59,352 nt of DNA from Spirochaetota bacterium (GTDB lineage Bacteria > Spirochaetota > Spirochaetia > Treponematales > UBA12059): assembly GCA_029560805.1 (NCBI GenBank), contig JAKQKE010000189.1:1-59352 (forward strand). Reading direction: 5' to 3'. The notes under the pieces were generated by a model. That model searched no databases and had not been told where the DNA came from. It worked only from the letters and a program-made list of their open reading frames with translations. This document shows positions 1-59,352 of the stretch, in pieces (the stretch's first letter is position 1; each line of letters starts with the position of its first letter). A program made the position numbers and the translations under genes.

Positions 1-40
1 CGATGCTTATAATCCTTCCCTGTGAGCGTTCTTCGCTCAT
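1..40 (-). CDS. Partial CDS, 5' end only (13 codons)
   Basis: An ATG at 40 on the minus strand is preceded by GGAGG at 46-50, a good ribosome-binding site with normal spacing. The frame stays open to the window edge and reads MSEERSQGRIISI. It is divergent from the ABC operon that starts near 117, so it could be a regulator or partner of that operon. Thirteen residues are too few to name a family. The start signal is seen directly; any function would be a guess. Confidence 0.55.
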   Translation of the reverse strand, partial: MSEERSQGRIISI

Positions 41-116
41 GGCGTCCTCCTTGGTCGTTGGTGTGTGGTAACTCAACTAAACCAGATGAGGACGCCTTTT
101 TCAATGACCGCTAAAT

Positions 117-797
117 GTGCGAAAGATATTGTACGCTACCAAGGTCTACAGCAAGGGCGATAACGAGGTGCGCGCGCTCGACGGCGTCTCGATGGAGGTC
201 GAGCCGGGGGAGTTTATGGCAGTGGTCGGCCCGTCGGGATCAGGCAAGACGACGTTGCTCAACATCATCGGTTGCCTGGACAAGCCCAGCTCGGGACGCG
301 TCGTCTACGAGGGGGCCGACCTGGGTTCCGCGACGCAGCAGGCGCTATCCGACTACCGCAAGGACCGCATCAGCTTCATCTTCCAGTCGTACAACCTGAT
401 ACCGGTGCTCACCGTGGCCGAGAACGTCGAGCTGCCGCTCGTGATAGAGAAGCGACGCGACAAGGCGGCCATGCGGGCCAAGGCGCTCGAGATGCTAGCG
501 GCCGTAGGTCTCGAGGGCAAGGCGAACCGCTTCCCGCGCGAGCTGTCGGGGGGCCAGGAACAGCGCGTCGCTATAGCCCGCGCCCTGGTCAAGGATCCGT
601 CCGTGGTGCTCGCCGACGAACCGACCGCCAACCTGGACAGCCATACCGCCGAGGAGATCGTCAACCTCATGAAGGCGATCAACGCCTCGCGCGGGACGAC
701 CTTCGTCTTCTCGACCCACGACAAGCTCGTCATGCAGCACGCCCGCAGAGTCGTGACCATCCGAGACGGCCGACTTGTCGCCGACGAGAGGAGGTAG
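117..797 (+). CDS. ABC transporter ATP-binding protein, LolD/MacB type
   Basis: This 226-residue ATPase would power export together with the two FtsX-type permeases that follow. Visible motifs are Walker A GPSGSGKTT (about residue 39), the signature LSGGQ followed by EQRVAIARAL, Walker B VVLADEPT, and a switch His in STHD. It acts at the cytoplasmic face of the inner membrane. The N-terminal TKVYSKGD and VEPGEF stretches match the LolD/MacB/FtsE branch. The start is uncertain: the GTG at 117 has no clear ribosome-binding site, and an in-frame stop at 105-107 blocks any upstream extension. An ATG at 104, better placed after AGGA, lies in another frame, so a one-base sequence error near the 5' end is possible. 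The product name is firm, the substrate is not. Confidence 0.9.
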   Translation: MRKILYATKVYSKGDNEVRALDGVSMEVEPGEFMAVVGPSGSGKTTLLNIIGCLDKPSSGRVVYEGADLGSATQQALSDYRKDRISFIFQSYNLIPVLTVAENVELPLVIEKRRDKAAMRAKALEMLAAVGLEGKANRFPRELSGGQEQRVAIARALVKDPSVVLADEPTANLDSHTAEEIVNLMKAINASRGTTFVFSTHDKLVMQHARRVVTIRDGRLVADERR

Positions 798-799
798 CC

Positions 800-2059
800 G
801 TGGGAACGCTCTGGAAGATAGCGGCGCGCAACGTGCTCAGGCACAAACGCCGTACGGTGATCACCGGCGTCGTCATGGCGGTCGGTATCGGCCTGTTCAT
901 CATGATGGACTCGGTGCTCGTCGGTATGGACCGCATCACCCTGGACAATATGATAGACTATACGGAATCGGTGGCGAAGGTCCGCACGCCGGAGTACCTC
1001 TCGAACCAGCTCGGCACGCCGCTGGACTACGGCGTCCCCGACCCCGAGGCGGCGATGCGGGCCATCATGGCCGCGGACGGCCGAGTCACGGCGGTCGCGC
1101 CCCGCGCCCGCTTCGTGGCGAACGTCTCGAACTACGAGGACTCGCTGCCGGTCGTCGCCACGGCCGTCGACCCGGAGCTCGACGCACTCGTGTTCAGGCT
1201 GCCCGAGGCCGTCGTCTCGGGATCGTGGCTGAGCCGCGAGGCGCCTGGGGACGTCGTCATCGGCTCCGGCCTGGCCAAGGAGCTCGGAGTCGAGGTCGGC
1301 GACTACCTCGTCGTTTCAGCCTCGACGGTCTACGAGAACGTGAACGCCGACGAGTACCGCGTAGGCGGCGTCGTCTTCACCCCGATGCCCTATATCAACG
1401 ACTCCGGCCTATTCATGGCCTACGGCGACGCGGACGCGCTGCTCGGCACCGACGGCTTCGCGAGCGAACTGGTCGTGGCCAGCGCGAGAGCGGCCAGTCT
1501 GAGCGCCACCCTCGGCAACGCCGACGATATAGCCGTGCAGGCCGCTGCCGCGCTCCCCGTCCTGCGGGTCGACTCGATCACCGAGCTGGCCAAGGACTAC
1601 CTGGCCATGCGCGCGATGAAGAGCAAGTTCTCGTACATGATCATCGTCGTCGTGCTGCTCATAGCGGCAGTCGGCATAGTCAACACCATCCTGATGAGCG
1701 TCTACGCGAGGATCCGCGAGATCGGCGTGCTCAGGGCCTATGGCATGTCGCCCAAGGACATACGGAGGCTCTTCACGCTCGAGGGTCTGCTGGTCGGCGC
1801 CGTCGGCAGCCTCGGCGGCGTGCTAATCGGCGCCCTGATGGATTGGTACTTCGTCAAGGTCGGCATGTCGATAGGCGCGATAGTCGGGTCGATAGACATG
1901 GGCGGCCTGCCGCTGACCGGCACGCTCTACGGCGAGTGGAACCCGGCGACCATGGCGGTCGGCTTCGCGTTCGGGCTGGTCGTGGCGTTCCTGGCCGCGA
2001 GGATACCGGCCAAGCGCGCCGCCAGGCTGGAAGTTACCGACGCGCTGCGCTTCGTCTAA
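800..2059 (+). CDS. ABC transporter permease, FtsX/MacB family (first)
   Basis: This is a 419-residue inner-membrane permease. It starts at GTG 800, just after AGGAGG at 788-793, and abuts the ATPase gene. There is one N-terminal membrane segment (about residues 17-40), a large periplasmic MacB_PCD-like domain (about 45-270), and three C-terminal segments (about 276-300, 325-350 and 385-405) forming the FtsX domain. The IREIGVLRAYG motif between segments 2 and 3 is typical of LolC/E and MacB permeases and contacts the ATPase. With the next gene it probably forms a heterodimer of LolCDE-like architecture. The substrate is inferred to be a lipid or lipoprotein from the LolA-like neighbour at 3322. 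Confidence 0.88.
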   Translation: MGTLWKIAARNVLRHKRRTVITGVVMAVGIGLFIMMDSVLVGMDRITLDNMIDYTESVAKVRTPEYLSNQLGTPLDYGVPDPEAAMRAIMAADGRVTAVAPRARFVANVSNYEDSLPVVATAVDPELDALVFRLPEAVVSGSWLSREAPGDVVIGSGLAKELGVEVGDYLVVSASTVYENVNADEYRVGGVVFTPMPYINDSGLFMAYGDADALLGTDGFASELVVASARAASLSATLGNADDIAVQAAAALPVLRVDSITELAKDYLAMRAMKSKFSYMIIVVVLLIAAVGIVNTILMSVYARIREIGVLRAYGMSPKDIRRLFTLEGLLVGAVGSLGGVLIGALMDWYFVKVGMSIGAIVGSIDMGGLPLTGTLYGEWNPATMAVGFAFGLVVAFLAARIPAKRAARLEVTDALRFV

Positions 2060-2069
2060 GGAGGACGCG

Positions 2070-3308
2070 ATGACACTACTTTCGATGGCGCTACGGAACC
2101 TGGGCAGGAACCGCAGGCGTACGGCGCTCGCGGCGTCGTCCGTCGCCATAGCCATCCTGCTCGTCGTCTTCATGCAAGGCATGGTCGGCGGCTTCCTCGG
2201 GTCGATCGTCAAGAATTACACCAAGAACGAAGTCGGCCACGTGAATATCGTGACCGAAGAATATAGGGAACGGGAGCGCTTCTCGCCGGTCGACGCGGCC
2301 ATCCCGGATTCGAGCGTCGTCATACGGGCGCTCGAGGGCGCACCTGGCCTCGAGGGCGCCAAGTTCGCCGAGCGGATACGCTTCGGGGTGATACTGTCCG
2401 CCGGCGCCAATAGCAAGGCCGCGCTCGGGCTGGCAGGCGACCCGGTAACCGAGAAGGGCCTCCTGATGCTCGACCGCAACGTGCTCGAAGGCGGCCGCTA
2501 CATCGAGGGCCCGGGCGAGACGATACTCGGCGAGGCCTTGGCGCGCGACCTCGGCCTCGCCGTCGGAGACACGCTCAAGGTGCTGACCGAGCGCTCCGAC
2601 TACGGCATGGGCTTCAAGAAATTCAGGGTCGTCGGCGTGTTCCGCACCCGGGTGAACACCCTGGACAACGCTGTCTTCCAGATAGGCCTCGATGACGCCC
2701 GCTCGCTCCTGGCGATGGGAGCGGGCGCCCAGCAGGTGCTGGCGATGTTGCCGGACTATCGCGACGCCGACAAGGCGGCCCGGACGATGGAGAAAGTCTT
2801 GGCCGAGCGGGGACTGAGCGGCCTATCGGTCCGGTCCTGGACGGCGATGGGCGACTTCCCGCGTTTCATCCTGATGGCAGAGTCGGTCTATTTCTGGATG
2901 TACGTCATCGTCGCCTTCCTCGGCGCCTTCATCATCACGAACATCATGATGATGGTGGTGCTCGAGCGGAAGAAGGAGATAGGGCTCCTCAAGAGCATGG
3001 GCATGCCGAACCGCGAAGTACTCGCGCTGTTCCTGGCGGAGGGTACCTTGATGGGCCTCGTAGGCTCGGCCGTCGGCTCAGCCCTGGGCCTTGCCATGAA
3101 CGTCGTCATGGGCAAGGTCGGCCTGGACTTGACCTCGGCGATGTCGTCCTTCAGCTGGCCGATGGACAACGTCGTCTACTTCACCGTCAGCCTACCGTGG
3201 ACCGTGGCCATCTTCCTGATAGGCGTGGCCGTCTCGATGGCCGTGGCCTACCTGCCCTCGCGGAGCGCGGCCAGGATGAACCCGATAGACGCCATCAGGT
3301 CGGCGTAG
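2070..3308 (+). CDS. ABC transporter permease, FtsX/MacB family (second)
   Basis: The second permease has 412 residues and the same plan: an N-terminal segment (about 17-40), a periplasmic domain, then membrane segments near 272-297, 321-346 and 377-397. A KKEIGLLKSMGM motif matches the FtsX coupling region. It starts at ATG 2070 after AAGGAGG, ten bases from the previous stop. It is clearly related to the gene before it but divergent, so the transporter is probably a heterodimer as in LolC/LolE rather than a MacB homodimer. No MacA-like adaptor is seen in the operon. Confidence 0.88.
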   Translation: MTLLSMALRNLGRNRRRTALAASSVAIAILLVVFMQGMVGGFLGSIVKNYTKNEVGHVNIVTEEYRERERFSPVDAAIPDSSVVIRALEGAPGLEGAKFAERIRFGVILSAGANSKAALGLAGDPVTEKGLLMLDRNVLEGGRYIEGPGETILGEALARDLGLAVGDTLKVLTERSDYGMGFKKFRVVGVFRTRVNTLDNAVFQIGLDDARSLLAMGAGAQQVLAMLPDYRDADKAARTMEKVLAERGLSGLSVRSWTAMGDFPRFILMAESVYFWMYVIVAFLGAFIITNIMMMVVLERKKEIGLLKSMGMPNREVLALFLAEGTLMGLVGSAVGSALGLAMNVVMGKVGLDLTSAMSSFSWPMDNVVYFTVSLPWTVAIFLIGVAVSMAVAYLPSRSAARMNPIDAIRSA

Positions 3309-3321
3309 AAGGAGCTGGAAC

Positions 3322-4071
3322 ATGAGATGTACCATCAAGGCTATCTACGCGTCACTGGCCCTGTCGGCCCTGGCCGCCTCGGCCCAGGCCCAGGCCCCGG
3401 ACGCGGCCGAGCTACTGGCGCGCGTGGACGACAACCAGGCCTTCTCGAGCATAGCGTACGAGGCGCGCATGGAGATACGCGTCGGTAGCCAGCTCAGGGT
3501 CAAGTCGATGCGCGCCTGGGCGATGGGCGCCGATAAGGCCTTCGTCGAATTTACCAACCCCGAGGACGCCGGCACCCGCATGCTCAAGCTTGGCAAGGAT
3601 CTATGGATGTACTTTCCCTCGGAGCAGGATACGGTACGCATCTCCGGCCATCTGCTCAAGGAAGGCATGATGGGCTCGGATTTCTCGTACGAGGACGCGC
3701 TCGAGTCCGACGAACTGAGCGAGGCCTACGCCGCCTCCGTGACCGGCGAGGAGTCGGTCGGGGGCCGTCGTGCCTACGTCGTGGAACTCAAGGCCAGGAC
3801 CCAGGCCGCGAAGTACGACCGTCGGGTGCTCAAGGTCGACGCCGAGCGCTTCGTCGTGCTCGCCGAGGACATGTACGCCCGTTCCGGCAGGCTCTTAAAG
3901 ACGATGGAAGCCGTCAAGGTCGAGCGCGTCTCCGGGCGCTGGTACGCCACGGAGCTCGTGCTCCGCGACCGGCTACGCAAGGACTCGAGCACGACGATGG
4001 TGATGGTGTCGCTCGAGCTGAACCCGGCGCTTGACCAGGCCATGTTCACCAGGGCGGCGCTCGAGCGATGA
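3322..4071 (+). CDS. LolA-like outer membrane lipoprotein-sorting protein
   Basis: This is a 249-residue secreted protein with a signal peptide (hydrophobic core about 8-20, cleavage after AQA). The mature part matches the periplasmic LolA-like fold family often called outer membrane lipoprotein-sorting protein (PF17131). Characteristic stretches are MLKLGKDLWMYFP, a GSDFSYED segment and an RVLKVDAE segment. Family members carry lipid or lipoprotein across the periplasm on a half-barrel. It starts at ATG 3322 after AAGGAG, and its 3' end overlaps the next gene by four bases (ATGA), implying coupled translation. With the upstream ABC genes and downstream barrel it suggests an inner-to-outer membrane export path. 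The family call is good; the cargo is unknown. Confidence 0.8.
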   Translation: MRCTIKAIYASLALSALAASAQAQAPDAAELLARVDDNQAFSSIAYEARMEIRVGSQLRVKSMRAWAMGADKAFVEFTNPEDAGTRMLKLGKDLWMYFPSEQDTVRISGHLLKEGMMGSDFSYEDALESDELSEAYAASVTGEESVGGRRAYVVELKARTQAAKYDRRVLKVDAERFVVLAEDMYARSGRLLKTMEAVKVERVSGRWYATELVLRDRLRKDSSTTMVMVSLELNPALDQAMFTRAALER

Positions 4072-5258
4072 GGCGACGCAGTGAACTGGCCGTGGCGCTC
4101 CTCGCCGCGGCGATCTGCACCGGACCGCTCTCGGTAGCGGCATTCGGCCAGGTCTCGTCACCGGACGAGCCATCGTCGCCGGACAAGCCGTCGTCGCCGG
4201 ACAAGCCATCCTGGTCCGGCGAGGCATCGTTCGCGGCGGCCGGCGCCTGGTCCGAGGGCTCTGGCGAGGCGGACGACGAACTGCGTTACGGATCCGACGC
4301 CTCGCTCAGGCTGAGCCTCGACGCCAGGCGCCCGGGCCTACGGGCGAGCGTGTCGGGACGGGTCGACGCTCTGACGGGCTCGGCCGCGGCCGCCGTGTTG
4401 GCCGCCGGAGACCGTTTCGGAGCGATCGCTCTCGGTACCGGGGACGCGGCCGTCGCCCTGACCCTCGACCGGGCCTACCTGCGCTGGGCGCCTGGGCCGG
4501 TCGTAGCGACTCTCGGCCGCCAGGTGGTGAACTGGGGTTCGGCGCTCCTCTGGAGCCCGGCCGACCTCTTCGCCGAGACGGCCGTCGTCGGCCTCGAGCC
4601 GGAGCGCTCCGGCATCGACGCAATTCGGCTCGCGGCGCCCTTAGGCGCCCTCGGCGGCCTCGAGGCGGTCGCCGTACCGAGCGCCTCGCCCACCGACGGA
4701 CGCTACGGGGCCAGGCTCTACGGCTACACCCTCGGCTCGGACCTAGGGCTTCAGGCCGCCTGGGACGGCGGCGACGGTACGCTGACGGCGGCCATCAGCC
4801 TCAAGACCGACCTGGTCGTCGGCCTATGGTTCGAGGCGGCATATACCGCCCCGGCCTCGGCTTTCCTGGAGCCGGCCGAGGCCGGGTTCGAGGCTACGGT
4901 CGGTCTCGACTGGTCTCTAGGCGGCCGGCTCGTCCTCTCCGCCGAGTATCGGTACCGTGAAGGCGGGGCCGCCAGCGAAGCCGAGTCCCTGACGGCGCTC
5001 GCGGCCGGCGAGTCGTACCCGGGAGGCCACTATGCCTACGCGACGGTAAACCTGAGCGCGGGCGACTTCGCGTCGATCGGCGCCTACGCCATTGCCGACC
5101 TTGGCAACGCCATCGCCAGCGTGACGGCCTACGCGGTCGTCGACATCGCCCAGGACGCCTCGCTGACCGCTTGGGCGAGCTATGCGTCCGGAAGCTTCGC
5201 CACGCTCGCCGAGCGGCGATACGCCGGTTTAGGCGCCTCGCTGAGCCTGGCGTTCTAG
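4068..5258 (+). CDS. Putative outer membrane beta-barrel protein
   Basis: This 396-residue protein has a signal peptide (about 1-28) followed by a short low-complexity linker of repeated SSPDKP units (bases about 4155-4210). The remainder alternates hydrophobic and polar residues, rich in Gly, Ala and aromatic residues, and ends in LSLAF with a terminal Phe as in outer membrane barrels. It overlaps the LolA-like gene by four bases and is the last gene of the ABC operon. In comparable operons a barrel of the DUF1302 or alginate-export kind often follows a LolA-like gene. No exact family is recognised here. Its place suggests it receives or exposes the exported cargo. Confidence 0.6.
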   Translation: MRRRSELAVALLAAAICTGPLSVAAFGQVSSPDEPSSPDKPSSPDKPSWSGEASFAAAGAWSEGSGEADDELRYGSDASLRLSLDARRPGLRASVSGRVDALTGSAAAAVLAAGDRFGAIALGTGDAAVALTLDRAYLRWAPGPVVATLGRQVVNWGSALLWSPADLFAETAVVGLEPERSGIDAIRLAAPLGALGGLEAVAVPSASPTDGRYGARLYGYTLGSDLGLQAAWDGGDGTLTAAISLKTDLVVGLWFEAAYTAPASAFLEPAEAGFEATVGLDWSLGGRLVLSAEYRYREGGAASEAESLTALAAGESYPGGHYAYATVNLSAGDFASIGAYAIADLGNAIASVTAYAVVDIAQDASLTAWASYASGSFATLAERRYAGLGASLSLAF

Positions 5259-5282
5259 CGACCGGACGCCTCCGTATAAACG

Positions 5283-5310
5283 AAAAGGCCCGCGACAGGT
5301 CGCGGGCCTT
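5283..5310 (-). terminator. Intrinsic terminator between convergent genes
   Basis: An 11-bp perfect stem (5285-5295 with 5300-5310) has a four-base loop. Read on the minus strand it is followed by TTTTCGTTT, so it best terminates the FecR transcript. It can also block the plus-strand ABC operon, which ends 25 bases upstream. Confidence 0.8.
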
Positions 5311-5328
5311 CGGCGTATTCCAGGTAGG

Positions 5329-6012
5329 CTACAGTATCGTAATGACCACGGTAGCCGTCGGCGGCGTCATGTCAATGGCGCCGCTCAGCTGGACGTCGAC
5401 CCTGGAGTCGGAGTCGGCCTGGTCGATCAGCTCGTCGATGCGCTCGAGGCCGCCTTCGGCGCTCACGGCCGCGGGCGAGGTTACCGAGCCGTTCGTGGCG
5501 ACATAGCTGAACTCGCCGCTACGCACGTAGCGCGTCATGCCGTGAGGCGTACGCAATTGCACCGAACCGTGCGCTACGAGCAGGTTCGTGCCGTCGAACT
5601 CGAAGCCGGTACCGCGCACGGAGGCCGTGGCGGTCGGGCTCTTGACCTGGAACTCCACGGCCGAACTGGCCTGGGGCGTCACCTCTGCCTTGACCCTGCC
5701 CGCCAACAGGAACAGCTGCGTCTGGGTACCGGACTCGGTCTGCAGGATCTCCTCGAGGGACAGCCTCGTGATCGGCTTTACGGTGACGGTCGACGTACCC
5801 ACCTTGAGAAGGACGGTGCTCTTGAAGCCGGTCGACACGATCGTCCCCTTGGGCAGGGCGTCACCGACCTTGGCCGGCTTCCAGTCCTTGCCTGGCACCT
5901 GGTACTCGACCTTGCCGGCTATCTCGACGACGGTGGCGCTCAGGGTCGCGGCCATGGCCGCCGAGGCGACGACGACCAGCATCGCCGCAGTCACTATGCA
6001 TCGTTTCATCAT
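5329..6012 (-). CDS. FecR domain-containing secreted protein
   Basis: This 227-residue protein has a signal peptide (about 1-21, AMAATLS) and a FecR-type beta domain. Recognisable features are GKVEYQVPG, VGDALPKGTIVSTG, a LLKVG strand, and the SPTATASVRGTGFEF block, which is typical of periplasmic FecR domains. FecR domains sense or scaffold signals in the periplasm. It is the last of three minus-strand genes (7710 to 5329) divergent from a CHASE2 adenylate cyclase. This pairing suggests an accessory role in envelope sensing. The start ATG at 6012 follows GGAAGGATG. No anti-sigma transmembrane segment is present, so this is not a classical FecR anti-sigma factor. Confidence 0.82.
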   Translation of the reverse strand: MMKRCIVTAAMLVVVASAAMAATLSATVVEIAGKVEYQVPGKDWKPAKVGDALPKGTIVSTGFKSTVLLKVGTSTVTVKPITRLSLEEILQTESGTQTQLFLLAGRVKAEVTPQASSAVEFQVKSPTATASVRGTGFEFDGTNLLVAHGSVQLRTPHGMTRYVRSGEFSYVATNGSVTSPAAVSAEGGLERIDELIDQADSDSRVDVQLSGAIDMTPPTATVVITIL

Positions 6013-6049
6013 GGTCTCACATCCTTCCGCCGCTGGCGCGGCTGGTTCG

Positions 6050-7261
6050 TCATAACCGCAGGGTCGCCGAGGCGGCCGCCATCCACTCGAGCGAGGCGTC
6101 CGGATCGGCCGTAGCGTTCGGGGCGAAGCACCCGCCTTCTATCCCGAGCGTCACATCGCTGGCGGGCTTATATTCGACGCGTCCGGTCAGCTCGAAACCG
6201 AGATACGAGTCGTCACCATTCGGCCTGAAATTGGCTCCGCATCCGGCACCGATAGTCAAGCCGCGCAAGGGGACGAAGGACGCGTCGAGCGACGCGCCGA
6301 GCGCGTCGGAGAACATCGTCCCGGCGACAGACGATAGCGAACCGGTCGTAATCGGCTTGAAGGCCCGCATCGCCCCGTCGCCGTCGTAGTCCCCGCCGGC
6401 CCAGGCGCAGGAAGCCGTGACGCGCAGCCCGGCCAGCTCCGGCGCCGACAGCCTGATCCGCCCACCCGCTGCCATGCCGTAGAAGAAGCCGGGATCTTGA
6501 CCGAATTCGGCCGCGCCCCAGAGCCGCCAGCGTATCGACCGCGCGACGCGGCCCTCGATGAAGGGCTCGGCGTATTGCGTATGGGTAGCGGTCCCGCCGG
6601 CGGCTGCCAGGTCGAACTGGGCCCAGCCGTCGAGGCCGAGGTCGTGGAACGGTACGAGCTCGACCAGGCGCAGGCCGAGTGAGGCGAGCAGGCGGCGCGG
6701 GGCGAAGGCCACCTCGTCGTCCGACCATGCGCTCTCGTCGTCGGCGTCTATCAGGATCATCGCGTCGTCCTTGAAAGTCAGCCCGGTATAGGCCACGGCC
6801 GCGCTCACGATCGCCTGCCCTGCCGACAGGCGGACGACGGCCCCGTCCAGGAGGCCATTCAGGACGCGGCCCGAATAGTCCTGGAGCGGTATACGGCCGA
6901 CCGACCAGCCGAGGCCCATCGACTCGCTCAGGCCGACGAAGCCTTCCCACTCGACGCGTCCGGCGGTGATCGAATACCAGCGGACGCGGTCCGAGTACGA
7001 GGGCAGGTAGGTGAAGTCGCCCGAGAACTCGTAGACGGCGGACGCGTAGATGGACGAGGAGGCGCCTATCGGTAGCGACAGCCATAACACGGCGGAGTCG
7101 CTCTGCGACAGCGATAGGCCGCCGCCGCCGGACAGCTCGGAGTCGTTGGATAGGGTAAGGCCGAAATCGAGGGCGAAGGCGTTGCCGGCGCATAAGACCG
7201 CGACGAGGGCGAGACAGGCGAGGGCCCTAGGGGCCGTGCGGCTTGATCTCAGGCGGTTCAT
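6050..7261 (-). CDS. Putative outer membrane beta-barrel protein
   Basis: This 403-residue protein has a signal peptide (about 8-30, ending near AFALD). The rest is Gly/Ala-rich alternating beta sequence, with many aromatic-flanked strands and a C-terminal SATLRL strand. Its start overlaps the end of the upstream gene by four bases (7258-7261), so the two are translationally coupled. No known family is recognised. The context (small secreted protein, FecR protein, divergent cyclase) suggests a surface component of a sensing module. Confidence 0.6.
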   Translation of the reverse strand: MNRLRSSRTAPRALACLALVAVLCAGNAFALDFGLTLSNDSELSGGGGLSLSQSDSAVLWLSLPIGASSSIYASAVYEFSGDFTYLPSYSDRVRWYSITAGRVEWEGFVGLSESMGLGWSVGRIPLQDYSGRVLNGLLDGAVVRLSAGQAIVSAAVAYTGLTFKDDAMILIDADDESAWSDDEVAFAPRRLLASLGLRLVELVPFHDLGLDGWAQFDLAAAGGTATHTQYAEPFIEGRVARSIRWRLWGAAEFGQDPGFFYGMAAGGRIRLSAPELAGLRVTASCAWAGGDYDGDGAMRAFKPITTGSLSSVAGTMFSDALGASLDASFVPLRGLTIGAGCGANFRPNGDDSYLGFELTGRVEYKPASDVTLGIEGGCFAPNATADPDASLEWMAAASATLRL

Positions 7262-7710
7262 TCGGCTATTCCCTTCACGTCGAACACGCGGCCGAGCATC
7301 CTGACGGCGACCGGGCCGGAGACGGCCATATCAGGGTCGGAACGGCCCTGGATGACGAAGCTCGAGACGAGCTGCCTATAGGCATAGCGAGGCCCGGGGA
7401 ACAACGCGTACATGAGGCCGCCCCGAAGGCCGAAAGCGCTCATCAAGAGATACGCATAGTCCTTGAGTAGAATGGGCACGTCGGCGGAAGCGCCCGTCGG
7501 AGCCCAGCCGAAGGTGCCGAGGAGCTCGAAGGCGCGGGCGGCATCGGCGTCCTCGCCGAGGTTGTCCGAGGCGACCAGCACGAGGTAGGCCGCCTGGCCG
7601 ACGCTGACCGAGTCCGACGCTATCAGGCCGTCGACGAAGTCGTTCGACTGCCCGATGGCGGCGACGACGCATAGCGACGCCAGGATAAGGGATGCACATA
7701 CTCTTTTCAT
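7258..7710 (-). CDS. Hypothetical secreted protein
   Basis: This 150-residue protein has a clear signal peptide (about 1-20, ending AAIGQ). The mature part is mainly helical in appearance (VGQAAYLVLVASD, DYAYLLMSAFGL) with no catalytic motif seen. It is the first gene of the minus-strand FecR operon and shares a four-base overlap with the barrel gene. Its promoter lies in the 69-base divergent gap with the cyclase. The function is unknown. Confidence 0.6.
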   Translation of the reverse strand: MKRVCASLILASLCVVAAIGQSNDFVDGLIASDSVSVGQAAYLVLVASDNLGEDADAARAFELLGTFGWAPTGASADVPILLKDYAYLLMSAFGLRGGLMYALFPGPRYAYRQLVSSFVIQGRSDPDMAVSGPVAVRMLGRVFDVKGIAE

Positions 7711-7734
7711 ATGCCACCTTTAAACGGGAATATG

Positions 7735-7748
7735 CGTAGTATACTACG
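7735..7748. promoter_or_regulatory. 14-bp perfect palindrome between divergent operons
   Basis: The sequence CGTAGTATACTACG is its own reverse complement. It contains TATACT on one strand and its mirror on the other, so it may be a shared operator overlapping the -10 elements of both the cyclase and the FecR operon. No convincing -35 is seen on either side at 17 bases, so activator-dependent transcription is possible. This is inference from position and symmetry. Confidence 0.5.
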
Positions 7749-7779
7749 GTAACAAAAGTTTATCAGCATGGAGGCTCCG

Positions 7780-10491
7780 ATGCCCAAACGAAAAGTATCG
7801 CGCAGGCTTATAGTCGTACCGATCGCCATAGGCATCGCGTTCTCCCTGCTCTACCTGGTGCCGGCGTGGCGAGACCTCGAGCATGGAGCCTATGACCTCT
7901 TCCTGCGGCTTAAGCCGGCCGTAGCCGAAGACGGGGCCATCGTGCTACTCGACATAGAGGACGCCTCGATAGACAAGATCGGCACCTACCCCTGGCCCAG
8001 GGGACTGCTCGCCCACGGACTCGAGGCGCTGGCCGAACTTGGGGCCGACTACGTCGTCTTCGATATAGAGTACCTCGAGAAGAGCCCCATGACGGTGGAC
8101 GACAGCTACCTGCGAGGCGGCCTCAGAACCGAATTCGATACGGCATTCGAAGAGATAGGCTCGAACATGGCCGAGGTATTCCAGTCGCTGGCCAATAAGC
8201 GCATTCCGCTGGCCGACGCAGGTGTATACGGCGGCTCGCTGGTCGAGTATATCGACGAGACCAGGGAATACCTCTACAGCAAGACCAACCTGGTAGCGAT
8301 CGAGAACGACGCGTACCTTGGCCAGGCGATGCGCCTATTCGGCAACGCCTACACGACGCTCAATATCCAGAAAACCCGCCCGAACGAGTCGTTCATGAGC
8401 CGGATGGAGCTGGTCGAGGACCGCTTCGCCTACGCCGGGCTGTCCCTCGAACGCCCGATGCCGAAGGAGAGCGCAGGCTTCCTCGTCCCCATTCCCGAGA
8501 TCAGCGGCTTATCCAAGGGCGCGGGCTTCACGAACGTCGATATCGACTCGGACGGCGTGCGTAGGCGCATCAAGCTGGTCGACTTCCACGACGGCAAGCC
8601 CTACCTACAGCTGTCCCTGGCGCCCCTCCTCGACAGGCTCGGTAAGCCCGGCCTCGTCTACGGCCGGCGCGAGCTGCGGCTGATCGGCGCGAAGTACCCG
8701 GACGGCGTACGCGACGTACGCATCCCGCTGGCCATGGACGGCACGATGCTGATCCGCTGGCCCAAGAAGACGTATATCGACAGCTTCGACCACATCGCGT
8801 TCCACGACCTGCTGACCTACCGCGATGAAGCCGGGGCGTTCGCCGACGCCGTCAGGCTGCTCAGGGCCAACCAGGGCTGGACCCTCGGGCCGGGCTATGC
8901 GCCGGTCGACGCGTGCCTGGCGGCCTGGGACGAGAGCGAAGCCTACCGCGAGACCGCACTCGACAGCGGGTCGGCCGAGGACCGCGAGGCCTGGCTGGCC
9001 TCCAGGCGGGAATACTGGCTGACGGTCGGGGAGTTCGTCGGTATGGACTACGGCGACAGCGTCCCCGCCCTGTACGACGCGGCCCGGGACGCCGACGACC
9101 CGGCCTACGCGGAGCTGTACGATCAGATGCGCGACGACTTCTCCCTCCTCTGGAACCGGGCCTCGGAATCCTACGCCAGGCACCTGCGCTACGACGAGCA
9201 CCTGCGCGGCAAGCTCGAAGGCGCGTTCTGCATCGTCGGCTGGACCAGTACCGGCTCGACCGATTTCGGCGTCAATCCCTTCGACTCGGAATACGAGAAC
9301 GTCGGGACGCATGCCGCGGTCGCCAACACGATACTGCAGCGCGACTTCCTACGGGAGGCGCCGCTGTGGATATCGTCGCTATTATCGCTCGCCCTCGCGG
9401 CCGCGGTATTGCTGGTTATCGGCAGGCTCGGCACACGGGCGCAGCTGCTGGTCGGCTTGGGCATGACGGTCGCCGTCGCCCTGGCCGACTACGCCGTATT
9501 CCATTTTACGGGCGTCTACGTCGCCGTCCTGTCGCCACTCCTAGCCACCCTGGTGTCGTTCATCGCCTACTCCCTGCTATCGTTCCTCCTTTCCGAGCGG
9601 GAGAAAAGCTTCCTACGCAAGGCTTTCAGCACCTACCTGTCCGGCGACGTGATCAACGAGATCATCTCCGACCCGTCGATGCTCAAGCTCGGCGGCCAGA
9701 AAAAATGGATTACCGCGATGTTCACCGACATCCGCGGCTTCTCGACCATTTCCGAGGCCTTGGACGCCGAGCAGCTCGTCAAGCTGCTCAATATCTACCT
9801 GTCCGGCATGAGCGACATCATCCTCGAGAACCGGGGCACTATAGACAAGTACGAGGGCGACGCGATCATCTCGTTCTTCGGCGCCCCGCTCGGCTACCAG
9901 GAACACGCCAGGCTCGCCTGCCGTTCCGCGGTGCTGATGAAGCGCAAGGAAGCGGAGCTGAACGAGCGCCTGCTCGCCGACGGCATGACGCCCAACCCGC
10001 TCCTGACCCGCATCGGGCTGAACACCGGCGACATGGTCGTCGGCAACATGGGCACCGAGCGCAAGATGGACTACACTATCATGGGCAACGCGGTGAACCT
10101 CGCCGCCAGGCTCGAGGGCGTCAATAAGCAGTACGGCAGCTGGATACTGATGTCAGACGCGACCTACCAGGAGGCCGGAGAGGAGTTCCTGGCCAGGCGC
10201 CTCGATCGGGTCAGGGTGGTCGGCATCAATACGCCGGTCCAGCTCTGGGAGCTGGTCGGCCTCAAGGCCGATACGGACGAAGGGACGCTCGACTTCCTGG
10301 CCCGCTTCGAGGAAGCGCACAAAACCTTCGACGGGCGAGACTGGAAGAAGGCCGCGAGGTTGCTGTCGGCCCTGGCCGCCGAGCGCCCGGACGACGGTCC
10401 GACGAAGTCGTATATAAAGAAGTGCGAAGTCTTCACCCTGAAGCCTCCGGCGTCCGACTGGGACGGGGTGTTCAGCTTGACGGAAAAATAA
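7780..10491 (+). CDS. CHASE2-domain class III adenylate cyclase
   Basis: This 903-residue membrane enzyme would make cAMP from ATP in response to an extracytoplasmic signal. An N-terminal membrane segment (about 6-26) leads into a long CHASE2 sensor region (to about 523) with a large insertion. Three or so membrane segments follow (about 523-606), then a class III cyclase domain. Metal-binding Asp650 (FTDIRGF) and Asp694, the adenine-selecting Lys690 and Thr766, and transition-state Asn773 and Arg777 are all present, so it should be active and ATP-specific. ATG 7780 is chosen because GGAGG at 7770-7774 lies at ideal spacing; an ATG at 7768 would overlap that site. It is divergent from the FecR operon. 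Confidence 0.92.
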   Translation: MPKRKVSRRLIVVPIAIGIAFSLLYLVPAWRDLEHGAYDLFLRLKPAVAEDGAIVLLDIEDASIDKIGTYPWPRGLLAHGLEALAELGADYVVFDIEYLEKSPMTVDDSYLRGGLRTEFDTAFEEIGSNMAEVFQSLANKRIPLADAGVYGGSLVEYIDETREYLYSKTNLVAIENDAYLGQAMRLFGNAYTTLNIQKTRPNESFMSRMELVEDRFAYAGLSLERPMPKESAGFLVPIPEISGLSKGAGFTNVDIDSDGVRRRIKLVDFHDGKPYLQLSLAPLLDRLGKPGLVYGRRELRLIGAKYPDGVRDVRIPLAMDGTMLIRWPKKTYIDSFDHIAFHDLLTYRDEAGAFADAVRLLRANQGWTLGPGYAPVDACLAAWDESEAYRETALDSGSAEDREAWLASRREYWLTVGEFVGMDYGDSVPALYDAARDADDPAYAELYDQMRDDFSLLWNRASESYARHLRYDEHLRGKLEGAFCIVGWTSTGSTDFGVNPFDSEYENVGTHAAVANTILQRDFLREAPLWISSLLSLALAAAVLLVIGRLGTRAQLLVGLGMTVAVALADYAVFHFTGVYVAVLSPLLATLVSFIAYSLLSFLLSEREKSFLRKAFSTYLSGDVINEIISDPSMLKLGGQKKWITAMFTDIRGFSTISEALDAEQLVKLLNIYLSGMSDIILENRGTIDKYEGDAIISFFGAPLGYQEHARLACRSAVLMKRKEAELNERLLADGMTPNPLLTRIGLNTGDMVVGNMGTERKMDYTIMGNAVNLAARLEGVNKQYGSWILMSDATYQEAGEEFLARRLDRVRVVGINTPVQLWELVGLKADTDEGTLDFLARFEEAHKTFDGRDWKKAARLLSALAAERPDDGPTKSYIKKCEVFTLKPPASDWDGVFSLTEK

Positions 10492-10650
10492 GCGATCGCT
10501 GACGAGCTCGCGCTCCGGCGGCGCCGGATCGCGTACTCGCAGCGAAAGCCGCCTGAAATTGAAGCGGTCGTGCGCGGTAGCGCTCGCCGCATACTTTCGG
10601 GGCGGGTGGCGAGGATGCTTATACGGCTTCGTTGAGGAGTGAGGTACATC

Positions 10651-11559
10651 ATGCATGACTATCGGGCAGTTCGCTTAATTCGAGGGGCCAAGGCGGTCGT
10701 CGAGGGCGCGGGAGTACGCCTCTATAGAGCCGTCGGGCTGGGCGATCCTGAGGAGTGTGATCCGTTCCTCTTGCTCGACGATTTCCGCTCGGACGATCCG
10801 AGGGACTATAGCAGGGGGTTTCCGTGGCACCCGCATAGGGGCATAGAGACGATAACGTACGTGCTCAAGGGCACCGTGGAGCACGAGGACAGTATCGGCA
10901 ATAAGGGCGTGATCGGGCCAGGCGATGTCCAATGGATGACCGCGGGGAGCGGCATCTTCCATCAGGAGATGCCGCGCGGTGACGGCGATGGCTCGATGCA
11001 CGGCTTCCAGCTATGGGCTAACTTGCCGGCGAGCGATAAGATGAAAGAGCCGAGGTACAGGGGCATACGCGGCGAGGATATCCCGAAGGTAACGACTCCT
11101 AACGGCGTGGTCGTCAAGATTATCGCCGGCGCTATCGACGGCACGACCGGGCCAATCGTCGATGTCGTCAACTTACCGGAATACTACGATGTACGCCTTC
11201 CGGAGAATGTCGAGTATGCGCATCGGACGACACTCGGGAGTACCGTCCTTATCTACGTGTACGAGGGCTCGGGCTCCATCGAGGGCTCGGGCTCCATCGT
11301 GGGCTCGGGGGCGAGCGGCGGCTCGGGTGGGCTCGAGATAGGGAACCGTTCGCTCATCCTCTTCGAGGACGGGCGGGATATTGCGATCAAGAGCGGGGCG
11401 GCCGGGCTCAAGTACCTGTACGTTTCCGGTGCGCCGCTCCGCGAACCCATCGCGTGGAGGGGCCCGATAGTCATGAACACCAGGGAAGAGCTACGGCTCG
11501 CGTACGAGGAGCTAGATAACGGGACGTTCATCAAGACCAACACGAGGAATCGGCACTAG
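10651..11559 (+). CDS. Pirin family protein
   Basis: This 302-residue bicupin protein belongs to the pirin family, whose members act as Fe-dependent quercetinases or redox-linked regulators. Metal ligands His60 and His62 (HPHRG), His104 and Glu106 (FHQEM) are all present. GDVQWMTAGSGI and FQLWANLP are also typical. ATG 10651 fits the ribosome-binding site GGAGTGAGG at 10635-10643 better than the GTG at 10639. An unusual insertion of Gly-Ser repeats (about residues 205-228, bases 11263-11335) sits in the C-terminal cupin. This gene and the next use visibly more A/T-ending codons than their neighbours, which may indicate recent transfer. Confidence 0.9.
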   Translation: MHDYRAVRLIRGAKAVVEGAGVRLYRAVGLGDPEECDPFLLLDDFRSDDPRDYSRGFPWHPHRGIETITYVLKGTVEHEDSIGNKGVIGPGDVQWMTAGSGIFHQEMPRGDGDGSMHGFQLWANLPASDKMKEPRYRGIRGEDIPKVTTPNGVVVKIIAGAIDGTTGPIVDVVNLPEYYDVRLPENVEYAHRTTLGSTVLIYVYEGSGSIEGSGSIVGSGASGGSGGLEIGNRSLILFEDGRDIAIKSGAAGLKYLYVSGAPLREPIAWRGPIVMNTREELRLAYEELDNGTFIKTNTRNRH

Positions 11560-11574
11560 GGAGGAAGCTTCGCT

Positions 11575-12255
11575 ATGGATTTAGATCGGGCCAGGGAGTA
11601 TCGTAGCGTTTATAGGGTATCGTTCTACGCTACGATCGTCATGTTGATAATTATTCCGGTGCAGATACTGGTCTTCGTCGTTACGAAGATCCCGGCTACG
11701 ACGATAGCTTGGTTCGAACTGTTCAGAGATAGCGTCGTGCTAGGGATGTTCCACGCGGATCTCTTCATCCTGATCAACAACGTTTTGATAGCGGTCATCT
11801 ACCTGGCCTTCTACCATAGCCTCAAGGACGTGGACAAGGGCATGTTGCAGATCGGCATCATGATCGGGCTCATCGGAATAGCCGCCTACATCTCCTCGAA
11901 CAAGACCTTCGAGCTGATGGCCCTATCGCGGCAGTACTTCCTCGCGGCAGAAGGCGACGCCAAGCTGGCGATCGAGGCGGCTGGCAAGGCGTCCTTGGCG
12001 GGCTGGCAAGGGACGGCGTTCGACGCGTACTACGTGCTCAACGGAATAGCCCTGTTCGTCATATCGATCCTGATGTACAGGAGCGATGTCTATACCAAGG
12101 CTACCGCGACCTGGGGCCTGCTCGCGGCAATCTTCATGATCATCCCCTCGACCGCTGGCACCCTGGGCTTGGTATGCTCGTTGGCCTCGCTCGTCCCTTG
12201 GTACGTCTTCGGCGTTCGCTTCGCCAAGGTCTTCCGTGCGCTAGGAAGGCCCTAG
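11575..12255 (+). CDS. DUF4386-like multi-pass membrane protein
   Basis: This 226-residue protein has about six hydrophobic segments (near 16-38, 53-80, 90-108, 145-165, 177-195 and 200-215). The overall order resembles the DUF4386 family of small inner-membrane proteins of unknown function. It starts at ATG 11575 after GGGAGGAAG, 15 bases downstream of pirin, so it is cotranscribed. No catalytic motif is seen. It shares with pirin a less GC-biased codon choice. Confidence 0.6.
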   Translation: MDLDRAREYRSVYRVSFYATIVMLIIIPVQILVFVVTKIPATTIAWFELFRDSVVLGMFHADLFILINNVLIAVIYLAFYHSLKDVDKGMLQIGIMIGLIGIAAYISSNKTFELMALSRQYFLAAEGDAKLAIEAAGKASLAGWQGTAFDAYYVLNGIALFVISILMYRSDVYTKATATWGLLAAIFMIIPSTAGTLGLVCSLASLVPWYVFGVRFAKVFRALGRP

Positions 12256-12344
12256 GGCTACGCCGAGCTCGGCCCGCGCCGAAAAGCTCGGCCGAGAAAG
12301 AGGAAGCGGGTAAAACCGGCAACTTCGGTAGCGGGCCGATACCA

Positions 12345-13121
12345 TCATCGCTCGACCGTATCCACGAGCTTCTTGACCGCTTCGCCGGCCTCCTCGAACA
12401 AGGAGCCGGTCTCCTTCTTGACGGTGTCCCAGGTAGCGCCGACGGCCTTGCCTAGGCCGGCCTGGAAGGCGTTGTCCACGGCGCGATAGCGTTCCTCGCG
12501 CTCCTCTTTATCGGGGAAGAGCTTGGCCCAGGCCTTGGCGTCGTCGGCGTACTGGAGCTCGCCCGCGACTACCCGGTCGAGGTACTCGTTGAAATGCTCG
12601 TCCAGCTCCGCGCGCATGGAGCGTCCGTAGTCCTCGGCCTTCACCGAGCCTAGCTTGGAGCCATGCTTGGCGAGCAGCGCGAAGTAGCGTTTGGCGTAGG
12701 CCCCGGTCCCGGCGTCGACCTTGGCGTAGTATAGACCGAGCTCGCGCTCGATCTCCGCCGCTGCCTTGAACGGCTGGGCCGAGGCCAGGTAGAGGCCTCC
12801 GGTGGCCAGGACGCAGGCCGCTATAAGGCCACCGATCAAGGCCCGCCCGCGCCTACGTCTGCGAAGGGCGTCTCGCTCCTCCCGAACAGAAGCCAAGCGA
12901 CGCTTGAAGGCGGCTACCATCTCGCGCCGCTCCGAGTCGGATAGGTCGCGGGCGTCCAAATCACGCTCGAAAAGTTCGGCGTACGCTTCGACGTGGTCGG
13001 CCAGGCGCTTCTCCTGCTCGAGGCCGCCTACCCGCGCCAGGGCGTCCCGATACGCCTCCGTGAAGAGCCTATCGAGGACGGGATCGTCCATGACCCGTGA
13101 CCTGGTCTCTTTCGTCTTCAT
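12345..13121 (-). CDS. Hypothetical single-pass membrane protein
   Basis: This 258-residue protein has a charged cytoplasmic N-terminal helical region (1-90), an Arg cluster (about 83-92), one transmembrane segment (about 94-114), and a helical extracytoplasmic domain ending in an amphipathic tail. No family is recognised. The start ATG 13121 has no ribosome-binding site, but it is preceded by a promoter whose -10 ends six bases upstream, so the mRNA is probably leaderless. That supports this start over the internal ATG at 13091. Confidence 0.6.
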   Translation of the reverse strand: MKTKETRSRVMDDPVLDRLFTEAYRDALARVGGLEQEKRLADHVEAYAELFERDLDARDLSDSERREMVAAFKRRLASVREERDALRRRRRGRALIGGLIAACVLATGGLYLASAQPFKAAAEIERELGLYYAKVDAGTGAYAKRYFALLAKHGSKLGSVKAEDYGRSMRAELDEHFNEYLDRVVAGELQYADDAKAWAKLFPDKEEREERYRAVDNAFQAGLGKAVGATWDTVKKETGSLFEEAGEAVKKLVDTVER

Positions 13122-13127
13122 GGCACT

Positions 13128-13156
13128 ACTATACCGACAAGGCGCCGCCGCGCCAA
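13128..13156 (-). promoter_or_regulatory. Promoter for leaderless mRNA (gene at 13121)
   Basis: On the minus strand TTGGCG (13151-13156), a 17-base spacer and TATAGT (13128-13133) are followed by only six bases before the ATG at 13121. Transcription should start at or next to the A of the start codon. Confidence 0.6.
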
Positions 13157-13166
13157 CGCGGCCGGC

Positions 13167-14870
13167 CTACAGCTCGTAGGCTCCTATGGTCCAGGGTTCG
13201 CTCCGGGCCTTGCCGACGATGTCGACGGCGGCGTCGCCCGTTAGGGCCTTGCCGGCGGGCATGGCGGCCGAGGCCGGCGTCGCGTAGCCATCCGTGGCGC
13301 TCAGGGAGAACGACGCGACGATGCAGCCCGCGGCCTTAGGCTTGGCCAGGGCCTTGCCGTCGGCGTCCACGGGGACTCCGGACGCATCGACGGCGGTATA
13401 CGCGCGTTTTGAGTCGGCGTCGTAGTAGACGCCGCCCGAGCAGCCAATGAAGGCCACGGACTCGAGGCGCGACGGGGCGGACGAGCCATAGTTATCGAAA
13501 ATGCCGTAGGACTTGGCGCTCCCGTAGGAGCCAATGATACAGTTGACGATGGAGGGATCGGAGGCGGAGATGAAGACGCCAGCCGAGTCCTTGCCGGAGC
13601 CGCCGACGACGGTACTGGATTCGAGCGCCGAGTCCCTGCAATTGTAGAACGCGGCGCCGTAGCTGACATTGGCAGGGCTGCCGGCCAGCACCGAGCTGGC
13701 GACGCGAATGACGGCGTCGGTGGCTGACAGGCCGTAGCCACCGACGGCACCCGAGCCGGCGAGCAGGAACGATCCGGCCGCGACCGCCTTGGCCGAGTCG
13801 ACCGATAGGCCGTAGGAGGTGGCGCCGTCGCCGCCCGACAGGCGGCACGAGTCGAAGCGCGGGGCGGCCCCGCCGACTACGGCCGCGCCGTAACCATAGC
13901 TTCCGTCGCCTCCCGAGGCCTTGCAGTCGCTGAAGACCGGCGCCGCGCCCCCGTCGACGACAATGCCCGCCGAATAGGAGCCGGCTCCGCCGCGGAACTC
14001 GACGCGCTCGATCCGTACGCCCGCGTCGGCCGCTTTTCCCGAGATCCGAATGGCGTAGGCTGGAGCTTTCTTGGACGACGAGTCCGACTCGAGGCCGATA
14101 ACGACGGCATAGCCGCCCGAGCGCGAAGAAAAGCCCTTCGCCCAGCCGCCGGAGAGGGTTATGGGCGCGTCAAGGCTCACGGACTCCATGAACGAGGCTC
14201 CAGCGGCCAGCTTGACGAGCCCTATGCCGAGCGACCTGGCCTTGGTAACGGCCTCGGAGACGCTTCCGAACGGGGCGCCGCGACGTCCATCGCCCCTGCC
14301 TCCGGGAGCGGCGCAGACCTCGCCTATCGCGTACTCGAGCGATACGATGCTCGAGGTATTGCCCCCTGGCACATAGGCCGCGAAGCGTACGGTCGCGCTC
14401 TTCGCTATCTCGAGCGGCTTCGTATAGGGCGTACCGTTCCGGCCGCTCGGGGTCGATCCGTCGAGCGTGTAGACGAGCCTGGCCTCGGGTAGCGCCACGG
14501 ACGCGGACACCGTCACGGCCACCGCGTAAACGCCCTCGGCCGGACCGGAGACTACAGGCGCTGGCACGGCTATCGCCGCGATCCGCGCGGCCTCCGCCTG
14601 CCCGACGGCTGCCGTCTCCGACGCTTCCAAGGCCGCGGCCTTTGCCGCCTCCGCGGCCGCTATCGCCGCGGCCTCCGCCGCTTCCGCCGCCGCGGCATCC
14701 TCGGTGGCCGTATCGGCCGAGGATGATGAAGCCACGGCCCCAGCGGCCGCCACCGGCTTCGATCGACCGCAGGATACGGCGGTCAGCGCGACGAGCATAC
14801 ACGTCATGCATAGGATGAGGGCCGGAAGCGCTCGGCATTCCGACGATACGAAGGCTCCATCGTTTTTCAT
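13167..14870 (-). CDS. Lipoprotein with right-handed beta-helix-like repeats
   Basis: This 567-residue protein has a lipoprotein signal (lipobox ending at Cys34, AVSC). An Ala/Glu-rich helical stretch follows (about 45-100). Next comes a chitobiase C-terminal-like domain (LVYTLDGSTPSG, SATVRFAAYV), which in other proteins is a small beta domain. Then a long series of short beta repeats (SYGYGAAV, TSYGLSV, VGGYGLSA, VSYGAAFYN, DSAGVFIS and similar) matches right-handed parallel beta-helix proteins. It is probably surface- or periplasm-anchored and may bind polysaccharide. No catalytic residues are identified. A strong hairpin lies in its 5' leader (14905-14937). Confidence 0.65.
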   Translation of the reverse strand: MKNDGAFVSSECRALPALILCMTCMLVALTAVSCGRSKPVAAAGAVASSSSADTATEDAAAAEAAEAAAIAAAEAAKAAALEASETAAVGQAEAARIAAIAVPAPVVSGPAEGVYAVAVTVSASVALPEARLVYTLDGSTPSGRNGTPYTKPLEIAKSATVRFAAYVPGGNTSSIVSLEYAIGEVCAAPGGRGDGRRGAPFGSVSEAVTKARSLGIGLVKLAAGASFMESVSLDAPITLSGGWAKGFSSRSGGYAVVIGLESDSSSKKAPAYAIRISGKAADAGVRIERVEFRGGAGSYSAGIVVDGGAAPVFSDCKASGGDGSYGYGAAVVGGAAPRFDSCRLSGGDGATSYGLSVDSAKAVAAGSFLLAGSGAVGGYGLSATDAVIRVASSVLAGSPANVSYGAAFYNCRDSALESSTVVGGSGKDSAGVFISASDPSIVNCIIGSYGSAKSYGIFDNYGSSAPSRLESVAFIGCSGGVYYDADSKRAYTAVDASGVPVDADGKALAKPKAAGCIVASFSLSATDGYATPASAAMPAGKALTGDAAVDIVGKARSEPWTIGAYEL

Positions 14871-14895
14871 ACGCTCTCCACGATACCGCCGCCGC

Positions 14896-14937
14896 TAAAA
14901 AGTACCGCCTTGACCGTACAAGGATAGGTCAAGGCGG
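14896..14937 (-). terminator. Attenuator-like hairpin in the 5' leader
   Basis: Perfect 11-bp arms (14905-14915 and 14927-14937) enclose an 11-base loop. On the minus strand the stem is followed within three bases by TTTTT. This is intrinsic-terminator architecture, placed 25 bases before the lipoprotein start at 14870 and downstream of an AT-rich region that could hold its promoter. It may be an attenuator, or the end of a short untranslated RNA. Confidence 0.5.
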
Positions 14938-15119
14938 CTCCGCGACGCGACGATGCATATAGAAATATAACACTTGGCAATACTATTTTCACGCAATCGC
15001 TGAAATGACTATATTCATATCGATAGAGTTTGACTAGGGCGCGACTGGTGTCGTACCGCTGGAACTGACGCGCCGCTTTATGGCATAATCGGCAGTCACA
15101 TCGTCCCGGAGGAGCATCA

Positions 15120-18266
<3,147 letters not shown>

Positions 18267-18296
18267 GCACGCTTCGAGCCGTGAATCGCCGTATCC

Positions 18297-18324
18297 GGCC
18301 GCCCCGAGGGGCGGCCTTTTATTT
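18297..18324 (+). terminator. Intrinsic terminator of ileS
   Basis: A GC-only 8-bp stem (GGCCGCCC with GGGCGGCC) and a CGAG loop are followed by TTTTATTT, 30 bases after the ileS stop. This is textbook form. Confidence 0.9.
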
Positions 18325-18469
18325 GATTGGGGCTTATATGGTTTGCCCTAAAACCCCAGACGTGCTACTGTTATACTACCATAGAGTCTTGACCATCCAT
18401 CGCAAGGCGATACGATCCGTACCGTTCTCAGTCGATCGCCGACATCCCGTCCGCATAATGGAGGTACCA

Positions 18470-19627
18470 ATGAAAATACGTTCGCTACCGCTCATCGGCC
18501 TTGCCGCGGCGCTGCTGCTCGGGGCTTGCGCCTCGAAACCGCCCGCTACGCCGGAGCCTGAACCGCAAATCGTCGAGCCGGTTCCAGAGCCGGCCAAGGA
18601 ACCCGAGATATCGCTCGAGGAGCTAGCGGCTCTCCACGCGCGCGTCGTAGCGCTCAGGAAGGACGCCTTCGAGCTAGGGCTCAAGGACGTGATGCCGTCC
18701 GAATACGCAGACGCCGAGGCCCGCTACGTGGCCGGCAAGACGGCGCTCGACGCCGACGACAGGCCGGCGGCCAAGGCGGAGCTCGAGGCCGCCGAGCCGC
18801 TATTCGCAAGGCTCGTGGCCGAGGGCGGCCTCAAGGTCGCCGAGGGCCGCAAGGCCGACGCCCTGGCGGCCCGCGACCGCGCCCTGTGGGCCGACGCCGA
18901 GACGCTGTCGCCCGAGGCCCTGGCCGCGGCCGACGCCGCGAACGCCGACGCCGACGCCGCGCTCGCCGCGGGCGACGCGAAGGCGGCCATCGCCGCGTAC
19001 CGCGCCGCCATACTCGCCTACGACGCCGCCGAGAAGCGTTCGACCGCGCTGTCGGTCAAGTCGACCGTCGACGAGCTCGAGTACGGCCCGATGGACCCGG
19101 GCAACTACGAGCTAGCCGGGCAGAAGCTGGCCGCTATCGACTCGCTCCTGGCGACCGACGGCGAGGCCGCCCGAGACGCCGCCGAGGAGGCGCTGCTGCG
19201 CTATAGGCTCGTACTTGCCAAGGGCTGGGAACTGACGGCGGGTAAGCGGCGCGAGGCGGCCGAGCGCTACAAGCTCGACGCCGAGGCCATCAAGGCCCAG
19301 GTCGCCGTCAAGTCCGAGTACGCCGAGGCCAAGGCCGTCTGGGACTCGGCCGTCGCGGCCTCCTCGGCCGGCGACAACGAGTCGGCGGCCCCGCTGTACG
19401 AGCAGTCAGAGTACATGTTCGAGGCCGTATACCAGAAGGCCGCAGAGAAGCGCGCGGCCGCCGAGGCGGCCATCCAGGCCGCCCGGGAGAAGAACGAGCG
19501 CAGCGCCTCCGTAGCCCAGCGGTGCGACGAACAGCTCGGCGTCGAACCCGCGGCGCAAGCCGAGAGTCAGGCGACGGATGAGGCCGCGAGCGCCGATGGC
19601 ACGTCTACAGCAGGCGAGGAGGAGTAA
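18470..19627 (+). CDS. Alanine-rich helical lipoprotein
   Basis: This is a 385-residue lipoprotein with the lipobox LLLGAC (Cys20). A Pro/Glu linker (about 23-45) follows, then a long helical region rich in Ala, Glu, Lys and Asp with TPR-like spacing (ALDADDRPAAKAELEAAEPLF, AALAAGDAKAAIAAYRAA type units). ATG 18470 follows GGAGG at 18460-18464. The stop is four bases before the next gene, whose ribosome-binding site lies inside this 3' end. The two are probably partners. It may act as a periplasmic scaffold. The function is unknown. Confidence 0.7.
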   Translation: MKIRSLPLIGLAAALLLGACASKPPATPEPEPQIVEPVPEPAKEPEISLEELAALHARVVALRKDAFELGLKDVMPSEYADAEARYVAGKTALDADDRPAAKAELEAAEPLFARLVAEGGLKVAEGRKADALAARDRALWADAETLSPEALAAADAANADADAALAAGDAKAAIAAYRAAILAYDAAEKRSTALSVKSTVDELEYGPMDPGNYELAGQKLAAIDSLLATDGEAARDAAEEALLRYRLVLAKGWELTAGKRREAAERYKLDAEAIKAQVAVKSEYAEAKAVWDSAVAASSAGDNESAAPLYEQSEYMFEAVYQKAAEKRAAAEAAIQAAREKNERSASVAQRCDEQLGVEPAAQAESQATDEAASADGTSTAGEEE

Positions 19628-19631
19628 CGAC

Positions 19632-20327
19632 ATGAAGAGATTCGTCATCAGCTTCATAGCCCTCGCCATGATGGCGGCCTCGGTCCAGGCCCAGAGCCTG
19701 GCCGATAACTCCTACTACCGCAAGAGCGTCGAGCTCGAGGCTGCGGCCCGCGCCGCCTTCGACGAGGGCGAGTACGACGAGGCCGCCGAGCTGGCGGCGC
19801 TGGCCCAGGAGAATGCCAGGCTATCCGACGAGTACGTCGCCATGATCCTGGCGATGCGCAAGGCCAAGACCGCGATCGAATCGGCCCAGGCGCGCTACGA
19901 CTGGGCGACCGGCGTCCGCGCCGAGCTGCGCTTCGCAGCGGATTACGCCGGCGCCACGACCGAGCTCGCCGCCGCCCGCGCCGCCTTCCAGGCCGAAGCC
20001 TACGCCGAGGCTCTCGTCCATGCGTATACCGTAGACGCCTACCTGGCGGGCATTACCGACGAGGAAGCCCTACCCGCCTACTTCGTGGTACGCGAGCTCT
20101 CCAGGCGCGCGGACTGCCTGTGGCGTATAGCCGGCCTACCCTTCGTCTACAACGACCCGTACAAGTGGCCCGTGCTCTACGAGGCCAATAAGCGCTCTCT
20201 GCCCGATCCGGCCAACCCCGACCTGATCCTGCCAGGCATGACCCTGGTCATACCGGCGATAGCGAACGAGCTACGGGATGGCGTCTGGATCGACGGCAAG
20301 GAGTATCCGATCTTCGGAACCGAATAG
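19632..20327 (+). CDS. Secreted protein with C-terminal LysM-like domain
   Basis: This 231-residue protein has a signal peptide (about 1-21, SVQAQS) and TPR-like helical repeats. The C-terminal stretch YKWPVLYEANK ... LILPGMTLVIP matches the second half of a LysM domain, which usually binds peptidoglycan. It starts at ATG 19632 after GAGGAGGAG. It follows the lipoprotein gene with a four-base gap and shares its helical Ala/Glu-rich character, so the pair likely works at the cell wall. A perfect palindromic hairpin follows at 20361. Confidence 0.72.
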   Translation: MKRFVISFIALAMMAASVQAQSLADNSYYRKSVELEAAARAAFDEGEYDEAAELAALAQENARLSDEYVAMILAMRKAKTAIESAQARYDWATGVRAELRFAADYAGATTELAAARAAFQAEAYAEALVHAYTVDAYLAGITDEEALPAYFVVRELSRRADCLWRIAGLPFVYNDPYKWPVLYEANKRSLPDPANPDLILPGMTLVIPAIANELRDGVWIDGKEYPIFGTE

Positions 20328-20360
20328 TATTCGTTCGTCAGCGATACGGTCGCCTGGATG

Positions 20361-20394
20361 ACACAAGGGCCGCCCGATCGGGCGGCCCTTGTGT
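20361..20394. terminator. 34-bp perfect palindrome between convergent genes
   Basis: Two 17-base arms are exact reverse complements, with the GC core GGGCCGCCCGA. It lies between the LysM gene (ends 20327, plus) and the aminopeptidase (ends 20414, minus). It probably works as a bidirectional terminator, although no long T tract follows on either strand. Confidence 0.7.
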
Positions 20395-20413
20395 AGCGCC
20401 TCGTCGAACGGAC

Positions 20414-21745
20414 CTAGCAATCCGCGATCGAAGGCCCGATTGCGTAGAAACGGCCGAGGGCGGCTATCATATGGTCGTGGTCGTAGGCGCCGGCCGTCTC
20501 GCGGGCCGAGTGCATCGCGAGCATCGGCACGCCGACGTCGACGGTGCGTACGCCGAGCAGGGCCGAGCTGATAGGTCCTATCGTCGTCCCAGGCGATAGG
20601 TCGGCGCGCATCCTGAAACGCTGGCACGGGACGCCCGCGGCCTCGCAGCAAGCCCTGAAGGCGGCTTCGCCGATCGCGTCGGTGGCGTAGCGGACGTTGG
20701 CGTTGGCCTTTATGGCCGGGCCGCCGTTCAATACGGGCGCGAAATCCTCGTCGAAACGATCGGCGTAGGCGGGATGCCAGGCCTGCGCGCCGTCGACCGA
20801 CACGCTGAACGACCTGGCGAGCGCCCTATGGGCGGCCTCGGGGCCGGAATCGTCGGTCAGCGCCACGATGCGCTCGATAATATCCCGCAGGAACGACGAA
20901 TCGGCGCCGCGCGGCGTGGCCGAGCCTATCTCCTCGTTATCGAAGAGGGCCGCGATCTGACCGTGCCCGCCAGTCGGGGCGGATACGAAGGCGGACAGCA
21001 CCGCGTGGCAGCCCTCGAGATTATCGATACGCGGCGCCGATACGATCTCAGAGTCGGCGCCGATAGCCGCCGAGGCGGCCGCGTCGACGAAGGTCAGCTC
21101 GGCGGAGACTATGGCGTCCGGCTCGACGCCGAGCTCGGCCGCCACGGCGCGTAGGACCCATGAGCCGACCTGAGCCTGGCCGTCGGCCCCGGCCGGTTGA
21201 GGTCCGGCGGCCGATACGAGCGGTAACAGCGCCTGGTTCATCGGGTACTCGACGCCCTTGTTCATCTCGCGGTTGAAGTGGATGGCCAGATTGGGAATCA
21301 CGGCGACAGGCCTCGCGAAGTTCACCAGGCGGCGGTGGATGCCGTCCGGCGTCCGGACGGCCACGCGACCGGCCAGCGACAGCGGCCTATCGAGCCAAGT
21401 AGCGTGTATCGGTCCGCCGTAGGCCTCGACGGCGACTCGATCCATGCCCTTCGCGGCCACCGACTTCTCGATGCGGGCTCGCAGGCCCGGGGCGTCGGCG
21501 TGGGCGCCGGCCAGGGCGAAGCCGGACTCGGACGGAGCGGTGCGCCCAACCCTGAAGGCTATCAGCGACGCCCCATCCCGCGAAACGTAGTAGGCTCGCC
21601 CCACTTCGAGGCTCCACGCGTCGCGCTCGTCGAGGCGGACGGCCCCGACGGCGTTGAGCATGGCTGCCGCCGAGTCGACGGCGTGATACGGCGTCGGCGA
21701 CGCGTCGATGAAGTCGCATAAGGCCTTGGTGTTCAGTGCCGGCAC
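20414..21745 (-). CDS. M18 family aminopeptidase
   Basis: This 443-residue zinc aminopeptidase releases N-terminal residues, in this family often acidic or neutral ones. Metal and catalytic motifs are present: AHADAP (His and Asp ligands), LFDNEEIGS (catalytic and metal Glu), and LAMHSARE (last His ligand). NFNRE/HFNREMNKG and SVDGAQAWHP are also typical of the family. It is cytoplasmic. It starts at GTG 21745 with GGAGG six bases upstream. It follows the MerR gene by 14 bases in the same direction and may be cotranscribed with der. Confidence 0.92.
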   Translation of the reverse strand: MPALNTKALCDFIDASPTPYHAVDSAAAMLNAVGAVRLDERDAWSLEVGRAYYVSRDGASLIAFRVGRTAPSESGFALAGAHADAPGLRARIEKSVAAKGMDRVAVEAYGGPIHATWLDRPLSLAGRVAVRTPDGIHRRLVNFARPVAVIPNLAIHFNREMNKGVEYPMNQALLPLVSAAGPQPAGADGQAQVGSWVLRAVAAELGVEPDAIVSAELTFVDAAASAAIGADSEIVSAPRIDNLEGCHAVLSAFVSAPTGGHGQIAALFDNEEIGSATPRGADSSFLRDIIERIVALTDDSGPEAAHRALARSFSVSVDGAQAWHPAYADRFDEDFAPVLNGGPAIKANANVRYATDAIGEAAFRACCEAAGVPCQRFRMRADLSPGTTIGPISSALLGVRTVDVGVPMLAMHSARETAGAYDHDHMIAALGRFYAIGPSIADC

Positions 21746-21759
21746 GGATTACCTCCAGA

Positions 21760-22116
21760 TTATTCGTGTTTCGAGCTATGCCGTATAGTCGCCAGCCGCT
21801 CGGCGAGCGACCGCGAATCGAAATACGCCGAGACGAGGGCGGCCCGGGCCTCGGACAGGGCCGCAGCGGCTCCGGCTCCGTCGCCGGAGCGCTCGGCTAT
21901 CAAGGCGTCCATCGTCGCCGAGAGCCCAAGCCCCCGGACCTTGACCAGATGCCTGACCCGTAGGAGCAGCGCTATGTCGGCCTCGGACCATTCGCGCCGG
22001 CCGAACGGCGAGCGGGACGGCGACAGTATGGGCAGCTCGCGCTCCCAGTAGCGGAGCACGTGCTCCCCGAGCCCGAGGAGCCGTTCGACGTCGCCCGTAC
22101 GGTACGGCCCGCTCAC
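21760..22116 (-). CDS. MerR family transcriptional regulator
   Basis: This 118-residue protein carries an N-terminal winged helix-turn-helix of the MerR type (YRTGDVERLLGLGEHVLRYWERE), with FGRREWSEADI and a VRHLVKVRGLGL dimerisation helix start. The C-terminal part is short and lacks Cys, so it is not a metal sensor of the classical kind. It starts at GTG 22116, whose ribosome-binding site GGAGAAGGA overlaps the end of der, indicating coupled expression. Targets are unknown. Confidence 0.85.
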   Translation of the reverse strand: MSGPYRTGDVERLLGLGEHVLRYWERELPILSPSRSPFGRREWSEADIALLLRVRHLVKVRGLGLSATMDALIAERSGDGAGAAAALSEARAALVSAYFDSRSLAERLATIRHSSKHE

Positions 22117-22119
22117 GGC

Positions 22120-23508
22120 CTAGTCCTTCTCCAGGTCCTCGAAGCGCTTGCGTGACGCCCGGAGCTCGAGCTCTATCGGCACGTTCTTGAAGCCGAGGTC
22201 GGAGCGAATACGGTTCTTCAAGTACGATCGGTACGAGTCGCCGACTATCTCCGGCTTCGTGGCGAAGATGGCGAACGAGACCGGGTTGACTCCGGTCTGT
22301 ACCGCGTAACGCAGCTTGAAGCGGGCGCGCGGGTGAGCGGGCGGAGGCGTGGACTCCACCCACTCGCGCACGGCCTTGTTGAGCCTCGACGTCTCGACGC
22401 GCGTATTGAGCTGGTCGAACAGCTCGACGGCCGTCTTGAGCAGCTTGTCGACGCCCTCGCCGCGCTTGGCCGACAGGGGTAGCACCGGCGCGTAGGCCAT
22501 CTGCGCGAAGAAATACTGCAGTTTGTCGCGGGCGGCCTCGAAGGCGTTCTTGATCTTAGGCATCTCATCCCACTTATTGAGGGCGAACAGGACGGCCCGG
22601 CCCTTGTCGGTGGCCAGCTTCACTATCTTCTTATCCTGGTCCGACAAGCCCTCGGAGGCGTCTATCATCAGCACGACGACGTCAGCCCGGTCCAGGGTCT
22701 TCACCGCGCGGTTGACCGAGTAGTACTCGACGGCCTCCGTCACCTTGGCCTTGCGCCGCATGCCGGCGGTGTCGAGCACGGTGAAGGCCCTGCCGTTCCA
22801 CTCGAAACGGCCCTCGACCACATCGCGGGTCGTGCCGGGCATGTCGCTGACGATGGAACGCTCCTCGCCGAGCAACTTGTTGAGCAACGTGGACTTGCCG
22901 ACGTTCGGCTTGCCCATGATGGCGAGGCGCACGTCGTCGTGCTCCTCGTCCTCGGCCTTGGCGCCGGACCAGTCGAGCCTCGAGACGATCAACGCCGCGA
23001 GCTCGTCGATATTGCGACCGTGCTCCGCGGAGATGAAGACCATGTCCTTGTAGCCCCACGACGCGTGGGCCCAGGCGGCCGCGTCGCGCTCGGGGCTGTC
23101 CGCCTTGTTGACGACGAGCACCGTCTTGCCGGCGTAGCGCCTGAGCATCGACGCGAACTCCTCGTCCTCGGGAGTGATATCGACGGCGTCGAGCAGGAAC
23201 AAGACGAGGTCGGCCGAGGCGACGCGCTCCCAGCTCTTCTTGGCCACGCGGTCGTCCATATCGTCTCGGTCGAGCTTGAGGCCGCCCGTATCGACGAGGG
23301 TAACCGGCATATCGGCGCCGTCGGGCAGCCACTCGCCCTCGATGGGGTCGCGCGTGACGCCCGGCGTCGGGTCGACGATGGCCCGCCTCGAGCGGAGGAG
23401 TCGGTTGAACAGCGTCGACTTGCCGACGTTCGGGCGCCCGGCTATGGCTACCACGGGAAGGCCGCTCCAACGCGTGCGGGAGGGCCTGATGGTCGTTTCT
23501 TCGTTCAT
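22120..23508 (-). CDS. der: GTPase Der (EngA), ribosome assembly
   Basis: This 462-residue protein has the tandem GTPase domains that define Der, an essential factor for 50S subunit assembly. The first domain shows G1 GRPNVGKST, G3 DTGG and G4 NKAD. The second shows GKPNVGKST, DTAGMRRK and NKWDE. The C-terminal KH-like domain (AHPRARFKLRYAVQTG and following) is complete. ATG 23508 is chosen over an in-frame GTG at 23526; neither has a strong ribosome-binding site. It lies between ptsI and merR on the same strand. Confidence 0.95.
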   Translation of the reverse strand: MNEETTIRPSRTRWSGLPVVAIAGRPNVGKSTLFNRLLRSRRAIVDPTPGVTRDPIEGEWLPDGADMPVTLVDTGGLKLDRDDMDDRVAKKSWERVASADLVLFLLDAVDITPEDEEFASMLRRYAGKTVLVVNKADSPERDAAAWAHASWGYKDMVFISAEHGRNIDELAALIVSRLDWSGAKAEDEEHDDVRLAIMGKPNVGKSTLLNKLLGEERSIVSDMPGTTRDVVEGRFEWNGRAFTVLDTAGMRRKAKVTEAVEYYSVNRAVKTLDRADVVVLMIDASEGLSDQDKKIVKLATDKGRAVLFALNKWDEMPKIKNAFEAARDKLQYFFAQMAYAPVLPLSAKRGEGVDKLLKTAVELFDQLNTRVETSRLNKAVREWVESTPPPAHPRARFKLRYAVQTGVNPVSFAIFATKPEIVGDSYRSYLKNRIRSDLGFKNVPIELELRASRKRFEDLEKD

Positions 23509-23569
23509 GTGCGGTAAAGGATACACCGGAACGGGCGGATTGGACTAGGGTTCGGCCGGGGCTCCCGCC

Positions 23570-25312
23570 CTAGTCCTCCCGCGACACCCGGTCGGCCAGC
23601 CGCTTCGCGAGGTACTCCTCCGTCTCCCGGTGGGAACCCAGCTTGAGCACCTCGTCCGCGACGGCCCGCGCCTCGGCGAAGCCGATCGAGCGTATGGTCC
23701 GCTTGACGTCGGGGACCGAGACGGCCGACATCGAGAACTCGTCGAGGCCGAGGCCGAGCAGCACGACGGCCGCGAAGGGGTCGCTGGCCATCTCGCCGCA
23801 CATCGACACCGGGATGCCGGCGGCGTGGCCGTCGTCGATCACCTTCTTGACCAGACGGATCACGGCGGGATGGAACGGCTCGTACAGGTAGGCTACCCGC
23901 TCGTTGCCTCGGTCGACCGCTATCGTGTACTGGATCAGGTCGTTCGTGCCGATCGAGAAGAAATCCACCTTCGGGGCCAGGATGTCGGCTATCATCGCCG
24001 CGCTCGGCACCTCGATCATGATGCCGACCGGTATGTCCTCGCGGAAGGACTGGCCCCGTCGCCTGCACTCGGCCTTGGCCGCCTCGAGCTGGGCCAGGGC
24101 AGAGTCGAGCTCGACCGGGCCCGAGATCATCGGGAACATGATGCGCGCGTCGCCCGATACGCTGGCGCGCAGGATGGCCCGGAGCTGGCTCTGGAACAGT
24201 TCCTTATCCGAAAGGCAGTAGCGGATGGCCCGCCACCCGAGCAGGGGGTTCTTTTCCTCCTCGATGGCCAGGTCGGGGACCACCTTGTCCCCGCCGACGT
24301 CGAGGGTGCGTATGGTGACCGGCCGGTCTCCCATCGCCTCTATCACCCGGCCGTAGGCCACGTACTGCGATTCCTCGCTCGGGGCCCGGCCGGGCTGCAG
24401 GAACAGGAATTCCGACCGGAACAGGCCGATGCCCTGGGCTCCGTGGCGTAACACAGAATCGGTCTCCTCCGGCACCTCTATGTTCGCCTTGATCAGCACT
24501 TCCTTGCCGTCGAGCGTCTTGGCCGGTAGCGAGGCCAGGCCGCTCAACGTCTCGTCGCGCTCGGCCATCCTGGCTCGGATGCGCTCGTAGCGCTCGAGAG
24601 TCTGCGGGTCCGGCTGCACCCGGACGTCGCCGGTGTTGCCGTCCACGACGACGATGTCGCCGTTCCTGATGGCTCGAGCCGAGCCGCCGAGGCCGAGCAC
24701 CGCCGGTATCTCGAAGGCCCTGGCGAGGATGGCCGTGTGGCTGGTCTTGCCGCCGGCGTCCATCACGATGGCCCTGACCTTGGAGCGGTTCATCGCTATC
24801 ATGTCCGAGGGTAGCAGGTTTCGGGCGACCAGGACGACGTCGGAGTTCAGGTCGGCGAGCGAGAAGCGCTCGCGGAACATCAGGTGGTTGAGTATGCGCC
24901 TCGTTATGTCATGCACGTCTACCGTGCGCTCCTGCAGGACGGGGTCGTCCAGGCCCTCCAGGCGCTTGACTATGGCCTGGGCGTACTGGTGGACTATCCA
25001 CTCCATGTTGAGGAGGCTCGACCGCAGGGAGGCCTCGATGGACTCCAGCAGGTCCGGGTCGTCGAGCATGATCAGGTGCGAGTCGAAAATGGCGCCGTGC
25101 TCCTGACCCATCTCGCGGACCGCCCGGTCGCGTAGCGCCTCGACGTCGTCCTTGGCCTTGCCGACGGCCACGACGAACCGATCCCACTCCGCGTCCAGCT
25201 CGGACTCGGTGACGGCGTACCTGGGGATGGTCGGCTCCTCGTCGTCGAGGAACATGAAGGCCGACCCTATGGCTATGCCTGGCGAGGCCGGTAGGCCCTG
25301 GAGCGTTCTCAT
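23570..25312 (-). CDS. ptsI: Phosphoenolpyruvate-protein phosphotransferase (PTS enzyme I)
   Basis: This 580-residue enzyme I transfers phosphate from phosphoenolpyruvate to HPr. The active-site His192 lies in GGKTSHTAI. The PEP-binding TIM barrel shows RTLDVGGDK, MFPMIS, IGTNDLIQY and the catalytic Cys in VSMCGEMA. ATG 25312 is chosen because a strong promoter places the transcript start within a few bases of it; the alternative TTG at 25333 would fall in the promoter itself. No HPr or sugar-specific component lies in the window, so it may serve a regulatory PTS, as is common in spirochaetes. Confidence 0.94.
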   Translation of the reverse strand: MRTLQGLPASPGIAIGSAFMFLDDEEPTIPRYAVTESELDAEWDRFVVAVGKAKDDVEALRDRAVREMGQEHGAIFDSHLIMLDDPDLLESIEASLRSSLLNMEWIVHQYAQAIVKRLEGLDDPVLQERTVDVHDITRRILNHLMFRERFSLADLNSDVVLVARNLLPSDMIAMNRSKVRAIVMDAGGKTSHTAILARAFEIPAVLGLGGSARAIRNGDIVVVDGNTGDVRVQPDPQTLERYERIRARMAERDETLSGLASLPAKTLDGKEVLIKANIEVPEETDSVLRHGAQGIGLFRSEFLFLQPGRAPSEESQYVAYGRVIEAMGDRPVTIRTLDVGGDKVVPDLAIEEEKNPLLGWRAIRYCLSDKELFQSQLRAILRASVSGDARIMFPMISGPVELDSALAQLEAAKAECRRRGQSFREDIPVGIMIEVPSAAMIADILAPKVDFFSIGTNDLIQYTIAVDRGNERVAYLYEPFHPAVIRLVKKVIDDGHAAGIPVSMCGEMASDPFAAVVLLGLGLDEFSMSAVSVPDVKRTIRSIGFAEARAVADEVLKLGSHRETEEYLAKRLADRVSRED

Positions 25313-25321
25313 AGTACGGGC

Positions 25322-25350
25322 ATGGTAGTCCAAAAGGATTCGACTGTCAA
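25322..25350 (-). promoter_or_regulatory. Sigma70-type promoter of ptsI
   Basis: TTGACA (25345-25350), a 17-base spacer and TACCAT (25322-25327) lie on the minus strand. The -10 ends nine bases before the ATG at 25312, so the 5' untranslated region would be only a few bases long. Confidence 0.65.
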
Positions 25351-25363
25351 ACTGTGGGCGTCG

Positions 25364-26347
25364 TCAACGGAGCACAGACATCGGGTTGAGCGTCCTGCCG
25401 TTCTTGCTGACGGTGAAGTGCAGGTGCGGGCCGGTGCTGTAGCCGGTGCTGCCGACGGCCCCGATGACCGTGGTGGTCGTCACGTACTTGCCAGGCTTCA
25501 CGTCGATGCGGTCCAGGTGGGCGTATAGCGAGGTATAGCCGGAGTGATGACGAATGACGACGTAATTACCCGATACCGTCGAGTATCCGGTCGCCGACAC
25601 GTTCCCTTCCATCGCGGCGCGAACCGGGGCTCCACGGTTGGCGCCTATATCGACGCCCGTATGGAAGCTCCTGGCGCCGGAGAAGGGGTCGTCGCGCCAG
25701 CCGTACCAGCTGGTGATCCATCCGCGTAGCGGCCAGGTGAACAGGTCGCCCGATATCTCGCGCAGGGTCCAGCTCGATAGCCGCGCGTCCGGCAGGAACA
25801 GGGGCTTGCCCGCCTCGAGGGGGCCGTCGTCGAGGCCGTTCAGGTTCTTGATCCGCTCAGAGGAGATGCCGTAGCTCGCCGCGAGCGCCTCGGCGGTATC
25901 GCCTCCCTTGGCGGCGTAGATGATGCCGTTGAGCGTCGGGATCTTCAGGTAGCGGCCGATCGATAGCGTCCTGGCGTTGGTTATATCGTTGAAGGTGACG
26001 ACGGAGTCGGTGCTGACGCCGTATCGGGCCGCTATCTCGGAGACGGTGTCGCCCTTGACCACCCTATACGCCACATAGAACAGCCCGTCATCGGGGGGCG
26101 GGACTTCGTCGACGATGGCGTCGAGCCCATCGGGCGACTCAGCGTCGGCGATACCGGCGGAGCCCGTGGCGTCGGCCAGGTCGGCGGCTCCGACCGACTC
26201 GGCCGGTTCCGCGTAGGAGACGGGAAAGCCCGACGATACGAAGGCGAAGCCGAAGACGAAGACGGCCACGGAGAGCGCGAGTACCCCGAGGCTCGCTACC
26301 CGCTCGAGCGGTTCTGTCTCCTTCGTTCTCGCTCGCTTGCTTCTCAT
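25364..26347 (-). CDS. LysM and M23 peptidase domain protein
   Basis: This 327-residue cell-wall protein would cut or remodel peptidoglycan. An N-terminal membrane anchor (about 22-45) is followed by a linker, two LysM domains (VKGDTVSEIAARYG and GGDTAEALAASYG), and a C-terminal M23 metallopeptidase domain. Zn ligands His229 and Asp233 (HTGVD), and His308 with His310 (HLH), are present, so it should be active. ATG 26347 has GGAG ten bases upstream. A TTG at 26377 is the alternative but would leave almost no leader. A promoter lies at 26391-26420. Confidence 0.88.
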   Translation of the reverse strand: MRSKRARTKETEPLERVASLGVLALSVAVFVFGFAFVSSGFPVSYAEPAESVGAADLADATGSAGIADAESPDGLDAIVDEVPPPDDGLFYVAYRVVKGDTVSEIAARYGVSTDSVVTFNDITNARTLSIGRYLKIPTLNGIIYAAKGGDTAEALAASYGISSERIKNLNGLDDGPLEAGKPLFLPDARLSSWTLREISGDLFTWPLRGWITSWYGWRDDPFSGARSFHTGVDIGANRGAPVRAAMEGNVSATGYSTVSGNYVVIRHHSGYTSLYAHLDRIDVKPGKYVTTTTVIGAVGSTGYSTGPHLHFTVSKNGRTLNPMSVLR

Positions 26348-26390
26348 CCCCGCTCGGCTCCGTTCGATGGTGTTCAATGGTCGGTACGCG

Positions 26391-26420
26391 ATTCTAATAC
26401 GCCTCCGGCCGTCGTGTAAA
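26391..26420 (-). promoter_or_regulatory. Promoter of the LysM/M23 gene
   Basis: TTTACA (26415-26420), an 18-base spacer and TAGAAT (26391-26396) lie on the minus strand, about 43 bases upstream of ATG 26347. Confidence 0.5.
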
Positions 26421-26443
26421 CAAAAAACAGCTGCCGCCGGGCC

Positions 26444-27697
26444 TCAGTGCGGCAGGACGATGACGCTGATCGCCACGCCGAGTTCGGCGGACTTGGCGTC
26501 GACCATGGCCTTGCCTACCCTGCCCCTAGGCAAGGGATGGGCAGGCGCGTCGCCGATCAGCACGATCAGCATAGCGTCGGCTGACCAGGGGTAGCCGATC
26601 AGGGCCTCGTAGAGCGCCTCGTAGACGGCTTCCGGTATGTCGCGACCGCCGGCGACTCGTATCCTGGTCACCGCGTCGGTAAAGGCGCCGACGTCCTGCG
26701 TGAACTCCAGGCGCTTGACGACGTAGTCCTCGAAATAGTCCTTGTAGAGCACGAGGCCGAGCCTGAACGCCGAGAAGCGCTTCGTCTTCTCGGCGACCAT
26801 GGCCGGGAGGCTCGTCTTGACCGCGTCGATATCGTCGGCCATCGACTCGGTGGTATCCAGGCAGATGACCAGGTCGAGCGACTCGCCCTCGACCGAGTCG
26901 AGGATGCGCTCGAGGGTCGGCACGATATCGGCCTCGCCGAGCGAATACGATACCGTACCCTTACCGGACGCGGCGATGGACTCGAAGGAGCGCAGCGTCT
27001 CCGGCATATAGATGGACGTATCGACCGGCTTGGGTTCGGGCTTCGGCGGTTCGGGCTTCGGCGGCTCGACGACGGCGGCCGGCGGCTCGGGCTTCGGCGG
27101 TTCGACGACGGCGGCCGGCGGCTCGATGGCCGGCAGAGCGCGGGGTTCCGGCCGAGGGAACGGTTTCTGCGTGACCGATATCCGGTACGGGTTGTCGAGA
27201 AAACCGCCCGAGTAGTCGGCGTACGGCTTGGCGAAGGCCCTGATATTGACGAAGGTGCCGTCGGCGATGAACTCGCGGCCATTGCGCGACCAGGGATAGC
27301 CGTAGGCTACCACCCAGGGGATGAAGATATGGTAGGCGGAGCCGAACGAGGCGTCCGGTTCAGGCGTCGAGTCGATGAGCGACCAGAGGCCGCGGGCGGG
27401 ATCGATGAAGGCTCCGTCGAGCATGCGTCGCTCATCCCCGTTTATGGAGTTCCAAGCCTCGGCGCGATACGCGTAGTTGTCGGCCGCACCGCTCGGGTCC
27501 TTGGTCGTCTCGACGAGTAGCACGCTGCCGATGCCGGGCTTGGCCCGCACGAATAGGTGGTAGCCGGCGTCGTCGCGCTGCTCGATGCGCAGGTCGGACG
27601 ACATTACCGCCAAAGCGGAGGTCAAGGGCTGCGCCGAGGCCTCGGCGAGCGACAGGAGAAGGACGATCGAGATACAGCCTAGAGCGTTCGTTCTCAC
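26444..27697 (-). CDS. Secreted von Willebrand factor A domain protein
   Basis: This 417-residue protein has a signal peptide (about 1-22), an N-terminal beta-rich domain, and a Pro/Glu/Lys linker built from two copies of a PPAAVVEPPKPE unit (bases about 27030-27130). A C-terminal vWA domain (about 260-417) follows. The metal-ion-dependent adhesion site reads DTTES in place of the usual DxSxS, with later Thr and Asp positions retained (GGRDIPE). It is likely involved in envelope protein-protein contact. The GTG start at 27697 lacks a ribosome-binding site. A GATTAT six bases upstream hints at another leaderless mRNA, but its -35 is poor. Confidence 0.78.
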   Translation of the reverse strand: MRTNALGCISIVLLLSLAEASAQPLTSALAVMSSDLRIEQRDDAGYHLFVRAKPGIGSVLLVETTKDPSGAADNYAYRAEAWNSINGDERRMLDGAFIDPARGLWSLIDSTPEPDASFGSAYHIFIPWVVAYGYPWSRNGREFIADGTFVNIRAFAKPYADYSGGFLDNPYRISVTQKPFPRPEPRALPAIEPPAAVVEPPKPEPPAAVVEPPKPEPPKPEPKPVDTSIYMPETLRSFESIAASGKGTVSYSLGEADIVPTLERILDSVEGESLDLVICLDTTESMADDIDAVKTSLPAMVAEKTKRFSAFRLGLVLYKDYFEDYVVKRLEFTQDVGAFTDAVTRIRVAGGRDIPEAVYEALYEALIGYPWSADAMLIVLIGDAPAHPLPRGRVGKAMVDAKSAELGVAISVIVLPH

Positions 27698-27765
27698 CTT
27701 GTAATAATCGGCGCGTAGGCCGTCCTACGTAAGCGCGGATCGCCGTGGCTAGCCGCCCCGGGCGC

Positions 27766-29019
27766 TTAGCGCGCCGATTCGCGCATGGCGGCTTTCAGGG
27801 CGGCCGTGTTGGCCTGTACCGTGCGCTCGAGCGATCTTAGACGGGCGTCCCGCTCGCCGTCGGTCTCGGCGTCCAGCCCGAAGCGTAGCTTCTGGGCTAT
27901 CACCCTGACCGCGGCGTCCCGGAGCCGTGCCCGGGTCAGCCTGCCGTCCGCCAGCGCGGCCAGTATCGCGTCCCTGGCGCCGAGCGCCGTGCGCCCCCCG
28001 GTCAGCATGACCATGTCCGCCCCCGCGGCGAGCGCCGCCACTGCGCTCAGGCCCGGGTCGCCGTAGCCGTCGAGCGCGGCCATCTGGAGATCGTCGGTCA
28101 GGACGATGCCGGAGAAGCCCAGCTCTCCCTTGAGTATCGCCACGGCTTTGGGCGACACGCTGACCGGGCGGTCGGGGTCGATGGCCGGCACGATCGCGTG
28201 CGACAGCATGATAGCCGCTACGCCGGCGTTCACGGCCGCCCTGAACGGCGCCAGGTAGGCGCCCTCGACCACGGCGCGGGACGCCGTGAGCACCGGCAGG
28301 CCGCGATGCGGGTCGACCTCGGCGTTGCCGGGAAAGTGCTTGGCCACCGCGGCCGCACCGCCACGCTGGCAGGACACGATGAAGGAGGCCGACAACTTGG
28401 CCGCCTCGGCCGGGTCGTCCGACCAGGCCCTGCCGGCGAGGAAGCCCCGATTGGCCTCGTTGAGCGCCTCGACGACCGGAGCCGCGTTCATCGTGACGCC
28501 GAGGGCTCGGAGCTCCGTTCCCGCGGCGCTCCCGGCGGCCGAAGCGGCCGCCGCGCCGGCCAGACCCATCGTCGCGGCGGCCGGAAGCCGTGTCAGGCCG
28601 CCCTTGAAGCGATAGACGCCGCCGCCCTCGTGGTCGATGGCGACGAAGGGCGGCAGGGAGCGGATCCGGGCCGTGTCGACGGAGCAGGCGTCGCGGACCG
28701 CCCCCGCGAGCGAGGCTACCGACCGGGGATCGTCGTCGACGTTGAACCCGAAGAGTATGACCGCGCCGGGCCTGATACGCTCGAGGATGAGGCGGCTGGC
28801 GTTCGATGGCCGACCGACGCCCTCGACGCCTATCATCATGAGCTGGCCGACCAGCCCCTCGTCATCGAGGCTATCGGCGATAGTCTCGGCTCGGGAGAGG
28901 AGCCCGACGACCTCGACGGGCGTTGCGGCCGTCGAGGACACGAAGGCGGCCGCGACGAACGCGGCCAGGCTTATGGAACGGGCGATAGGATAACGGGAGG
29001 ACGATACGAACCGAGGCAT
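27766..29019 (-). CDS. Beta-N-acetylhexosaminidase-like protein, GH3 (NagZ type)
   Basis: This 417-residue glycoside hydrolase family 3 enzyme would remove N-acetylglucosamine from muropeptides or chitin fragments. The motif KHFPGN ... DPHRGLP matches the NagZ signature, with catalytic Asp/His in the mobile loop. VLTDDLQM supplies the nucleophile Asp. A signal peptide (about 12-32) places it outside the cytoplasm, unlike E. coli NagZ. It starts at ATG 29019, with a leaderless-type promoter directly upstream. It sits among cell-wall genes (LysM/M23). Confidence 0.88.
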   Translation of the reverse strand: MPRFVSSSRYPIARSISLAAFVAAAFVSSTAATPVEVVGLLSRAETIADSLDDEGLVGQLMMIGVEGVGRPSNASRLILERIRPGAVILFGFNVDDDPRSVASLAGAVRDACSVDTARIRSLPPFVAIDHEGGGVYRFKGGLTRLPAAATMGLAGAAAASAAGSAAGTELRALGVTMNAAPVVEALNEANRGFLAGRAWSDDPAEAAKLSASFIVSCQRGGAAAVAKHFPGNAEVDPHRGLPVLTASRAVVEGAYLAPFRAAVNAGVAAIMLSHAIVPAIDPDRPVSVSPKAVAILKGELGFSGIVLTDDLQMAALDGYGDPGLSAVAALAAGADMVMLTGGRTALGARDAILAALADGRLTRARLRDAAVRVIAQKLRFGLDAETDGERDARLRSLERTVQANTAALKAAMRESAR

Positions 29020-29025
29020 GGGGCG

Positions 29026-29054
29026 ATGATAGTCGCCGAGGACGCTCGCGGCAA
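29026..29054 (-). promoter_or_regulatory. Promoter for leaderless mRNA (GH3 gene)
   Basis: TTGCCG (29049-29054), a 17-base spacer and TATCAT (29026-29031) are followed by six bases and then ATG 29019 on the minus strand. No ribosome-binding site could fit in between. Confidence 0.6.
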
Positions 29055-29068
29055 GGGCCGCCCCGGGA

Positions 29069-30067
29069 TCAGAGCGCCGGGCTACCCTGTTCGTCGAACG
29101 AGCGCTCTATCATCGAGAATAGGTCCTCATCGTCGAGCTCGAGCCCCGGGGCGGGGGCCTCGGGCGCTCGCAGTATCCTATCGGCGGCGGCCTTGACGCC
29201 GCGGATGAACATGGCGTCGGGGTCAGAGACGGCCAGGGGCGATCGGCCGGCGATGGAGGCCGGCACGTTCTGGTCGCGCATGATATAGGCGATATACTCC
29301 ATGCCCAGGCCGAGGTTGCGCGACGATATCTCGCGGAGGCGCTGGGCGACGGCCGCGTCGCTCTCGCCGCTGCCCTGGTTGACGACGACGCGCGGCCTCA
29401 GGCGTCGTAGCTCCTCGAGCGCCTTGAGCCCGGCGGCGCTACCCGCGGCGCCGTCGGACGCCGCTAGCCGCTCGGCGAAGGCCAGGAAGGTATCGCCCTG
29501 GCCCTCCGACCGGTTCACGACGAAATCGACGATGCGCTCTCGTTCCTCGCTACCCTTCTTGAACGACCGGAACAGCAACCTGAACGCGGCGGTCTTCAGG
29601 AAGGAGTAGGCGTTCAGGATAGCGGGGATCTCAGGCGCCGTGACGACGATGCCGTCAGGGGACATGAGCCAGAAGTCTATGACGTTATACGAGGCGCCGG
29701 CGCCCAGGTCGACGAGCACGTAGTCGGCGGTCAGCTCGAGCAGTTCCTTCATGATGCGGCGCTTGGTGAAGAACTCGAGATTGGCCGTACCGGGTAGCAG
29801 GTTGTCGCCAGGCACGAGGAACAGGCGGTCGACGCCGGTCGGCACGACCAGGTTCTCGAGGCGCTTCTCCTTCTTCCAGATGATCGAGCCGACGCCCGGG
29901 TGGTTGTTACGTACCCCGAGGCAGGTATGCAGGTTCGCCCCTCCCAGGTCCAGGTCGACGAGTATGACGGTCTTGCCATACGAGGCGAGCACGGCGCCGA
30001 GGTTGGCCGTGAACACCGTCTTGCCTACCCCGCCCTTGCCCGAGCCTATCGGAATCAGTACGCCCAC
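29069..30067 (-). CDS. MinD/ParA-family ATPase
   Basis: This 332-residue P-loop ATPase has a deviant Walker A GSGKGGVGKT (about residues 8-17) and the VDLDLGGANLHTCLG motif, as in MinD, FlhG/FleN and related positioning proteins. GTG 30067 is chosen because AGGAG lies six bases upstream and the sequence then begins VGVLIPIGSGKGG, as in MinD proteins. An upstream ATG at 30127 would add an unrelated tail. Members place division, flagellar or secretion machinery at the pole or midcell. No minC, minE or flhF gene is nearby, so the exact role is open. Confidence 0.87.
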   Translation of the reverse strand: MGVLIPIGSGKGGVGKTVFTANLGAVLASYGKTVILVDLDLGGANLHTCLGVRNNHPGVGSIIWKKEKRLENLVVPTGVDRLFLVPGDNLLPGTANLEFFTKRRIMKELLELTADYVLVDLGAGASYNVIDFWLMSPDGIVVTAPEIPAILNAYSFLKTAAFRLLFRSFKKGSEERERIVDFVVNRSEGQGDTFLAFAERLAASDGAAGSAAGLKALEELRRLRPRVVVNQGSGESDAAVAQRLREISSRNLGLGMEYIAYIMRDQNVPASIAGRSPLAVSDPDAMFIRGVKAAADRILRAPEAPAPGLELDDEDLFSMIERSFDEQGSPAL

Positions 30068-30157
30068 GTCGGTCTCCTGCGCGTTCGAGTATCGTTCGAT
30101 TGTAAGCCGGAATGGCCGGGGCCACAAGCGCGGATCGCGTCCGGGCGGTTCGGACGC

Positions 30158-30186
30158 TTGTGGTCGCCGACGCGGCGCGGTACAGT
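30158..30186 (+). promoter_or_regulatory. Promoter for leaderless mRNA (PEGA gene)
   Basis: TTGTGG (30158-30163), a 17-base spacer and TACAGT (30181-30186) are followed by seven bases and then ATG 30194. There is no ribosome-binding site. Confidence 0.55.
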
Positions 30187-30193
30187 ATACGAC

Positions 30194-31723
30194 ATGAGAC
30201 GATACGCCATCGCCGCCTGCGCGATCCTTTCGGCCGCCGTGGCTGCGGCCTTCTCCTGGACCTCGACGCCGACCATCCAGGTGGAAGCCGCTTCGTTGAA
30301 CGGGCTCGCCTCGCTATCGGTGCGTTGCGAGGTACGCGGCGCGGAGGTCTGGCTCGACTACCAATATCGCGGCACCACGCCGCTCGACCTGACCGGCCTC
30401 TCGCCGGGCTCGCACGTGCTGGCGCTACGCGCCGACGGCTACTACGAGGCCGTCATCGCGCTCAGCCTCGCCGCCGATACCAAGACCACGGTGACTGCCG
30501 CGCTGCAGCGCAGGACGGGCTATCTCGACGTGCGCGTTTCGCCTCCATCCGCCACTGTCGTGGTGGACGGTGAATCCTACGCGCCCGGCGTCATCGAGGT
30601 GGCCGCCGGGCAGAAAACGGTGACGATCAAGGCTTTCGGGTATACCGAGCAGACGTACTCGATCTACGTACCGGAACGGCTTATGGCGTCGATGAGCGCG
30701 ACCCTCGAACCGGCGAGTTTCGAGGCGAGCGGCTTCAGGCTGTCCGGCGACAGGTTCAACCCCCGTAACGCCGGGCTTAGGGGCGTTACGGGCCTATACT
30801 TCTCGGTCACGGCGCCGGGCTACGCCGAGCTGCGAGTGACGGCCCCGGACGGCAGCCTCGCCCATTCGGACCGGATAGGCTCCTTCGCCGACTGGGATCA
30901 GTCGCTATCCTGGGACGGGCGGGACGGCTCGGGCGAGATAGTCCCCGACGGCGAGTACTACCTGGAGCTCAGGGTCAGCCCCGGGGCCGGCGTCGAGTCC
31001 GAACGCGGCGAGTACGCCTTCTCGGCCTCGCTCCGGGTCGACTCGAGCCTGGTCATCGTGCCGACCGGCTCTTTCGGGGCCATGTTCGGCTCGGCGCGAG
31101 CACCCGACGCGCTCCCTCCGGCGGTATCGTCCTTCAGGGCCGAGGCGAGCGCCTACGTGGCGGGGAGCTTCGGTAGCGCCTCGCTTACGGGCGGCACCGC
31201 CGTGTCGGTCTCGGCGGCCATGGCCCCGAACCTCGACGTCGGGGCGGGCATGGAGATAAACGAATTCGAATCGGTGGCCGGGAGGCTCGGCGCGCGACTA
31301 TCGACGAGGCTCGGCGACGGCTTGGCGGCGGCGGTCCTGGTCGACGGCAGGATAGCCGAGGGTACGGTGGGAGAGCCGGCCTGGGCCCGACTCGGCGCGG
31401 CCCTCGGCGTCGGCACGCCCTTCCTGAACGCGGTGGCCATGCCGGCCTTCGCGGCGTACTGGGAGGACGGCTGCTCGCTCAGGGCGGGGCTCGGGGCGGC
31501 GTTCAACCTGTCCGGCTACGCCTTCGGCGCGTCGCTCTCGGCCTCCGCCCTGACCGGCCCGCTATCGGGCGGCTTGGAGCTCGACTGGCCCATCGGTGTG
31601 ACGCTGGAGCTCAGATTCCTGCCGCCAGGCCTCCCCCTCGCGTTCAGGCTCTCGGGCGGCGTCGACTGGTCGCCGGCTCCGACCGGCTGGAACCTCGGCC
31701 TCGCCGTCTCGGGTGGGTTCTAG
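30194..31723 (+). CDS. PEGA-domain protein with C-terminal barrel-like region
   Basis: This 509-residue secreted protein has a signal peptide (about 1-20). Two PEGA-type beta domains follow (GAEVWLDYQYRGTTPLDL and SATVVVDGESYAPGVI with the typical GYxE turns). A FlgD-Ig-like segment comes next (WDGRDGSGEIVPDGEYYLEL). The C-terminal 200 residues alternate Gly/Ala and hydrophobic residues and end SGGF, like an outer membrane barrel. This combination suggests a surface protein with periplasmic or external PEGA modules. It converges with the GT4 gene, six bases apart. The function is unknown. Confidence 0.72.
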   Translation: MRRYAIAACAILSAAVAAAFSWTSTPTIQVEAASLNGLASLSVRCEVRGAEVWLDYQYRGTTPLDLTGLSPGSHVLALRADGYYEAVIALSLAADTKTTVTAALQRRTGYLDVRVSPPSATVVVDGESYAPGVIEVAAGQKTVTIKAFGYTEQTYSIYVPERLMASMSATLEPASFEASGFRLSGDRFNPRNAGLRGVTGLYFSVTAPGYAELRVTAPDGSLAHSDRIGSFADWDQSLSWDGRDGSGEIVPDGEYYLELRVSPGAGVESERGEYAFSASLRVDSSLVIVPTGSFGAMFGSARAPDALPPAVSSFRAEASAYVAGSFGSASLTGGTAVSVSAAMAPNLDVGAGMEINEFESVAGRLGARLSTRLGDGLAAAVLVDGRIAEGTVGEPAWARLGAALGVGTPFLNAVAMPAFAAYWEDGCSLRAGLGAAFNLSGYAFGASLSASALTGPLSGGLELDWPIGVTLELRFLPPGLPLAFRLSGGVDWSPAPTGWNLGLAVSGGF

Positions 31724-31729
31724 CGGCGC

Positions 31730-33025
31730 TCAGGATACGGCGCCGAAGTTCATGAACAGCGTCGGCAGGCGGCGCCTGAGCACCTCGTAGGACAGGTAGC
31801 GCTTGCCGATCGCGAAGTTCTCGGCGACGCGCTTCCGCTCCTCCATCGGGTCGGATAGCATACGGGCCACGTCCTTGACGACCGCGTCGGTCACGTAGCC
31901 GTCCATCACCGTCGTCCTGAAGCCCAGGGGCTCGATGTCCTGCGCGTAAATCGCATAGCGGTTGACCAGTATGGGCTTCCGGTAGAAGATCGCCTCGAGG
32001 AAGGCGTTGCCGAAGCCCTCGTAGGTCGACGGGTACGTGACGAAATCTGCGCGCACATAGGTATCCCAGAGCGAGTACACCTTGCCGCCGTCAGGGCGCT
32101 CGCCGCGGCTCACGGCTATCAGGTCCGGCCTCACTATCAGGTCGACGTCCATGAACCTGGCGTAGTCGAGCACGCGGTGCTGGTACTCGTCGCCCTCGTC
32201 GAGGTCCGGGTGCGATATCAGGAGGCGCCCCCGCTGGTTCGGACCGACCGTGCCGTTGTACCTGGCGACCAGCTCGATGGCGCTCTCGATGCCCTTACGG
32301 GCCACGATCCTGGTCGGCTGAAGGAACAGCACCTCCTCGTCTCCCATGCCCAGCTCGGAGCGGAGACCGGCGTTGTATTCGTCGGCCTCGGTCGGCTCCG
32401 CATCGAAGTCCCAGACGTTCGGGATCATCACCGACGAGATGCCGCACCGGAAGGCGAGCTGCCTGCGCGCTTCCGAGTTGATGACGACGTGATAGACGCT
32501 GTGCAGGCGCGGCGGGAAGGCGCGGACTATATAATCCTCCGCGCAGCCGGTCATGAAGCGCTGGCGCTCCCAGGCGAAGTCGTGGTTATGCGCCACCGTC
32601 GGCATCTCCAGCTCGGCGACGAGCTCCGCGAGGGCGATGCCGAGCGGTATATGCATCGGTATCGCGAAGGCGTTCTCGACGATCAGCACATCGATGTTGA
32701 ATTCCTTGACGAACTCGTACAGCTTGGCCTTGAGCCGGCCCTTTATCTCGCCGACCTCCGCGGTCAGGCCTCTACGGCGCGTCGACCGGTCGAAGATCTC
32801 GTCATGCAGCTCCTTGACGCGGGGCTGCCCGAAGAAGGCGTCCTCCACGACCATCGAGCGCTCCGGGAACCAGTCGCTTCTGCCCGAGAAGAAGAACGTC
32901 TCGTAGCCCAGCTCGGTCAGCACGTCGTTCCATTTCCAAGTCTCGAGCGATACGCCGTCCGTACCCTGAAAGCGGGTCGACACGAAGCCGACGCGGGTTA
33001 TCTCGCGCGTCTTGGTCAGGTACAT
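31730..33025 (-). CDS. GT4-family glycosyltransferase
   Basis: This 431-residue GT-B glycosyltransferase shows the Rossmann start VGFVSTRFQGTDGVSLETWKW and the acceptor-side HNHDFAWERQRF. The donor-binding half has FLQPTRIVARKGIESAIELV and ends in YPSTYEGFGNAFLEA, with the E-x7-E retaining-transferase motif. It overlaps the HAD gene by ten bases. In the GpgS-containing cluster, a GT4 enzyme of this kind could add a sugar to glucosylglycerate, as mannosylglucosylglycerate synthases do. That role is inferred from context and general resemblance. Confidence 0.82.
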   Translation of the reverse strand: MYLTKTREITRVGFVSTRFQGTDGVSLETWKWNDVLTELGYETFFFSGRSDWFPERSMVVEDAFFGQPRVKELHDEIFDRSTRRRGLTAEVGEIKGRLKAKLYEFVKEFNIDVLIVENAFAIPMHIPLGIALAELVAELEMPTVAHNHDFAWERQRFMTGCAEDYIVRAFPPRLHSVYHVVINSEARRQLAFRCGISSVMIPNVWDFDAEPTEADEYNAGLRSELGMGDEEVLFLQPTRIVARKGIESAIELVARYNGTVGPNQRGRLLISHPDLDEGDEYQHRVLDYARFMDVDLIVRPDLIAVSRGERPDGGKVYSLWDTYVRADFVTYPSTYEGFGNAFLEAIFYRKPILVNRYAIYAQDIEPLGFRTTVMDGYVTDAVVKDVARMLSDPMEERKRVAENFAIGKRYLSYEVLRRRLPTLFMNFGAVS

Positions 33026-33996
33026 AGCAGCCTCCTCAGGTCGTCCCAGGAATACACGACCAACGACGGGGGATGCGCCGCCACCCGGTCATCCCCGGAC
33101 CGCGGTCTGCAGGATCGAGCGTCGCCCGCGAACAGGGCCGTCATCAGGCCCGCCTCCCCCGCGGCGGCGCAGTCGTTGAGCGCGTCGTTGCCTATATACA
33201 GGATCCTGTCCGCCGGGATGCCGCGGGCGGACAGGCGTCGGGCGAGTTCGTCGAACATCCAACGATCGGGTTTGGCGCGGCCCGTCTCGTAGGACCAGAG
33301 CGCCAGCTCGGGATCGAAACCGAGGCAAGGCCGGCCGGAGGCGCCTTCGGGCCGCGCGTCGTCCGCCTCGTCCGCCTCGTCCGCCTCGCCGCGGTATAGA
33401 TCGGACTCAAAGGCCTCCTCTATGAACAGGCGCGTGTAGAACTGGGCGTTCGATACGATGCCGAGGGGCACCCCCTTCTTGGCGCAGACGGCTAAGAACT
33501 CGGCGGCACCGGGCATGGGCGCGCAGCGGTTTATCGTGCATTCCCAGGCGACGCAGGTCCTCGCCCCATCCTCGAGCCCCAGTCCGAGCGCGCGAGCGAA
33601 CGCCGAGGGGGCGTCCACCTCGGGCCAGGGTACGCCGCGGGCGCGCGAGCGAGCGTGGTCTTCCTCGACGATGGCGCGCAGACGCTCGGCCATGTCGCTA
33701 GGGAAGGCCTCACGGGCGGCTTCCTCAGCGGCGTCGTCGGTCTCGCCCCATTCGGCGCTCGGCCCGATCTCGCCTATGGCGCTGGCGAGCAGCGTGCCGT
33801 AGACGTCGACGGCTATCGCCAGCGGGCGCTCTCGCGGCGCCTTGCCGACGAGACGGGAGAGTTCGGACGGTAGGCGAGCCGGGGATAGGAAGCGTTCGTA
33901 GCCGTCGGGAGATTGCGGCCGTCCTATCCCGTTATCGGCTATCGACCGCCTAAGCTCGGCGATCAGCGCCTCGCTCAGGCTAGACGCCGACGCCAT
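33016..33996 (-). CDS. HAD-superfamily hydrolase
   Basis: This 326-residue phosphatase-like protein has motif I DVYGTL (nucleophile and acid/base Asp region), motif II IVSNAQFY, a Lys in GRAKPDRWMF, and motif IV YIGNDALNDCAAAGEAG. All four HAD elements are present. The N-terminal 65 residues precede the HAD core. An acidic repeat (EADEADEADDA) lies in the cap. ATG 33996 is chosen: it overlaps the end of the upstream transferase gene and has GGAGG about ten bases before it. It could be the phosphatase that dephosphorylates a sugar-phosphoglycerate made by the GpgS-like neighbour. That is inference. Confidence 0.82.
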   Translation of the reverse strand: MASASSLSEALIAELRRSIADNGIGRPQSPDGYERFLSPARLPSELSRLVGKAPRERPLAIAVDVYGTLLASAIGEIGPSAEWGETDDAAEEAAREAFPSDMAERLRAIVEEDHARSRARGVPWPEVDAPSAFARALGLGLEDGARTCVAWECTINRCAPMPGAAEFLAVCAKKGVPLGIVSNAQFYTRLFIEEAFESDLYRGEADEADEADDARPEGASGRPCLGFDPELALWSYETGRAKPDRWMFDELARRLSARGIPADRILYIGNDALNDCAAAGEAGLMTALFAGDARSCRPRSGDDRVAAHPPSLVVYSWDDLRRLLCT

Positions 33997-35386
33997 GAAA
34001 GGCCTCCGGCCTGAGGTACAGCTCGAGCAGCGCGGCCTTGTCGGGCGCCGCGCCGCCGCCAGACAAGGCCGCTGCATACAGCCCATCGAGCCGGTCGGCG
34101 TAGGCGGCCTCCGACCACGGTTCGAGGGCGCTTGGCGCGATTCGGGCGGCAACCTCGGCCGCCTGGTCCCAGCCATCGATGAACGGATTGGCCGAGATGA
34201 TAGCGGAGCGGGCTTCGGGCGAGCGGGCGACGGAGCGCAGGACCTCGAGCTGGGCCAGCTCATCGAGCCGCCCGTAATCGACGGTGTCTCCGTCCATCAG
34301 GCGGCCGACCACGGCTTCCGGCAACGCCTCAGAGGCGAGGCCGTAGGCCCGGGCAGCCTCGCGCACGACCTCGGCGGCTCGACGGCCGAAAGCCTCGCCA
34401 TCGAACAGGCCGCGCGGAGTAGCGATGGAGCCGTACAGGGCCGGGAACGCCAGGCCCTCGGCCTCGAAATCGTCGACGACCCATGGCAGGCGTCGCCCCA
34501 GGGTCGCCCTGCCCCGGATGGCCGGTTCCAGGTAGGACAGGCCGAAGCCTTCCTTTACCGAGGTCGTCACGACGGCCCTCGCCTCGCCGTACAGCTCGTC
34601 GAGCCCACGCGCGAGGCCAAGCTCGAAGGCGACCGGTGCCCCGAGTTCGAGCGCGGCGGCCTTCCAGCCGTCGTAGTACGGCCTGTCGCGAGGGCTGTTC
34701 GGCGGCAGGGTCACGCCGACGCTGCCGCCCGGCCGCATGAACAGCGATAGGAGCAGGGCCTCGCCGAGGTTCTTGCGCCGTATGCCCCGGACGGGGTACA
34801 GGACCAGGCCTGATCCGGCCGGGGGCTCGCGCGGCGGTTCCCCGGCCGTGGCCCGGGGCAAGAGATTGGGCAGGAAGCGTACCGAACCCGCCCCGGCGGC
34901 CGATAGGGCCTCGGCGTCGCGCCGGTTGATGGCAGCCCAGGTCGCGCCTTCGGGATAGGGTTGGCCGGAGTACACGTCGGGCCGCCAATCCTCGGCCAGG
35001 TCGTGGACATGGAGGGCCAGGCGGACGCCCGAGCGAGCCAGCGCCGATAGCGCCGGCAGGAGGGAGGCGTTCTTACGTATCGTCGGATTATGGACGTGGA
35101 CCACGACGTCACCGCCGCCGGACGCCAGCCTCCAGGCTTCTCGCTGGATCGTCGAGGCTAGCGCCGCTACCTTGGCGGCGTCCGGAAGCCCGCCCGATCC
35201 CGGCTCGTCGTAGGCCAGCGACGGATCGACGGCCAACGGCGCCCCGTTCCAGCGCTCGTCCGGAGGCGCCTCGCCCACGAGGAGCGCCGCCTCGACGCCC
35301 CGCGAGGCGAGGGCCGCGAGCTGCCCCCGTATGACCGTGGTCACGCCCCCGGGCTTCAGGTGGTAATGGACGACGAGGACCCTCAT
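33980..35386 (-). CDS. GT-B glycosyltransferase, GT4-like
   Basis: This 468-residue protein begins MRVLVVHYHLKPGGVTTVIRGQL, a typical GT4 Gly-rich N-terminus. VHVHNP and ALHVHDLAEDW follow in the first half. The second half has LYPVRGIRRKNLGEALLL and the motif TSVKEGFGLSYLEPAI, matching the retaining E-x7-E site. The remaining C-terminal region is longer than usual. ATG 35386 overlaps the stop of the GpgS-like gene (ATGA), so translation is coupled. It is probably part of the same solute pathway. Confidence 0.8.
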   Translation of the reverse strand: MRVLVVHYHLKPGGVTTVIRGQLAALASRGVEAALLVGEAPPDERWNGAPLAVDPSLAYDEPGSGGLPDAAKVAALASTIQREAWRLASGGGDVVVHVHNPTIRKNASLLPALSALARSGVRLALHVHDLAEDWRPDVYSGQPYPEGATWAAINRRDAEALSAAGAGSVRFLPNLLPRATAGEPPREPPAGSGLVLYPVRGIRRKNLGEALLLSLFMRPGGSVGVTLPPNSPRDRPYYDGWKAAALELGAPVAFELGLARGLDELYGEARAVVTTSVKEGFGLSYLEPAIRGRATLGRRLPWVVDDFEAEGLAFPALYGSIATPRGLFDGEAFGRRAAEVVREAARAYGLASEALPEAVVGRLMDGDTVDYGRLDELAQLEVLRSVARSPEARSAIISANPFIDGWDQAAEVAARIAPSALEPWSEAAYADRLDGLYAAALSGGGAAPDKAALLELYLRPEAFHGVGV

Positions 35387-36375
35387 GCCTTGCCGGCCCT
35401 CGCGGGGAATTTGGCCAGGTACTCGGGTAGCTCGACGATGGGCCGGCGCTCGACGATGTCGATGGCGCTCTCCTTGCGCCGATAGGCGCCGCCCTCGAGC
35501 TCGAACTGGATCATCGTCTTGTAGAGCTCCCCGGCCATCGTCGCCTTGCCCGACGCCCTGAGCTTGGCTATGAAGGTCTGGATGATGCCGAAGGACATGC
35601 GGCCGAGGGCCACCGTCGACTGGTTGCGATGCACCCGCTTGTCCAGGTCGACCTGCGCCATGGCCTCGAGGCCGAAGCGGTCGTAGATGTCCATCAGCAT
35701 GCTCGTCTCGACGCCGTAGCCTATAGGGAACGGTATCGTGTCGAAGCATTCGCGGAAGCCGGCGTACTCGCCCGACAGCGGCTGGATGAACTGGGCCAGC
35801 TCGGGATAGAAGCTGGAGAACAGCGGCCTCGTTACCAGCTCGGTGACTCGCCCGCCGCCCGAAGGCTTGACGGTCTTCTGGTCGAGGGCTATGGGGCGGT
35901 CATAGAACGCCTTCACGAAGCGCGTGTCGTCGTTCTTGAGCAAGGGGCCGACGAGCCCGTACACGAAGCGCGGATGGATGTTCTTGATGTCGGCGTCCAC
36001 GTAGACGATGATGTCTCCCTCGAGGACGTACAACGCCTTCCAGAGGTTCTCGCCCTTGCCTTTGTACGGCTCTATGCACGGCAGGATATCCGTGGCGAGG
36101 TAGACTTTGGCGCCGAACTCGGCAGCCACCTCCCGCGTCCGGTCCGTGGACCCGGAGTCGATCACGACGATCTCGTCGACGAGGGGATAGCGCATCTGCA
36201 GCTCGCTCCTGACGATGACGATCTCCTTGGCGATCGTCGCCTCCTCGTTGAGCGTGGGAAAGCACAGCGATATGGACAGCCCGCGTTCGCGCTTGCGCTC
36301 CACGAGGGCCTGTATGTCGGAGAACTCGCTATGGTGGAAGGTGCGGCTCGACAGCCAGTCCTGGCCGTTACGCAT
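35383..36375 (-). CDS. gpgS: Glucosyl-3-phosphoglycerate synthase-like glycosyltransferase (GT81)
   Basis: This 330-residue enzyme matches GpgS, which joins glucose from a nucleotide sugar to 3-phosphoglycerate, the first step of glucosylglycerate synthesis. Recognisable blocks are CFPTLNEEATI, EIVVIDSGSTDRT, GKGENLWKAL, VYVDADI (metal-binding DxD), FVKAFYDRP, GGGRVTELVTRP, the QPLSGEYAGFRE loop and GYGVETSM. The order is the same as in mycobacterial GpgS. It overlaps the M20-like gene upstream (36368-36375) and the GT4 gene downstream. Mannosyl-phosphoglycerate synthase activity cannot be excluded from sequence alone. Confidence 0.82.
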   Translation of the reverse strand: MRNGQDWLSSRTFHHSEFSDIQALVERKRERGLSISLCFPTLNEEATIAKEIVIVRSELQMRYPLVDEIVVIDSGSTDRTREVAAEFGAKVYLATDILPCIEPYKGKGENLWKALYVLEGDIIVYVDADIKNIHPRFVYGLVGPLLKNDDTRFVKAFYDRPIALDQKTVKPSGGGRVTELVTRPLFSSFYPELAQFIQPLSGEYAGFRECFDTIPFPIGYGVETSMLMDIYDRFGLEAMAQVDLDKRVHRNQSTVALGRMSFGIIQTFIAKLRASGKATMAGELYKTMIQFELEGGAYRRKESAIDIVERRPIVELPEYLAKFPARAGKA

Positions 36376-37552
36376 CGGCCGCCTCCTCGTCCGCCGCCAG
36401 CATGACGCCGATCAGCTGGGCCATGCCGGAGTACAGGGAGCGCAGGCTGGCGGACGCCAGCTCCTGGTGGTAGTCGCTGCCGGTCGCGACGCCGATCGTG
36501 ACCGCCGGTATGCCGCGCTGCAGGAAGTAGTACAGCTCCGACACGCTCGGGTAGACGTTGAGCTCCAGGCCGAGCTCCTGGATCACCGCCGCCGTTGCCG
36601 AGGTCAGCGGATGGGACCAGCCGAGGCTCGTCGCCCCGAGCGCGGCCGCCACGTCGTACTCGATGTCGACGCGCCTCTCGTGGCGGACCTGGTCGAGGAT
36701 GCCGGCGATGCGGCTCGACAGGGCGGCGAGCGCCTCGTTCGAGGTGCTCCGTAGCTCTATACCGACGCGGGCCGTCGTCGCCGGGGTCCCGTACTTGTAG
36801 CCCCCGCGTATCATGCCCACCGTGACGGCCGTCTCCGGCTTCTGCGGCAGCTCCAGCTCGAGGAGCCGGTCGATGATCTCGTTGGCGACGATGATCATGT
36901 TCGGCGGCGACTGGCGCGCTCCCGGCCGGCGCTCGCAGAGGATATCGGCGCGGACCACGGCTTCCGAGAAATAGTTGAGCCGACCCAGCTCGCCGCCCTT
37001 GACGATGATGGCCGCGCCCGGCTTCGTGCCGAGGCTCTCCAGGAAGCGTTCGACGAGCGTCAGGTTCTTGCTATCGCGCATCGTATTGGCGATGCCGGCC
37101 AGCATGATCGTCGACTTGAACGCGAGGCCCTCCCGCTTGAGCACGTCCGGAAGCGACATGACCGCAGCGGCGCCGATAGCGTTGTCCATGAGCCCGGGCC
37201 CGATGATGGTATCGCCGTCGATGGCGTAGTGGATGTCGCCGGGAGGGTTGAACAGGGAGTCGAGCTCGGCGCAGACGAGTATGGGCGGACGCCCGGGCTC
37301 GCCGCCCTTGATGATGCCAATGGGATTGCCGAGCGGATCGCTGGTGCACTCGTCGACGCCGAGCTCGCCGATGCGATCGGCGAAGAACCGCGCGCGCACG
37401 CTATAGTCGACGCTCGACATCTCGTCGTCGCTCTGCCAGGTGCCCGCGTACGACGGCACCTCCCCGAGCAGCACCACGTTCCCGAGCAACAGCTCCTTCA
37501 TCGACGCGAGCGACGTTTCGAGCGCCCGCGTCTTGTCCAAGATACCCTTCAA
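36368..37552 (-). CDS. M20-like peptidase homologue with altered metal site
   Basis: This 394-residue protein has the M20/M28 zinc-peptidase fold layout but several usual ligands have changed. The HxD motif reads AELDS, with Glu in place of His. GPGLMDNAIGAA keeps the bridging Asp. The usual EE pair is replaced by NTMRD. A C-terminal SDYHQE keeps the last His. It may be a non-peptidase or bind metal differently. The TTG at 37552 is the nearest standard start, but GGAGG at 37574-37578 is correctly spaced only for an in-frame CTG at 37567. It leads the solute cluster and overlaps gpgS. Confidence 0.75.
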   Translation of the reverse strand: MKGILDKTRALETSLASMKELLLGNVVLLGEVPSYAGTWQSDDEMSSVDYSVRARFFADRIGELGVDECTSDPLGNPIGIIKGGEPGRPPILVCAELDSLFNPPGDIHYAIDGDTIIGPGLMDNAIGAAAVMSLPDVLKREGLAFKSTIMLAGIANTMRDSKNLTLVERFLESLGTKPGAAIIVKGGELGRLNYFSEAVVRADILCERRPGARQSPPNMIIVANEIIDRLLELELPQKPETAVTVGMIRGGYKYGTPATTARVGIELRSTSNEALAALSSRIAGILDQVRHERRVDIEYDVAAALGATSLGWSHPLTSATAAVIQELGLELNVYPSVSELYYFLQRGIPAVTIGVATGSDYHQELASASLRSLYSGMAQLIGVMLAADEEAADA

Positions 37553-37779
37553 GACGGCTGGATCCAGTCTGTACCTCCTCGCGACCGTGGCCTACGGCTG
37601 ATTCCCGGGCCGGCCACGATCCAGTATACGGGATAGCGCCCGAGCTGGCAAACGTCCGTCTGCGATGGAGCCCCGAGCCGTCTACTTTCTTGGTTTACAC
37701 GATGAGTCGCTTGCCTCGGCCCTCCGATCGAGCTTTAATGATCGCAAGCGATCAAGCTCAAGGAACAAGGAAAGCGTGT

Positions 37780-38781
37780 ATGACGAACATCGAAAGCCTC
37801 GTACCGGACGGCTTCAGCGGTTGCGTCTCCGTATCGCGAGACGGTTCCATCGTGTTCAGGAAGGCCTTCGGCTACGCCGACAAGGCCAACGAGCGGCTGA
37901 ACACGGTCGACACGAGGTTCGCCACCGCGTCGGCCGGCAAGTTCTTCGTCGCCATCGCCGTCATGCGGCTCGTCGAGGAAGGGCGGCTGGGGCTCGAAGA
38001 TCCCATCGGCTCGATACTGCGCTTCGACTTGCGCGCTATCGACCCTGGCGTGACGATCAGGCAGCTCCTGACGCATACCTCGGGCGTGCCGGACTACTTC
38101 GACGAGAGCGTGATGGACGAGTACGCGGATCTATGGGTCGATTTCCCCTGCTACCGTATCAGGCGCTCGGCCGACCTGCTACCGCTGTTCGTCGACAAGC
38201 CGATGATGTATCCGGCCGGCCAGCGGTTCCAGTACAACAACTCGGGCTTCGTGCTGCTCGACCTAGCGATCGAGGCCGTCACGGGCGCCCCGTTCGACAG
38301 GTTCCTGAGCCAGGCGGTCTTCGACCCGGCCGGCATGTCGTCGACCGGCTACTACGAGACCGACCGCCTCCCCTCGCGCTGCGCCAACGCGTATATCTAC
38401 GACGAAGAGCGAGAGGAGTACTACACGAACATCTTCAGCGTCGACGCGAAGGGTACCGGAGCCGGAGGGGCCTTCACGACCGCCCCGGACGTATCGTCGC
38501 TCTGGCGGGCGTTGCTGTCGGGCGGGCTCCTGCCCACGGCTCGCGTCGAGGAGCTCCTGACGGCGCGCATCGAGGCCGAGGACGAGTTCTACGGCTACGG
38601 CGTCTGGCTCGCGAAACGGAACGGCGCGCTCGTTCCCTACTTCCAGGGCTGCGATCCCGGCGTCAGCTTCATCTCGAGCCTCGAGCGGTCCCGCGGCCTC
38701 GAGATCACCATCGAGAGCAACCAGTGCGACGACGTCTGGGCGCTTGAACGGAGCATATACGAGGCGATGGCCGGGCGATAG
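37780..38781 (+). CDS. Beta-lactamase-family serine hydrolase
   Basis: This 333-residue penicillin-binding-protein-like hydrolase (class C beta-lactamase family) has the nucleophile motif SAGK (SxxK) near residue 48 and YNN (YxN) near 150. LRFDLRAIDPGVTIRQLLTHTSGVPDY is a classic family stretch. No signal peptide is seen, so it is probably cytoplasmic and more likely an esterase or peptidase than a true beta-lactamase. ATG 37780 is preceded by AAGGAAAG. It is divergent from the solute cluster and upstream of a LuxR regulator in the same direction. Confidence 0.85.
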   Translation: MTNIESLVPDGFSGCVSVSRDGSIVFRKAFGYADKANERLNTVDTRFATASAGKFFVAIAVMRLVEEGRLGLEDPIGSILRFDLRAIDPGVTIRQLLTHTSGVPDYFDESVMDEYADLWVDFPCYRIRRSADLLPLFVDKPMMYPAGQRFQYNNSGFVLLDLAIEAVTGAPFDRFLSQAVFDPAGMSSTGYYETDRLPSRCANAYIYDEEREEYYTNIFSVDAKGTGAGGAFTTAPDVSSLWRALLSGGLLPTARVEELLTARIEAEDEFYGYGVWLAKRNGALVPYFQGCDPGVSFISSLERSRGLEITIESNQCDDVWALERSIYEAMAGR

Positions 38782-38823
38782 CGGGAGGGCCAGAGTAGCG
38801 GCGAACGGTGGTGTTTTTTTTCG

Positions 38824-38854
38824 TTACCAGCCACCGAAAGCCATGGTATACCAT
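38824..38854 (+). promoter_or_regulatory. Putative promoter with palindrome upstream of the LuxR gene
   Basis: TTACCA (38824-38829), a 17-base spacer and TATACC (38847-38852) overlap the perfect palindrome ATGGTATACCAT (38843-38854). The palindrome may be an operator, perhaps for autoregulation by the LuxR protein encoded at 38946. The hexamers each match consensus at four positions. Confidence 0.4.
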
Positions 38855-38945
38855 ACGAGCTAACAGATCCTGATCCGCGATCGGTCGCCCCCGGGCCTTC
38901 GTCGAGCCAGCCCCGGGGCGAACGTCGCGACGGAGCGACGTAGGT

Positions 38946-40373
38946 ATGACCCAGACGATGCGTTCGCCGGGCGCTGGAGCCGGCGCGGGGCCGGCGGTAG
39001 CGTACGCGGCTTTCGGATACGGGTGGGCCATGGTGTTCTTCAATTATCCGAGCGCCTGGTCCAGCCTCTCGACGTTCCCGGCCGCGGAGACGATCCCGGC
39101 GACGGGCGCGTTCTTCGTGGCCGCCTGCGTATCGATGTTCGCCTGTTCGTTCATCGGCGACGGACTGCTCGGGGTGGCCGCGGTTCTAGCGGGACTCATG
39201 GCGTCCGGCTCCGCTATCGCCATGGCCGCATGGCCCGGGACGATCCCGCTCGGCGCCATAGCCGTCGCCATGGGCGCCGCCGCCGGGCTTACCTACGCCA
39301 TTGGCTTATTGTTTCTCGTGCACCGGGCGCCGGCGCCGTTCGACCCGAGGATCGTCGGAGTGTGCATCGCCTCCTTCAGCGCGGTATCCGGCGTCCTACT
39401 GGCGCTACTACGGATACGTGGCGCGGCCGTCGCGCTCGCCGTCGCGCTACCGCTCTGTAGCGCGGCGGCCGGGCTGCGCGTCCGGCGCTCCGTCGAGCGC
39501 GAGCCGATCGAGGAACGCGGCCTGCCTGTACGGCCGGCCCTGGGCTTGGTCTACCTCATCGCGCTGAACTATATCGCCTATAACGCCGCGACGGTAACCT
39601 CGATCTACGGGAGCGCGGGGTTCATAGCCGGCAAGCCCGCCTTAGACTGGGCGTTCAGGGCCTTCGTCGCCATCGCGGCGGTAGCTACGATACGTCGCTT
39701 CAACGTCGTCAAGATGCTGTACGGCAGCTATATCATGATCATGGCGGCCCTGGCCTTTTCCGTAATGGGTCCGAGAGGCCGCCTCCCGTACGGGCTCCTG
39801 ATCAATACGGCCTTCGTGCTTACGGAATTCGGCTATGCGTCGCTACTCGTCCGGCTTGGGCGCGGATCAAAGGCTCGGCCAGCGCTGTTCGCCCTCGGCA
39901 CGCTCGTCGTCGCGCTGCCGAGCCTCGTCGGCAACCACCTGGGCGCCTGGCTATCGCCACGCCTCGGCGAGGCGTCCTTGCTGACCATCGGCGCCGGACT
40001 GGCGCTGTACTGCGTCGCGCTGCCCTTCGTGCCCGGGCTCCTGCGCTCCATAGAGGGGGCCTTCGCGGCGACGCCCGCCGGGGGCGACGACGGCCAGGAA
40101 TCGTTCATCCGCGAGACGTTCTTCTCCAGGCTCCCCGCGGAACGGTCGCTCGACGCCATCGAGTCGAGCTATGATGACGATTACCGGCTGAGCCCGAGGG
40201 AGCGGGAGGTTGCCGCACTGCTGCTCGACCGTTACGATTACGACGCCATCGCGGCGAGGCTCGGGATATCCCTGAATACCGTCAAGAGCCACGCCAGGTC
40301 CATCTACCGGAAATACGACATCCGAGGAAGGAAGGACCTCATCGCCCTCTCGACCAACGCCACGAACGGGTGA
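38946..40373 (+). CDS. Membrane-embedded LuxR-type transcriptional regulator
   Basis: This 475-residue protein has about 11-12 hydrophobic segments in an MFS-like N-terminal region (residues about 15-385). A linker and a C-terminal LuxR helix-turn-helix follow (LSPREREVAALLL ... GISLNTVKSHARSIYRKY, about 415-470). It is a one-component membrane sensor and DNA-binding protein of the kind abundant in some gut Actinobacteria. ATG 38946 has GGAG 13 bases upstream. It is followed by an FN3 lipoprotein in the same direction, which may be a target. The ligand is unknown. Confidence 0.83.
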   Translation: MTQTMRSPGAGAGAGPAVAYAAFGYGWAMVFFNYPSAWSSLSTFPAAETIPATGAFFVAACVSMFACSFIGDGLLGVAAVLAGLMASGSAIAMAAWPGTIPLGAIAVAMGAAAGLTYAIGLLFLVHRAPAPFDPRIVGVCIASFSAVSGVLLALLRIRGAAVALAVALPLCSAAAGLRVRRSVEREPIEERGLPVRPALGLVYLIALNYIAYNAATVTSIYGSAGFIAGKPALDWAFRAFVAIAAVATIRRFNVVKMLYGSYIMIMAALAFSVMGPRGRLPYGLLINTAFVLTEFGYASLLVRLGRGSKARPALFALGTLVVALPSLVGNHLGAWLSPRLGEASLLTIGAGLALYCVALPFVPGLLRSIEGAFAATPAGGDDGQESFIRETFFSRLPAERSLDAIESSYDDDYRLSPREREVAALLLDRYDYDAIAARLGISLNTVKSHARSIYRKYDIRGRKDLIALSTNATNG

Positions 40374-40378
40374 TGGGC

Positions 40379-40395
40379 TCACACTTTTCGTGTGA
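40379..40395. repeat. Short inverted repeat TCACAC-TTTTC-GTGTGA
   Basis: Six-base arms with a five-base spacer lie just after the LuxR stop and 73 bases before the FN3 gene. It may be an operator or a weak hairpin; its T run is in the loop, so it is not a standard terminator. Confidence 0.35.
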
Positions 40396-40467
40396 TTGAA
40401 AGCGGCCGGGTACCGGGATACCTATGGACGATGGACGGCGCCGAGCGCCGGCCGTCAGGAGGTTCCC

Positions 40468-42627
40468 ATGGATCACGGCTTATTGCCGCGCCACGCTCGA
40501 GCCTGTGTAAAGACGATCGCGATCGTCCTTACGCTCATAGCGTGCCAGAACGTCAACCTCGAGATGAGCGAGAAACCGGACCGCCCCGCCAACCTGAGCG
40601 CCACGCCGGCCGACGCGGCCGTTATGCTCGCGTGGGACGAGGCGGCGAGGGCCGAAGGCTACGAAGTCTACTGGAAGGCAGGCCAATCGGTCAGCCGCGA
40701 CGACCACGCCGGGCGCCTGGACCTGACGGAAGCCGAGGCGACGGTGAGCGGCCTGATCAACGGGCAGTCCTACGCCTTCATAGTCGTCGCGGTCAACGAC
40801 TCGGGGGCCGGGGAGCCCAGCCAGGCCGTCACCTGCGCTCCGACGCCGCCCCCGGCCGCGCCGCTCGACGTCGCGGCCTCGCCAGGCGACTCGCTGGCCG
40901 TCGTTTCCTGGGCCTCGAGCCAGGGGGCCGACGGCTACGTGCTCTATTACAGGGCCGGCGGCGCCGTCGCGCCGGGCGACCAGGGTGTCCAGCGCAAGGT
41001 CGACGTCAGCTCGCCGTATACGGTCATGGGCCTCGAGAACGGCGTTATCCACGCGTTCGCCGTGGCGGCCTATAACGCCGCCGGAGAGGGCTCTCCTAGC
41101 GCGATTGCCACGACGACGCCGTCGAACGCTAACGCGCCGCACGACCCGTCACCGGCCGACGGAGCCGACGGCGTTCCCCTTTCGGGGCCGTTGTCGCTCA
41201 CCTGGTTGACGACCAATCCGAACGGCAATCAACTTTCCTTCGACGTGTACCTAGGCCTCGGCTCGATTCCATCCTCGCCTATCGAATCCGGGCTGCCCAC
41301 GCCCGCCTGTAGCGTCGACGGGCCGTTCGAACCGCACGCCGAGTATCGCTGGCGCGTCTCGGTGAACAACATAAGCCAGGGCTACCGTAGCGAGGGGCCC
41401 GAATGGAGCTTCATGACGGCGAATACCCCGCCGCCCGCCCCGACGCTATCCGATCCGGCCCAGGGCGCGACCGACGTAGACCTATCGACCTGGTTCCACT
41501 GGAACCACGCCCATGACCCGGACGAGGACGCCGTCGCCTACGACCTGCTCATCGATACCGCGAACCCACCGGCCACGGTAGCCGCGACGGGCCTTACCGC
41601 CAACGGGTACCAGGTGAACGGATTAACGGCTGACACGCTGTACTACTGGCGCGTCGTGGCCAGGGACGGCTACGGCGGATCGGCCGAGAGTTCGGTCCGC
41701 AGTTTCAGGACGATCGACCCGCCGGCGGCGCCGACCGCGCTCGCGGCGAGCGCAGATCCTCGGTACGCCAAGGTAAACCTATCCTGGACGAGCCCCGGAG
41801 GCCCCGTGAGCGGGTATAGGATCTACAGATCGATGGCTACAGGCGGCCAGGGCTCGACCCCGATAGCCACGACAACGGGTTGGAGCTTCGAGGATACCGG
41901 CTTCTTCATCGGGGACTGCGCCGGTACGTACTACTACCGGGTAAGCGCCTATAACGCCGCTGGCGAGGGGCCGATGAGCGCTGAAAGCCTCGCGACCGGC
42001 TCGGCGCCCACAATACCGGTTCCGTCGACCGAGTTGCAGCCTCATAACGCCGACTATCACTTCCAGGACCGCTATTTCCTGGCCATCACTCCGAATTCGG
42101 ATGGAGCGCTATCATCCAGGCAGTACCGCCTGAACCGAATCGGTCCCGATCCGCAGCTTTCCTGGGTTTCGGGCGACGTCGCCATCTACGTCAACCCGAT
42201 CTTCGCCGAGGCTGCCGGACCCGTTACATGCACCTATCGCCTGCAGAGCCGCAACGAATGGGGCGATTCGGCGTGGTCGGGCGAGTTCTCGGTCGTCGTG
42301 CCGGCCGCGCTCCCCATTATCTACCCGACGATCACCTACGCCGGGGCGGGAAGGCTCGACTTCACGTGGTCCAATCCCGCCGGAGCGACGAAGCTCAGGA
42401 TTTTCCTCGTCGACCAGTATTACGAAACGGCCTACTCCACGAGCGTCGCGGCGACGCCGCCTGCGACGAGCTACAGCTGGACGGGCCTGAGTTCCGGCTC
42501 GAAGTACGCGTTCGTCATCGTGCCATATGACGATACCTCGACGCCGAAGCGGATCGCGGCCCGGCTATTCACCGGGACGGACCGATGGACGGTGGATAGC
42601 TCGTCTTTGTTCGTGACCGTGCCGTGA
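40468..42627 (+). CDS. Lipoprotein with fibronectin type III repeats
   Basis: This 719-residue protein has a lipoprotein signal (LIAC, Cys26). FN3-type beta domains follow: one about 38-125 (DRPANLSATPADAAVMLAWDEA), a second about 130-215 (PLDVAASPGDSLAVVSW), two Ig-like modules with PADGADGVPLSGPLSLTW and PAQGATDVDLSTWFHW, and further FN3 units to the C-terminus. ATG 40468 has AGGAGG directly upstream; the reading frame is open to an earlier ATG at 40396 without a ribosome-binding site. It is probably surface-displayed and involved in binding. Its stop overlaps the next gene (GTGA). Confidence 0.82.
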   Translation: MDHGLLPRHARACVKTIAIVLTLIACQNVNLEMSEKPDRPANLSATPADAAVMLAWDEAARAEGYEVYWKAGQSVSRDDHAGRLDLTEAEATVSGLINGQSYAFIVVAVNDSGAGEPSQAVTCAPTPPPAAPLDVAASPGDSLAVVSWASSQGADGYVLYYRAGGAVAPGDQGVQRKVDVSSPYTVMGLENGVIHAFAVAAYNAAGEGSPSAIATTTPSNANAPHDPSPADGADGVPLSGPLSLTWLTTNPNGNQLSFDVYLGLGSIPSSPIESGLPTPACSVDGPFEPHAEYRWRVSVNNISQGYRSEGPEWSFMTANTPPPAPTLSDPAQGATDVDLSTWFHWNHAHDPDEDAVAYDLLIDTANPPATVAATGLTANGYQVNGLTADTLYYWRVVARDGYGGSAESSVRSFRTIDPPAAPTALAASADPRYAKVNLSWTSPGGPVSGYRIYRSMATGGQGSTPIATTTGWSFEDTGFFIGDCAGTYYYRVSAYNAAGEGPMSAESLATGSAPTIPVPSTELQPHNADYHFQDRYFLAITPNSDGALSSRQYRLNRIGPDPQLSWVSGDVAIYVNPIFAEAAGPVTCTYRLQSRNEWGDSAWSGEFSVVVPAALPIIYPTITYAGAGRLDFTWSNPAGATKLRIFLVDQYYETAYSTSVAATPPATSYSWTGLSSGSKYAFVIVPYDDTSTPKRIAARLFTGTDRWTVDSSSLFVTVP

Positions 42628-43166
42628 CGACCGTATCCGAATGGCCGCAGCTACGCAGGCTCGCCGCCGCGGTCGAGATCGACTGGAACGGATGGCTCGG
42701 CTCGGGCGCGTCGGTCGGCACCGACGACCACTCGCTGTCCTTCGAGCGCGACGACGAGACATCGACCCTCGACCGCTCGGGCGTCAGCGCGCGGGCAACG
42801 CCCCTGCGAGTCGACGAGGGAATCCTCGCGGCTCTCGGCGTGGCCGCGCCGCGATGGCTGACCGCGAAAGCCGGCGTCGCCGCGGACTTCGAGCTGGCGC
42901 GGCAGCGGCGCTACGGCTACGATCCGCCCTCCGACCCTATCCGGTTCTTCGTCGAGTCGTCCGAGACGCTGTCATGGCGTCCGGTGCACTTCAACGAGCT
43001 CGGCTTGATCGTCGGCCCTGCCTCGCTGTCCACCGGCTTCAGCTCGACGATAGCCTGGGGCGCCGCCCGCGCCGAATCGACGACGGCCGGCTCGCTGGTG
43101 ATTCCCAGGTCCGCTCGTCACTCTACAAACGGGGAGATACCGAGGCCGGAGCCGAGCTCGAGCTAG
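42624..43166 (+). CDS. Barrel-like protein, apparent frameshift near the 3' end
   Basis: A GTG at 42624 overlaps the FN3 gene stop and opens a 180-residue frame with alternating beta sequence (FFVESSETLSWRPVHFNELG). No signal peptide is present, which is odd for a barrel. After about 43105 this frame becomes Ser/Pro-rich and ends at 43166. The frame one base back continues as SLYKRGDTEAGAELELGY and stops at 43174, a convincing barrel C-terminus ending in Tyr. A one-base deletion near 43105 explains this. The gene is therefore either damaged or affected by sequence error, and may be a 3' remnant of a larger protein. Confidence 0.5.
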   Translation: MTTVSEWPQLRRLAAAVEIDWNGWLGSGASVGTDDHSLSFERDDETSTLDRSGVSARATPLRVDEGILAALGVAAPRWLTAKAGVAADFELARQRRYGYDPPSDPIRFFVESSETLSWRPVHFNELGLIVGPASLSTGFSSTIAWGAARAESTTAGSLVIPRSARHSTNGEIPRPEPSSS

Positions 43167-43729
43167 GATACTGAGCCAGCCCGGTAGCGCTCGTAGAAGA
43201 AGGCCGCGGCGATCATCAGGGCGTGGTCCCAGGGGGCGACCCCGACGCGGGCCAGGAGCTCGTCCTCGGGCACGGCCTCGACGTCGACGAGCTCGTGCTC
43301 GTCGAGCGACTGGGCGGAGACGAGCTCGAGGCCCTCGGCGGCGAAGACATGGAAGGTATTGGCCATGAACGCCGGGTTCGGCGAGCACGAGCCGATGGGC
43401 ACGAGTCTGGCGGCCTGGTAGCCGGTCTCCTCGAGCAACTCGCGCGCGGCGGCGGCCCCGGGAGCCTCGCCTGGCTCGATGACGCCGCCGGGGAACTCGT
43501 CGGAGACGGAACGCGAGCCGTGCCGATACTGGCGGACGGTCAGCAGGAGTCGTCGGCCGTCGCGCTCGAGGGCCGGGACGACGACGGCCCAGTCGGGTGC
43601 GTCGAGGATGACGAAGGAGCCTTCCTTGCCGTGCGGCCCGCGCCGCCTCGCGCGATCAACCGTAACGATACCGTAATCGGCCAGCCGAACCCGCCCCGTC
43701 TCAAGCCACGCCTCGTCCCCGCTCGCCAT
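43163..43729 (-). CDS. Nudix hydrolase, ADP-ribose pyrophosphatase-like
   Basis: This 188-residue Nudix hydrolase has a complete Nudix box: GGVIEPGEAPGAAAARELLEETGY fits G-x5-E-x7-REUxEExGU. The surrounding VRQYRHGSR and SPNPAFMANTFHVF match the ADP-ribose pyrophosphatase (NudF-like) group, which cleaves ADP-ribose or related nucleoside diphosphates. ATG 43729 follows GAGGAGG. It is downstream of speE on the same strand with a 27-base gap that contains a small hairpin (about 43741-43756). Its 3' end overlaps the convergent damaged barrel gene. Confidence 0.88.
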   Translation of the reverse strand: MASGDEAWLETGRVRLADYGIVTVDRARRRGPHGKEGSFVILDAPDWAVVVPALERDGRRLLLTVRQYRHGSRSVSDEFPGGVIEPGEAPGAAAARELLEETGYQAARLVPIGSCSPNPAFMANTFHVFAAEGLELVSAQSLDEHELVDVEAVPEDELLARVGVAPWDHALMIAAAFFYERYRAGSVS

Positions 43730-43756
43730 CGCCGCCTCCTCGTCGCTATCGAGCGA

Positions 43757-44713
43757 CTATAACCCGAACGCGTCCGGGAAGTCAGGCTCCGCGTCGGTGA
43801 CAATTCTGCCTAGCGGGTCGGCCTCGGCCTCGGCGAGCATCGGGTCGGGGGAGAATAGGGAGGGCCACATCGCCGGCGTCGCGAACGACGGGCGACCGTC
43901 CATACGCTCGGCTACGCGGCGCTCCAGCTCGTCCCGGCCCGGGACCGACGGGTCGACGGTCGCCGAGGCGTAGCGGAACGACCACAGCGTGCCGTACATC
44001 GGCACGAACGCGGCCGCGGCCGAGACGACCGGGAATACGGAGCGTAGCGTAGCGCCGATGCACGCGTAGGCGGCCGGCCTGGCGGCGGGCGACTCGCCGT
44101 GCATCGAGAAGACGCCCCGCTCGTCCCGAAGGGAACGCCGGACGGCGGCGAAGAATTCTTTCGTGTAGAGGAAGCGGGCCGGTCCGGCGGGGTCGGTCAT
44201 GTCCATGATGACGACGTCGTAGGCGGGCGGCGCGGCCTCGACGAAGGCCCGGCCGTCGCGGTAATGGAAACGCACGCGCGGGTCGTCGAAGGATCCGCGG
44301 TGCACGTGCGTCAGGTGCTCGCGGCTGAAGGCGACCACGTCCGGGTCGAGTTCCACGAAGTCGACCGTCTCGACGGTCCTATGGCGCAGGGCCTCGCGCA
44401 GGGCCCCGCCGTCGCCGCCGCCGAGAACGAGCACGGAACGGGGCTCCGGATGCGCCAGCATGGCCGGGTGGACGAGACTCTCGTGATAGCGCTCCTCCCA
44501 TCGCTCCGACACCTGGGTGACGCCGTCGAGGAGCAGCACGCGGCCGAAGGTCTCCGTCTCGACGAGCTCGGCGTCCTGGTACGGAGTGCGCGCCTCGACG
44601 ATCACGCGGCCGATGTCGTAGAACATGCCGGCATGGGCGTTGAGGCGCTCGCGCAGCTCGCGATGACCGCCGGTCGCCGCATCGCGCCCGTCGTCGCGGC
44701 AGTTCGCCGTCAT
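43757..44713 (-). CDS. speE: Spermidine synthase (polyamine aminopropyltransferase)
   Basis: This 318-residue enzyme transfers an aminopropyl group from decarboxylated S-adenosylmethionine to putrescine. Motifs present are YQDAELVET, LLLDGVTQV, the YHESLVHP motif, VLVLGGGDGGALRE (S-adenosyl binding), VELDPDVV and IMDMTDPAGPA with the catalytic Asp. ATG 44713 is chosen because it overlaps the speD stop (ATGA); an in-frame ATG at 44746 would lie deep inside speD. The speD-speE order makes a complete route to spermidine, given putrescine. Confidence 0.92.
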   Translation of the reverse strand: MTANCRDDGRDAATGGHRELRERLNAHAGMFYDIGRVIVEARTPYQDAELVETETFGRVLLLDGVTQVSERWEERYHESLVHPAMLAHPEPRSVLVLGGGDGGALREALRHRTVETVDFVELDPDVVAFSREHLTHVHRGSFDDPRVRFHYRDGRAFVEAAPPAYDVVIMDMTDPAGPARFLYTKEFFAAVRRSLRDERGVFSMHGESPAARPAAYACIGATLRSVFPVVSAAAAFVPMYGTLWSFRYASATVDPSVPGRDELERRVAERMDGRPSFATPAMWPSLFSPDPMLAEAEADPLGRIVTDAEPDFPDAFGL

Positions 44714-45510
44714 GGGCGTCCCATGCGGCGGCCGAGGTTCTTGCATTCGAAGATCTCCTGCACCTCGAGGTCGAGGAGCTGCCTGATGCGCCGCTTCTCC
44801 TTGGGCGGCAGGCTCGTCACCTCGTCGCCGAACAGGTAATCCTTGAGCTTGAGACCCTTCCGGCGCATCTTGGTATGGAAGTTGTTGTCGGAGACGATGT
44901 TGACGTCGTAGGCCGTGTAATCGTCGAGGGCGTCCTCCGCGATAAAGTCCTGGATCGACGATATATCGTGATCGATGAACAGCTTGACGCCGCGGCTGTC
45001 GCGCGTGAAGCCGCGGACTCGGTAGTCGATGATGACGACATCCGACTCGAGGCTCTCGATCAGGTAGTGGAGGGCGGACAGCGGGCTGATCATGCCGCAG
45101 GTGGCTATGTCGACGTCGACCCTGAAGGTGGCGATGCCGGACAGCTGGTTGTACTCGGGATAGGTATGGATCGCTATGTGGCTCTTGTCAAGGTGGCCCA
45201 GGACGCCAGGCGCGGGGGTCGTGTGCGCCGGATACTGGTCCTCGTTGAGCAGGGCGACGACGCTGGCCCCGCGCGGCTCGTAGTCCTGGGTCGAGACCTG
45301 CACGAGCTTGGCGTTGATGATGCGCGTCACCTCCTCGACGATGGTCCCGAGCCTGGCGGAGTTGTACTCCTCATCGATGTACTCGAGGTACTCGATCTGC
45401 GATTCGGTCGACCTGGCGTAGCAGATGTCGTAGATGTTGAAGCTTAAAGATTTCGTCAGGTTATTGAACCCGTCCAGCTTGATCGTTTGTCCCTTGATTC
45501 TCCGTACCAA
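44710..45510 (-). CDS. speD: S-adenosylmethionine decarboxylase proenzyme, E. coli type
   Basis: This 266-residue proenzyme cleaves itself at Lys-Ser in DKSHIAIHTYPE to form the pyruvoyl cofactor, then decarboxylates S-adenosylmethionine. The catalytic Cys region ATCGMISPL, plus GFNNLTKSLSF and DYRVRGFTRD, closely follow the long E. coli class rather than the short Thermotoga class. TTG 45510 is the only plausible start before GFNNLTKS, with a G-rich GAGGGGG about ten bases upstream. It is the first gene of the speD-speE-nudix series. Confidence 0.92.
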   Translation of the reverse strand: MVRRIKGQTIKLDGFNNLTKSLSFNIYDICYARSTESQIEYLEYIDEEYNSARLGTIVEEVTRIINAKLVQVSTQDYEPRGASVVALLNEDQYPAHTTPAPGVLGHLDKSHIAIHTYPEYNQLSGIATFRVDVDIATCGMISPLSALHYLIESLESDVVIIDYRVRGFTRDSRGVKLFIDHDISSIQDFIAEDALDDYTAYDVNIVSDNNFHTKMRRKGLKLKDYLFGDEVTSLPPKEKRRIRQLLDLEVQEIFECKNLGRRMGRP

Positions 45511-45622
45511 TGTGCCCGTGCCCCCTCGAATCTCATGGTGATGAGCGAACGGCCATTGTAACCCGGCCTGGCGCTTTGGTACAGTTGCCGGGCGCCGGCA
45601 ATGCGGCGAGCGAGGAGCGAAT

Positions 45623-45970
45623 ATGAGCGACATGCCCGATTGGGTAACCGGGTTCCCCGGCGCGGTGACGGTATCGGACCGCGATCACAGGATAGTCTAC
45701 ATGAACGACAAGTCGGCGGCGACGTTCCAGAAGGACGGCGGGCGGGCGCTCGTCGGCTCGAGCCTGATGGCCTGCCATAACGAGCGATCGAAGGCCATCA
45801 TCGACCGCCTGTTGGCTGAGGGCGGGCAGAACGTCTACACGATAGACAAGGCGGGTCAGAAGAAGCTGATCTTCCAGAGCGCGTGGCGGGACGAAGCCGG
45901 AGAGGTCGCCGGCCTCGTCGAACTGTCGCTCGTCCTGCCGGCCGATATGCCCCACTACGTGCGCGGCTGA
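45623..45970 (+). CDS. Small PAS-domain protein
   Basis: This 115-residue protein consists of one PAS-like fold: VTVSDRDHRIVYMNDKSAATF, then SLMACHNERSKAIIDRLL, and the closing strands KKLIFQSAWRDEAGEVAGLVELSL. The MACHN segment may suit haem or another ligand, but this is not certain. There is no output domain, so it probably acts as a stand-alone sensor with a partner. ATG 45623 follows GCGAGGAGC. It is divergent from speD. Its last 16 bases overlap, on the opposite strand, the displaced tail of the lipase gene. Confidence 0.75.
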   Translation: MSDMPDWVTGFPGAVTVSDRDHRIVYMNDKSAATFQKDGGRALVGSSLMACHNERSKAIIDRLLAEGGQNVYTIDKAGQKKLIFQSAWRDEAGEVAGLVELSLVLPADMPHYVRG

Positions 45971-46114
45971 GACGCCGGCAGCGCCGTGGCGACCTCCCAG
46001 GTCTCGTTGCCGCCGGATGGGTTCCCGACGGGGCCGAAGACCAGCACGAACCGCCCGCGCGGTATCTCCGCGAACCGGCCGCGTAGCTGATGGAATCGCC
46101 GCAACCCATGCAGC
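45955..46114 (-). pseudogene. Out-of-frame C-terminal tail of the lipase gene
   Basis: Immediately after the lipase stop, another minus-strand frame continues with strongly GC3-biased, protein-like sequence to a TAG at 45955-45957 (ELHGLRRFHQLRGRF, then FVLVFGPVGNPSGG). Removing one base from GACTGAG would join LFAD directly to ELHGL. No start codon with a ribosome-binding site exists for this frame alone. It is best read as the true C-terminus of the lipase displaced by a one-base insertion. Confidence 0.5.
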
Positions 46115-47386
46115 TCAGTCGGCGAACAGCTTCCGCACGTCGAACGGCTCTGCTCCGGGAATGCGCACCAGCTCGGCGAGCGGGCCGATGACTCCCGCGA
46201 CGATGGCCTCGCGCCTCTCCGGTTCGAGCATGTGCAGATAGGCCACCGAATGCTGGTAGATCATCTGTAGGCTGTATACATCGCCATAGACCGGCACGAC
46301 CGACGACGGCACCGGTACGAGCTCGCCTGCGTGAGCGTAGCCCTTGCCCCTCGCCAGCCGCGAACAGAACCGGTACAGCTGCTTCAGGATCGAGGTCATG
46401 CGTATCGTCGGCTTGTACAGGCCCGGAAGGATCGCCATCGAGTCCTCCGCCCAGGCCAGGGCCGCGACGTCGAGACTGTTGGCGTAGCGGTCGTAGTCGG
46501 GCAGGCGCGAGTCGAGGTAGGCGGCGAAGGCGGCGTTTCCCGGGGTCGGCGAGGCGATACCATGGACCGATAGGGACGGACGAGCCGCGCCCTCGAGGGC
46601 ATCGTCGAGCCGCTCGGACAGCCATAGGGCAGCGACCGGCGCCAGGAGGCCCCCGAGGCTGTGTCCGGTGAAGCGGAGGCGGCTCGTCCCGTCGGCAGAC
46701 CCTGCCAGCCCGACGAGGGCGTCCGCGAGGCTGGTCCCGGCGCCGGGAAAACCCTGCCCCGGCGTCAGGGCGAGCCGCAGGCTCAGAGCGGTCGCCGTAC
46801 CCTCGGAGACGAGCGCCTCGTCGGGGGCTCCGCCGCTACCGGTGCGCGGCTCCCCGACAAAGACGGTCACGGCATTCCACGGCGTCTGGCCGTCTATCAT
46901 GAAGTCCTGGAACAGCCACTCGTAACCTGAAATAGGATTGGTACCCCTGAAGACGACCGTATAGTCGCCGGAGGCCGCGTCGCGGATAATAAAGACGAGG
47001 GCGTCGGTCGGATGGGTGAAGACGAGCGTGTCGGGGCTATGCGCGGCCGGGCCCCATACCAGTTCCTGGCCCGGTAGGAAGCCCGCCAGAAAAGCCGATA
47101 CCTCCGCGGCCGCCAGCTCCGGGTCGTCCAGCCAGAAACCGGCGTAGGAGGCGAAGGACAGCTCGACCATCAGCCTGTCGGTCTCGGACCAGGCGGCGAC
47201 GTCGGCCGCTACTGCTTCAGCGGCGCCCCGACCGGCCTCCGCGGCGACCTGCCCAGCGTCGGCGGCTATCGGCTCGGGCGGCGGGGGTTCGCGATCCGGC
47301 GAGGAGGCGCAAGAGCCGAGAACCAGGGCGGCGGCGAGAGTCGCGAAGCTCCAGGTGGTTCGTACATAGCGGTGTCGCTGCATCAT
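46115..47386 (-). CDS. Class 3 lipase-like lipoprotein
   Basis: This 423-residue protein has a lipoprotein signal (LGSC, Cys26) and an alpha/beta-hydrolase domain of the lipase class 3 type. It shows YTVVFRGTNP, the nucleophile elbow GHSLGG near residue 240, and ASPTPGNAAFAAYLD, where the catalytic Asp is expected. A C-terminal HSVAYLHML could supply the His. It would hydrolyse lipids at the envelope surface. GAGAGG lies directly before the ATG. The stop seems premature: see the displaced tail at 45955-46114. It is downstream of the oxidoreductase terminator. Confidence 0.82.
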   Translation of the reverse strand: MMQRHRYVRTTWSFATLAAALVLGSCASSPDREPPPPEPIAADAGQVAAEAGRGAAEAVAADVAAWSETDRLMVELSFASYAGFWLDDPELAAAEVSAFLAGFLPGQELVWGPAAHSPDTLVFTHPTDALVFIIRDAASGDYTVVFRGTNPISGYEWLFQDFMIDGQTPWNAVTVFVGEPRTGSGGAPDEALVSEGTATALSLRLALTPGQGFPGAGTSLADALVGLAGSADGTSRLRFTGHSLGGLLAPVAALWLSERLDDALEGAARPSLSVHGIASPTPGNAAFAAYLDSRLPDYDRYANSLDVAALAWAEDSMAILPGLYKPTIRMTSILKQLYRFCSRLARGKGYAHAGELVPVPSSVVPVYGDVYSLQMIYQHSVAYLHMLEPERREAIVAGVIGPLAELVRIPGAEPFDVRKLFAD

Positions 47387-47403
47387 GCCTCTCTATATAG
47401 CGC

Positions 47404-47432
47404 AAAAAAACCCCGAGGCCAGGCCTCGGGGT
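47404..47432 (-). terminator. Intrinsic terminator of the 2-oxoacid oxidoreductase genes
   Basis: A nine-base stem (47410-47418 with 47424-47432) has a five-base loop and is followed on the minus strand by seven T residues. It lies 23 bases after the end of the gamma subunit gene and just upstream of the lipase start. Confidence 0.92.
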
Positions 47433-47454
47433 CGTTCGGTTCAGGGTCGAGGCG

Positions 47455-47991
47455 TCAGCCGACGGCCTTCATACCTTCCTCGATCGCCTTGAGGTTCATC
47501 GGGATGAACTTCTGCTTCGACGGGCCGAAGAAGGACATGAGCACGGCCTCGAGCTTATCGAGCTTGACCGCGCCGGTCGCCTTCGACAAGGCGCCCATCA
47601 TCACCATGTTGGCGAACTTGACGTCGCCCAGCTTCTCGGCGATATCGTTGCACGGCACCTTGATGACGCGGGCGTCGGTCCGCTTGGTCTCGACCTTGAC
47701 CAGGCTCGAGTTGATGATCATCGTGCCGCCCTGTTTGAGGTTCGCCTCGCAGAGGGGCAGGGAATCCATGTTCATCACGATGGCGCTGTCGGGCCTCGTG
47801 ACGAGCGGGCTGGCGATCTCCTCGGTGGAGACGATAACGCTGGCGCGGGCGATGCCGCCGCGCTTCTCGGCGCCGTAGAACGGGAAGAAGGTGACCTCGA
47901 GGTCCTCCTTCATGCCGCAGTATACCCACAGCTGCCCCATCGATATCACGCCCTGGCCGCCGAAGCCGGCCATGAAAGTCTTCTCGGTCAT
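47455..47991 (-). CDS. 2-oxoacid:ferredoxin oxidoreductase, gamma subunit
   Basis: This 178-residue gamma subunit of the pyruvate/2-oxoacid ferredoxin oxidoreductase family begins with MAGFGGQGVISMGQLW, the hallmark glycine-rich motif. YGAEKRGGIARASVIVS follows. It is the last of four subunit genes and overlaps the beta subunit by four bases. The complex oxidatively decarboxylates a 2-oxo acid to an acyl-CoA, reducing ferredoxin. With ptb and buk in the same operon, a branched-chain 2-oxo acid is the likely substrate. Confidence 0.88.
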   Translation of the reverse strand: MTEKTFMAGFGGQGVISMGQLWVYCGMKEDLEVTFFPFYGAEKRGGIARASVIVSTEEIASPLVTRPDSAIVMNMDSLPLCEANLKQGGTMIINSSLVKVETKRTDARVIKVPCNDIAEKLGDVKFANMVMMGALSKATGAVKLDKLEAVLMSFFGPSKQKFIPMNLKAIEEGMKAVG

Positions 47992-48758
47992 TTACCGGCC
48001 TCCTTGCCCGCGCCCGCCAGTTCGTTCTTGACCTCGCCGAGCGCGTAGAACGGCATCATCGCGCTCTCCACCCAGCCGACGCTGTCGACGGGGTCCATCG
48101 CCCAGTTGGTAGGGCACTGCGACAGGATCTCGACCATGCTCGAGCCCTCGCCGCGCATCTGGGCCTCGAAGGCCTTCTTGATGTACTGCTTGGTCTTGCG
48201 CACGTTGGCGGCGTTGTTCACGGCGCCGCGGGCCAGGTACTTGGTACCGCCGAGGGTGGCGAGCATCTCGAGCACGCGGATAGGGTAGCCCATGCCGGCC
48301 TCGACCGGGTCGCGGCCGTAGGGCGCGGTGGTGGCCTTCTGGCCGACGAGGGTGGTCGGGGCCATCTGGCCGCCGGTCATGCCGTAGATGGCGTTGTTCA
48401 CGAAGATGGTCGTGAACTTCTCGCCGCGGTTGGCGGCGTGCACGGCCTCGGCGGTACCGATGGCGGCCAGGTCGCCGTCGCCCTGGTAACAGATGACCAG
48501 GTGGTCGGGCAACATGCGCTTGACGGCGGTGGCGCCGGCCGGCGTGCGGCCGTGCGGCACCTGCACCGAGTCGAAGTCGAAGTACAGGCTCGCCCAGATA
48601 GAGCAACCGACCGGGTTCAGGATGATCGACTTCTCCTGCATGCCCATCTCGTCGATGACCTCGGTTATCAGGCGGTGAATGACGCCGTGGCCGCAGCCGG
48701 GGCAGTACTTGGTCTGGACCGGCTTGAGGCTCTTGGGATGTCCGTATACGAGTTCCAC
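47988..48758 (-). CDS. 2-oxoacid:ferredoxin oxidoreductase, beta subunit (TPP-binding)
   Basis: This 256-residue beta subunit carries the CPGCGHG motif, a thiamine-pyrophosphate site (GDGDLAAIG ... VNNAIYGMTGGQ), and conserved VGCSIWASLYFDFD. It holds the cofactor that decarboxylates the 2-oxo acid. Its start lies ten bases after the alpha subunit stop. Its four-base overlap with the gamma gene supports equal synthesis. Substrate choice between 2-oxoisovalerate and 2-oxoglutarate cannot be fixed from sequence here. Confidence 0.9.
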   Translation of the reverse strand: MELVYGHPKSLKPVQTKYCPGCGHGVIHRLITEVIDEMGMQEKSIILNPVGCSIWASLYFDFDSVQVPHGRTPAGATAVKRMLPDHLVICYQGDGDLAAIGTAEAVHAANRGEKFTTIFVNNAIYGMTGGQMAPTTLVGQKATTAPYGRDPVEAGMGYPIRVLEMLATLGGTKYLARGAVNNAANVRKTKQYIKKAFEAQMRGEGSSMVEILSQCPTNWAMDPVDSVGWVESAMMPFYALGEVKNELAGAGKEAGK

Positions 48759-48768
48759 GCTCGCCCCC

Positions 48769-49827
48769 TTACTTCTTCAGGATCCGGCGGATTTCGGCGA
48801 GTACGTCCTCTTCCGTCGGGATCATGCCGCCGCAGCGGCCGTAGAACGAAACTTCGCTCTTACCGTGCGTATACAGGCGCACGTCCTCCACCATCTGCCC
48901 CATGCTCATCTCGACGACCAGGAAGCGCTTGCCGGCCAGCGCGCCGAAGCGCTGCTCCGGGAACGGCCACAGCGTTATCGGCCGGAGGAGGCCGACCTTG
49001 AGTCCGAGCTTCCTGGCCATCTGCATCGCGCCCAGGCAGACGCGGGCCGAGGTACCGTAGGCGCTCAGGATGAGGTCCGCGTCCTCGAGGTTCTGCTCTT
49101 CCCAGCGCACGACGGTCTTCTTGATCTCGTCGTAGCGCGCGTAGCGCACGTGCAGGGCCTTCTCGAAATTCTCGGGGACCAGCTGGGTCGAGTCGACGTG
49201 GTTGAGCTCCGTTCGTTTGCCCTTGTTGCCGACGGCCCAGGGCTTAGGCTTGCGCGTCGCCGGGTCCTTGGCCTCGGGCAGCGTGACGCCCTCCATCATC
49301 TGGCCTATCATGCCGTCGGCCAGGATCATCGCGGGCATGCGCCACTCGTCGGCCAGGTCGAAGGCCTCGAAGGTCAGGTCGGCCGCCTCCTGGACGCTCT
49401 TGGGCGCCAGCACGATGTGGTGGTAGTCTCCGTGGCCGCCGCCGCGGGTCGACTGAAAGTAGTCGCCCTGGGCCGGCGAGATGCCGCCGAGGCCGGGGCC
49501 GGAGCGCGCCACGTTGACGATGACCATCGGTACATCGGCGCCGCAGGCGTAGGAGATGCCCTCCTGCTTGAGCGACACGCCGGGGCTCGACGAGCTGGTC
49601 ATTGCGCGGGCGCCGGTCGCGGCGGCCCCGTAGACCATGTTGATCGCGGAGACCTCGCTCTCGGCCTGTATGAACACGCGTTTGTGGTCGATCATGTGCT
49701 TGGCCATGTACGCGGTCAGTTCGTTCTGCGGGGTGATGGGGTAGCCGAAGTACGCGTCGCATCCAGCGCGGACGGCGGCCTCGCCCATAGCCTCGTTGCC
49801 TTTCATCAGGCGCTTCTCTGCAGCCAT
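48769..49827 (-). CDS. 2-oxoacid:ferredoxin oxidoreductase, alpha subunit (VOR-like)
   Basis: This 352-residue alpha subunit begins with LMKGNEAMGEAAVRAGCDAYFGYPITPQNE, typical of VorB/KorA proteins. TSSSSPGVSLKQEGISYA and GDYFQSTRGGGHGDY follow. The four-gene order ferredoxin, alpha, beta, gamma on the minus strand matches VOR/KOR complexes. Linkage to phosphotransbutyrylase and butyrate kinase points to 2-oxoisovalerate-type substrates. Spirochaeta species are known to ferment valine, leucine and isoleucine to branched fatty acids. Confidence 0.9.
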   Translation of the reverse strand: MAAEKRLMKGNEAMGEAAVRAGCDAYFGYPITPQNELTAYMAKHMIDHKRVFIQAESEVSAINMVYGAAATGARAMTSSSSPGVSLKQEGISYACGADVPMVIVNVARSGPGLGGISPAQGDYFQSTRGGGHGDYHHIVLAPKSVQEAADLTFEAFDLADEWRMPAMILADGMIGQMMEGVTLPEAKDPATRKPKPWAVGNKGKRTELNHVDSTQLVPENFEKALHVRYARYDEIKKTVVRWEEQNLEDADLILSAYGTSARVCLGAMQMARKLGLKVGLLRPITLWPFPEQRFGALAGKRFLVVEMSMGQMVEDVRLYTHGKSEVSFYGRCGGMIPTEEDVLAEIRRILKK

Positions 49828-49839
49828 GCCGGACCCTCC

Positions 49840-50055
49840 TTATAGCTTATAGACGCTGATCGCCACGTCCGGGCAGACCGCGTAGCAATTACCGCAGGCT
49901 ATGCACTTCTCGGGCGCTACGGCCGTGGACGGATAGTATCCCCACGAATTGGGCTCCGTATCGGCCGCGAGCACCTTGACCGGGCAGGCGCGGACGCAGA
50001 GCAGGCAGCCCTTGCATCGTTCCCGATCGATCTCGGGTTTTCCTTTAGTAGCCAT
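49840..50055 (-). CDS. 2-oxoacid:ferredoxin oxidoreductase, ferredoxin-like delta subunit
   Basis: This 71-residue protein has two [4Fe-4S] motifs, CKGCLLCVRACP and CIACGNCYAVCP, carrying electrons from the beta subunit to external ferredoxin. ATG 50055 follows AAGGAG with good spacing; a longer in-frame ATG at 50127 lacks a ribosome-binding site. It is the first of the four subunit genes and lies 87 bases after ptb. Confidence 0.92.
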   Translation of the reverse strand: MATKGKPEIDRERCKGCLLCVRACPVKVLAADTEPNSWGYYPSTAVAPEKCIACGNCYAVCPDVAISVYKL

Positions 50056-50142
50056 GGCGACTCCTTGTCGTACTTCCCGTACGCGTAGAATGGTATCGGG
50101 GACCGCGCGGCCCCCGGCGATTGCCAAATGCGTTCCTCGCGG

Positions 50143-51039
50143 CTAGCCGGCGAGCGCCGCCAGGGCTATGCTCGCCAGCTTCGTCTCCCGGCTGTCGGCC
50201 CGGCTCGTCAGCACGATCGGCTTGGCCGCCCCGGCGACGATTCCCGCCCCCTTAGCGCCGCCCAGGTCCAGCAACGCCTTGTACAGCACGTTGCCCGCCT
50301 CGATGTCCGGCACGACCAATACGTCAGCGTCGCCGGCCACGTCGGAGACGATCTTCTTGATGCGGGCGCTCTCGGCGCTGATCGCGTTGTCCAGCGCCAG
50401 CGGCCCGTCGACGACGCAGCCCTTCACCTGTCCGCGCCGGTTCATCTGCGTGATCAGGGCGGCGTCGGCCGTGCACGGCATTTTCTCCGGGTTGACCTTC
50501 TCCACCGCCGCCAGCATGGCCACCTTCGGTAGCTCCACGCCGATCGAGCGGGACACGGCCACCGCGTTCGCGACGATGTCGAGCTTACCCTGCAGGTCGG
50601 GCGCTATATTGATCGCCGCGTCGGTGACGATGAACAGCTTGTGGTAATGCGGCGACTCGATCACCGCCACGTGGCTCGTCAGGCGGCCGGCGTTCAGACC
50701 GACCTCCTTGTTGAGCGCGGCCTTGAGCAGGATCGACGTATCCAAGACGCCCTTCATGAGCACGTCGGCCTCGCCCGAGCGCACGAGTGCCACGGCCGCC
50801 GCCGCCGCCCTGGCGTAATCCTTCTCCTCGATCAGGCGCAGGCCCGAGAGGTCGGCCCCGAGCTCGGCCGCGATGGAGCGAATCGCCTCGAGGTCGCCTA
50901 TCAGCACGGGCTCGGCAATGCCCGCCGCCCTGGCGTCGAGCGCTGCCTCGAGCGCCGAGGCTTCCTGGGCGGCCGCCACGGCTATCCGCTTGCGGCCGGC
51001 GGCCCGCGCCGCGGCCAGTATATCGGCTATCGTCTTCAT
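50143..51039 (-). CDS. ptb: Phosphate butyryltransferase
   Basis: This 298-residue enzyme converts butyryl- or branched acyl-CoA and phosphate to the acyl phosphate. The Pta/Ptb fold is evident in DVLMKGVLDTS, the ITDAAINIAPDL-like VTDAAINIAPDL, and VEKVNPEKMPCTADA. DVLVVPDIEAGNVLYKAL is also characteristic. It starts at ATG 51039, adjacent to the buk stop, and is followed by the oxidoreductase subunits. It supplies the substrate of Buk. Confidence 0.92.
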   Translation of the reverse strand: MKTIADILAAARAAGRKRIAVAAAQEASALEAALDARAAGIAEPVLIGDLEAIRSIAAELGADLSGLRLIEEKDYARAAAAAVALVRSGEADVLMKGVLDTSILLKAALNKEVGLNAGRLTSHVAVIESPHYHKLFIVTDAAINIAPDLQGKLDIVANAVAVSRSIGVELPKVAMLAAVEKVNPEKMPCTADAALITQMNRRGQVKGCVVDGPLALDNAISAESARIKKIVSDVAGDADVLVVPDIEAGNVLYKALLDLGGAKGAGIVAGAAKPIVLTSRADSRETKLASIALAALAG

Positions 51040-51040
51040 G

Positions 51041-52105
51041 TTACCTGTACTCCATCGCCTCGCCGGCCAGCCCTCGGGCGCCGGCAGCGGCCAAGGCCTC
51101 GAGCTCGCCCTCGCCCGGGTAGGCGGTCACCGGGGCTATCCAGCCGGTCATCCTCGATAGGCCGTCGCGCACCGCCTGACCGTAGGCTATGCCGCCGGTC
51201 AGCACGATGCCGTCTATTGTTCCGTCGGCCGCGGCGGCGAGCGCCCCGATAGCCTTGCCGACATTGTAGACGAACGCGTCGTAGACGAGCTTGGCTTCGG
51301 CGTCGCCCTCGGCTACCTTGGCCTCGAGCACGCGCATGTCGTTCGTAGCGGCCAGGCTGACCATGCCGCCCTGGCCGTTGATCATCTTCATCACCTGCGG
51401 CAGGGTGTACTCCCCGGAGAAGCACAGCTTGGCCAGGGCGCCAGCCGGCAGGGTGCCCGCCCGCTCGGGGCTGAACGGACCTTCGCCGTTGAGCGCGTTA
51501 TTCACGTCGACGACGCGGCCCTTCCGGTGCAGGCCGACCGAGACGCCGCCGCCCATGTGCGCGACGATCAGGTTCACCTCGTCGTAGCGCTTACCGCGCT
51601 CGGTAGCCCAGCGGCGGGCCACGGCCTTCTGGTTGAGCGCGTGGAAGATGCTCTGCTTGCGGAACAGCCTATGCCCGTAGAGCCTGGCCAAGTCTGACAG
51701 CTCATCCACGACCACCGGGTCGGCGATGAACGCCGGTACGCCCAGCTCGCGGGCCAGCGCGTCCGCGATAAGCCCGCCGAGGTTCGAGGCGTGCTCGCCG
51801 TAGCGCCCCGACCGCAGATCGTCCTTCATCGTCTCGGAGACGGCGTAGACGCCTCCCGGGATCGGCCGTAGCAGCCCGCCGCGTCCGACCACGCACGCGA
51901 CGGTCCGAATATCGAAGCCGCGCTTCTCAAGGGCCGCCCGGATCGTCCGCTCCCGGAATTCGAACTGGTCAGCTATCGCGGGATAGCGGGCAATCTCCTC
52001 GGCGCTATGGGCCACGCTCTCGGTGAACGATTCGATGCCGTCCTCGAAAACGCCTATCTTCGTCGATGTCGATCCTGGATTTATGACGAGGATCCTCTGT
52101 GACAT
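51041..52105 (-). CDS. buk: Butyrate kinase (branched-chain fatty acid kinase)
   Basis: This 354-residue ASKHA-fold kinase makes ATP and the free acid from acyl phosphate. Its phosphate-binding start is VINPGSTSTKIGVFE; GRGGLLRPIPGG and AHMGGGVSVGLHRKGR are family hallmarks. It is the first gene of the operon. A good sigma70-type promoter lies at 52154-52182, and AAGGAG precedes the ATG. It probably accepts isobutyryl-, 2-methylbutyryl- and isovaleryl-phosphate, given the VOR genes downstream. Confidence 0.94.
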   Translation of the reverse strand: MSQRILVINPGSTSTKIGVFEDGIESFTESVAHSAEEIARYPAIADQFEFRERTIRAALEKRGFDIRTVACVVGRGGLLRPIPGGVYAVSETMKDDLRSGRYGEHASNLGGLIADALARELGVPAFIADPVVVDELSDLARLYGHRLFRKQSIFHALNQKAVARRWATERGKRYDEVNLIVAHMGGGVSVGLHRKGRVVDVNNALNGEGPFSPERAGTLPAGALAKLCFSGEYTLPQVMKMINGQGGMVSLAATNDMRVLEAKVAEGDAEAKLVYDAFVYNVGKAIGALAAAADGTIDGIVLTGGIAYGQAVRDGLSRMTGWIAPVTAYPGEGELEALAAAGARGLAGEAMEYR

Positions 52106-52153
52106 GCGAACTCCTTGGGGGTGAAACGAGAATAGTACTAAGCGTTGAAACGG

Positions 52154-52182
52154 AGTATACGCAATTGAGACGGTATACGCAA
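52154..52182 (-). promoter_or_regulatory. Promoter of the buk-ptb-oxidoreductase operon
   Basis: TTGCGT (52177-52182), a 17-base spacer and TATACT (52154-52159) lie on the minus strand. The ten-base unit GTATACGCAA occurs twice (52155-52164 and 52173-52182), exactly 18 bases apart. The repeats cover both promoter hexamers and could bind a regulator. Confidence 0.65.
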
Positions 52183-52202
52183 GTAAAAAACATAGATTGT
52201 AA

Positions 52203-52218
52203 CCATTTTTTAAAATGG
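52203..52218. repeat. AT-rich inverted repeat CCATTTT-TT-AAAATGG
   Basis: Seven-base arms around TT lie in the divergent buk/tdh gap, in the most AT-rich stretch nearby. It may be an operator or an activator (UP-like) element. Confidence 0.4.
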
Positions 52219-52264
52219 CATTTCATATTACGAAACAATGGTGACGATTATTGATAGAATCCTC

Positions 52265-52299
52265 TTCACCGACGCCTCGCGGAACGCTATACTGCGTTC
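52265..52299 (+). promoter_or_regulatory. Promoter and operator-like site of tdh
   Basis: TTCACC (52265-52270), a 17-base spacer and TATACT (52288-52293) lie 30 bases before the tdh start. The -10 is framed by a perfect inverted repeat, GAACGC (52282-52287) and GCGTTC (52294-52299), well placed for repression. Confidence 0.55.
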
Positions 52300-52322
52300 G
52301 TAGTTCTCTTTTGGAGGCAAGC

Positions 52323-53348
52323 ATGAAGGCTCTCGTCAAGAAATCGCCCGAGGTCGGGTTATGGCTGGAAGACGTCCCGATGCCCGAGGTAGGCGACAAC
52401 GATCTCCTCATCAAGGTCAAGAAGACCGCCATCTGCGGCACCGACGTCCACATCTATAAATGGGACGAATGGTCTCAGCGCACCATCAAGACGCCGATGA
52501 CCATCGGCCACGAATTCGTCGGCGAGATCGTCGAGATGGGCCGCGCGGTCCAGGGTTACAAGGTCGGAGAGCGCGTCTCGGCCGAGGGCCACATCGTCTG
52601 CGGCGTCTGTCGCGCCTGCCGGGCCGGCAAGCGCCACCTCTGCCCGAACACGCGCGGCATCGGCGTCAACCGCGACGGCTGCTTCGCCGAGTACGTCTCG
52701 GTTCCCGCCTCCAACGCCTGGCACGTCCACGACTCCATCCCCGACGACATAGCGGCCATCTTCGACCCCTACGGCAACGCCACCCACACCGCCCTGTCCT
52801 TCGACATGGTCGGCGAGGACGTGATCATCACCGGAGCCGGCCCGATAGGCTGCATGGCCGCCGCGATAGCGCGCCACGTCGGCGCCCGCAACGTTGTCGT
52901 CACCGACGTCAACGATTACCGCCTCGAGCTGGCCAAGCGACTCGGCGCCACGAGGGTCGTCAACGTCGCGCGCGACGACCTCCGCGCCGTGATGCGCGAG
53001 ATCGACATGGTCGGCGGCTTCGACGTCGGCCTCGAGATGTCCGGCTCGCCCCAGGCCTTCAAGCAGATGCTCGACAACATGTACAACGGCGGACGCGTCG
53101 CCATGCTCGGCCTCATGCCGAACGGCGCCGGCATCGACTGGGACAAGGTCATCTTCAAGGGCCTGTTCATCAAGGGCATCTACGGCCGCGAGATCTTCGA
53201 GACCTGGTACAAGATGCAGACGATGGTCCTCTCCGGCCTCGACATCGCCCCCGTCATCACCCACCGCTTCTCCTTCGACGATTTCCAGAAGGGCTTCGAT
53301 GCCATGCTCTCCGGCCAGTCCGGCAAGGTCATCCTGAGCCTCGACTGA
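52323..53348 (+). CDS. tdh: L-threonine 3-dehydrogenase
   Basis: This 341-residue zinc alcohol-dehydrogenase-family enzyme oxidises L-threonine with NAD to 2-amino-3-oxobutyrate. It has exactly the E. coli Tdh length and follows its sequence closely: [27 protein letters not shown], a structural-zinc Cys set ([15 protein letters not shown]), the [11 protein letters not shown] nucleotide site, and [24 protein letters not shown] 52323 follows GGAGG. No 2-amino-3-ketobutyrate ligase gene is adjacent. It is divergent from the buk operon, suggesting joint amino-acid catabolism. Confidence 0.95.
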
Positions 53349-53369
53349 TAGCCCTTCTAACCATGGGCG

Positions 53370-53393
53370 CGACCCCGCCGTATGGCGGGGTCG
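53370..53393. terminator. Stem-loop after tdh
   Basis: A ten-base perfect GC-rich stem with a GTAT loop starts 22 bases after the tdh stop. No T tract follows, so the terminator assignment is tentative. Confidence 0.55.
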
Positions 53394-53504
53394 GGCTATC
53401 CGCTCCAAGTCCTCGCCCGCGTCCCCGCTTCGCGCGGCCGCGGGTTCCGGGCTTTCCGCTCCTATCCCTCGCGCGTCGCGCACGGACGCGCGGCCACGGC
53501 CCGG

Positions 53505-53526
53505 CCCGTCCGCCTTGGCGGACGGG
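53505..53526. terminator. GC-rich hairpin downstream of the ABC/GntR cassette
   Basis: Ten-base arms (CCCGTCCGCC and GGCGGACGGG) have almost no loop. The hairpin lies 18 bases beyond the stop of the small membrane gene. It probably ends the minus-strand cassette, though there is no T tract. Confidence 0.45.
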
Positions 53527-53543
53527 AAGGTCACGGATGACGC

Positions 53544-53636
53544 CTAGCCCAGGAACGCTATGACCGCCACGGCCGCGACGATCGCGACCGCCGTCGCCGC
53601 GAGGAACGTAATCAGCACCTTATCGCTCGCCTTCAT
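53544..53636 (-). CDS. 30-residue single-pass membrane protein
   Basis: A 31-codon frame starts at ATG 53636, overlapping the stop of the GntR gene (ATGA), with AAAGGA upstream. It encodes a short charged head (MKASDK) and a hydrophobic helix of about 22 residues rich in Ala, Val and Ile, ending FLG. Codon use is GC3-rich like its neighbours. The overlap implies translational coupling with the regulator. It could modulate the ABC permease or the regulator at the membrane. The start, stop and hydrophobicity are seen directly; the role is inferred. Confidence 0.6.
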   Translation of the reverse strand: MKASDKVLITFLAATAVAIVAAVAVIAFLG

Positions 53637-54019
53637 GACCCTATCCTTTCGTCGTCGCCGCGCGCCTGGCGCGCGGCCCAATACCCGGCCAGGTCGTCGA
53701 GGCCGAGACCCAGCTCGTCCATGCCCTTCCAGAGGCGCGGCAGCTCCTCCTCGAGGAAGCGCCGCCGCCGCCCGCCGAGCGCGACGTCCCTGCCCCCGTC
53801 GGCGACGAAGTAGCCGGTTCCCCGCTCGCAGCGGGCGACGCCGTCGTCGGCGAGGGCCTGCAGGGCCCTCGCGGCGGTATTCGGATTGACGCCCAGCGAG
53901 GCCGCCAGCTCCCGCGCCGAGGGTAGCCGGGCTCCCGGACCCAGCCGTCCGGAGAGGACGTCCTCCGCCAGGAGCTCGGCGATCTGCGAAAAGATCGGGC
54001 GCTCGCTACTGAACCTCAT
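53633..54019 (-). CDS. GntR family regulator, YtrA type
   Basis: This 128-residue regulator has an N-terminal winged helix (IFSQIAELLAEDVLSGRLGPGARLPSARELAASLGVNPNTAARALQAL) and a short C-terminal helical tail, as in YtrA-type GntR proteins that control ABC operons. ATG 54019 has AGAAGGAAG upstream and overlaps the permease 3' end by 14 bases. It probably represses its own operon through the site upstream of the ATPase gene. Here the regulator comes third rather than first in the cassette. Confidence 0.88.
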   Translation of the reverse strand: MRFSSERPIFSQIAELLAEDVLSGRLGPGARLPSARELAASLGVNPNTAARALQALADDGVARCERGTGYFVADGGRDVALGGRRRRFLEEELPRLWKGMDELGLGLDDLAGYWAARQARGDDERIGS

Positions 54020-54809
54020 CGCGGGCTTCCTTCTCGGCGACCCTGAGGTAGCCGAACGCGATGGAGAACGCCGGCACGAGGGCCAGGCGGACGACGTCGA
54101 CGAGGACGCGCAGCGTGCGCTCGACCGAGAGGGCGCCCGGCCCGTCACCGCCGAGGACGGTCAGCGACCCGGAATCGTATGATACGGAGAAGCCGCGGGA
54201 ACCCGTAGCCTCGTGGACCAGCGATAGACCCAGGTACACGACCAGGGAACAGAGGAGCACGAAAGCTACCGACAGGCCGGCGGTCTTCAGGAAGGCGCGC
54301 TTGCGGAACGCCGCGGAGCCGGCCAGGAAGGCCACGGCTACGACCGCGTACTCTCCGTAACTACGGAGCGCGGCGAGCGAGATCGGATGCCAGATCCCGG
54401 TTCCCGGCCCTCCGGCCGCCCGCTCGACCAGGGCCAGCACAAACGACAGCCCCATAGCGGCCGCCGCCGCGACGAGCGGGAAGACGACCAGGTACGATAC
54501 GAATGCGGCCGCGTACTTCTCGAGCGGCGTCGCCGGCAGCAGGATCCAGTCGGCGCCGGTCCGCCCATGCATGCCCTTGAAGGCCTGCGACGACAGGATG
54601 AGCCCGGAGATGATGATCAGCCCCGCGTAGCTCGGATCGCCCTCGCTGTTCATGAAGGCGCGGTCGGCGATAAGAATAGAAAGAAGATTCAGCCCGGCCA
54701 CGATGGCCAGCCCGATACCCAGGCCCGGCGCGTCGTCATAGGCCCTGTTCCGCGCCAGGAGCATGACCCGGCCCGCGCTGAAGCGGCTCGATAGGGTATC
54801 GCGGTTCAT
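54006..54809 (-). CDS. ABC transporter permease
   Basis: This 267-residue membrane protein has about six hydrophobic segments (near 33-50, 62-80, 103-130, 150-168, 178-198 and 240-258). It has no FtsX or binding-protein-dependent motif, and fits the loosely conserved permeases of YtrA-linked ABC transporters. It overlaps the ATPase gene by four bases. The segment between the fifth and sixth helices (SVSYDSGSLTVLGG) faces outside or forms a small domain. The substrate is unknown; related systems respond to cell-envelope stress. Confidence 0.7.
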   Translation of the reverse strand: MNRDTLSSRFSAGRVMLLARNRAYDDAPGLGIGLAIVAGLNLLSILIADRAFMNSEGDPSYAGLIIISGLILSSQAFKGMHGRTGADWILLPATPLEKYAAAFVSYLVVFPLVAAAAAMGLSFVLALVERAAGGPGTGIWHPISLAALRSYGEYAVVAVAFLAGSAAFRKRAFLKTAGLSVAFVLLCSLVVYLGLSLVHEATGSRGFSVSYDSGSLTVLGGDGPGALSVERTLRVLVDVVRLALVPAFSIAFGYLRVAEKEARDEVQ

Positions 54810-55696
54810 GCCCTGCCTCCCGCGGCGAGCGCCGCTGCCTCGGGCCGATACTCGGGTAACGCGTCCCCGCGCAGCGCGGCCGCGAGCCTGTCGGGCGCCG
54901 CGATGGCCGCGTTGAACACGAGCTCCAGGTCCGGCGGCGCCGCCTCCCCCGGGCCCGCGGTCGCCAGGAGAGCGGTCCAGCCGACCGCGTCGCGCTCGGC
55001 GTAGACGACGGGCCGGCCCTCGATCGACGGCAGTCTGGCGGCGCCGAGCCGATCGGACAGCTCGGCCATCGTCACCGTGAAGGCCACCCGGCCCCGATCT
55101 ATCACGATGATGGGGTCGAGCAGGAGCTCGAGGTCGCGGATCTGATGGGTCGACACGACGACGACGCGGTCGGGCCCAGAAGCCGCCGCCAGCACGCGCC
55201 TCAGCTGCGCCTTGGACGGGATATCGAGCCCGTTGGTCGGCTCGTCCAGGAGGAGAAGCCTGGAGCCACTCGCCACCGCCGCGGCCAAGGCGAATTTCTT
55301 ACGCTGGCCATACGAGAATTTGGATATCGGCTTATCGGCGTCCAGTCCGAGCTCCGCGAACAGCTCATCGAAGCGCCCGTGATCGAAGGCCGGCCTGAAC
55401 GCGGCGTAGCGCCCAAGCCATGCGGCCGGCTTCAGGGCCGGGAAGCACGGATCCTCCGGCACGAAACAGACGTCGGCCAGCGCGGCCGCCTCCCGCTTTC
55501 CGGGAGCCCGTCCGTAGACCTCGACGCTGCCCCGCTCCGGCCTGAGGGCGCCGGCCGCGATCTTCAGAAGACTCGTCTTACCGGCCCCGTTGAGTCCCAG
55601 GAGACCGTGGATGGCTCCCGGTTCCAATCGTAGGTCGAGGTCCTCGAAGAGCGGCCTCTTCCCATACCCGAAGGTCATGGATTCCATACGTACCAT
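54806..55696 (-). CDS. ABC transporter ATP-binding protein
   Basis: This 296-residue ATPase has Walker A GLNGAGKTS, signature FSYGQRKKF (a degenerate LSGGQ), Walker B LLLLDEPTNGLD and switch His STHQ. The C-terminal 80 residues after the core are a regulatory extension. It starts at ATG 55696 with AAGGAG upstream. It heads the ATPase-permease-GntR-small protein cassette. An inverted-repeat region precedes it. The degenerate signature is usual in the YtrB/BcrA-type group. Confidence 0.87.
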   Translation of the reverse strand: MVRMESMTFGYGKRPLFEDLDLRLEPGAIHGLLGLNGAGKTSLLKIAAGALRPERGSVEVYGRAPGKREAAALADVCFVPEDPCFPALKPAAWLGRYAAFRPAFDHGRFDELFAELGLDADKPISKFSYGQRKKFALAAAVASGSRLLLLDEPTNGLDIPSKAQLRRVLAAASGPDRVVVVSTHQIRDLELLLDPIIVIDRGRVAFTVTMAELSDRLGAARLPSIEGRPVVYAERDAVGWTALLATAGPGEAAPPDLELVFNAAIAAPDRLAAALRGDALPEYRPEAAALAAGGRA

Positions 55697-55710
55697 TACC
55701 TACTCCTTGA

Positions 55711-55740
55711 GTGTACTAGGTTATTAACACAGTAATACAA
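55711..55740. promoter_or_regulatory. Operator-like region upstream of the ABC/GntR cassette
   Basis: The 55711-55740 segment holds TGTACTA, then TATTA and TAATA arms around ACACAG, and ends TAATACA. The outer halves TGTACTA and TAATACA form an imperfect inverted repeat, as YtrA-type GntR operators do. It sits 15-45 bases before the ATPase start, the expected position. Confidence 0.45.
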
Positions 55741-55800
55741 ACACCGCCACCCGTCAAGTCCTTGGAACGCCGCTCGTAGCGCCATGGACGCGCGCCGATA

Positions 55801-55829
55801 TTGCATGCGGGCTCAGGACGTGCGATAGT
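55801..55829 (+). promoter_or_regulatory. Promoter for leaderless mRNA (Rsm22-family gene)
   Basis: TTGCAT (55801-55806), a 17-base spacer and GATAGT (55824-55829) are followed by seven bases and ATG 55837. No ribosome-binding site is present. Confidence 0.6.
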
Positions 55830-55836
55830 TCGGCGT

Positions 55837-57507
55837 ATGAACGAAGAACGAAACGGCGCCGGCCGGCGCCGTGACCCGTCGCGCGATCGACGGCCAGAAG
55901 AACGCAAACAGCCGGATCAGGCTCGCCGGACAAAATACGTAGCGCCGCCGCGAACGGTTTACGAACCGTCAAGAATGCTCGGCCTCGAGTCCTTCCGGAC
56001 GCCGAGCGCCCCGAAAGAGGCGGCGCACCTCGTCTCCACCCTCCTCGACATCGTCGAAGAGGTCGCCCCGCTCCCCGCCGGACGGCGCAAGGACATCCGT
56101 CGCGACGTGCTCGAGCTATGGCGCGAGCTGACGAGCGAAAAATCGACGCGGCAGCCCGACTACATCGGCGAGCCGGCCAAGCTCGCGGCCTACCTGCGCT
56201 ATTTTCTGCCCTGGAACGTCGCCAGGCTCGTCCCGCTACTCGTCGATCTCGACCTCGGCCTTAAGCCGGGCGACGCCGTACTCGACATCGGTTCTGGACC
56301 GCTGACCGTCCCGATAGCGCTCTGGATAGCCAGGCCGGACCTGCGCGCCATGGAGCTTCGCGTCGAGTGCATGGATAGGGTCAGGCGCGCGATGGAGATA
56401 GGGCTGGGGCTCCTCGAGGGGTTAGCGCTACGCTCGGGGCAAGCCCTTTCCTGGAAGCTAACGATACAGAAAGAAAGCTTCTCGATCACCGACGCGGCCC
56501 CGAGGCGCGACTTCGCCCTCGTGACCTCCGCCAATGTCTTCAACGAGAGCTTCTGGCGCATCAAAGGATCGCTCTCCGAACGCGCCGACATGCTCGCCTC
56601 GTCGCTCGGCGCCCGAGCGGCTCGGGGCGGACGTATCCTGATCGTCGAACCGGGCGATCCGCGCTCTGGCGCGATGCTCTCGGCCCTCCGCGAATCGGTC
56701 ATCCTGCGCGGAGGCGAGCCGCTGGCGCCCTGCCCACACCGGGCGGCCTGCCCGATGGCCGGCGCCTTCCTGAGCTCGGCCTTCAGGGACTCGGACGAAG
56801 ACGGCCGCGACGGTGGCGAGCGGCTGGCCAAGGTGGTCACCGCCAAGGGACGATCCAAGGCTCCGTGGTGCCACTTCGTCATCGATGCCGGCGCCGCGCC
56901 TGAGCGGCTCGTGGCGTTCTCCGAGACCGCCGGCCTACCCAAGGACAGATTGATAGCCTCGTGGCTCCTGCTCCGGCCGGACGCCGCCGAGAAGACTCCG
57001 AGCGCGCAGGCGCCGTCGCGTTCGGTGCGCCTTGTCTCGGACGCGTTCAGGCTGGCGGAAGGCGGATTAGGCCGTTATGCCTGCACGAGGACTGGCTATT
57101 CCCTCGTCAAGGATTCGCTGGCCGACCTGCCGTCCGGTACCTTGGCCCTCCTCGACGCCCCGGTGCCGCCGGCGTCGACCGAGAGGGATCCGAAGTCAAA
57201 CGCCGTCATCGTCCGGGCCCATTCGGACCAGGTGGCTCCGGCGCAGCTACCGTACAAGCCGCCGCGGACCGATCGCCAGGGATCCAGGGCCGCGGACGGC
57301 CAGACGAAAGGCCGCGACGGCAAAGCCAGGGATCATCGCCAGGGCTCGACGAAGAAGCCGCCGATCACGCCTCGCAAGGCCCCGAGGGACGATGGCGGGC
57401 GTTTCGGTCGCCCGAGCGCTCAGGGGCCCCACCCCCTGGCCGAACGGTCCCCATACGCGCGCTCTAAAAAGAACAGGAATCAGCGTAAGCCGAAACGCTC
57501 CTCTTGA
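55837..57507 (+). CDS. Rsm22-family small-subunit-associated methyltransferase-like protein
   Basis: This 556-residue protein belongs to the Rsm22/METTL17 family of small ribosomal subunit assembly factors. The SAM-binding motif is VLDIGSGPLTVPIALW (about residue 148). Four Cys at 299, 305 (CPHRAACP), 345 (WCHF) and 416 (YACTR) could hold an iron-sulphur cluster, as in METTL17. Arg/Lys/Gln-rich tails at both ends (about 5-40 and 480-556) look disordered and RNA-binding. ATG 55837 is set by the leaderless promoter. The tRNA-Asp promoter begins at its stop codon. Confidence 0.82.
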   Translation: MNEERNGAGRRRDPSRDRRPEERKQPDQARRTKYVAPPRTVYEPSRMLGLESFRTPSAPKEAAHLVSTLLDIVEEVAPLPAGRRKDIRRDVLELWRELTSEKSTRQPDYIGEPAKLAAYLRYFLPWNVARLVPLLVDLDLGLKPGDAVLDIGSGPLTVPIALWIARPDLRAMELRVECMDRVRRAMEIGLGLLEGLALRSGQALSWKLTIQKESFSITDAAPRRDFALVTSANVFNESFWRIKGSLSERADMLASSLGARAARGGRILIVEPGDPRSGAMLSALRESVILRGGEPLAPCPHRAACPMAGAFLSSAFRDSDEDGRDGGERLAKVVTAKGRSKAPWCHFVIDAGAAPERLVAFSETAGLPKDRLIASWLLLRPDAAEKTPSAQAPSRSVRLVSDAFRLAEGGLGRYACTRTGYSLVKDSLADLPSGTLALLDAPVPPASTERDPKSNAVIVRAHSDQVAPAQLPYKPPRTDRQGSRAADGQTKGRDGKARDHRQGSTKKPPITPRKAPRDDGGRFGRPSAQGPHPLAERSPYARSKKNRNQRKPKRSS

Positions 57508-57532
57508 CACGAATCCGCGCCGTCGGTAATAT
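57504..57532 (+). promoter_or_regulatory. Strong promoter of tRNA-Asp
   Basis: TTGACA (57504-57509), a 17-base spacer and TAATAT (57527-57532) lie 22 bases before the tRNA. The -35 overlaps the stop codon of the upstream gene. Confidence 0.8.
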
Positions 57533-57554
57533 GCCGTCCTGTCAGCGATGACGT

Positions 57555-57628
57555 GGGGGCGTAGCGAAGCTGGTTATCGCGCCGGCCTGTCAAGCCGGAG
57601 ATCGCGGGTTCAATGCCCGTCGCTCCCG
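57555..57628 (+). tRNA. tRNA-Asp (GTC)
   Basis: A 74-base cloverleaf folds completely: acceptor GGGGGCG with CGCTCCC (one G-T pair), D arm GCGA/TCGC, anticodon stem CCGGC/GCCGG with loop CTGTCAA (anticodon GTC), T arm GCGGG/CCCGT with TTCAATG, and discriminator G. The 3' CCA is not encoded and must be added after transcription. Confidence 0.95.
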
Positions 57629-57630
57629 TA

Positions 57631-57654
57631 TCCCGCCTCGCGGCGGGATTTTTT
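57631..57654 (+). terminator. Intrinsic terminator between tRNA-Asp and tRNA-Pro
   Basis: A seven-base stem TCCCGCC/GGCGGGA with loop TCGC is followed by six T residues. It should end most transcripts from the tRNA-Asp promoter, leaving tRNA-Pro dependent on read-through or an unseen promoter. Confidence 0.85.
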
Positions 57655-57657
57655 ATA

Positions 57658-57731
57658 CGGGCTGTAGCGCAGTTGGCTAGCGCGCTTGGTTCGGGACCAA
57701 GATGTCGGAGGTTCAAATCCTCTCAGCCCGA
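57658..57731 (+). tRNA. tRNA-Pro (CGG)
   Basis: A 74-base cloverleaf: acceptor CGGGCTG/CAGCCCG beginning with C as in bacterial tRNA-Pro, D arm GCGC/GCGC, anticodon stem CTTGG/CCAAG with loop TTCGGGA (anticodon CGG), T arm GGAGG/CCTCT with TTCAAAT, and discriminator A. CCA is not encoded. Its 3' half is the likely attachment site for the integrase gene that follows. Confidence 0.94.
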
Positions 57732-57763
57732 CAAGGAATTACGTGAGGTCGTGAGGTAGAAAA

Positions 57764-57811
57764 GGCCACTGTTACTTGCGTTTGTTACCAGACAGACGGA
57801 GTACAGTGGCC
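57764..57811. repeat. Inverted repeat in front of the integrase gene
   Basis: The nine-base arms GGCCACTGT (57764-57772) and ACAGTGGCC (57803-57811) are separated by 30 bases. The right arm covers the putative -10 TACAGT (57802-57807). A direct repeat GTGAGGT (57743-57749, 57751-57757) lies just before. These may be integrase or excisionase binding sites, or an operator. Confidence 0.5.
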
Positions 57812-57813
57812 CC

Positions 57814-59166
57814 ATGACCCGAACTACCAAGAACCGCTTCACGCAACAACTCTTTACCAGACCGGCCAGCGATGGCCGGTCTATCGTTTATGTCCGCTTC
57901 ATCGATGCCGAGAGCGGACTCGTCCTCGCGACGCGCTCCACCGGCCTCGATTCCGACAGCCCGGCTAAGGATATCAAGGCCAGCGTCACGAGCATCCTCG
58001 CGGACCTCAACCTGGAAGCCATAGCCAGGATGAAAGACCGCGCCCGCCGGGCCGCTCTCGACGACGACGAGCGGATCGCCTCCATGCCCGCCTTCGAGTT
58101 CTTCTCCTGGTTCTGGAGCGACGAGAGCTACTACCTATCCGAACGCCAGGACGCCGACCGGCCGCTCTCCAAAGGGCATATCCTCGTCTGCCGCAAGTAC
58201 GTCCAGACCAACCTGAAGCAGTTCGAGGCGTTCTCCCTGACCCCGGTCCGCGAACTCAGGCTCTCCATCGTAGAAGCCTTCGTACGGAAGCTCCGCAAGG
58301 CGGGCAAGAGCCTGGACGTGGTCAAGCGGAACCTCGATACCATCCGGACGCCGATCAACTGGGCCCAAGCGCGAGGCCTCATCGAAGCGCCGTTCTCCTT
58401 CAAGACCCTCGTCCTGCCTCGAAGGGACAGCCGCGAGCGGGGCATCCTGAGCGACGAGGAAATCTTGAAGATCGTCGACCTACCCTACGCCAAGCCGTGG
58501 GTCGCCGAGTCCGGCCGTATGCACTGGGACGTCCGGCCTCGACCCCGGCAGAGCGGAGGGCGTACCTACGATACGCCGCCCATGCTCGATGTACGCCAGA
58601 AGGCGGCCATCGTGATGGCCTTGTTCGCCGGCCTCAGGCGGGGTGAGATACGCGGGCTCCGCTGGTGCGATATCGATGCCGAAAGGAAGCTGATCGAAGT
58701 CCGACACAACTATGTCCGCTTCGACGGAGACAAGGCGCCGAAGAAGATGTCCCTCGGCACCGTGCCGTTGGCGGTGGAGCTTGAACAGATGCTCGACGAC
58801 CTTAGAGCCCTCTGCGAGAGCCTGGGTTACACCGGCGCCAACGACTTCGTCCTACCCGGCACCGCGCGGGATCGACCCGTCAACGAAGTAACGATTCGCC
58901 GAGGCTGGGAACGGGCCCTGGAGCTTATCGGTATTCCGGAACGGGAACGGCTCAAGCGCAACCTGCTCCTTCATGGCGCGCGCCACGCCTACACTACCCG
59001 GCTCCTGGATTCCGGGGAGCTCTCACCGGCCGAAGTGGCCAAGCTGACCCGCCACAAGGATCTTTCCATGCTATCCCGCTACGGCGGCCATCTCCGCGAC
59101 GAGACCATAGAGAAGGGTCGCAAGGCCCTCAGCTTCAAGAAGGAGGCAGACCATGCCAGTCAGTAA
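57814..59166 (+). CDS. Tyrosine recombinase/integrase
   Basis: This 450-residue site-specific recombinase has an N-terminal arm/SAM-like region (to about 200) and a C-terminal catalytic domain. Catalytic residues can be placed: Arg in FAGLRRGEIRGLRW, His and Arg in HGARHAYTTRLL, and the nucleophile Tyr in LSRYGGHL. It lies 82 bases downstream of tRNA-Pro in the same direction, the usual position for an element integrated in a tRNA 3' end. A TACAGT six bases before ATG 57814, and no ribosome-binding site, suggest leaderless translation. Its stop lies within the next gene. Confidence 0.9.
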   Translation: MTRTTKNRFTQQLFTRPASDGRSIVYVRFIDAESGLVLATRSTGLDSDSPAKDIKASVTSILADLNLEAIARMKDRARRAALDDDERIASMPAFEFFSWFWSDESYYLSERQDADRPLSKGHILVCRKYVQTNLKQFEAFSLTPVRELRLSIVEAFVRKLRKAGKSLDVVKRNLDTIRTPINWAQARGLIEAPFSFKTLVLPRRDSRERGILSDEEILKIVDLPYAKPWVAESGRMHWDVRPRPRQSGGRTYDTPPMLDVRQKAAIVMALFAGLRRGEIRGLRWCDIDAERKLIEVRHNYVRFDGDKAPKKMSLGTVPLAVELEQMLDDLRALCESLGYTGANDFVLPGTARDRPVNEVTIRRGWERALELIGIPERERLKRNLLLHGARHAYTTRLLDSGELSPAEVAKLTRHKDLSMLSRYGGHLRDETIEKGRKALSFKKEADHASQ

Positions 59167-59352
59167 ACTCAGGCTACCCAGGAAAGACCTAATCCCACCA
59201 CTCCCGGACATCGCCGAACTGGCGCGACAGCTTCAAGCACGCCTCGAAGGACTTCAAGACCCGACGCTTCGAGCGGAAGAGATCGGGATCACCCTCGGGG
59301 AGCTGGATCGCATCAAGCTGCATGCCGACACCCTTTACCGCAGGTTAAGCAG
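59153..59352 (+). CDS. Partial small protein of the mobile element
   Basis: ATG 59153 overlaps the integrase 3' end and follows AAGGAGG with good spacing. The frame is open for 66 codons to the window edge. It begins MPVSKLRLPRKDLIPPLPDI and continues as an amphipathic helical sequence (LARQLQARLEGLQ, RAEEIGITLGELDRIK). It may be an excisionase or an accessory protein of the element; no helix-turn-helix is certain in the visible part. Confidence 0.5.
   Translation, partial: MPVSKLRLPRKDLIPPLPDIAELARQLQARLEGLQDPTLRAEEIGITLGELDRIKLHADTLYRRLS

Follow-up and report, generated by a model that had tools for sequence, protein, structure and literature searches.

Locus organization

The window, meaning the whole stretch of DNA analysed (59,352 nt), carries a cyclase gene on the plus strand that is divergent from a small protein–barrel–FecR operon on the minus strand (Table 1). 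As the first-pass annotation described, the sole gap between the two units contains an exact 14-bp palindrome with a -10-like TATACT on both strands. Within the operon, the small-protein and barrel genes overlap by 4 nt (ATGA) at the barrel start. The terminator-like hairpin past the FecR gene is a consensus match only, one of 3 such hairpins found at 5000–10800 against 2.4 expected.

Table 1 Features of the divergent locus, numbered by position in the window
Feature	Position	Strand	Description
FecR-domain protein gene	5329–6012	-	227 aa; Pfam FecR
Outer-membrane beta-barrel gene	6050–7261	-	403 aa; 18 strands predicted by AlphaFold2 model
Small secreted protein gene	7258–7710	-	150 aa; predicted SLH fold without TRAE motif
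CHASE2 sensor and class III adenylate cyclase gene	7780–10491 (corrected start)	+	903 aa; Pfam, CyaB 3r5g, tree
Perfect 14-bp palindrome CGTAGTATACTACG	7735–7748	none	Read as common symmetric -10 region
TATACT, candidate cyclase -10	7740–7745	+	Sequence; kept in L037, L038 and L039
TATACT, candidate -10 of small protein–barrel–FecR operon	7738–7743	-	Promoter scoring, paired with CTGATA, 17-nt spacer
CTGATA, -35-like hexamer	7761–7766	-	4/6 to consensus
GGAGG, Shine-Dalgarno-like site of cyclase	7770–7774	+	Sequence; GGAG motif in 6/6 relatives
Terminator-like hairpin with T-rich tail, past FecR gene	5284–5311	-	12-pair stem between convergent stops

For the cyclase, the ATG at 7780, behind GGAGG, appears better placed as the start than the one at 7768: four of six relatives compared (L037, L040, L042 and L043) lack an ATG at the position equivalent to 7768, and in all six a GGAG motif precedes the later start. 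With the start at 7780, the intergenic gap is 69 bp.

Predicted proteins of the locus

The cyclase carries its CHASE2 sensor and its class III catalytic domain on a single polypeptide (Pfam CHASE2, E 6.6e-33, 114.8 bits, cut-off 26.3; Guanylate_cyc, E 2.6e-17, 63.4 bits, cut-off 21.9). In class III cyclases, catalysis depends on Asp residues that bind metal, Lys and Thr for the substrate, and Asn and Arg for the transition state. Alignment with Pseudomonas aeruginosa CyaB (3r5g; E 1.2e-38) places FTDIRGF, KYEGDAI and MDYTIMGNAVNLAARLE opposite their counterparts and recovers both metal Asp, the substrate Lys and Thr, and the transition-state Asn and Arg, confirming the intact active site noted earlier. 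The enzyme probably makes cAMP. Elsewhere in this genome, cNMP-binding domains gave 13 matches, 12 of them above the cut-off.

The AlphaFold2 model of the barrel (residues 31–403, mean pLDDT 92.3) is predicted to adopt an 18-strand AlgE-like fold, matching AlgE with Z 30.5 over 340 residues (rmsd 3.1); its nearest matches are barrels for export and uptake, AlgE and OprD-type porins among them. At an E threshold of 0.1, 8 of 34 aligned barrel family members matched Pfam Alginate_exp (lowest E 7.8e-5); the window's own barrel was not among them and had no Pfam or NCBIfam match at E up to 0.1. The 'surface sensor' of the first-pass annotation would fit the predicted outer-membrane barrel.

The small secreted protein had no Pfam or NCBIfam match at E up to 0.1, and PDB sequence profiles gave nothing credible for either it or the barrel. 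Its AlphaFold2 model (residues 21–150, mean pLDDT 93.7) nevertheless points to a three-repeat SLH fold. In structure comparison, 13 SLH-domain entries scored Z 10.8–12.0, followed by an S-layer cytochrome at 8.7 and the next row at 3.7; the best, SpaA-SLH (7sv4), aligned over 122 residues with rmsd 3.3, but its Z of 12.0 falls in an ambiguous range, as values below about 13 between helical models may reflect a common helix arrangement. Foldseek returned SLH entries in rows 1–15 (best E 8.4e-3, none at 1e-3). Among 38 members of the small-protein family, no Pfam SLH match was found at E up to 1, and none of the 38 sequences contains TRAE, the SLH ligand motif. Instead of TRAE, the family has a conserved patch, GG-LMY-PGPRYA-REL.

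The FecR protein contains a PF04773 domain (E 1.6e-9, 38.5 bits, cut-off 24) and, judged by eye, an apparent signal peptide; its family alignment comprises 33 sequences. A Pfam scan of the nine proteins encoded at 3322–13121 found no ECF sigma factor near FecR, in contrast to FecIR-type sigma regulators. PDB sequence profiles gave nothing credible for FecR, the one weak match (E 0.18) being to MtxA; as described in PMC4439547, a CHASE2 cyclase gene follows the gene for MtxA.

The envelope proteins and the cyclase form a conserved module

We compared loci picked by the cyclase with regions picked by the small protein. The spirochaete character of the neighbourhood was borne out: 79 of 80 cyclase-picked loci carry spirochaete names, among which we count Breznakiella, and the remaining one is named 'bacterium' only. 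At least 2.4 kb was available on both sides in 36 of the 80; 27 of these have all three partners, one has the small protein and barrel, four have FecR only and four have none. Where the small gene is present, 33 of 40 loci are divergent and 7 have other orders. In L041, a close relative without adjacent partners (placed in genome G050 by its coordinates), the small-protein and barrel genes lie on a different contig. Cultured spirochaetes that carry the module include Breznakiella homolactica (L062) and Alkalispirochaeta alkalica (L100).

We considered whether the FecR-only CHASE2 cyclases arose by partner loss, and rejected this. Eleven FecR-only loci have a short FecR (L086, L091, L096, L099, L104, L106, L107, L108, L113, L114 and L115); 10 are in the cyclase tree (122 sequences, 115 once near-copies were removed), and all 10 fall in a separate 14-row clade. 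The contigs of L067 and L081 stop just short of the FecR gene, and both loci fall in the triad clade.

The small-protein-picked set consisted of 80 Spirochaetota regions drawn from a longer match list, mostly with the higher scores; one of them (L147) is the same stretch as a cyclase-picked locus (L069). Within 3.5 kb of the small gene, the barrel is present in 80 and FecR in 79, and a CHASE2 cyclase lies within 9 kb in 45, of which 24 are divergent and 21 arranged otherwise. In the remaining 35, no cyclase was found within 9 kb in the sequence retrieved; for 27 of these, that sequence covered at least 6 kb to either side. In a sample of 296 genomes, a close cyclase match was defined as E 1e-80 or better: 100 of the 103 genomes with such a match also have the small protein, the match is missing from 19 of the 119 that have the small protein, and 174 have neither. 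Two of the three cyclase-only genomes (G111 and G227) have neither a small-protein nor a barrel match; the same two matches are absent from G032, a 1.1-Mb genome. In five genomes, a diverged second small protein is encoded roughly 3 kb or less from a second cyclase.

This conserved linkage and phylum-wide co-occurrence strongly support the view that the envelope proteins and the cyclase belong together as a module. They also make it extremely improbable that the genes are chance neighbours with no functional tie, a reading for which we found nothing beyond the general frequency of divergent pairs. The genomes with the small protein but no close cyclase match (19/119) and the regions with no cyclase within 9 kb (35/80) indicate that the triad may work alone. 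They also lend weight to a different explanation, in which barrel and periplasmic adaptors form an envelope structure or transporter, the barrel is no receptor for the cyclase, and the cyclase is merely co-regulated with the triad or controls it; the resemblance of the barrel to export and uptake barrels agrees with this. The reverse dependence is strong, however, with so few close cyclases found without the small protein, diverged second small proteins lie near second cyclases, and FecR also stands beside CHASE2 receptors in descriptions of Campylobacterota (PMC9239204) and Burkholderia (PMC5192318). We regard the structure-or-transporter explanation as unlikely.

The palindrome resembles a promoter core

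The first-pass annotation proposed coordinated expression of the two units around the palindrome. The linkage and co-occurrence of the genes uphold the module, and the neighbourhood is kept among spirochaetes; the data give no support for reading the palindrome as an operator bound by a regulator. Of the two findings named in advance as speaking against the proposal, one was made, in that the full palindrome is not widely conserved, whereas the genes are clearly not independently distributed across relatives.

At the scale of the window the palindrome is not rare: the window has 11 perfect palindromes of at least 14 bp, compared with 5 to 15 in 20 shuffled windows. Within this gap, a perfect palindrome is unlikely (120 of 20,000 gap shuffles). 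The symmetry is 14/14 in the window and in L037, the only one of the relatives examined with the full 14 bp, and 12 in L039; L038 has lost one arm. The outer arms are mostly not kept, longer palindromes were not seen further out, and the central TATA core is the part more widely kept. Searching the genome itself with up to two mismatches gave eight other places (one for a backwards control). By rough gene calling, six of these lie inside genes and two are intergenic, one of the latter being AGTATACT in a divergent gap, so no regulon emerged and an operator with a regulon was rejected.

These data bear on whether the palindrome is the operator of a dimeric regulator governing both units. The symmetry in the window and its closest counterparts would suit such a protein, its GTATAC centre is reminiscent of GntR-type sites, and the genome has eight GntR-domain matches (seven above the cut-off), one at 53804–53989 of the window. 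Yet the full palindrome is little kept, the TATA core is kept and the near-copies are mostly intragenic, and we consider an operator quite improbable. Two back-to-back -10 elements would need exactly that TATA core, and the palindrome is more likely a promoter core for both directions than a regulator binding site.

Promoter scoring found two promoter-like sites at 5000–10800 against 0.9 expected; in the plus direction, no good -35 was seen by eye. We then compared 50 module gaps (53 before identical ones were removed; L045 was without a start) with 116 other divergent gaps as a control, these being longer and richer in G+C. An overlapping -10 pair common to both strands occurs in 30/50 module gaps and 26/116 control gaps, and two -10s 13–16 bp apart instead in 20/50 and 11/116, respectively (for example, L164, L169, L171, L174 and L177). 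AGTATACT occurs in 9 of the 50 module gaps (shuffle mean 0.13); taken alone in gaps up to 130 bp, it differs weakly between module (7/40) and control (2/48; p 0.07). Bidirectional promoters are in any case common, accounting for 19% of Escherichia coli RNAs in the account cited (PMC12825309). Given the mixture of arrangements among the 80 triad regions, expression from a common promoter is plausible for divergent loci only.

Discussion

We propose that the four proteins form a signalling line across the spirochaete envelope, expressed in this genome from a bidirectional promoter, and put the probability of this reading at roughly 60%. The 18-strand barrel, the periplasmic SLH-fold protein and the periplasmic FecR protein would detect either a ligand at the surface or the condition of the outer membrane. 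The triad would pass the signal to the periplasmic CHASE2 domain of the inner-membrane receptor, whose cytoplasmic class III domain would make cAMP, with Crp-like proteins as its probable readers. One bidirectional promoter probably serves both transcription units: each strand reads TATACT and the two copies have the central TATA in common, so that polymerase could load either way but never both at once. A single promoter of this kind would couple expression of sensor and cyclase, with no dedicated regulator needed. The comparisons above support the parts themselves, the folds predicted for them and the conservation of their association. From these we infer the signal or ligand, the contacts and the direction of signalling, as well as the cAMP output and the promoter activity.

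A bolder version, to which we give somewhat less than even odds, recasts the SLH domain from a wall anchor to a signalling adaptor, with the GG-LMY-PGPRYA-REL patch substituted for TRAE. It would join an AlgE-like barrel via FecR to a CHASE2 cyclase as a trans-envelope second-messenger system of Spirochaetota's own, and in divergent loci one symmetric -10 would put sensor and enzyme in competition for polymerase and in this way determine their ratio.

What CHASE2 domains sense was described in 2016 as a largely open question (PMC5192318). Partners that accompany one CHASE2 cyclase clade over much of a phylum are candidate upstream proteins, and make CHASE2 sensing testable. If the proposal is true, spirochaetes would have an envelope sensing route and the SLH fold would be used beyond plain wall anchoring.

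We found no four-part spirochaete module, and no paper combining CHASE2 with 'spirochete', in the CC-licensed literature searched. Related systems are known. In Sinorhizobium meliloti, the uL2 signal depends on an outer-membrane barrel, NsrA, together with CyaK, a cyclase of the inner membrane; the inner-membrane CHASE2 cyclases CyaK and CyaD1/D2 pass the signal on, and cAMP rises (PMC7529298, PMC13001267). The likeness to the spirochaete set is one of described roles, and the portions cited name no SLH-fold protein. Of the Clr/cAMP targets of S. meliloti, one FecR-domain protein is described as dispensable for plant-signal perception (PMC5498481).

In Campylobacterota, a CHASE2 cyclase is clustered with FecR, which led to the proposal of a common pathway; the other members are a phosphodiesterase and a TPR protein, with no separate barrel or SLH-fold protein mentioned in the passages cited (PMC9239204). 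The Burkholderia BiofilmReg operon places a LysM-FecR protein, predicted to be extracytoplasmic, next to a CHASE2 receptor, and so likewise combines FecR, a wall-binding-type domain and CHASE2. There, however, CHASE2 belongs to a histidine kinase paired with a response regulator, a single chain holds both FecR and the wall-type domain, and the fourth gene encodes DUF4136; the cited section mentions no barrel (PMC5192318).

The OmpM tether of Negativicutes also combines an outer-membrane barrel with a periplasmic SLH domain, in a single chain with a stalk, 16 strands and a trimeric SLH as described in PMC10628300. OmpM1 matched the barrel model with Z 19.5. In the spirochaete set, by contrast, barrel and SLH fold come from two genes, 18 strands are predicted, TRAE is absent, and FecR and often a cyclase are added. 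The symmetric -10 that divergent units would have in common, known here from sequence match, recalls the bidirectional promoters of PMC12825309 as characterized there. NsrA with CHASE2 cyclases and CHASE2–FecR clusters were thus already known from S. meliloti and Campylobacterota, respectively, and what is new here is the four-part spirochaete set.

Arrangement of the module in the window

The genes and the palindrome named by the first-pass annotation are present where it had placed them, with a terminator-like hairpin closing the minus-strand operon. Judged from the sequence, the cyclase start is better placed at the ATG at 7780 than at 7768, because a GGAGG lies 5 nt upstream, all six relatives compared have a GGAG motif ahead of the later start, and four of these six have no ATG at the position of 7768. 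The gap between the divergent units is therefore 69 bp (7711–7779). Convergent with the FecR operon, the stretch 3322–5258 encodes two proteins, one LolA-like (lipoprotein sorting) and the other again barrel-like (DUF1302 match weak, under the cut-off); both genes also lie upstream in two related loci (L037 and L038).

Features of the module in the window
Feature	Position	Strand	Remark
Small secreted protein	7258–7710	-	First gene of the operon
Beta-barrel	6050–7261	-	Second in operon; 4-nt overlap with the small gene
FecR protein	5329–6012	-	Third in operon
Terminator-like hairpin	5311–5284	-	After the FecR gene
CHASE2 receptor with cyclase domain	start at 7780 (preferred)	+	Divergent from the operon

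Small protein, barrel and FecR form a conserved core

The neighbourhood recurs among spirochaetes, although not all of its members are equally constant. The small-protein profile matched 119 of the 296 phylum genomes. Around 80 of the matches, mostly the higher-scoring ones, a barrel was found in 80/80 regions and FecR in 79/80, both within 3.5 kb; the one region lacking FecR is L212, whose contig stops about 1 kb past the barrel. Gene order was small–barrel–FecR in 57, FecR–small–barrel in 17 and small–FecR–barrel in 4, with one gene inverted in 1. Cyclases of 350 aa or more lay within 9 kb in 45 of these regions (24 divergent, 1 convergent, and the others on the same strand, downstream in 19 and upstream in 1), whereas the fetched stretch contained none in 35, 27 of which reach 6 kb or more beyond the small gene in each direction. 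Thus, the core consists of the triad, often but not always with a cyclase as its neighbour.

Searching the genome contigs with the cyclase instead, we kept the best 80 of 182 loci, many of which end early; profile searches of open frames identified the small protein in 40, the barrel in 42 and FecR in 52. Among the 36 loci whose cyclase is flanked by 2.4 kb or more in each direction, all three partners were present in 27, small protein and barrel in 1, FecR only in 4 and none in 4. Where the small gene was present, it was divergent from the cyclase in 33 of 40 loci and otherwise arranged in 7. In L090 (485–5828), the triad is tandemly duplicated upstream of a single cyclase.

By genome, 100 of the 103 with a cyclase match at E ≤1e-80, a threshold of our own choosing, also had the small protein, 19 others had it but no close cyclase match, and 174 had neither, counts that are uncorrected for shared descent. 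At E 1e-85, 1e-90 and 1e-100 the same three exceptions remained, and small-only genomes rose to 22, 28 and 56. The exceptions are G111 (190 contigs, completeness 95), G227 (170 contigs, 77) and G233 (440 contigs, 85); the barrel search of genomes gave a match in G233 and none in G111 or G227. Within the family and order of the window, 20 of 23 genomes searched had the small protein.

Half of the material in a FastTree cyclase tree of 115 rows had been picked via the small protein, which inflates the proportion of triad rows. FecR-only loci formed a separate clade of 14. Eleven CHASE2 cyclases have only a short FecR gene nearby (L086, L091, L096, L099, L104, L106–L108 and L113–L115); the ten of these in the tree all fell in this clade, and such loci are perhaps a second FecR–CHASE2 system in spirochaetes. 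Beyond the FecR-only clade, the well-flanked partnerless rows were L041 and L075 (L078 is absent from the tree); by its coordinates L041 is the cyclase match of G050, whose small protein and barrel are on a different contig. A diverged second small protein lies about 3 kb or less from a second cyclase in G001 (C420), G004 (C167), G006 (C232), G009 (C32) and G050 (C150), the last with a second barrel as well.

L040 (6001–8703; recorded as Treponema vincentii OMZ 806) encodes a cyclase 62% identical to that of the window and is nested beside the window's clade in the tree. Its module is a candidate for horizontal transfer. The cyclase of G324 (coded family f3) is also 62% identical, and among the matches listed, full-length matches in other f3 genomes were mostly at ~32–41%.

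A probable shared -10 element between the divergent units

The first-pass annotation had singled out a perfect 14-bp palindrome (7735–7748) in the gap. Perfect palindromes of at least 14 bp number 11 in the window and 5 to 15 in each of 20 shuffled windows, so such a 14-mer is ordinary; within the gap alone, 120 of 20,000 dinucleotide shuffles contained one. Its conservation holds in part: all 14 bp are kept in L037, whose cyclase is 92% identical, but L039 retains 12 bp, and L038 AGTATACT plus one arm. The longest palindrome found in the window is a perfect 34-bp one at 20361–20394, ACACAAGGGCCGCCCGATCGGGCGGCCCTTGTGT. Of the genome's 8 matches to GntR-type DNA-binding domains, one lies in the window at 53804–53989 (-).

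Of 50 distinct divergent module gaps, 49 had a -10-like hexamer on the plus strand and all 50 had one on the minus strand, where shuffles averaged 35.5 and 36.0, respectively; AGTATACT was present in 9 (shuffle mean 0.13, maximum 2 over 300 rounds). A further 116 divergent gaps taken from these loci served as controls; they are longer (median 150 versus 90.5) and richer in G+C (39 versus 31%) and have crudely called bounding genes, and related loci are not independent. Compared with these controls, module gaps more often had a -10 pair with a common central TATA (30/50 versus 26/116, p 5e-6; 24/40 versus 9/48 in gaps ≤130 bp), AGTATACT (9/50 versus 5/116, p 0.006; less clearly so in short gaps, 7/40 versus 2/48, p 0.07), or instead two -10s 13 to 16 bp apart (20/50 versus 11/116). 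Moving outward from the centre of the 30 shared-TATA sites, positions 1 to 4 were symmetric in 30, 28, 13 and 30 of them, values mostly imposed by site selection, and positions 5 to 9 in 7 to 18; the informative point is therefore that the outer arms are mostly asymmetric. PMC12825309 describes promoters with a shared -10 as common, with divergent starts mostly 18 bp apart (also 10 or 23 bp) and polymerase binding in only one direction at any time. Assuming 7 bp from -10 to each start, the starts in the window would be ~21 bp apart.

Predicted proteins

The small protein and barrel were searched in Spirochaetota genomes, PDB sequences and protein-family libraries. The small-protein model (38 sequences; mean pLDDT 93.7) retrieved SLH domains in the first 15 Foldseek rows, with a best E of only 8.4e-3. 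On realignment, 13 SLH-domain entries reached Z 10.8 to 12.0, followed by an S-layer cytochrome (8.7) and the next row at 3.7; according to the tool's warning, Z below ~13 for helical models may reflect a common arrangement, but the steep drop to the rows below favours a genuine match of the predicted fold. Repeats can be made out by eye (ITLGEYS and LSGEEA as consensus, where SLH repeats have ITRAEFA), and the most conserved stretch is GG-LMY-PGPRYA-REL. Since TRAE occurs in 0/38 sequences and Pfam SLH matches none of them, wall binding cannot be assumed.

The barrel model (mean pLDDT 92.3, 18 predicted strands) is nearest to AlgE (Z 30.5, 340 residues), and MOMP and OprD-type porins come next; OmpM1 scores 19.5. 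For the cyclase domain, the nearest match is P. aeruginosa CyaB (1.2e-38), and the catalytic motifs are in place. The genome has 2 CHASE2 matches and 13 cNMP-binding matches, 12 over the cut-off.

Comparison with known systems

From domain knowledge and the Sinorhizobium meliloti precedent, we infer that barrel, SLH-fold protein and FecR would signal across the envelope to the CHASE2 cyclase, with cAMP as output. S. meliloti NsrA is likewise an outer-membrane barrel working with CHASE2 cyclases (PMC7529298, PMC13001267), Campylobacterota similarly place a FecR-domain protein and a CHASE2 cyclase in a single cluster (PMC9239204), and magnetotactic bacteria have mtxA followed by a CHASE2 cyclase gene (PMC4439547). 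Burkholderia also pairs FecR with CHASE2, but there the receptor is a kinase and FecR is fused to LysM (PMC5192318). In the openly licensed literature searched we found no description of an SLH-fold protein as a constant member, or of a phylum-wide spirochaete set; these appear to be what is new here, while the barrel–CHASE2 and FecR–CHASE2 pairings are known elsewhere, and the spirochaete module is therefore a variation on a known theme.
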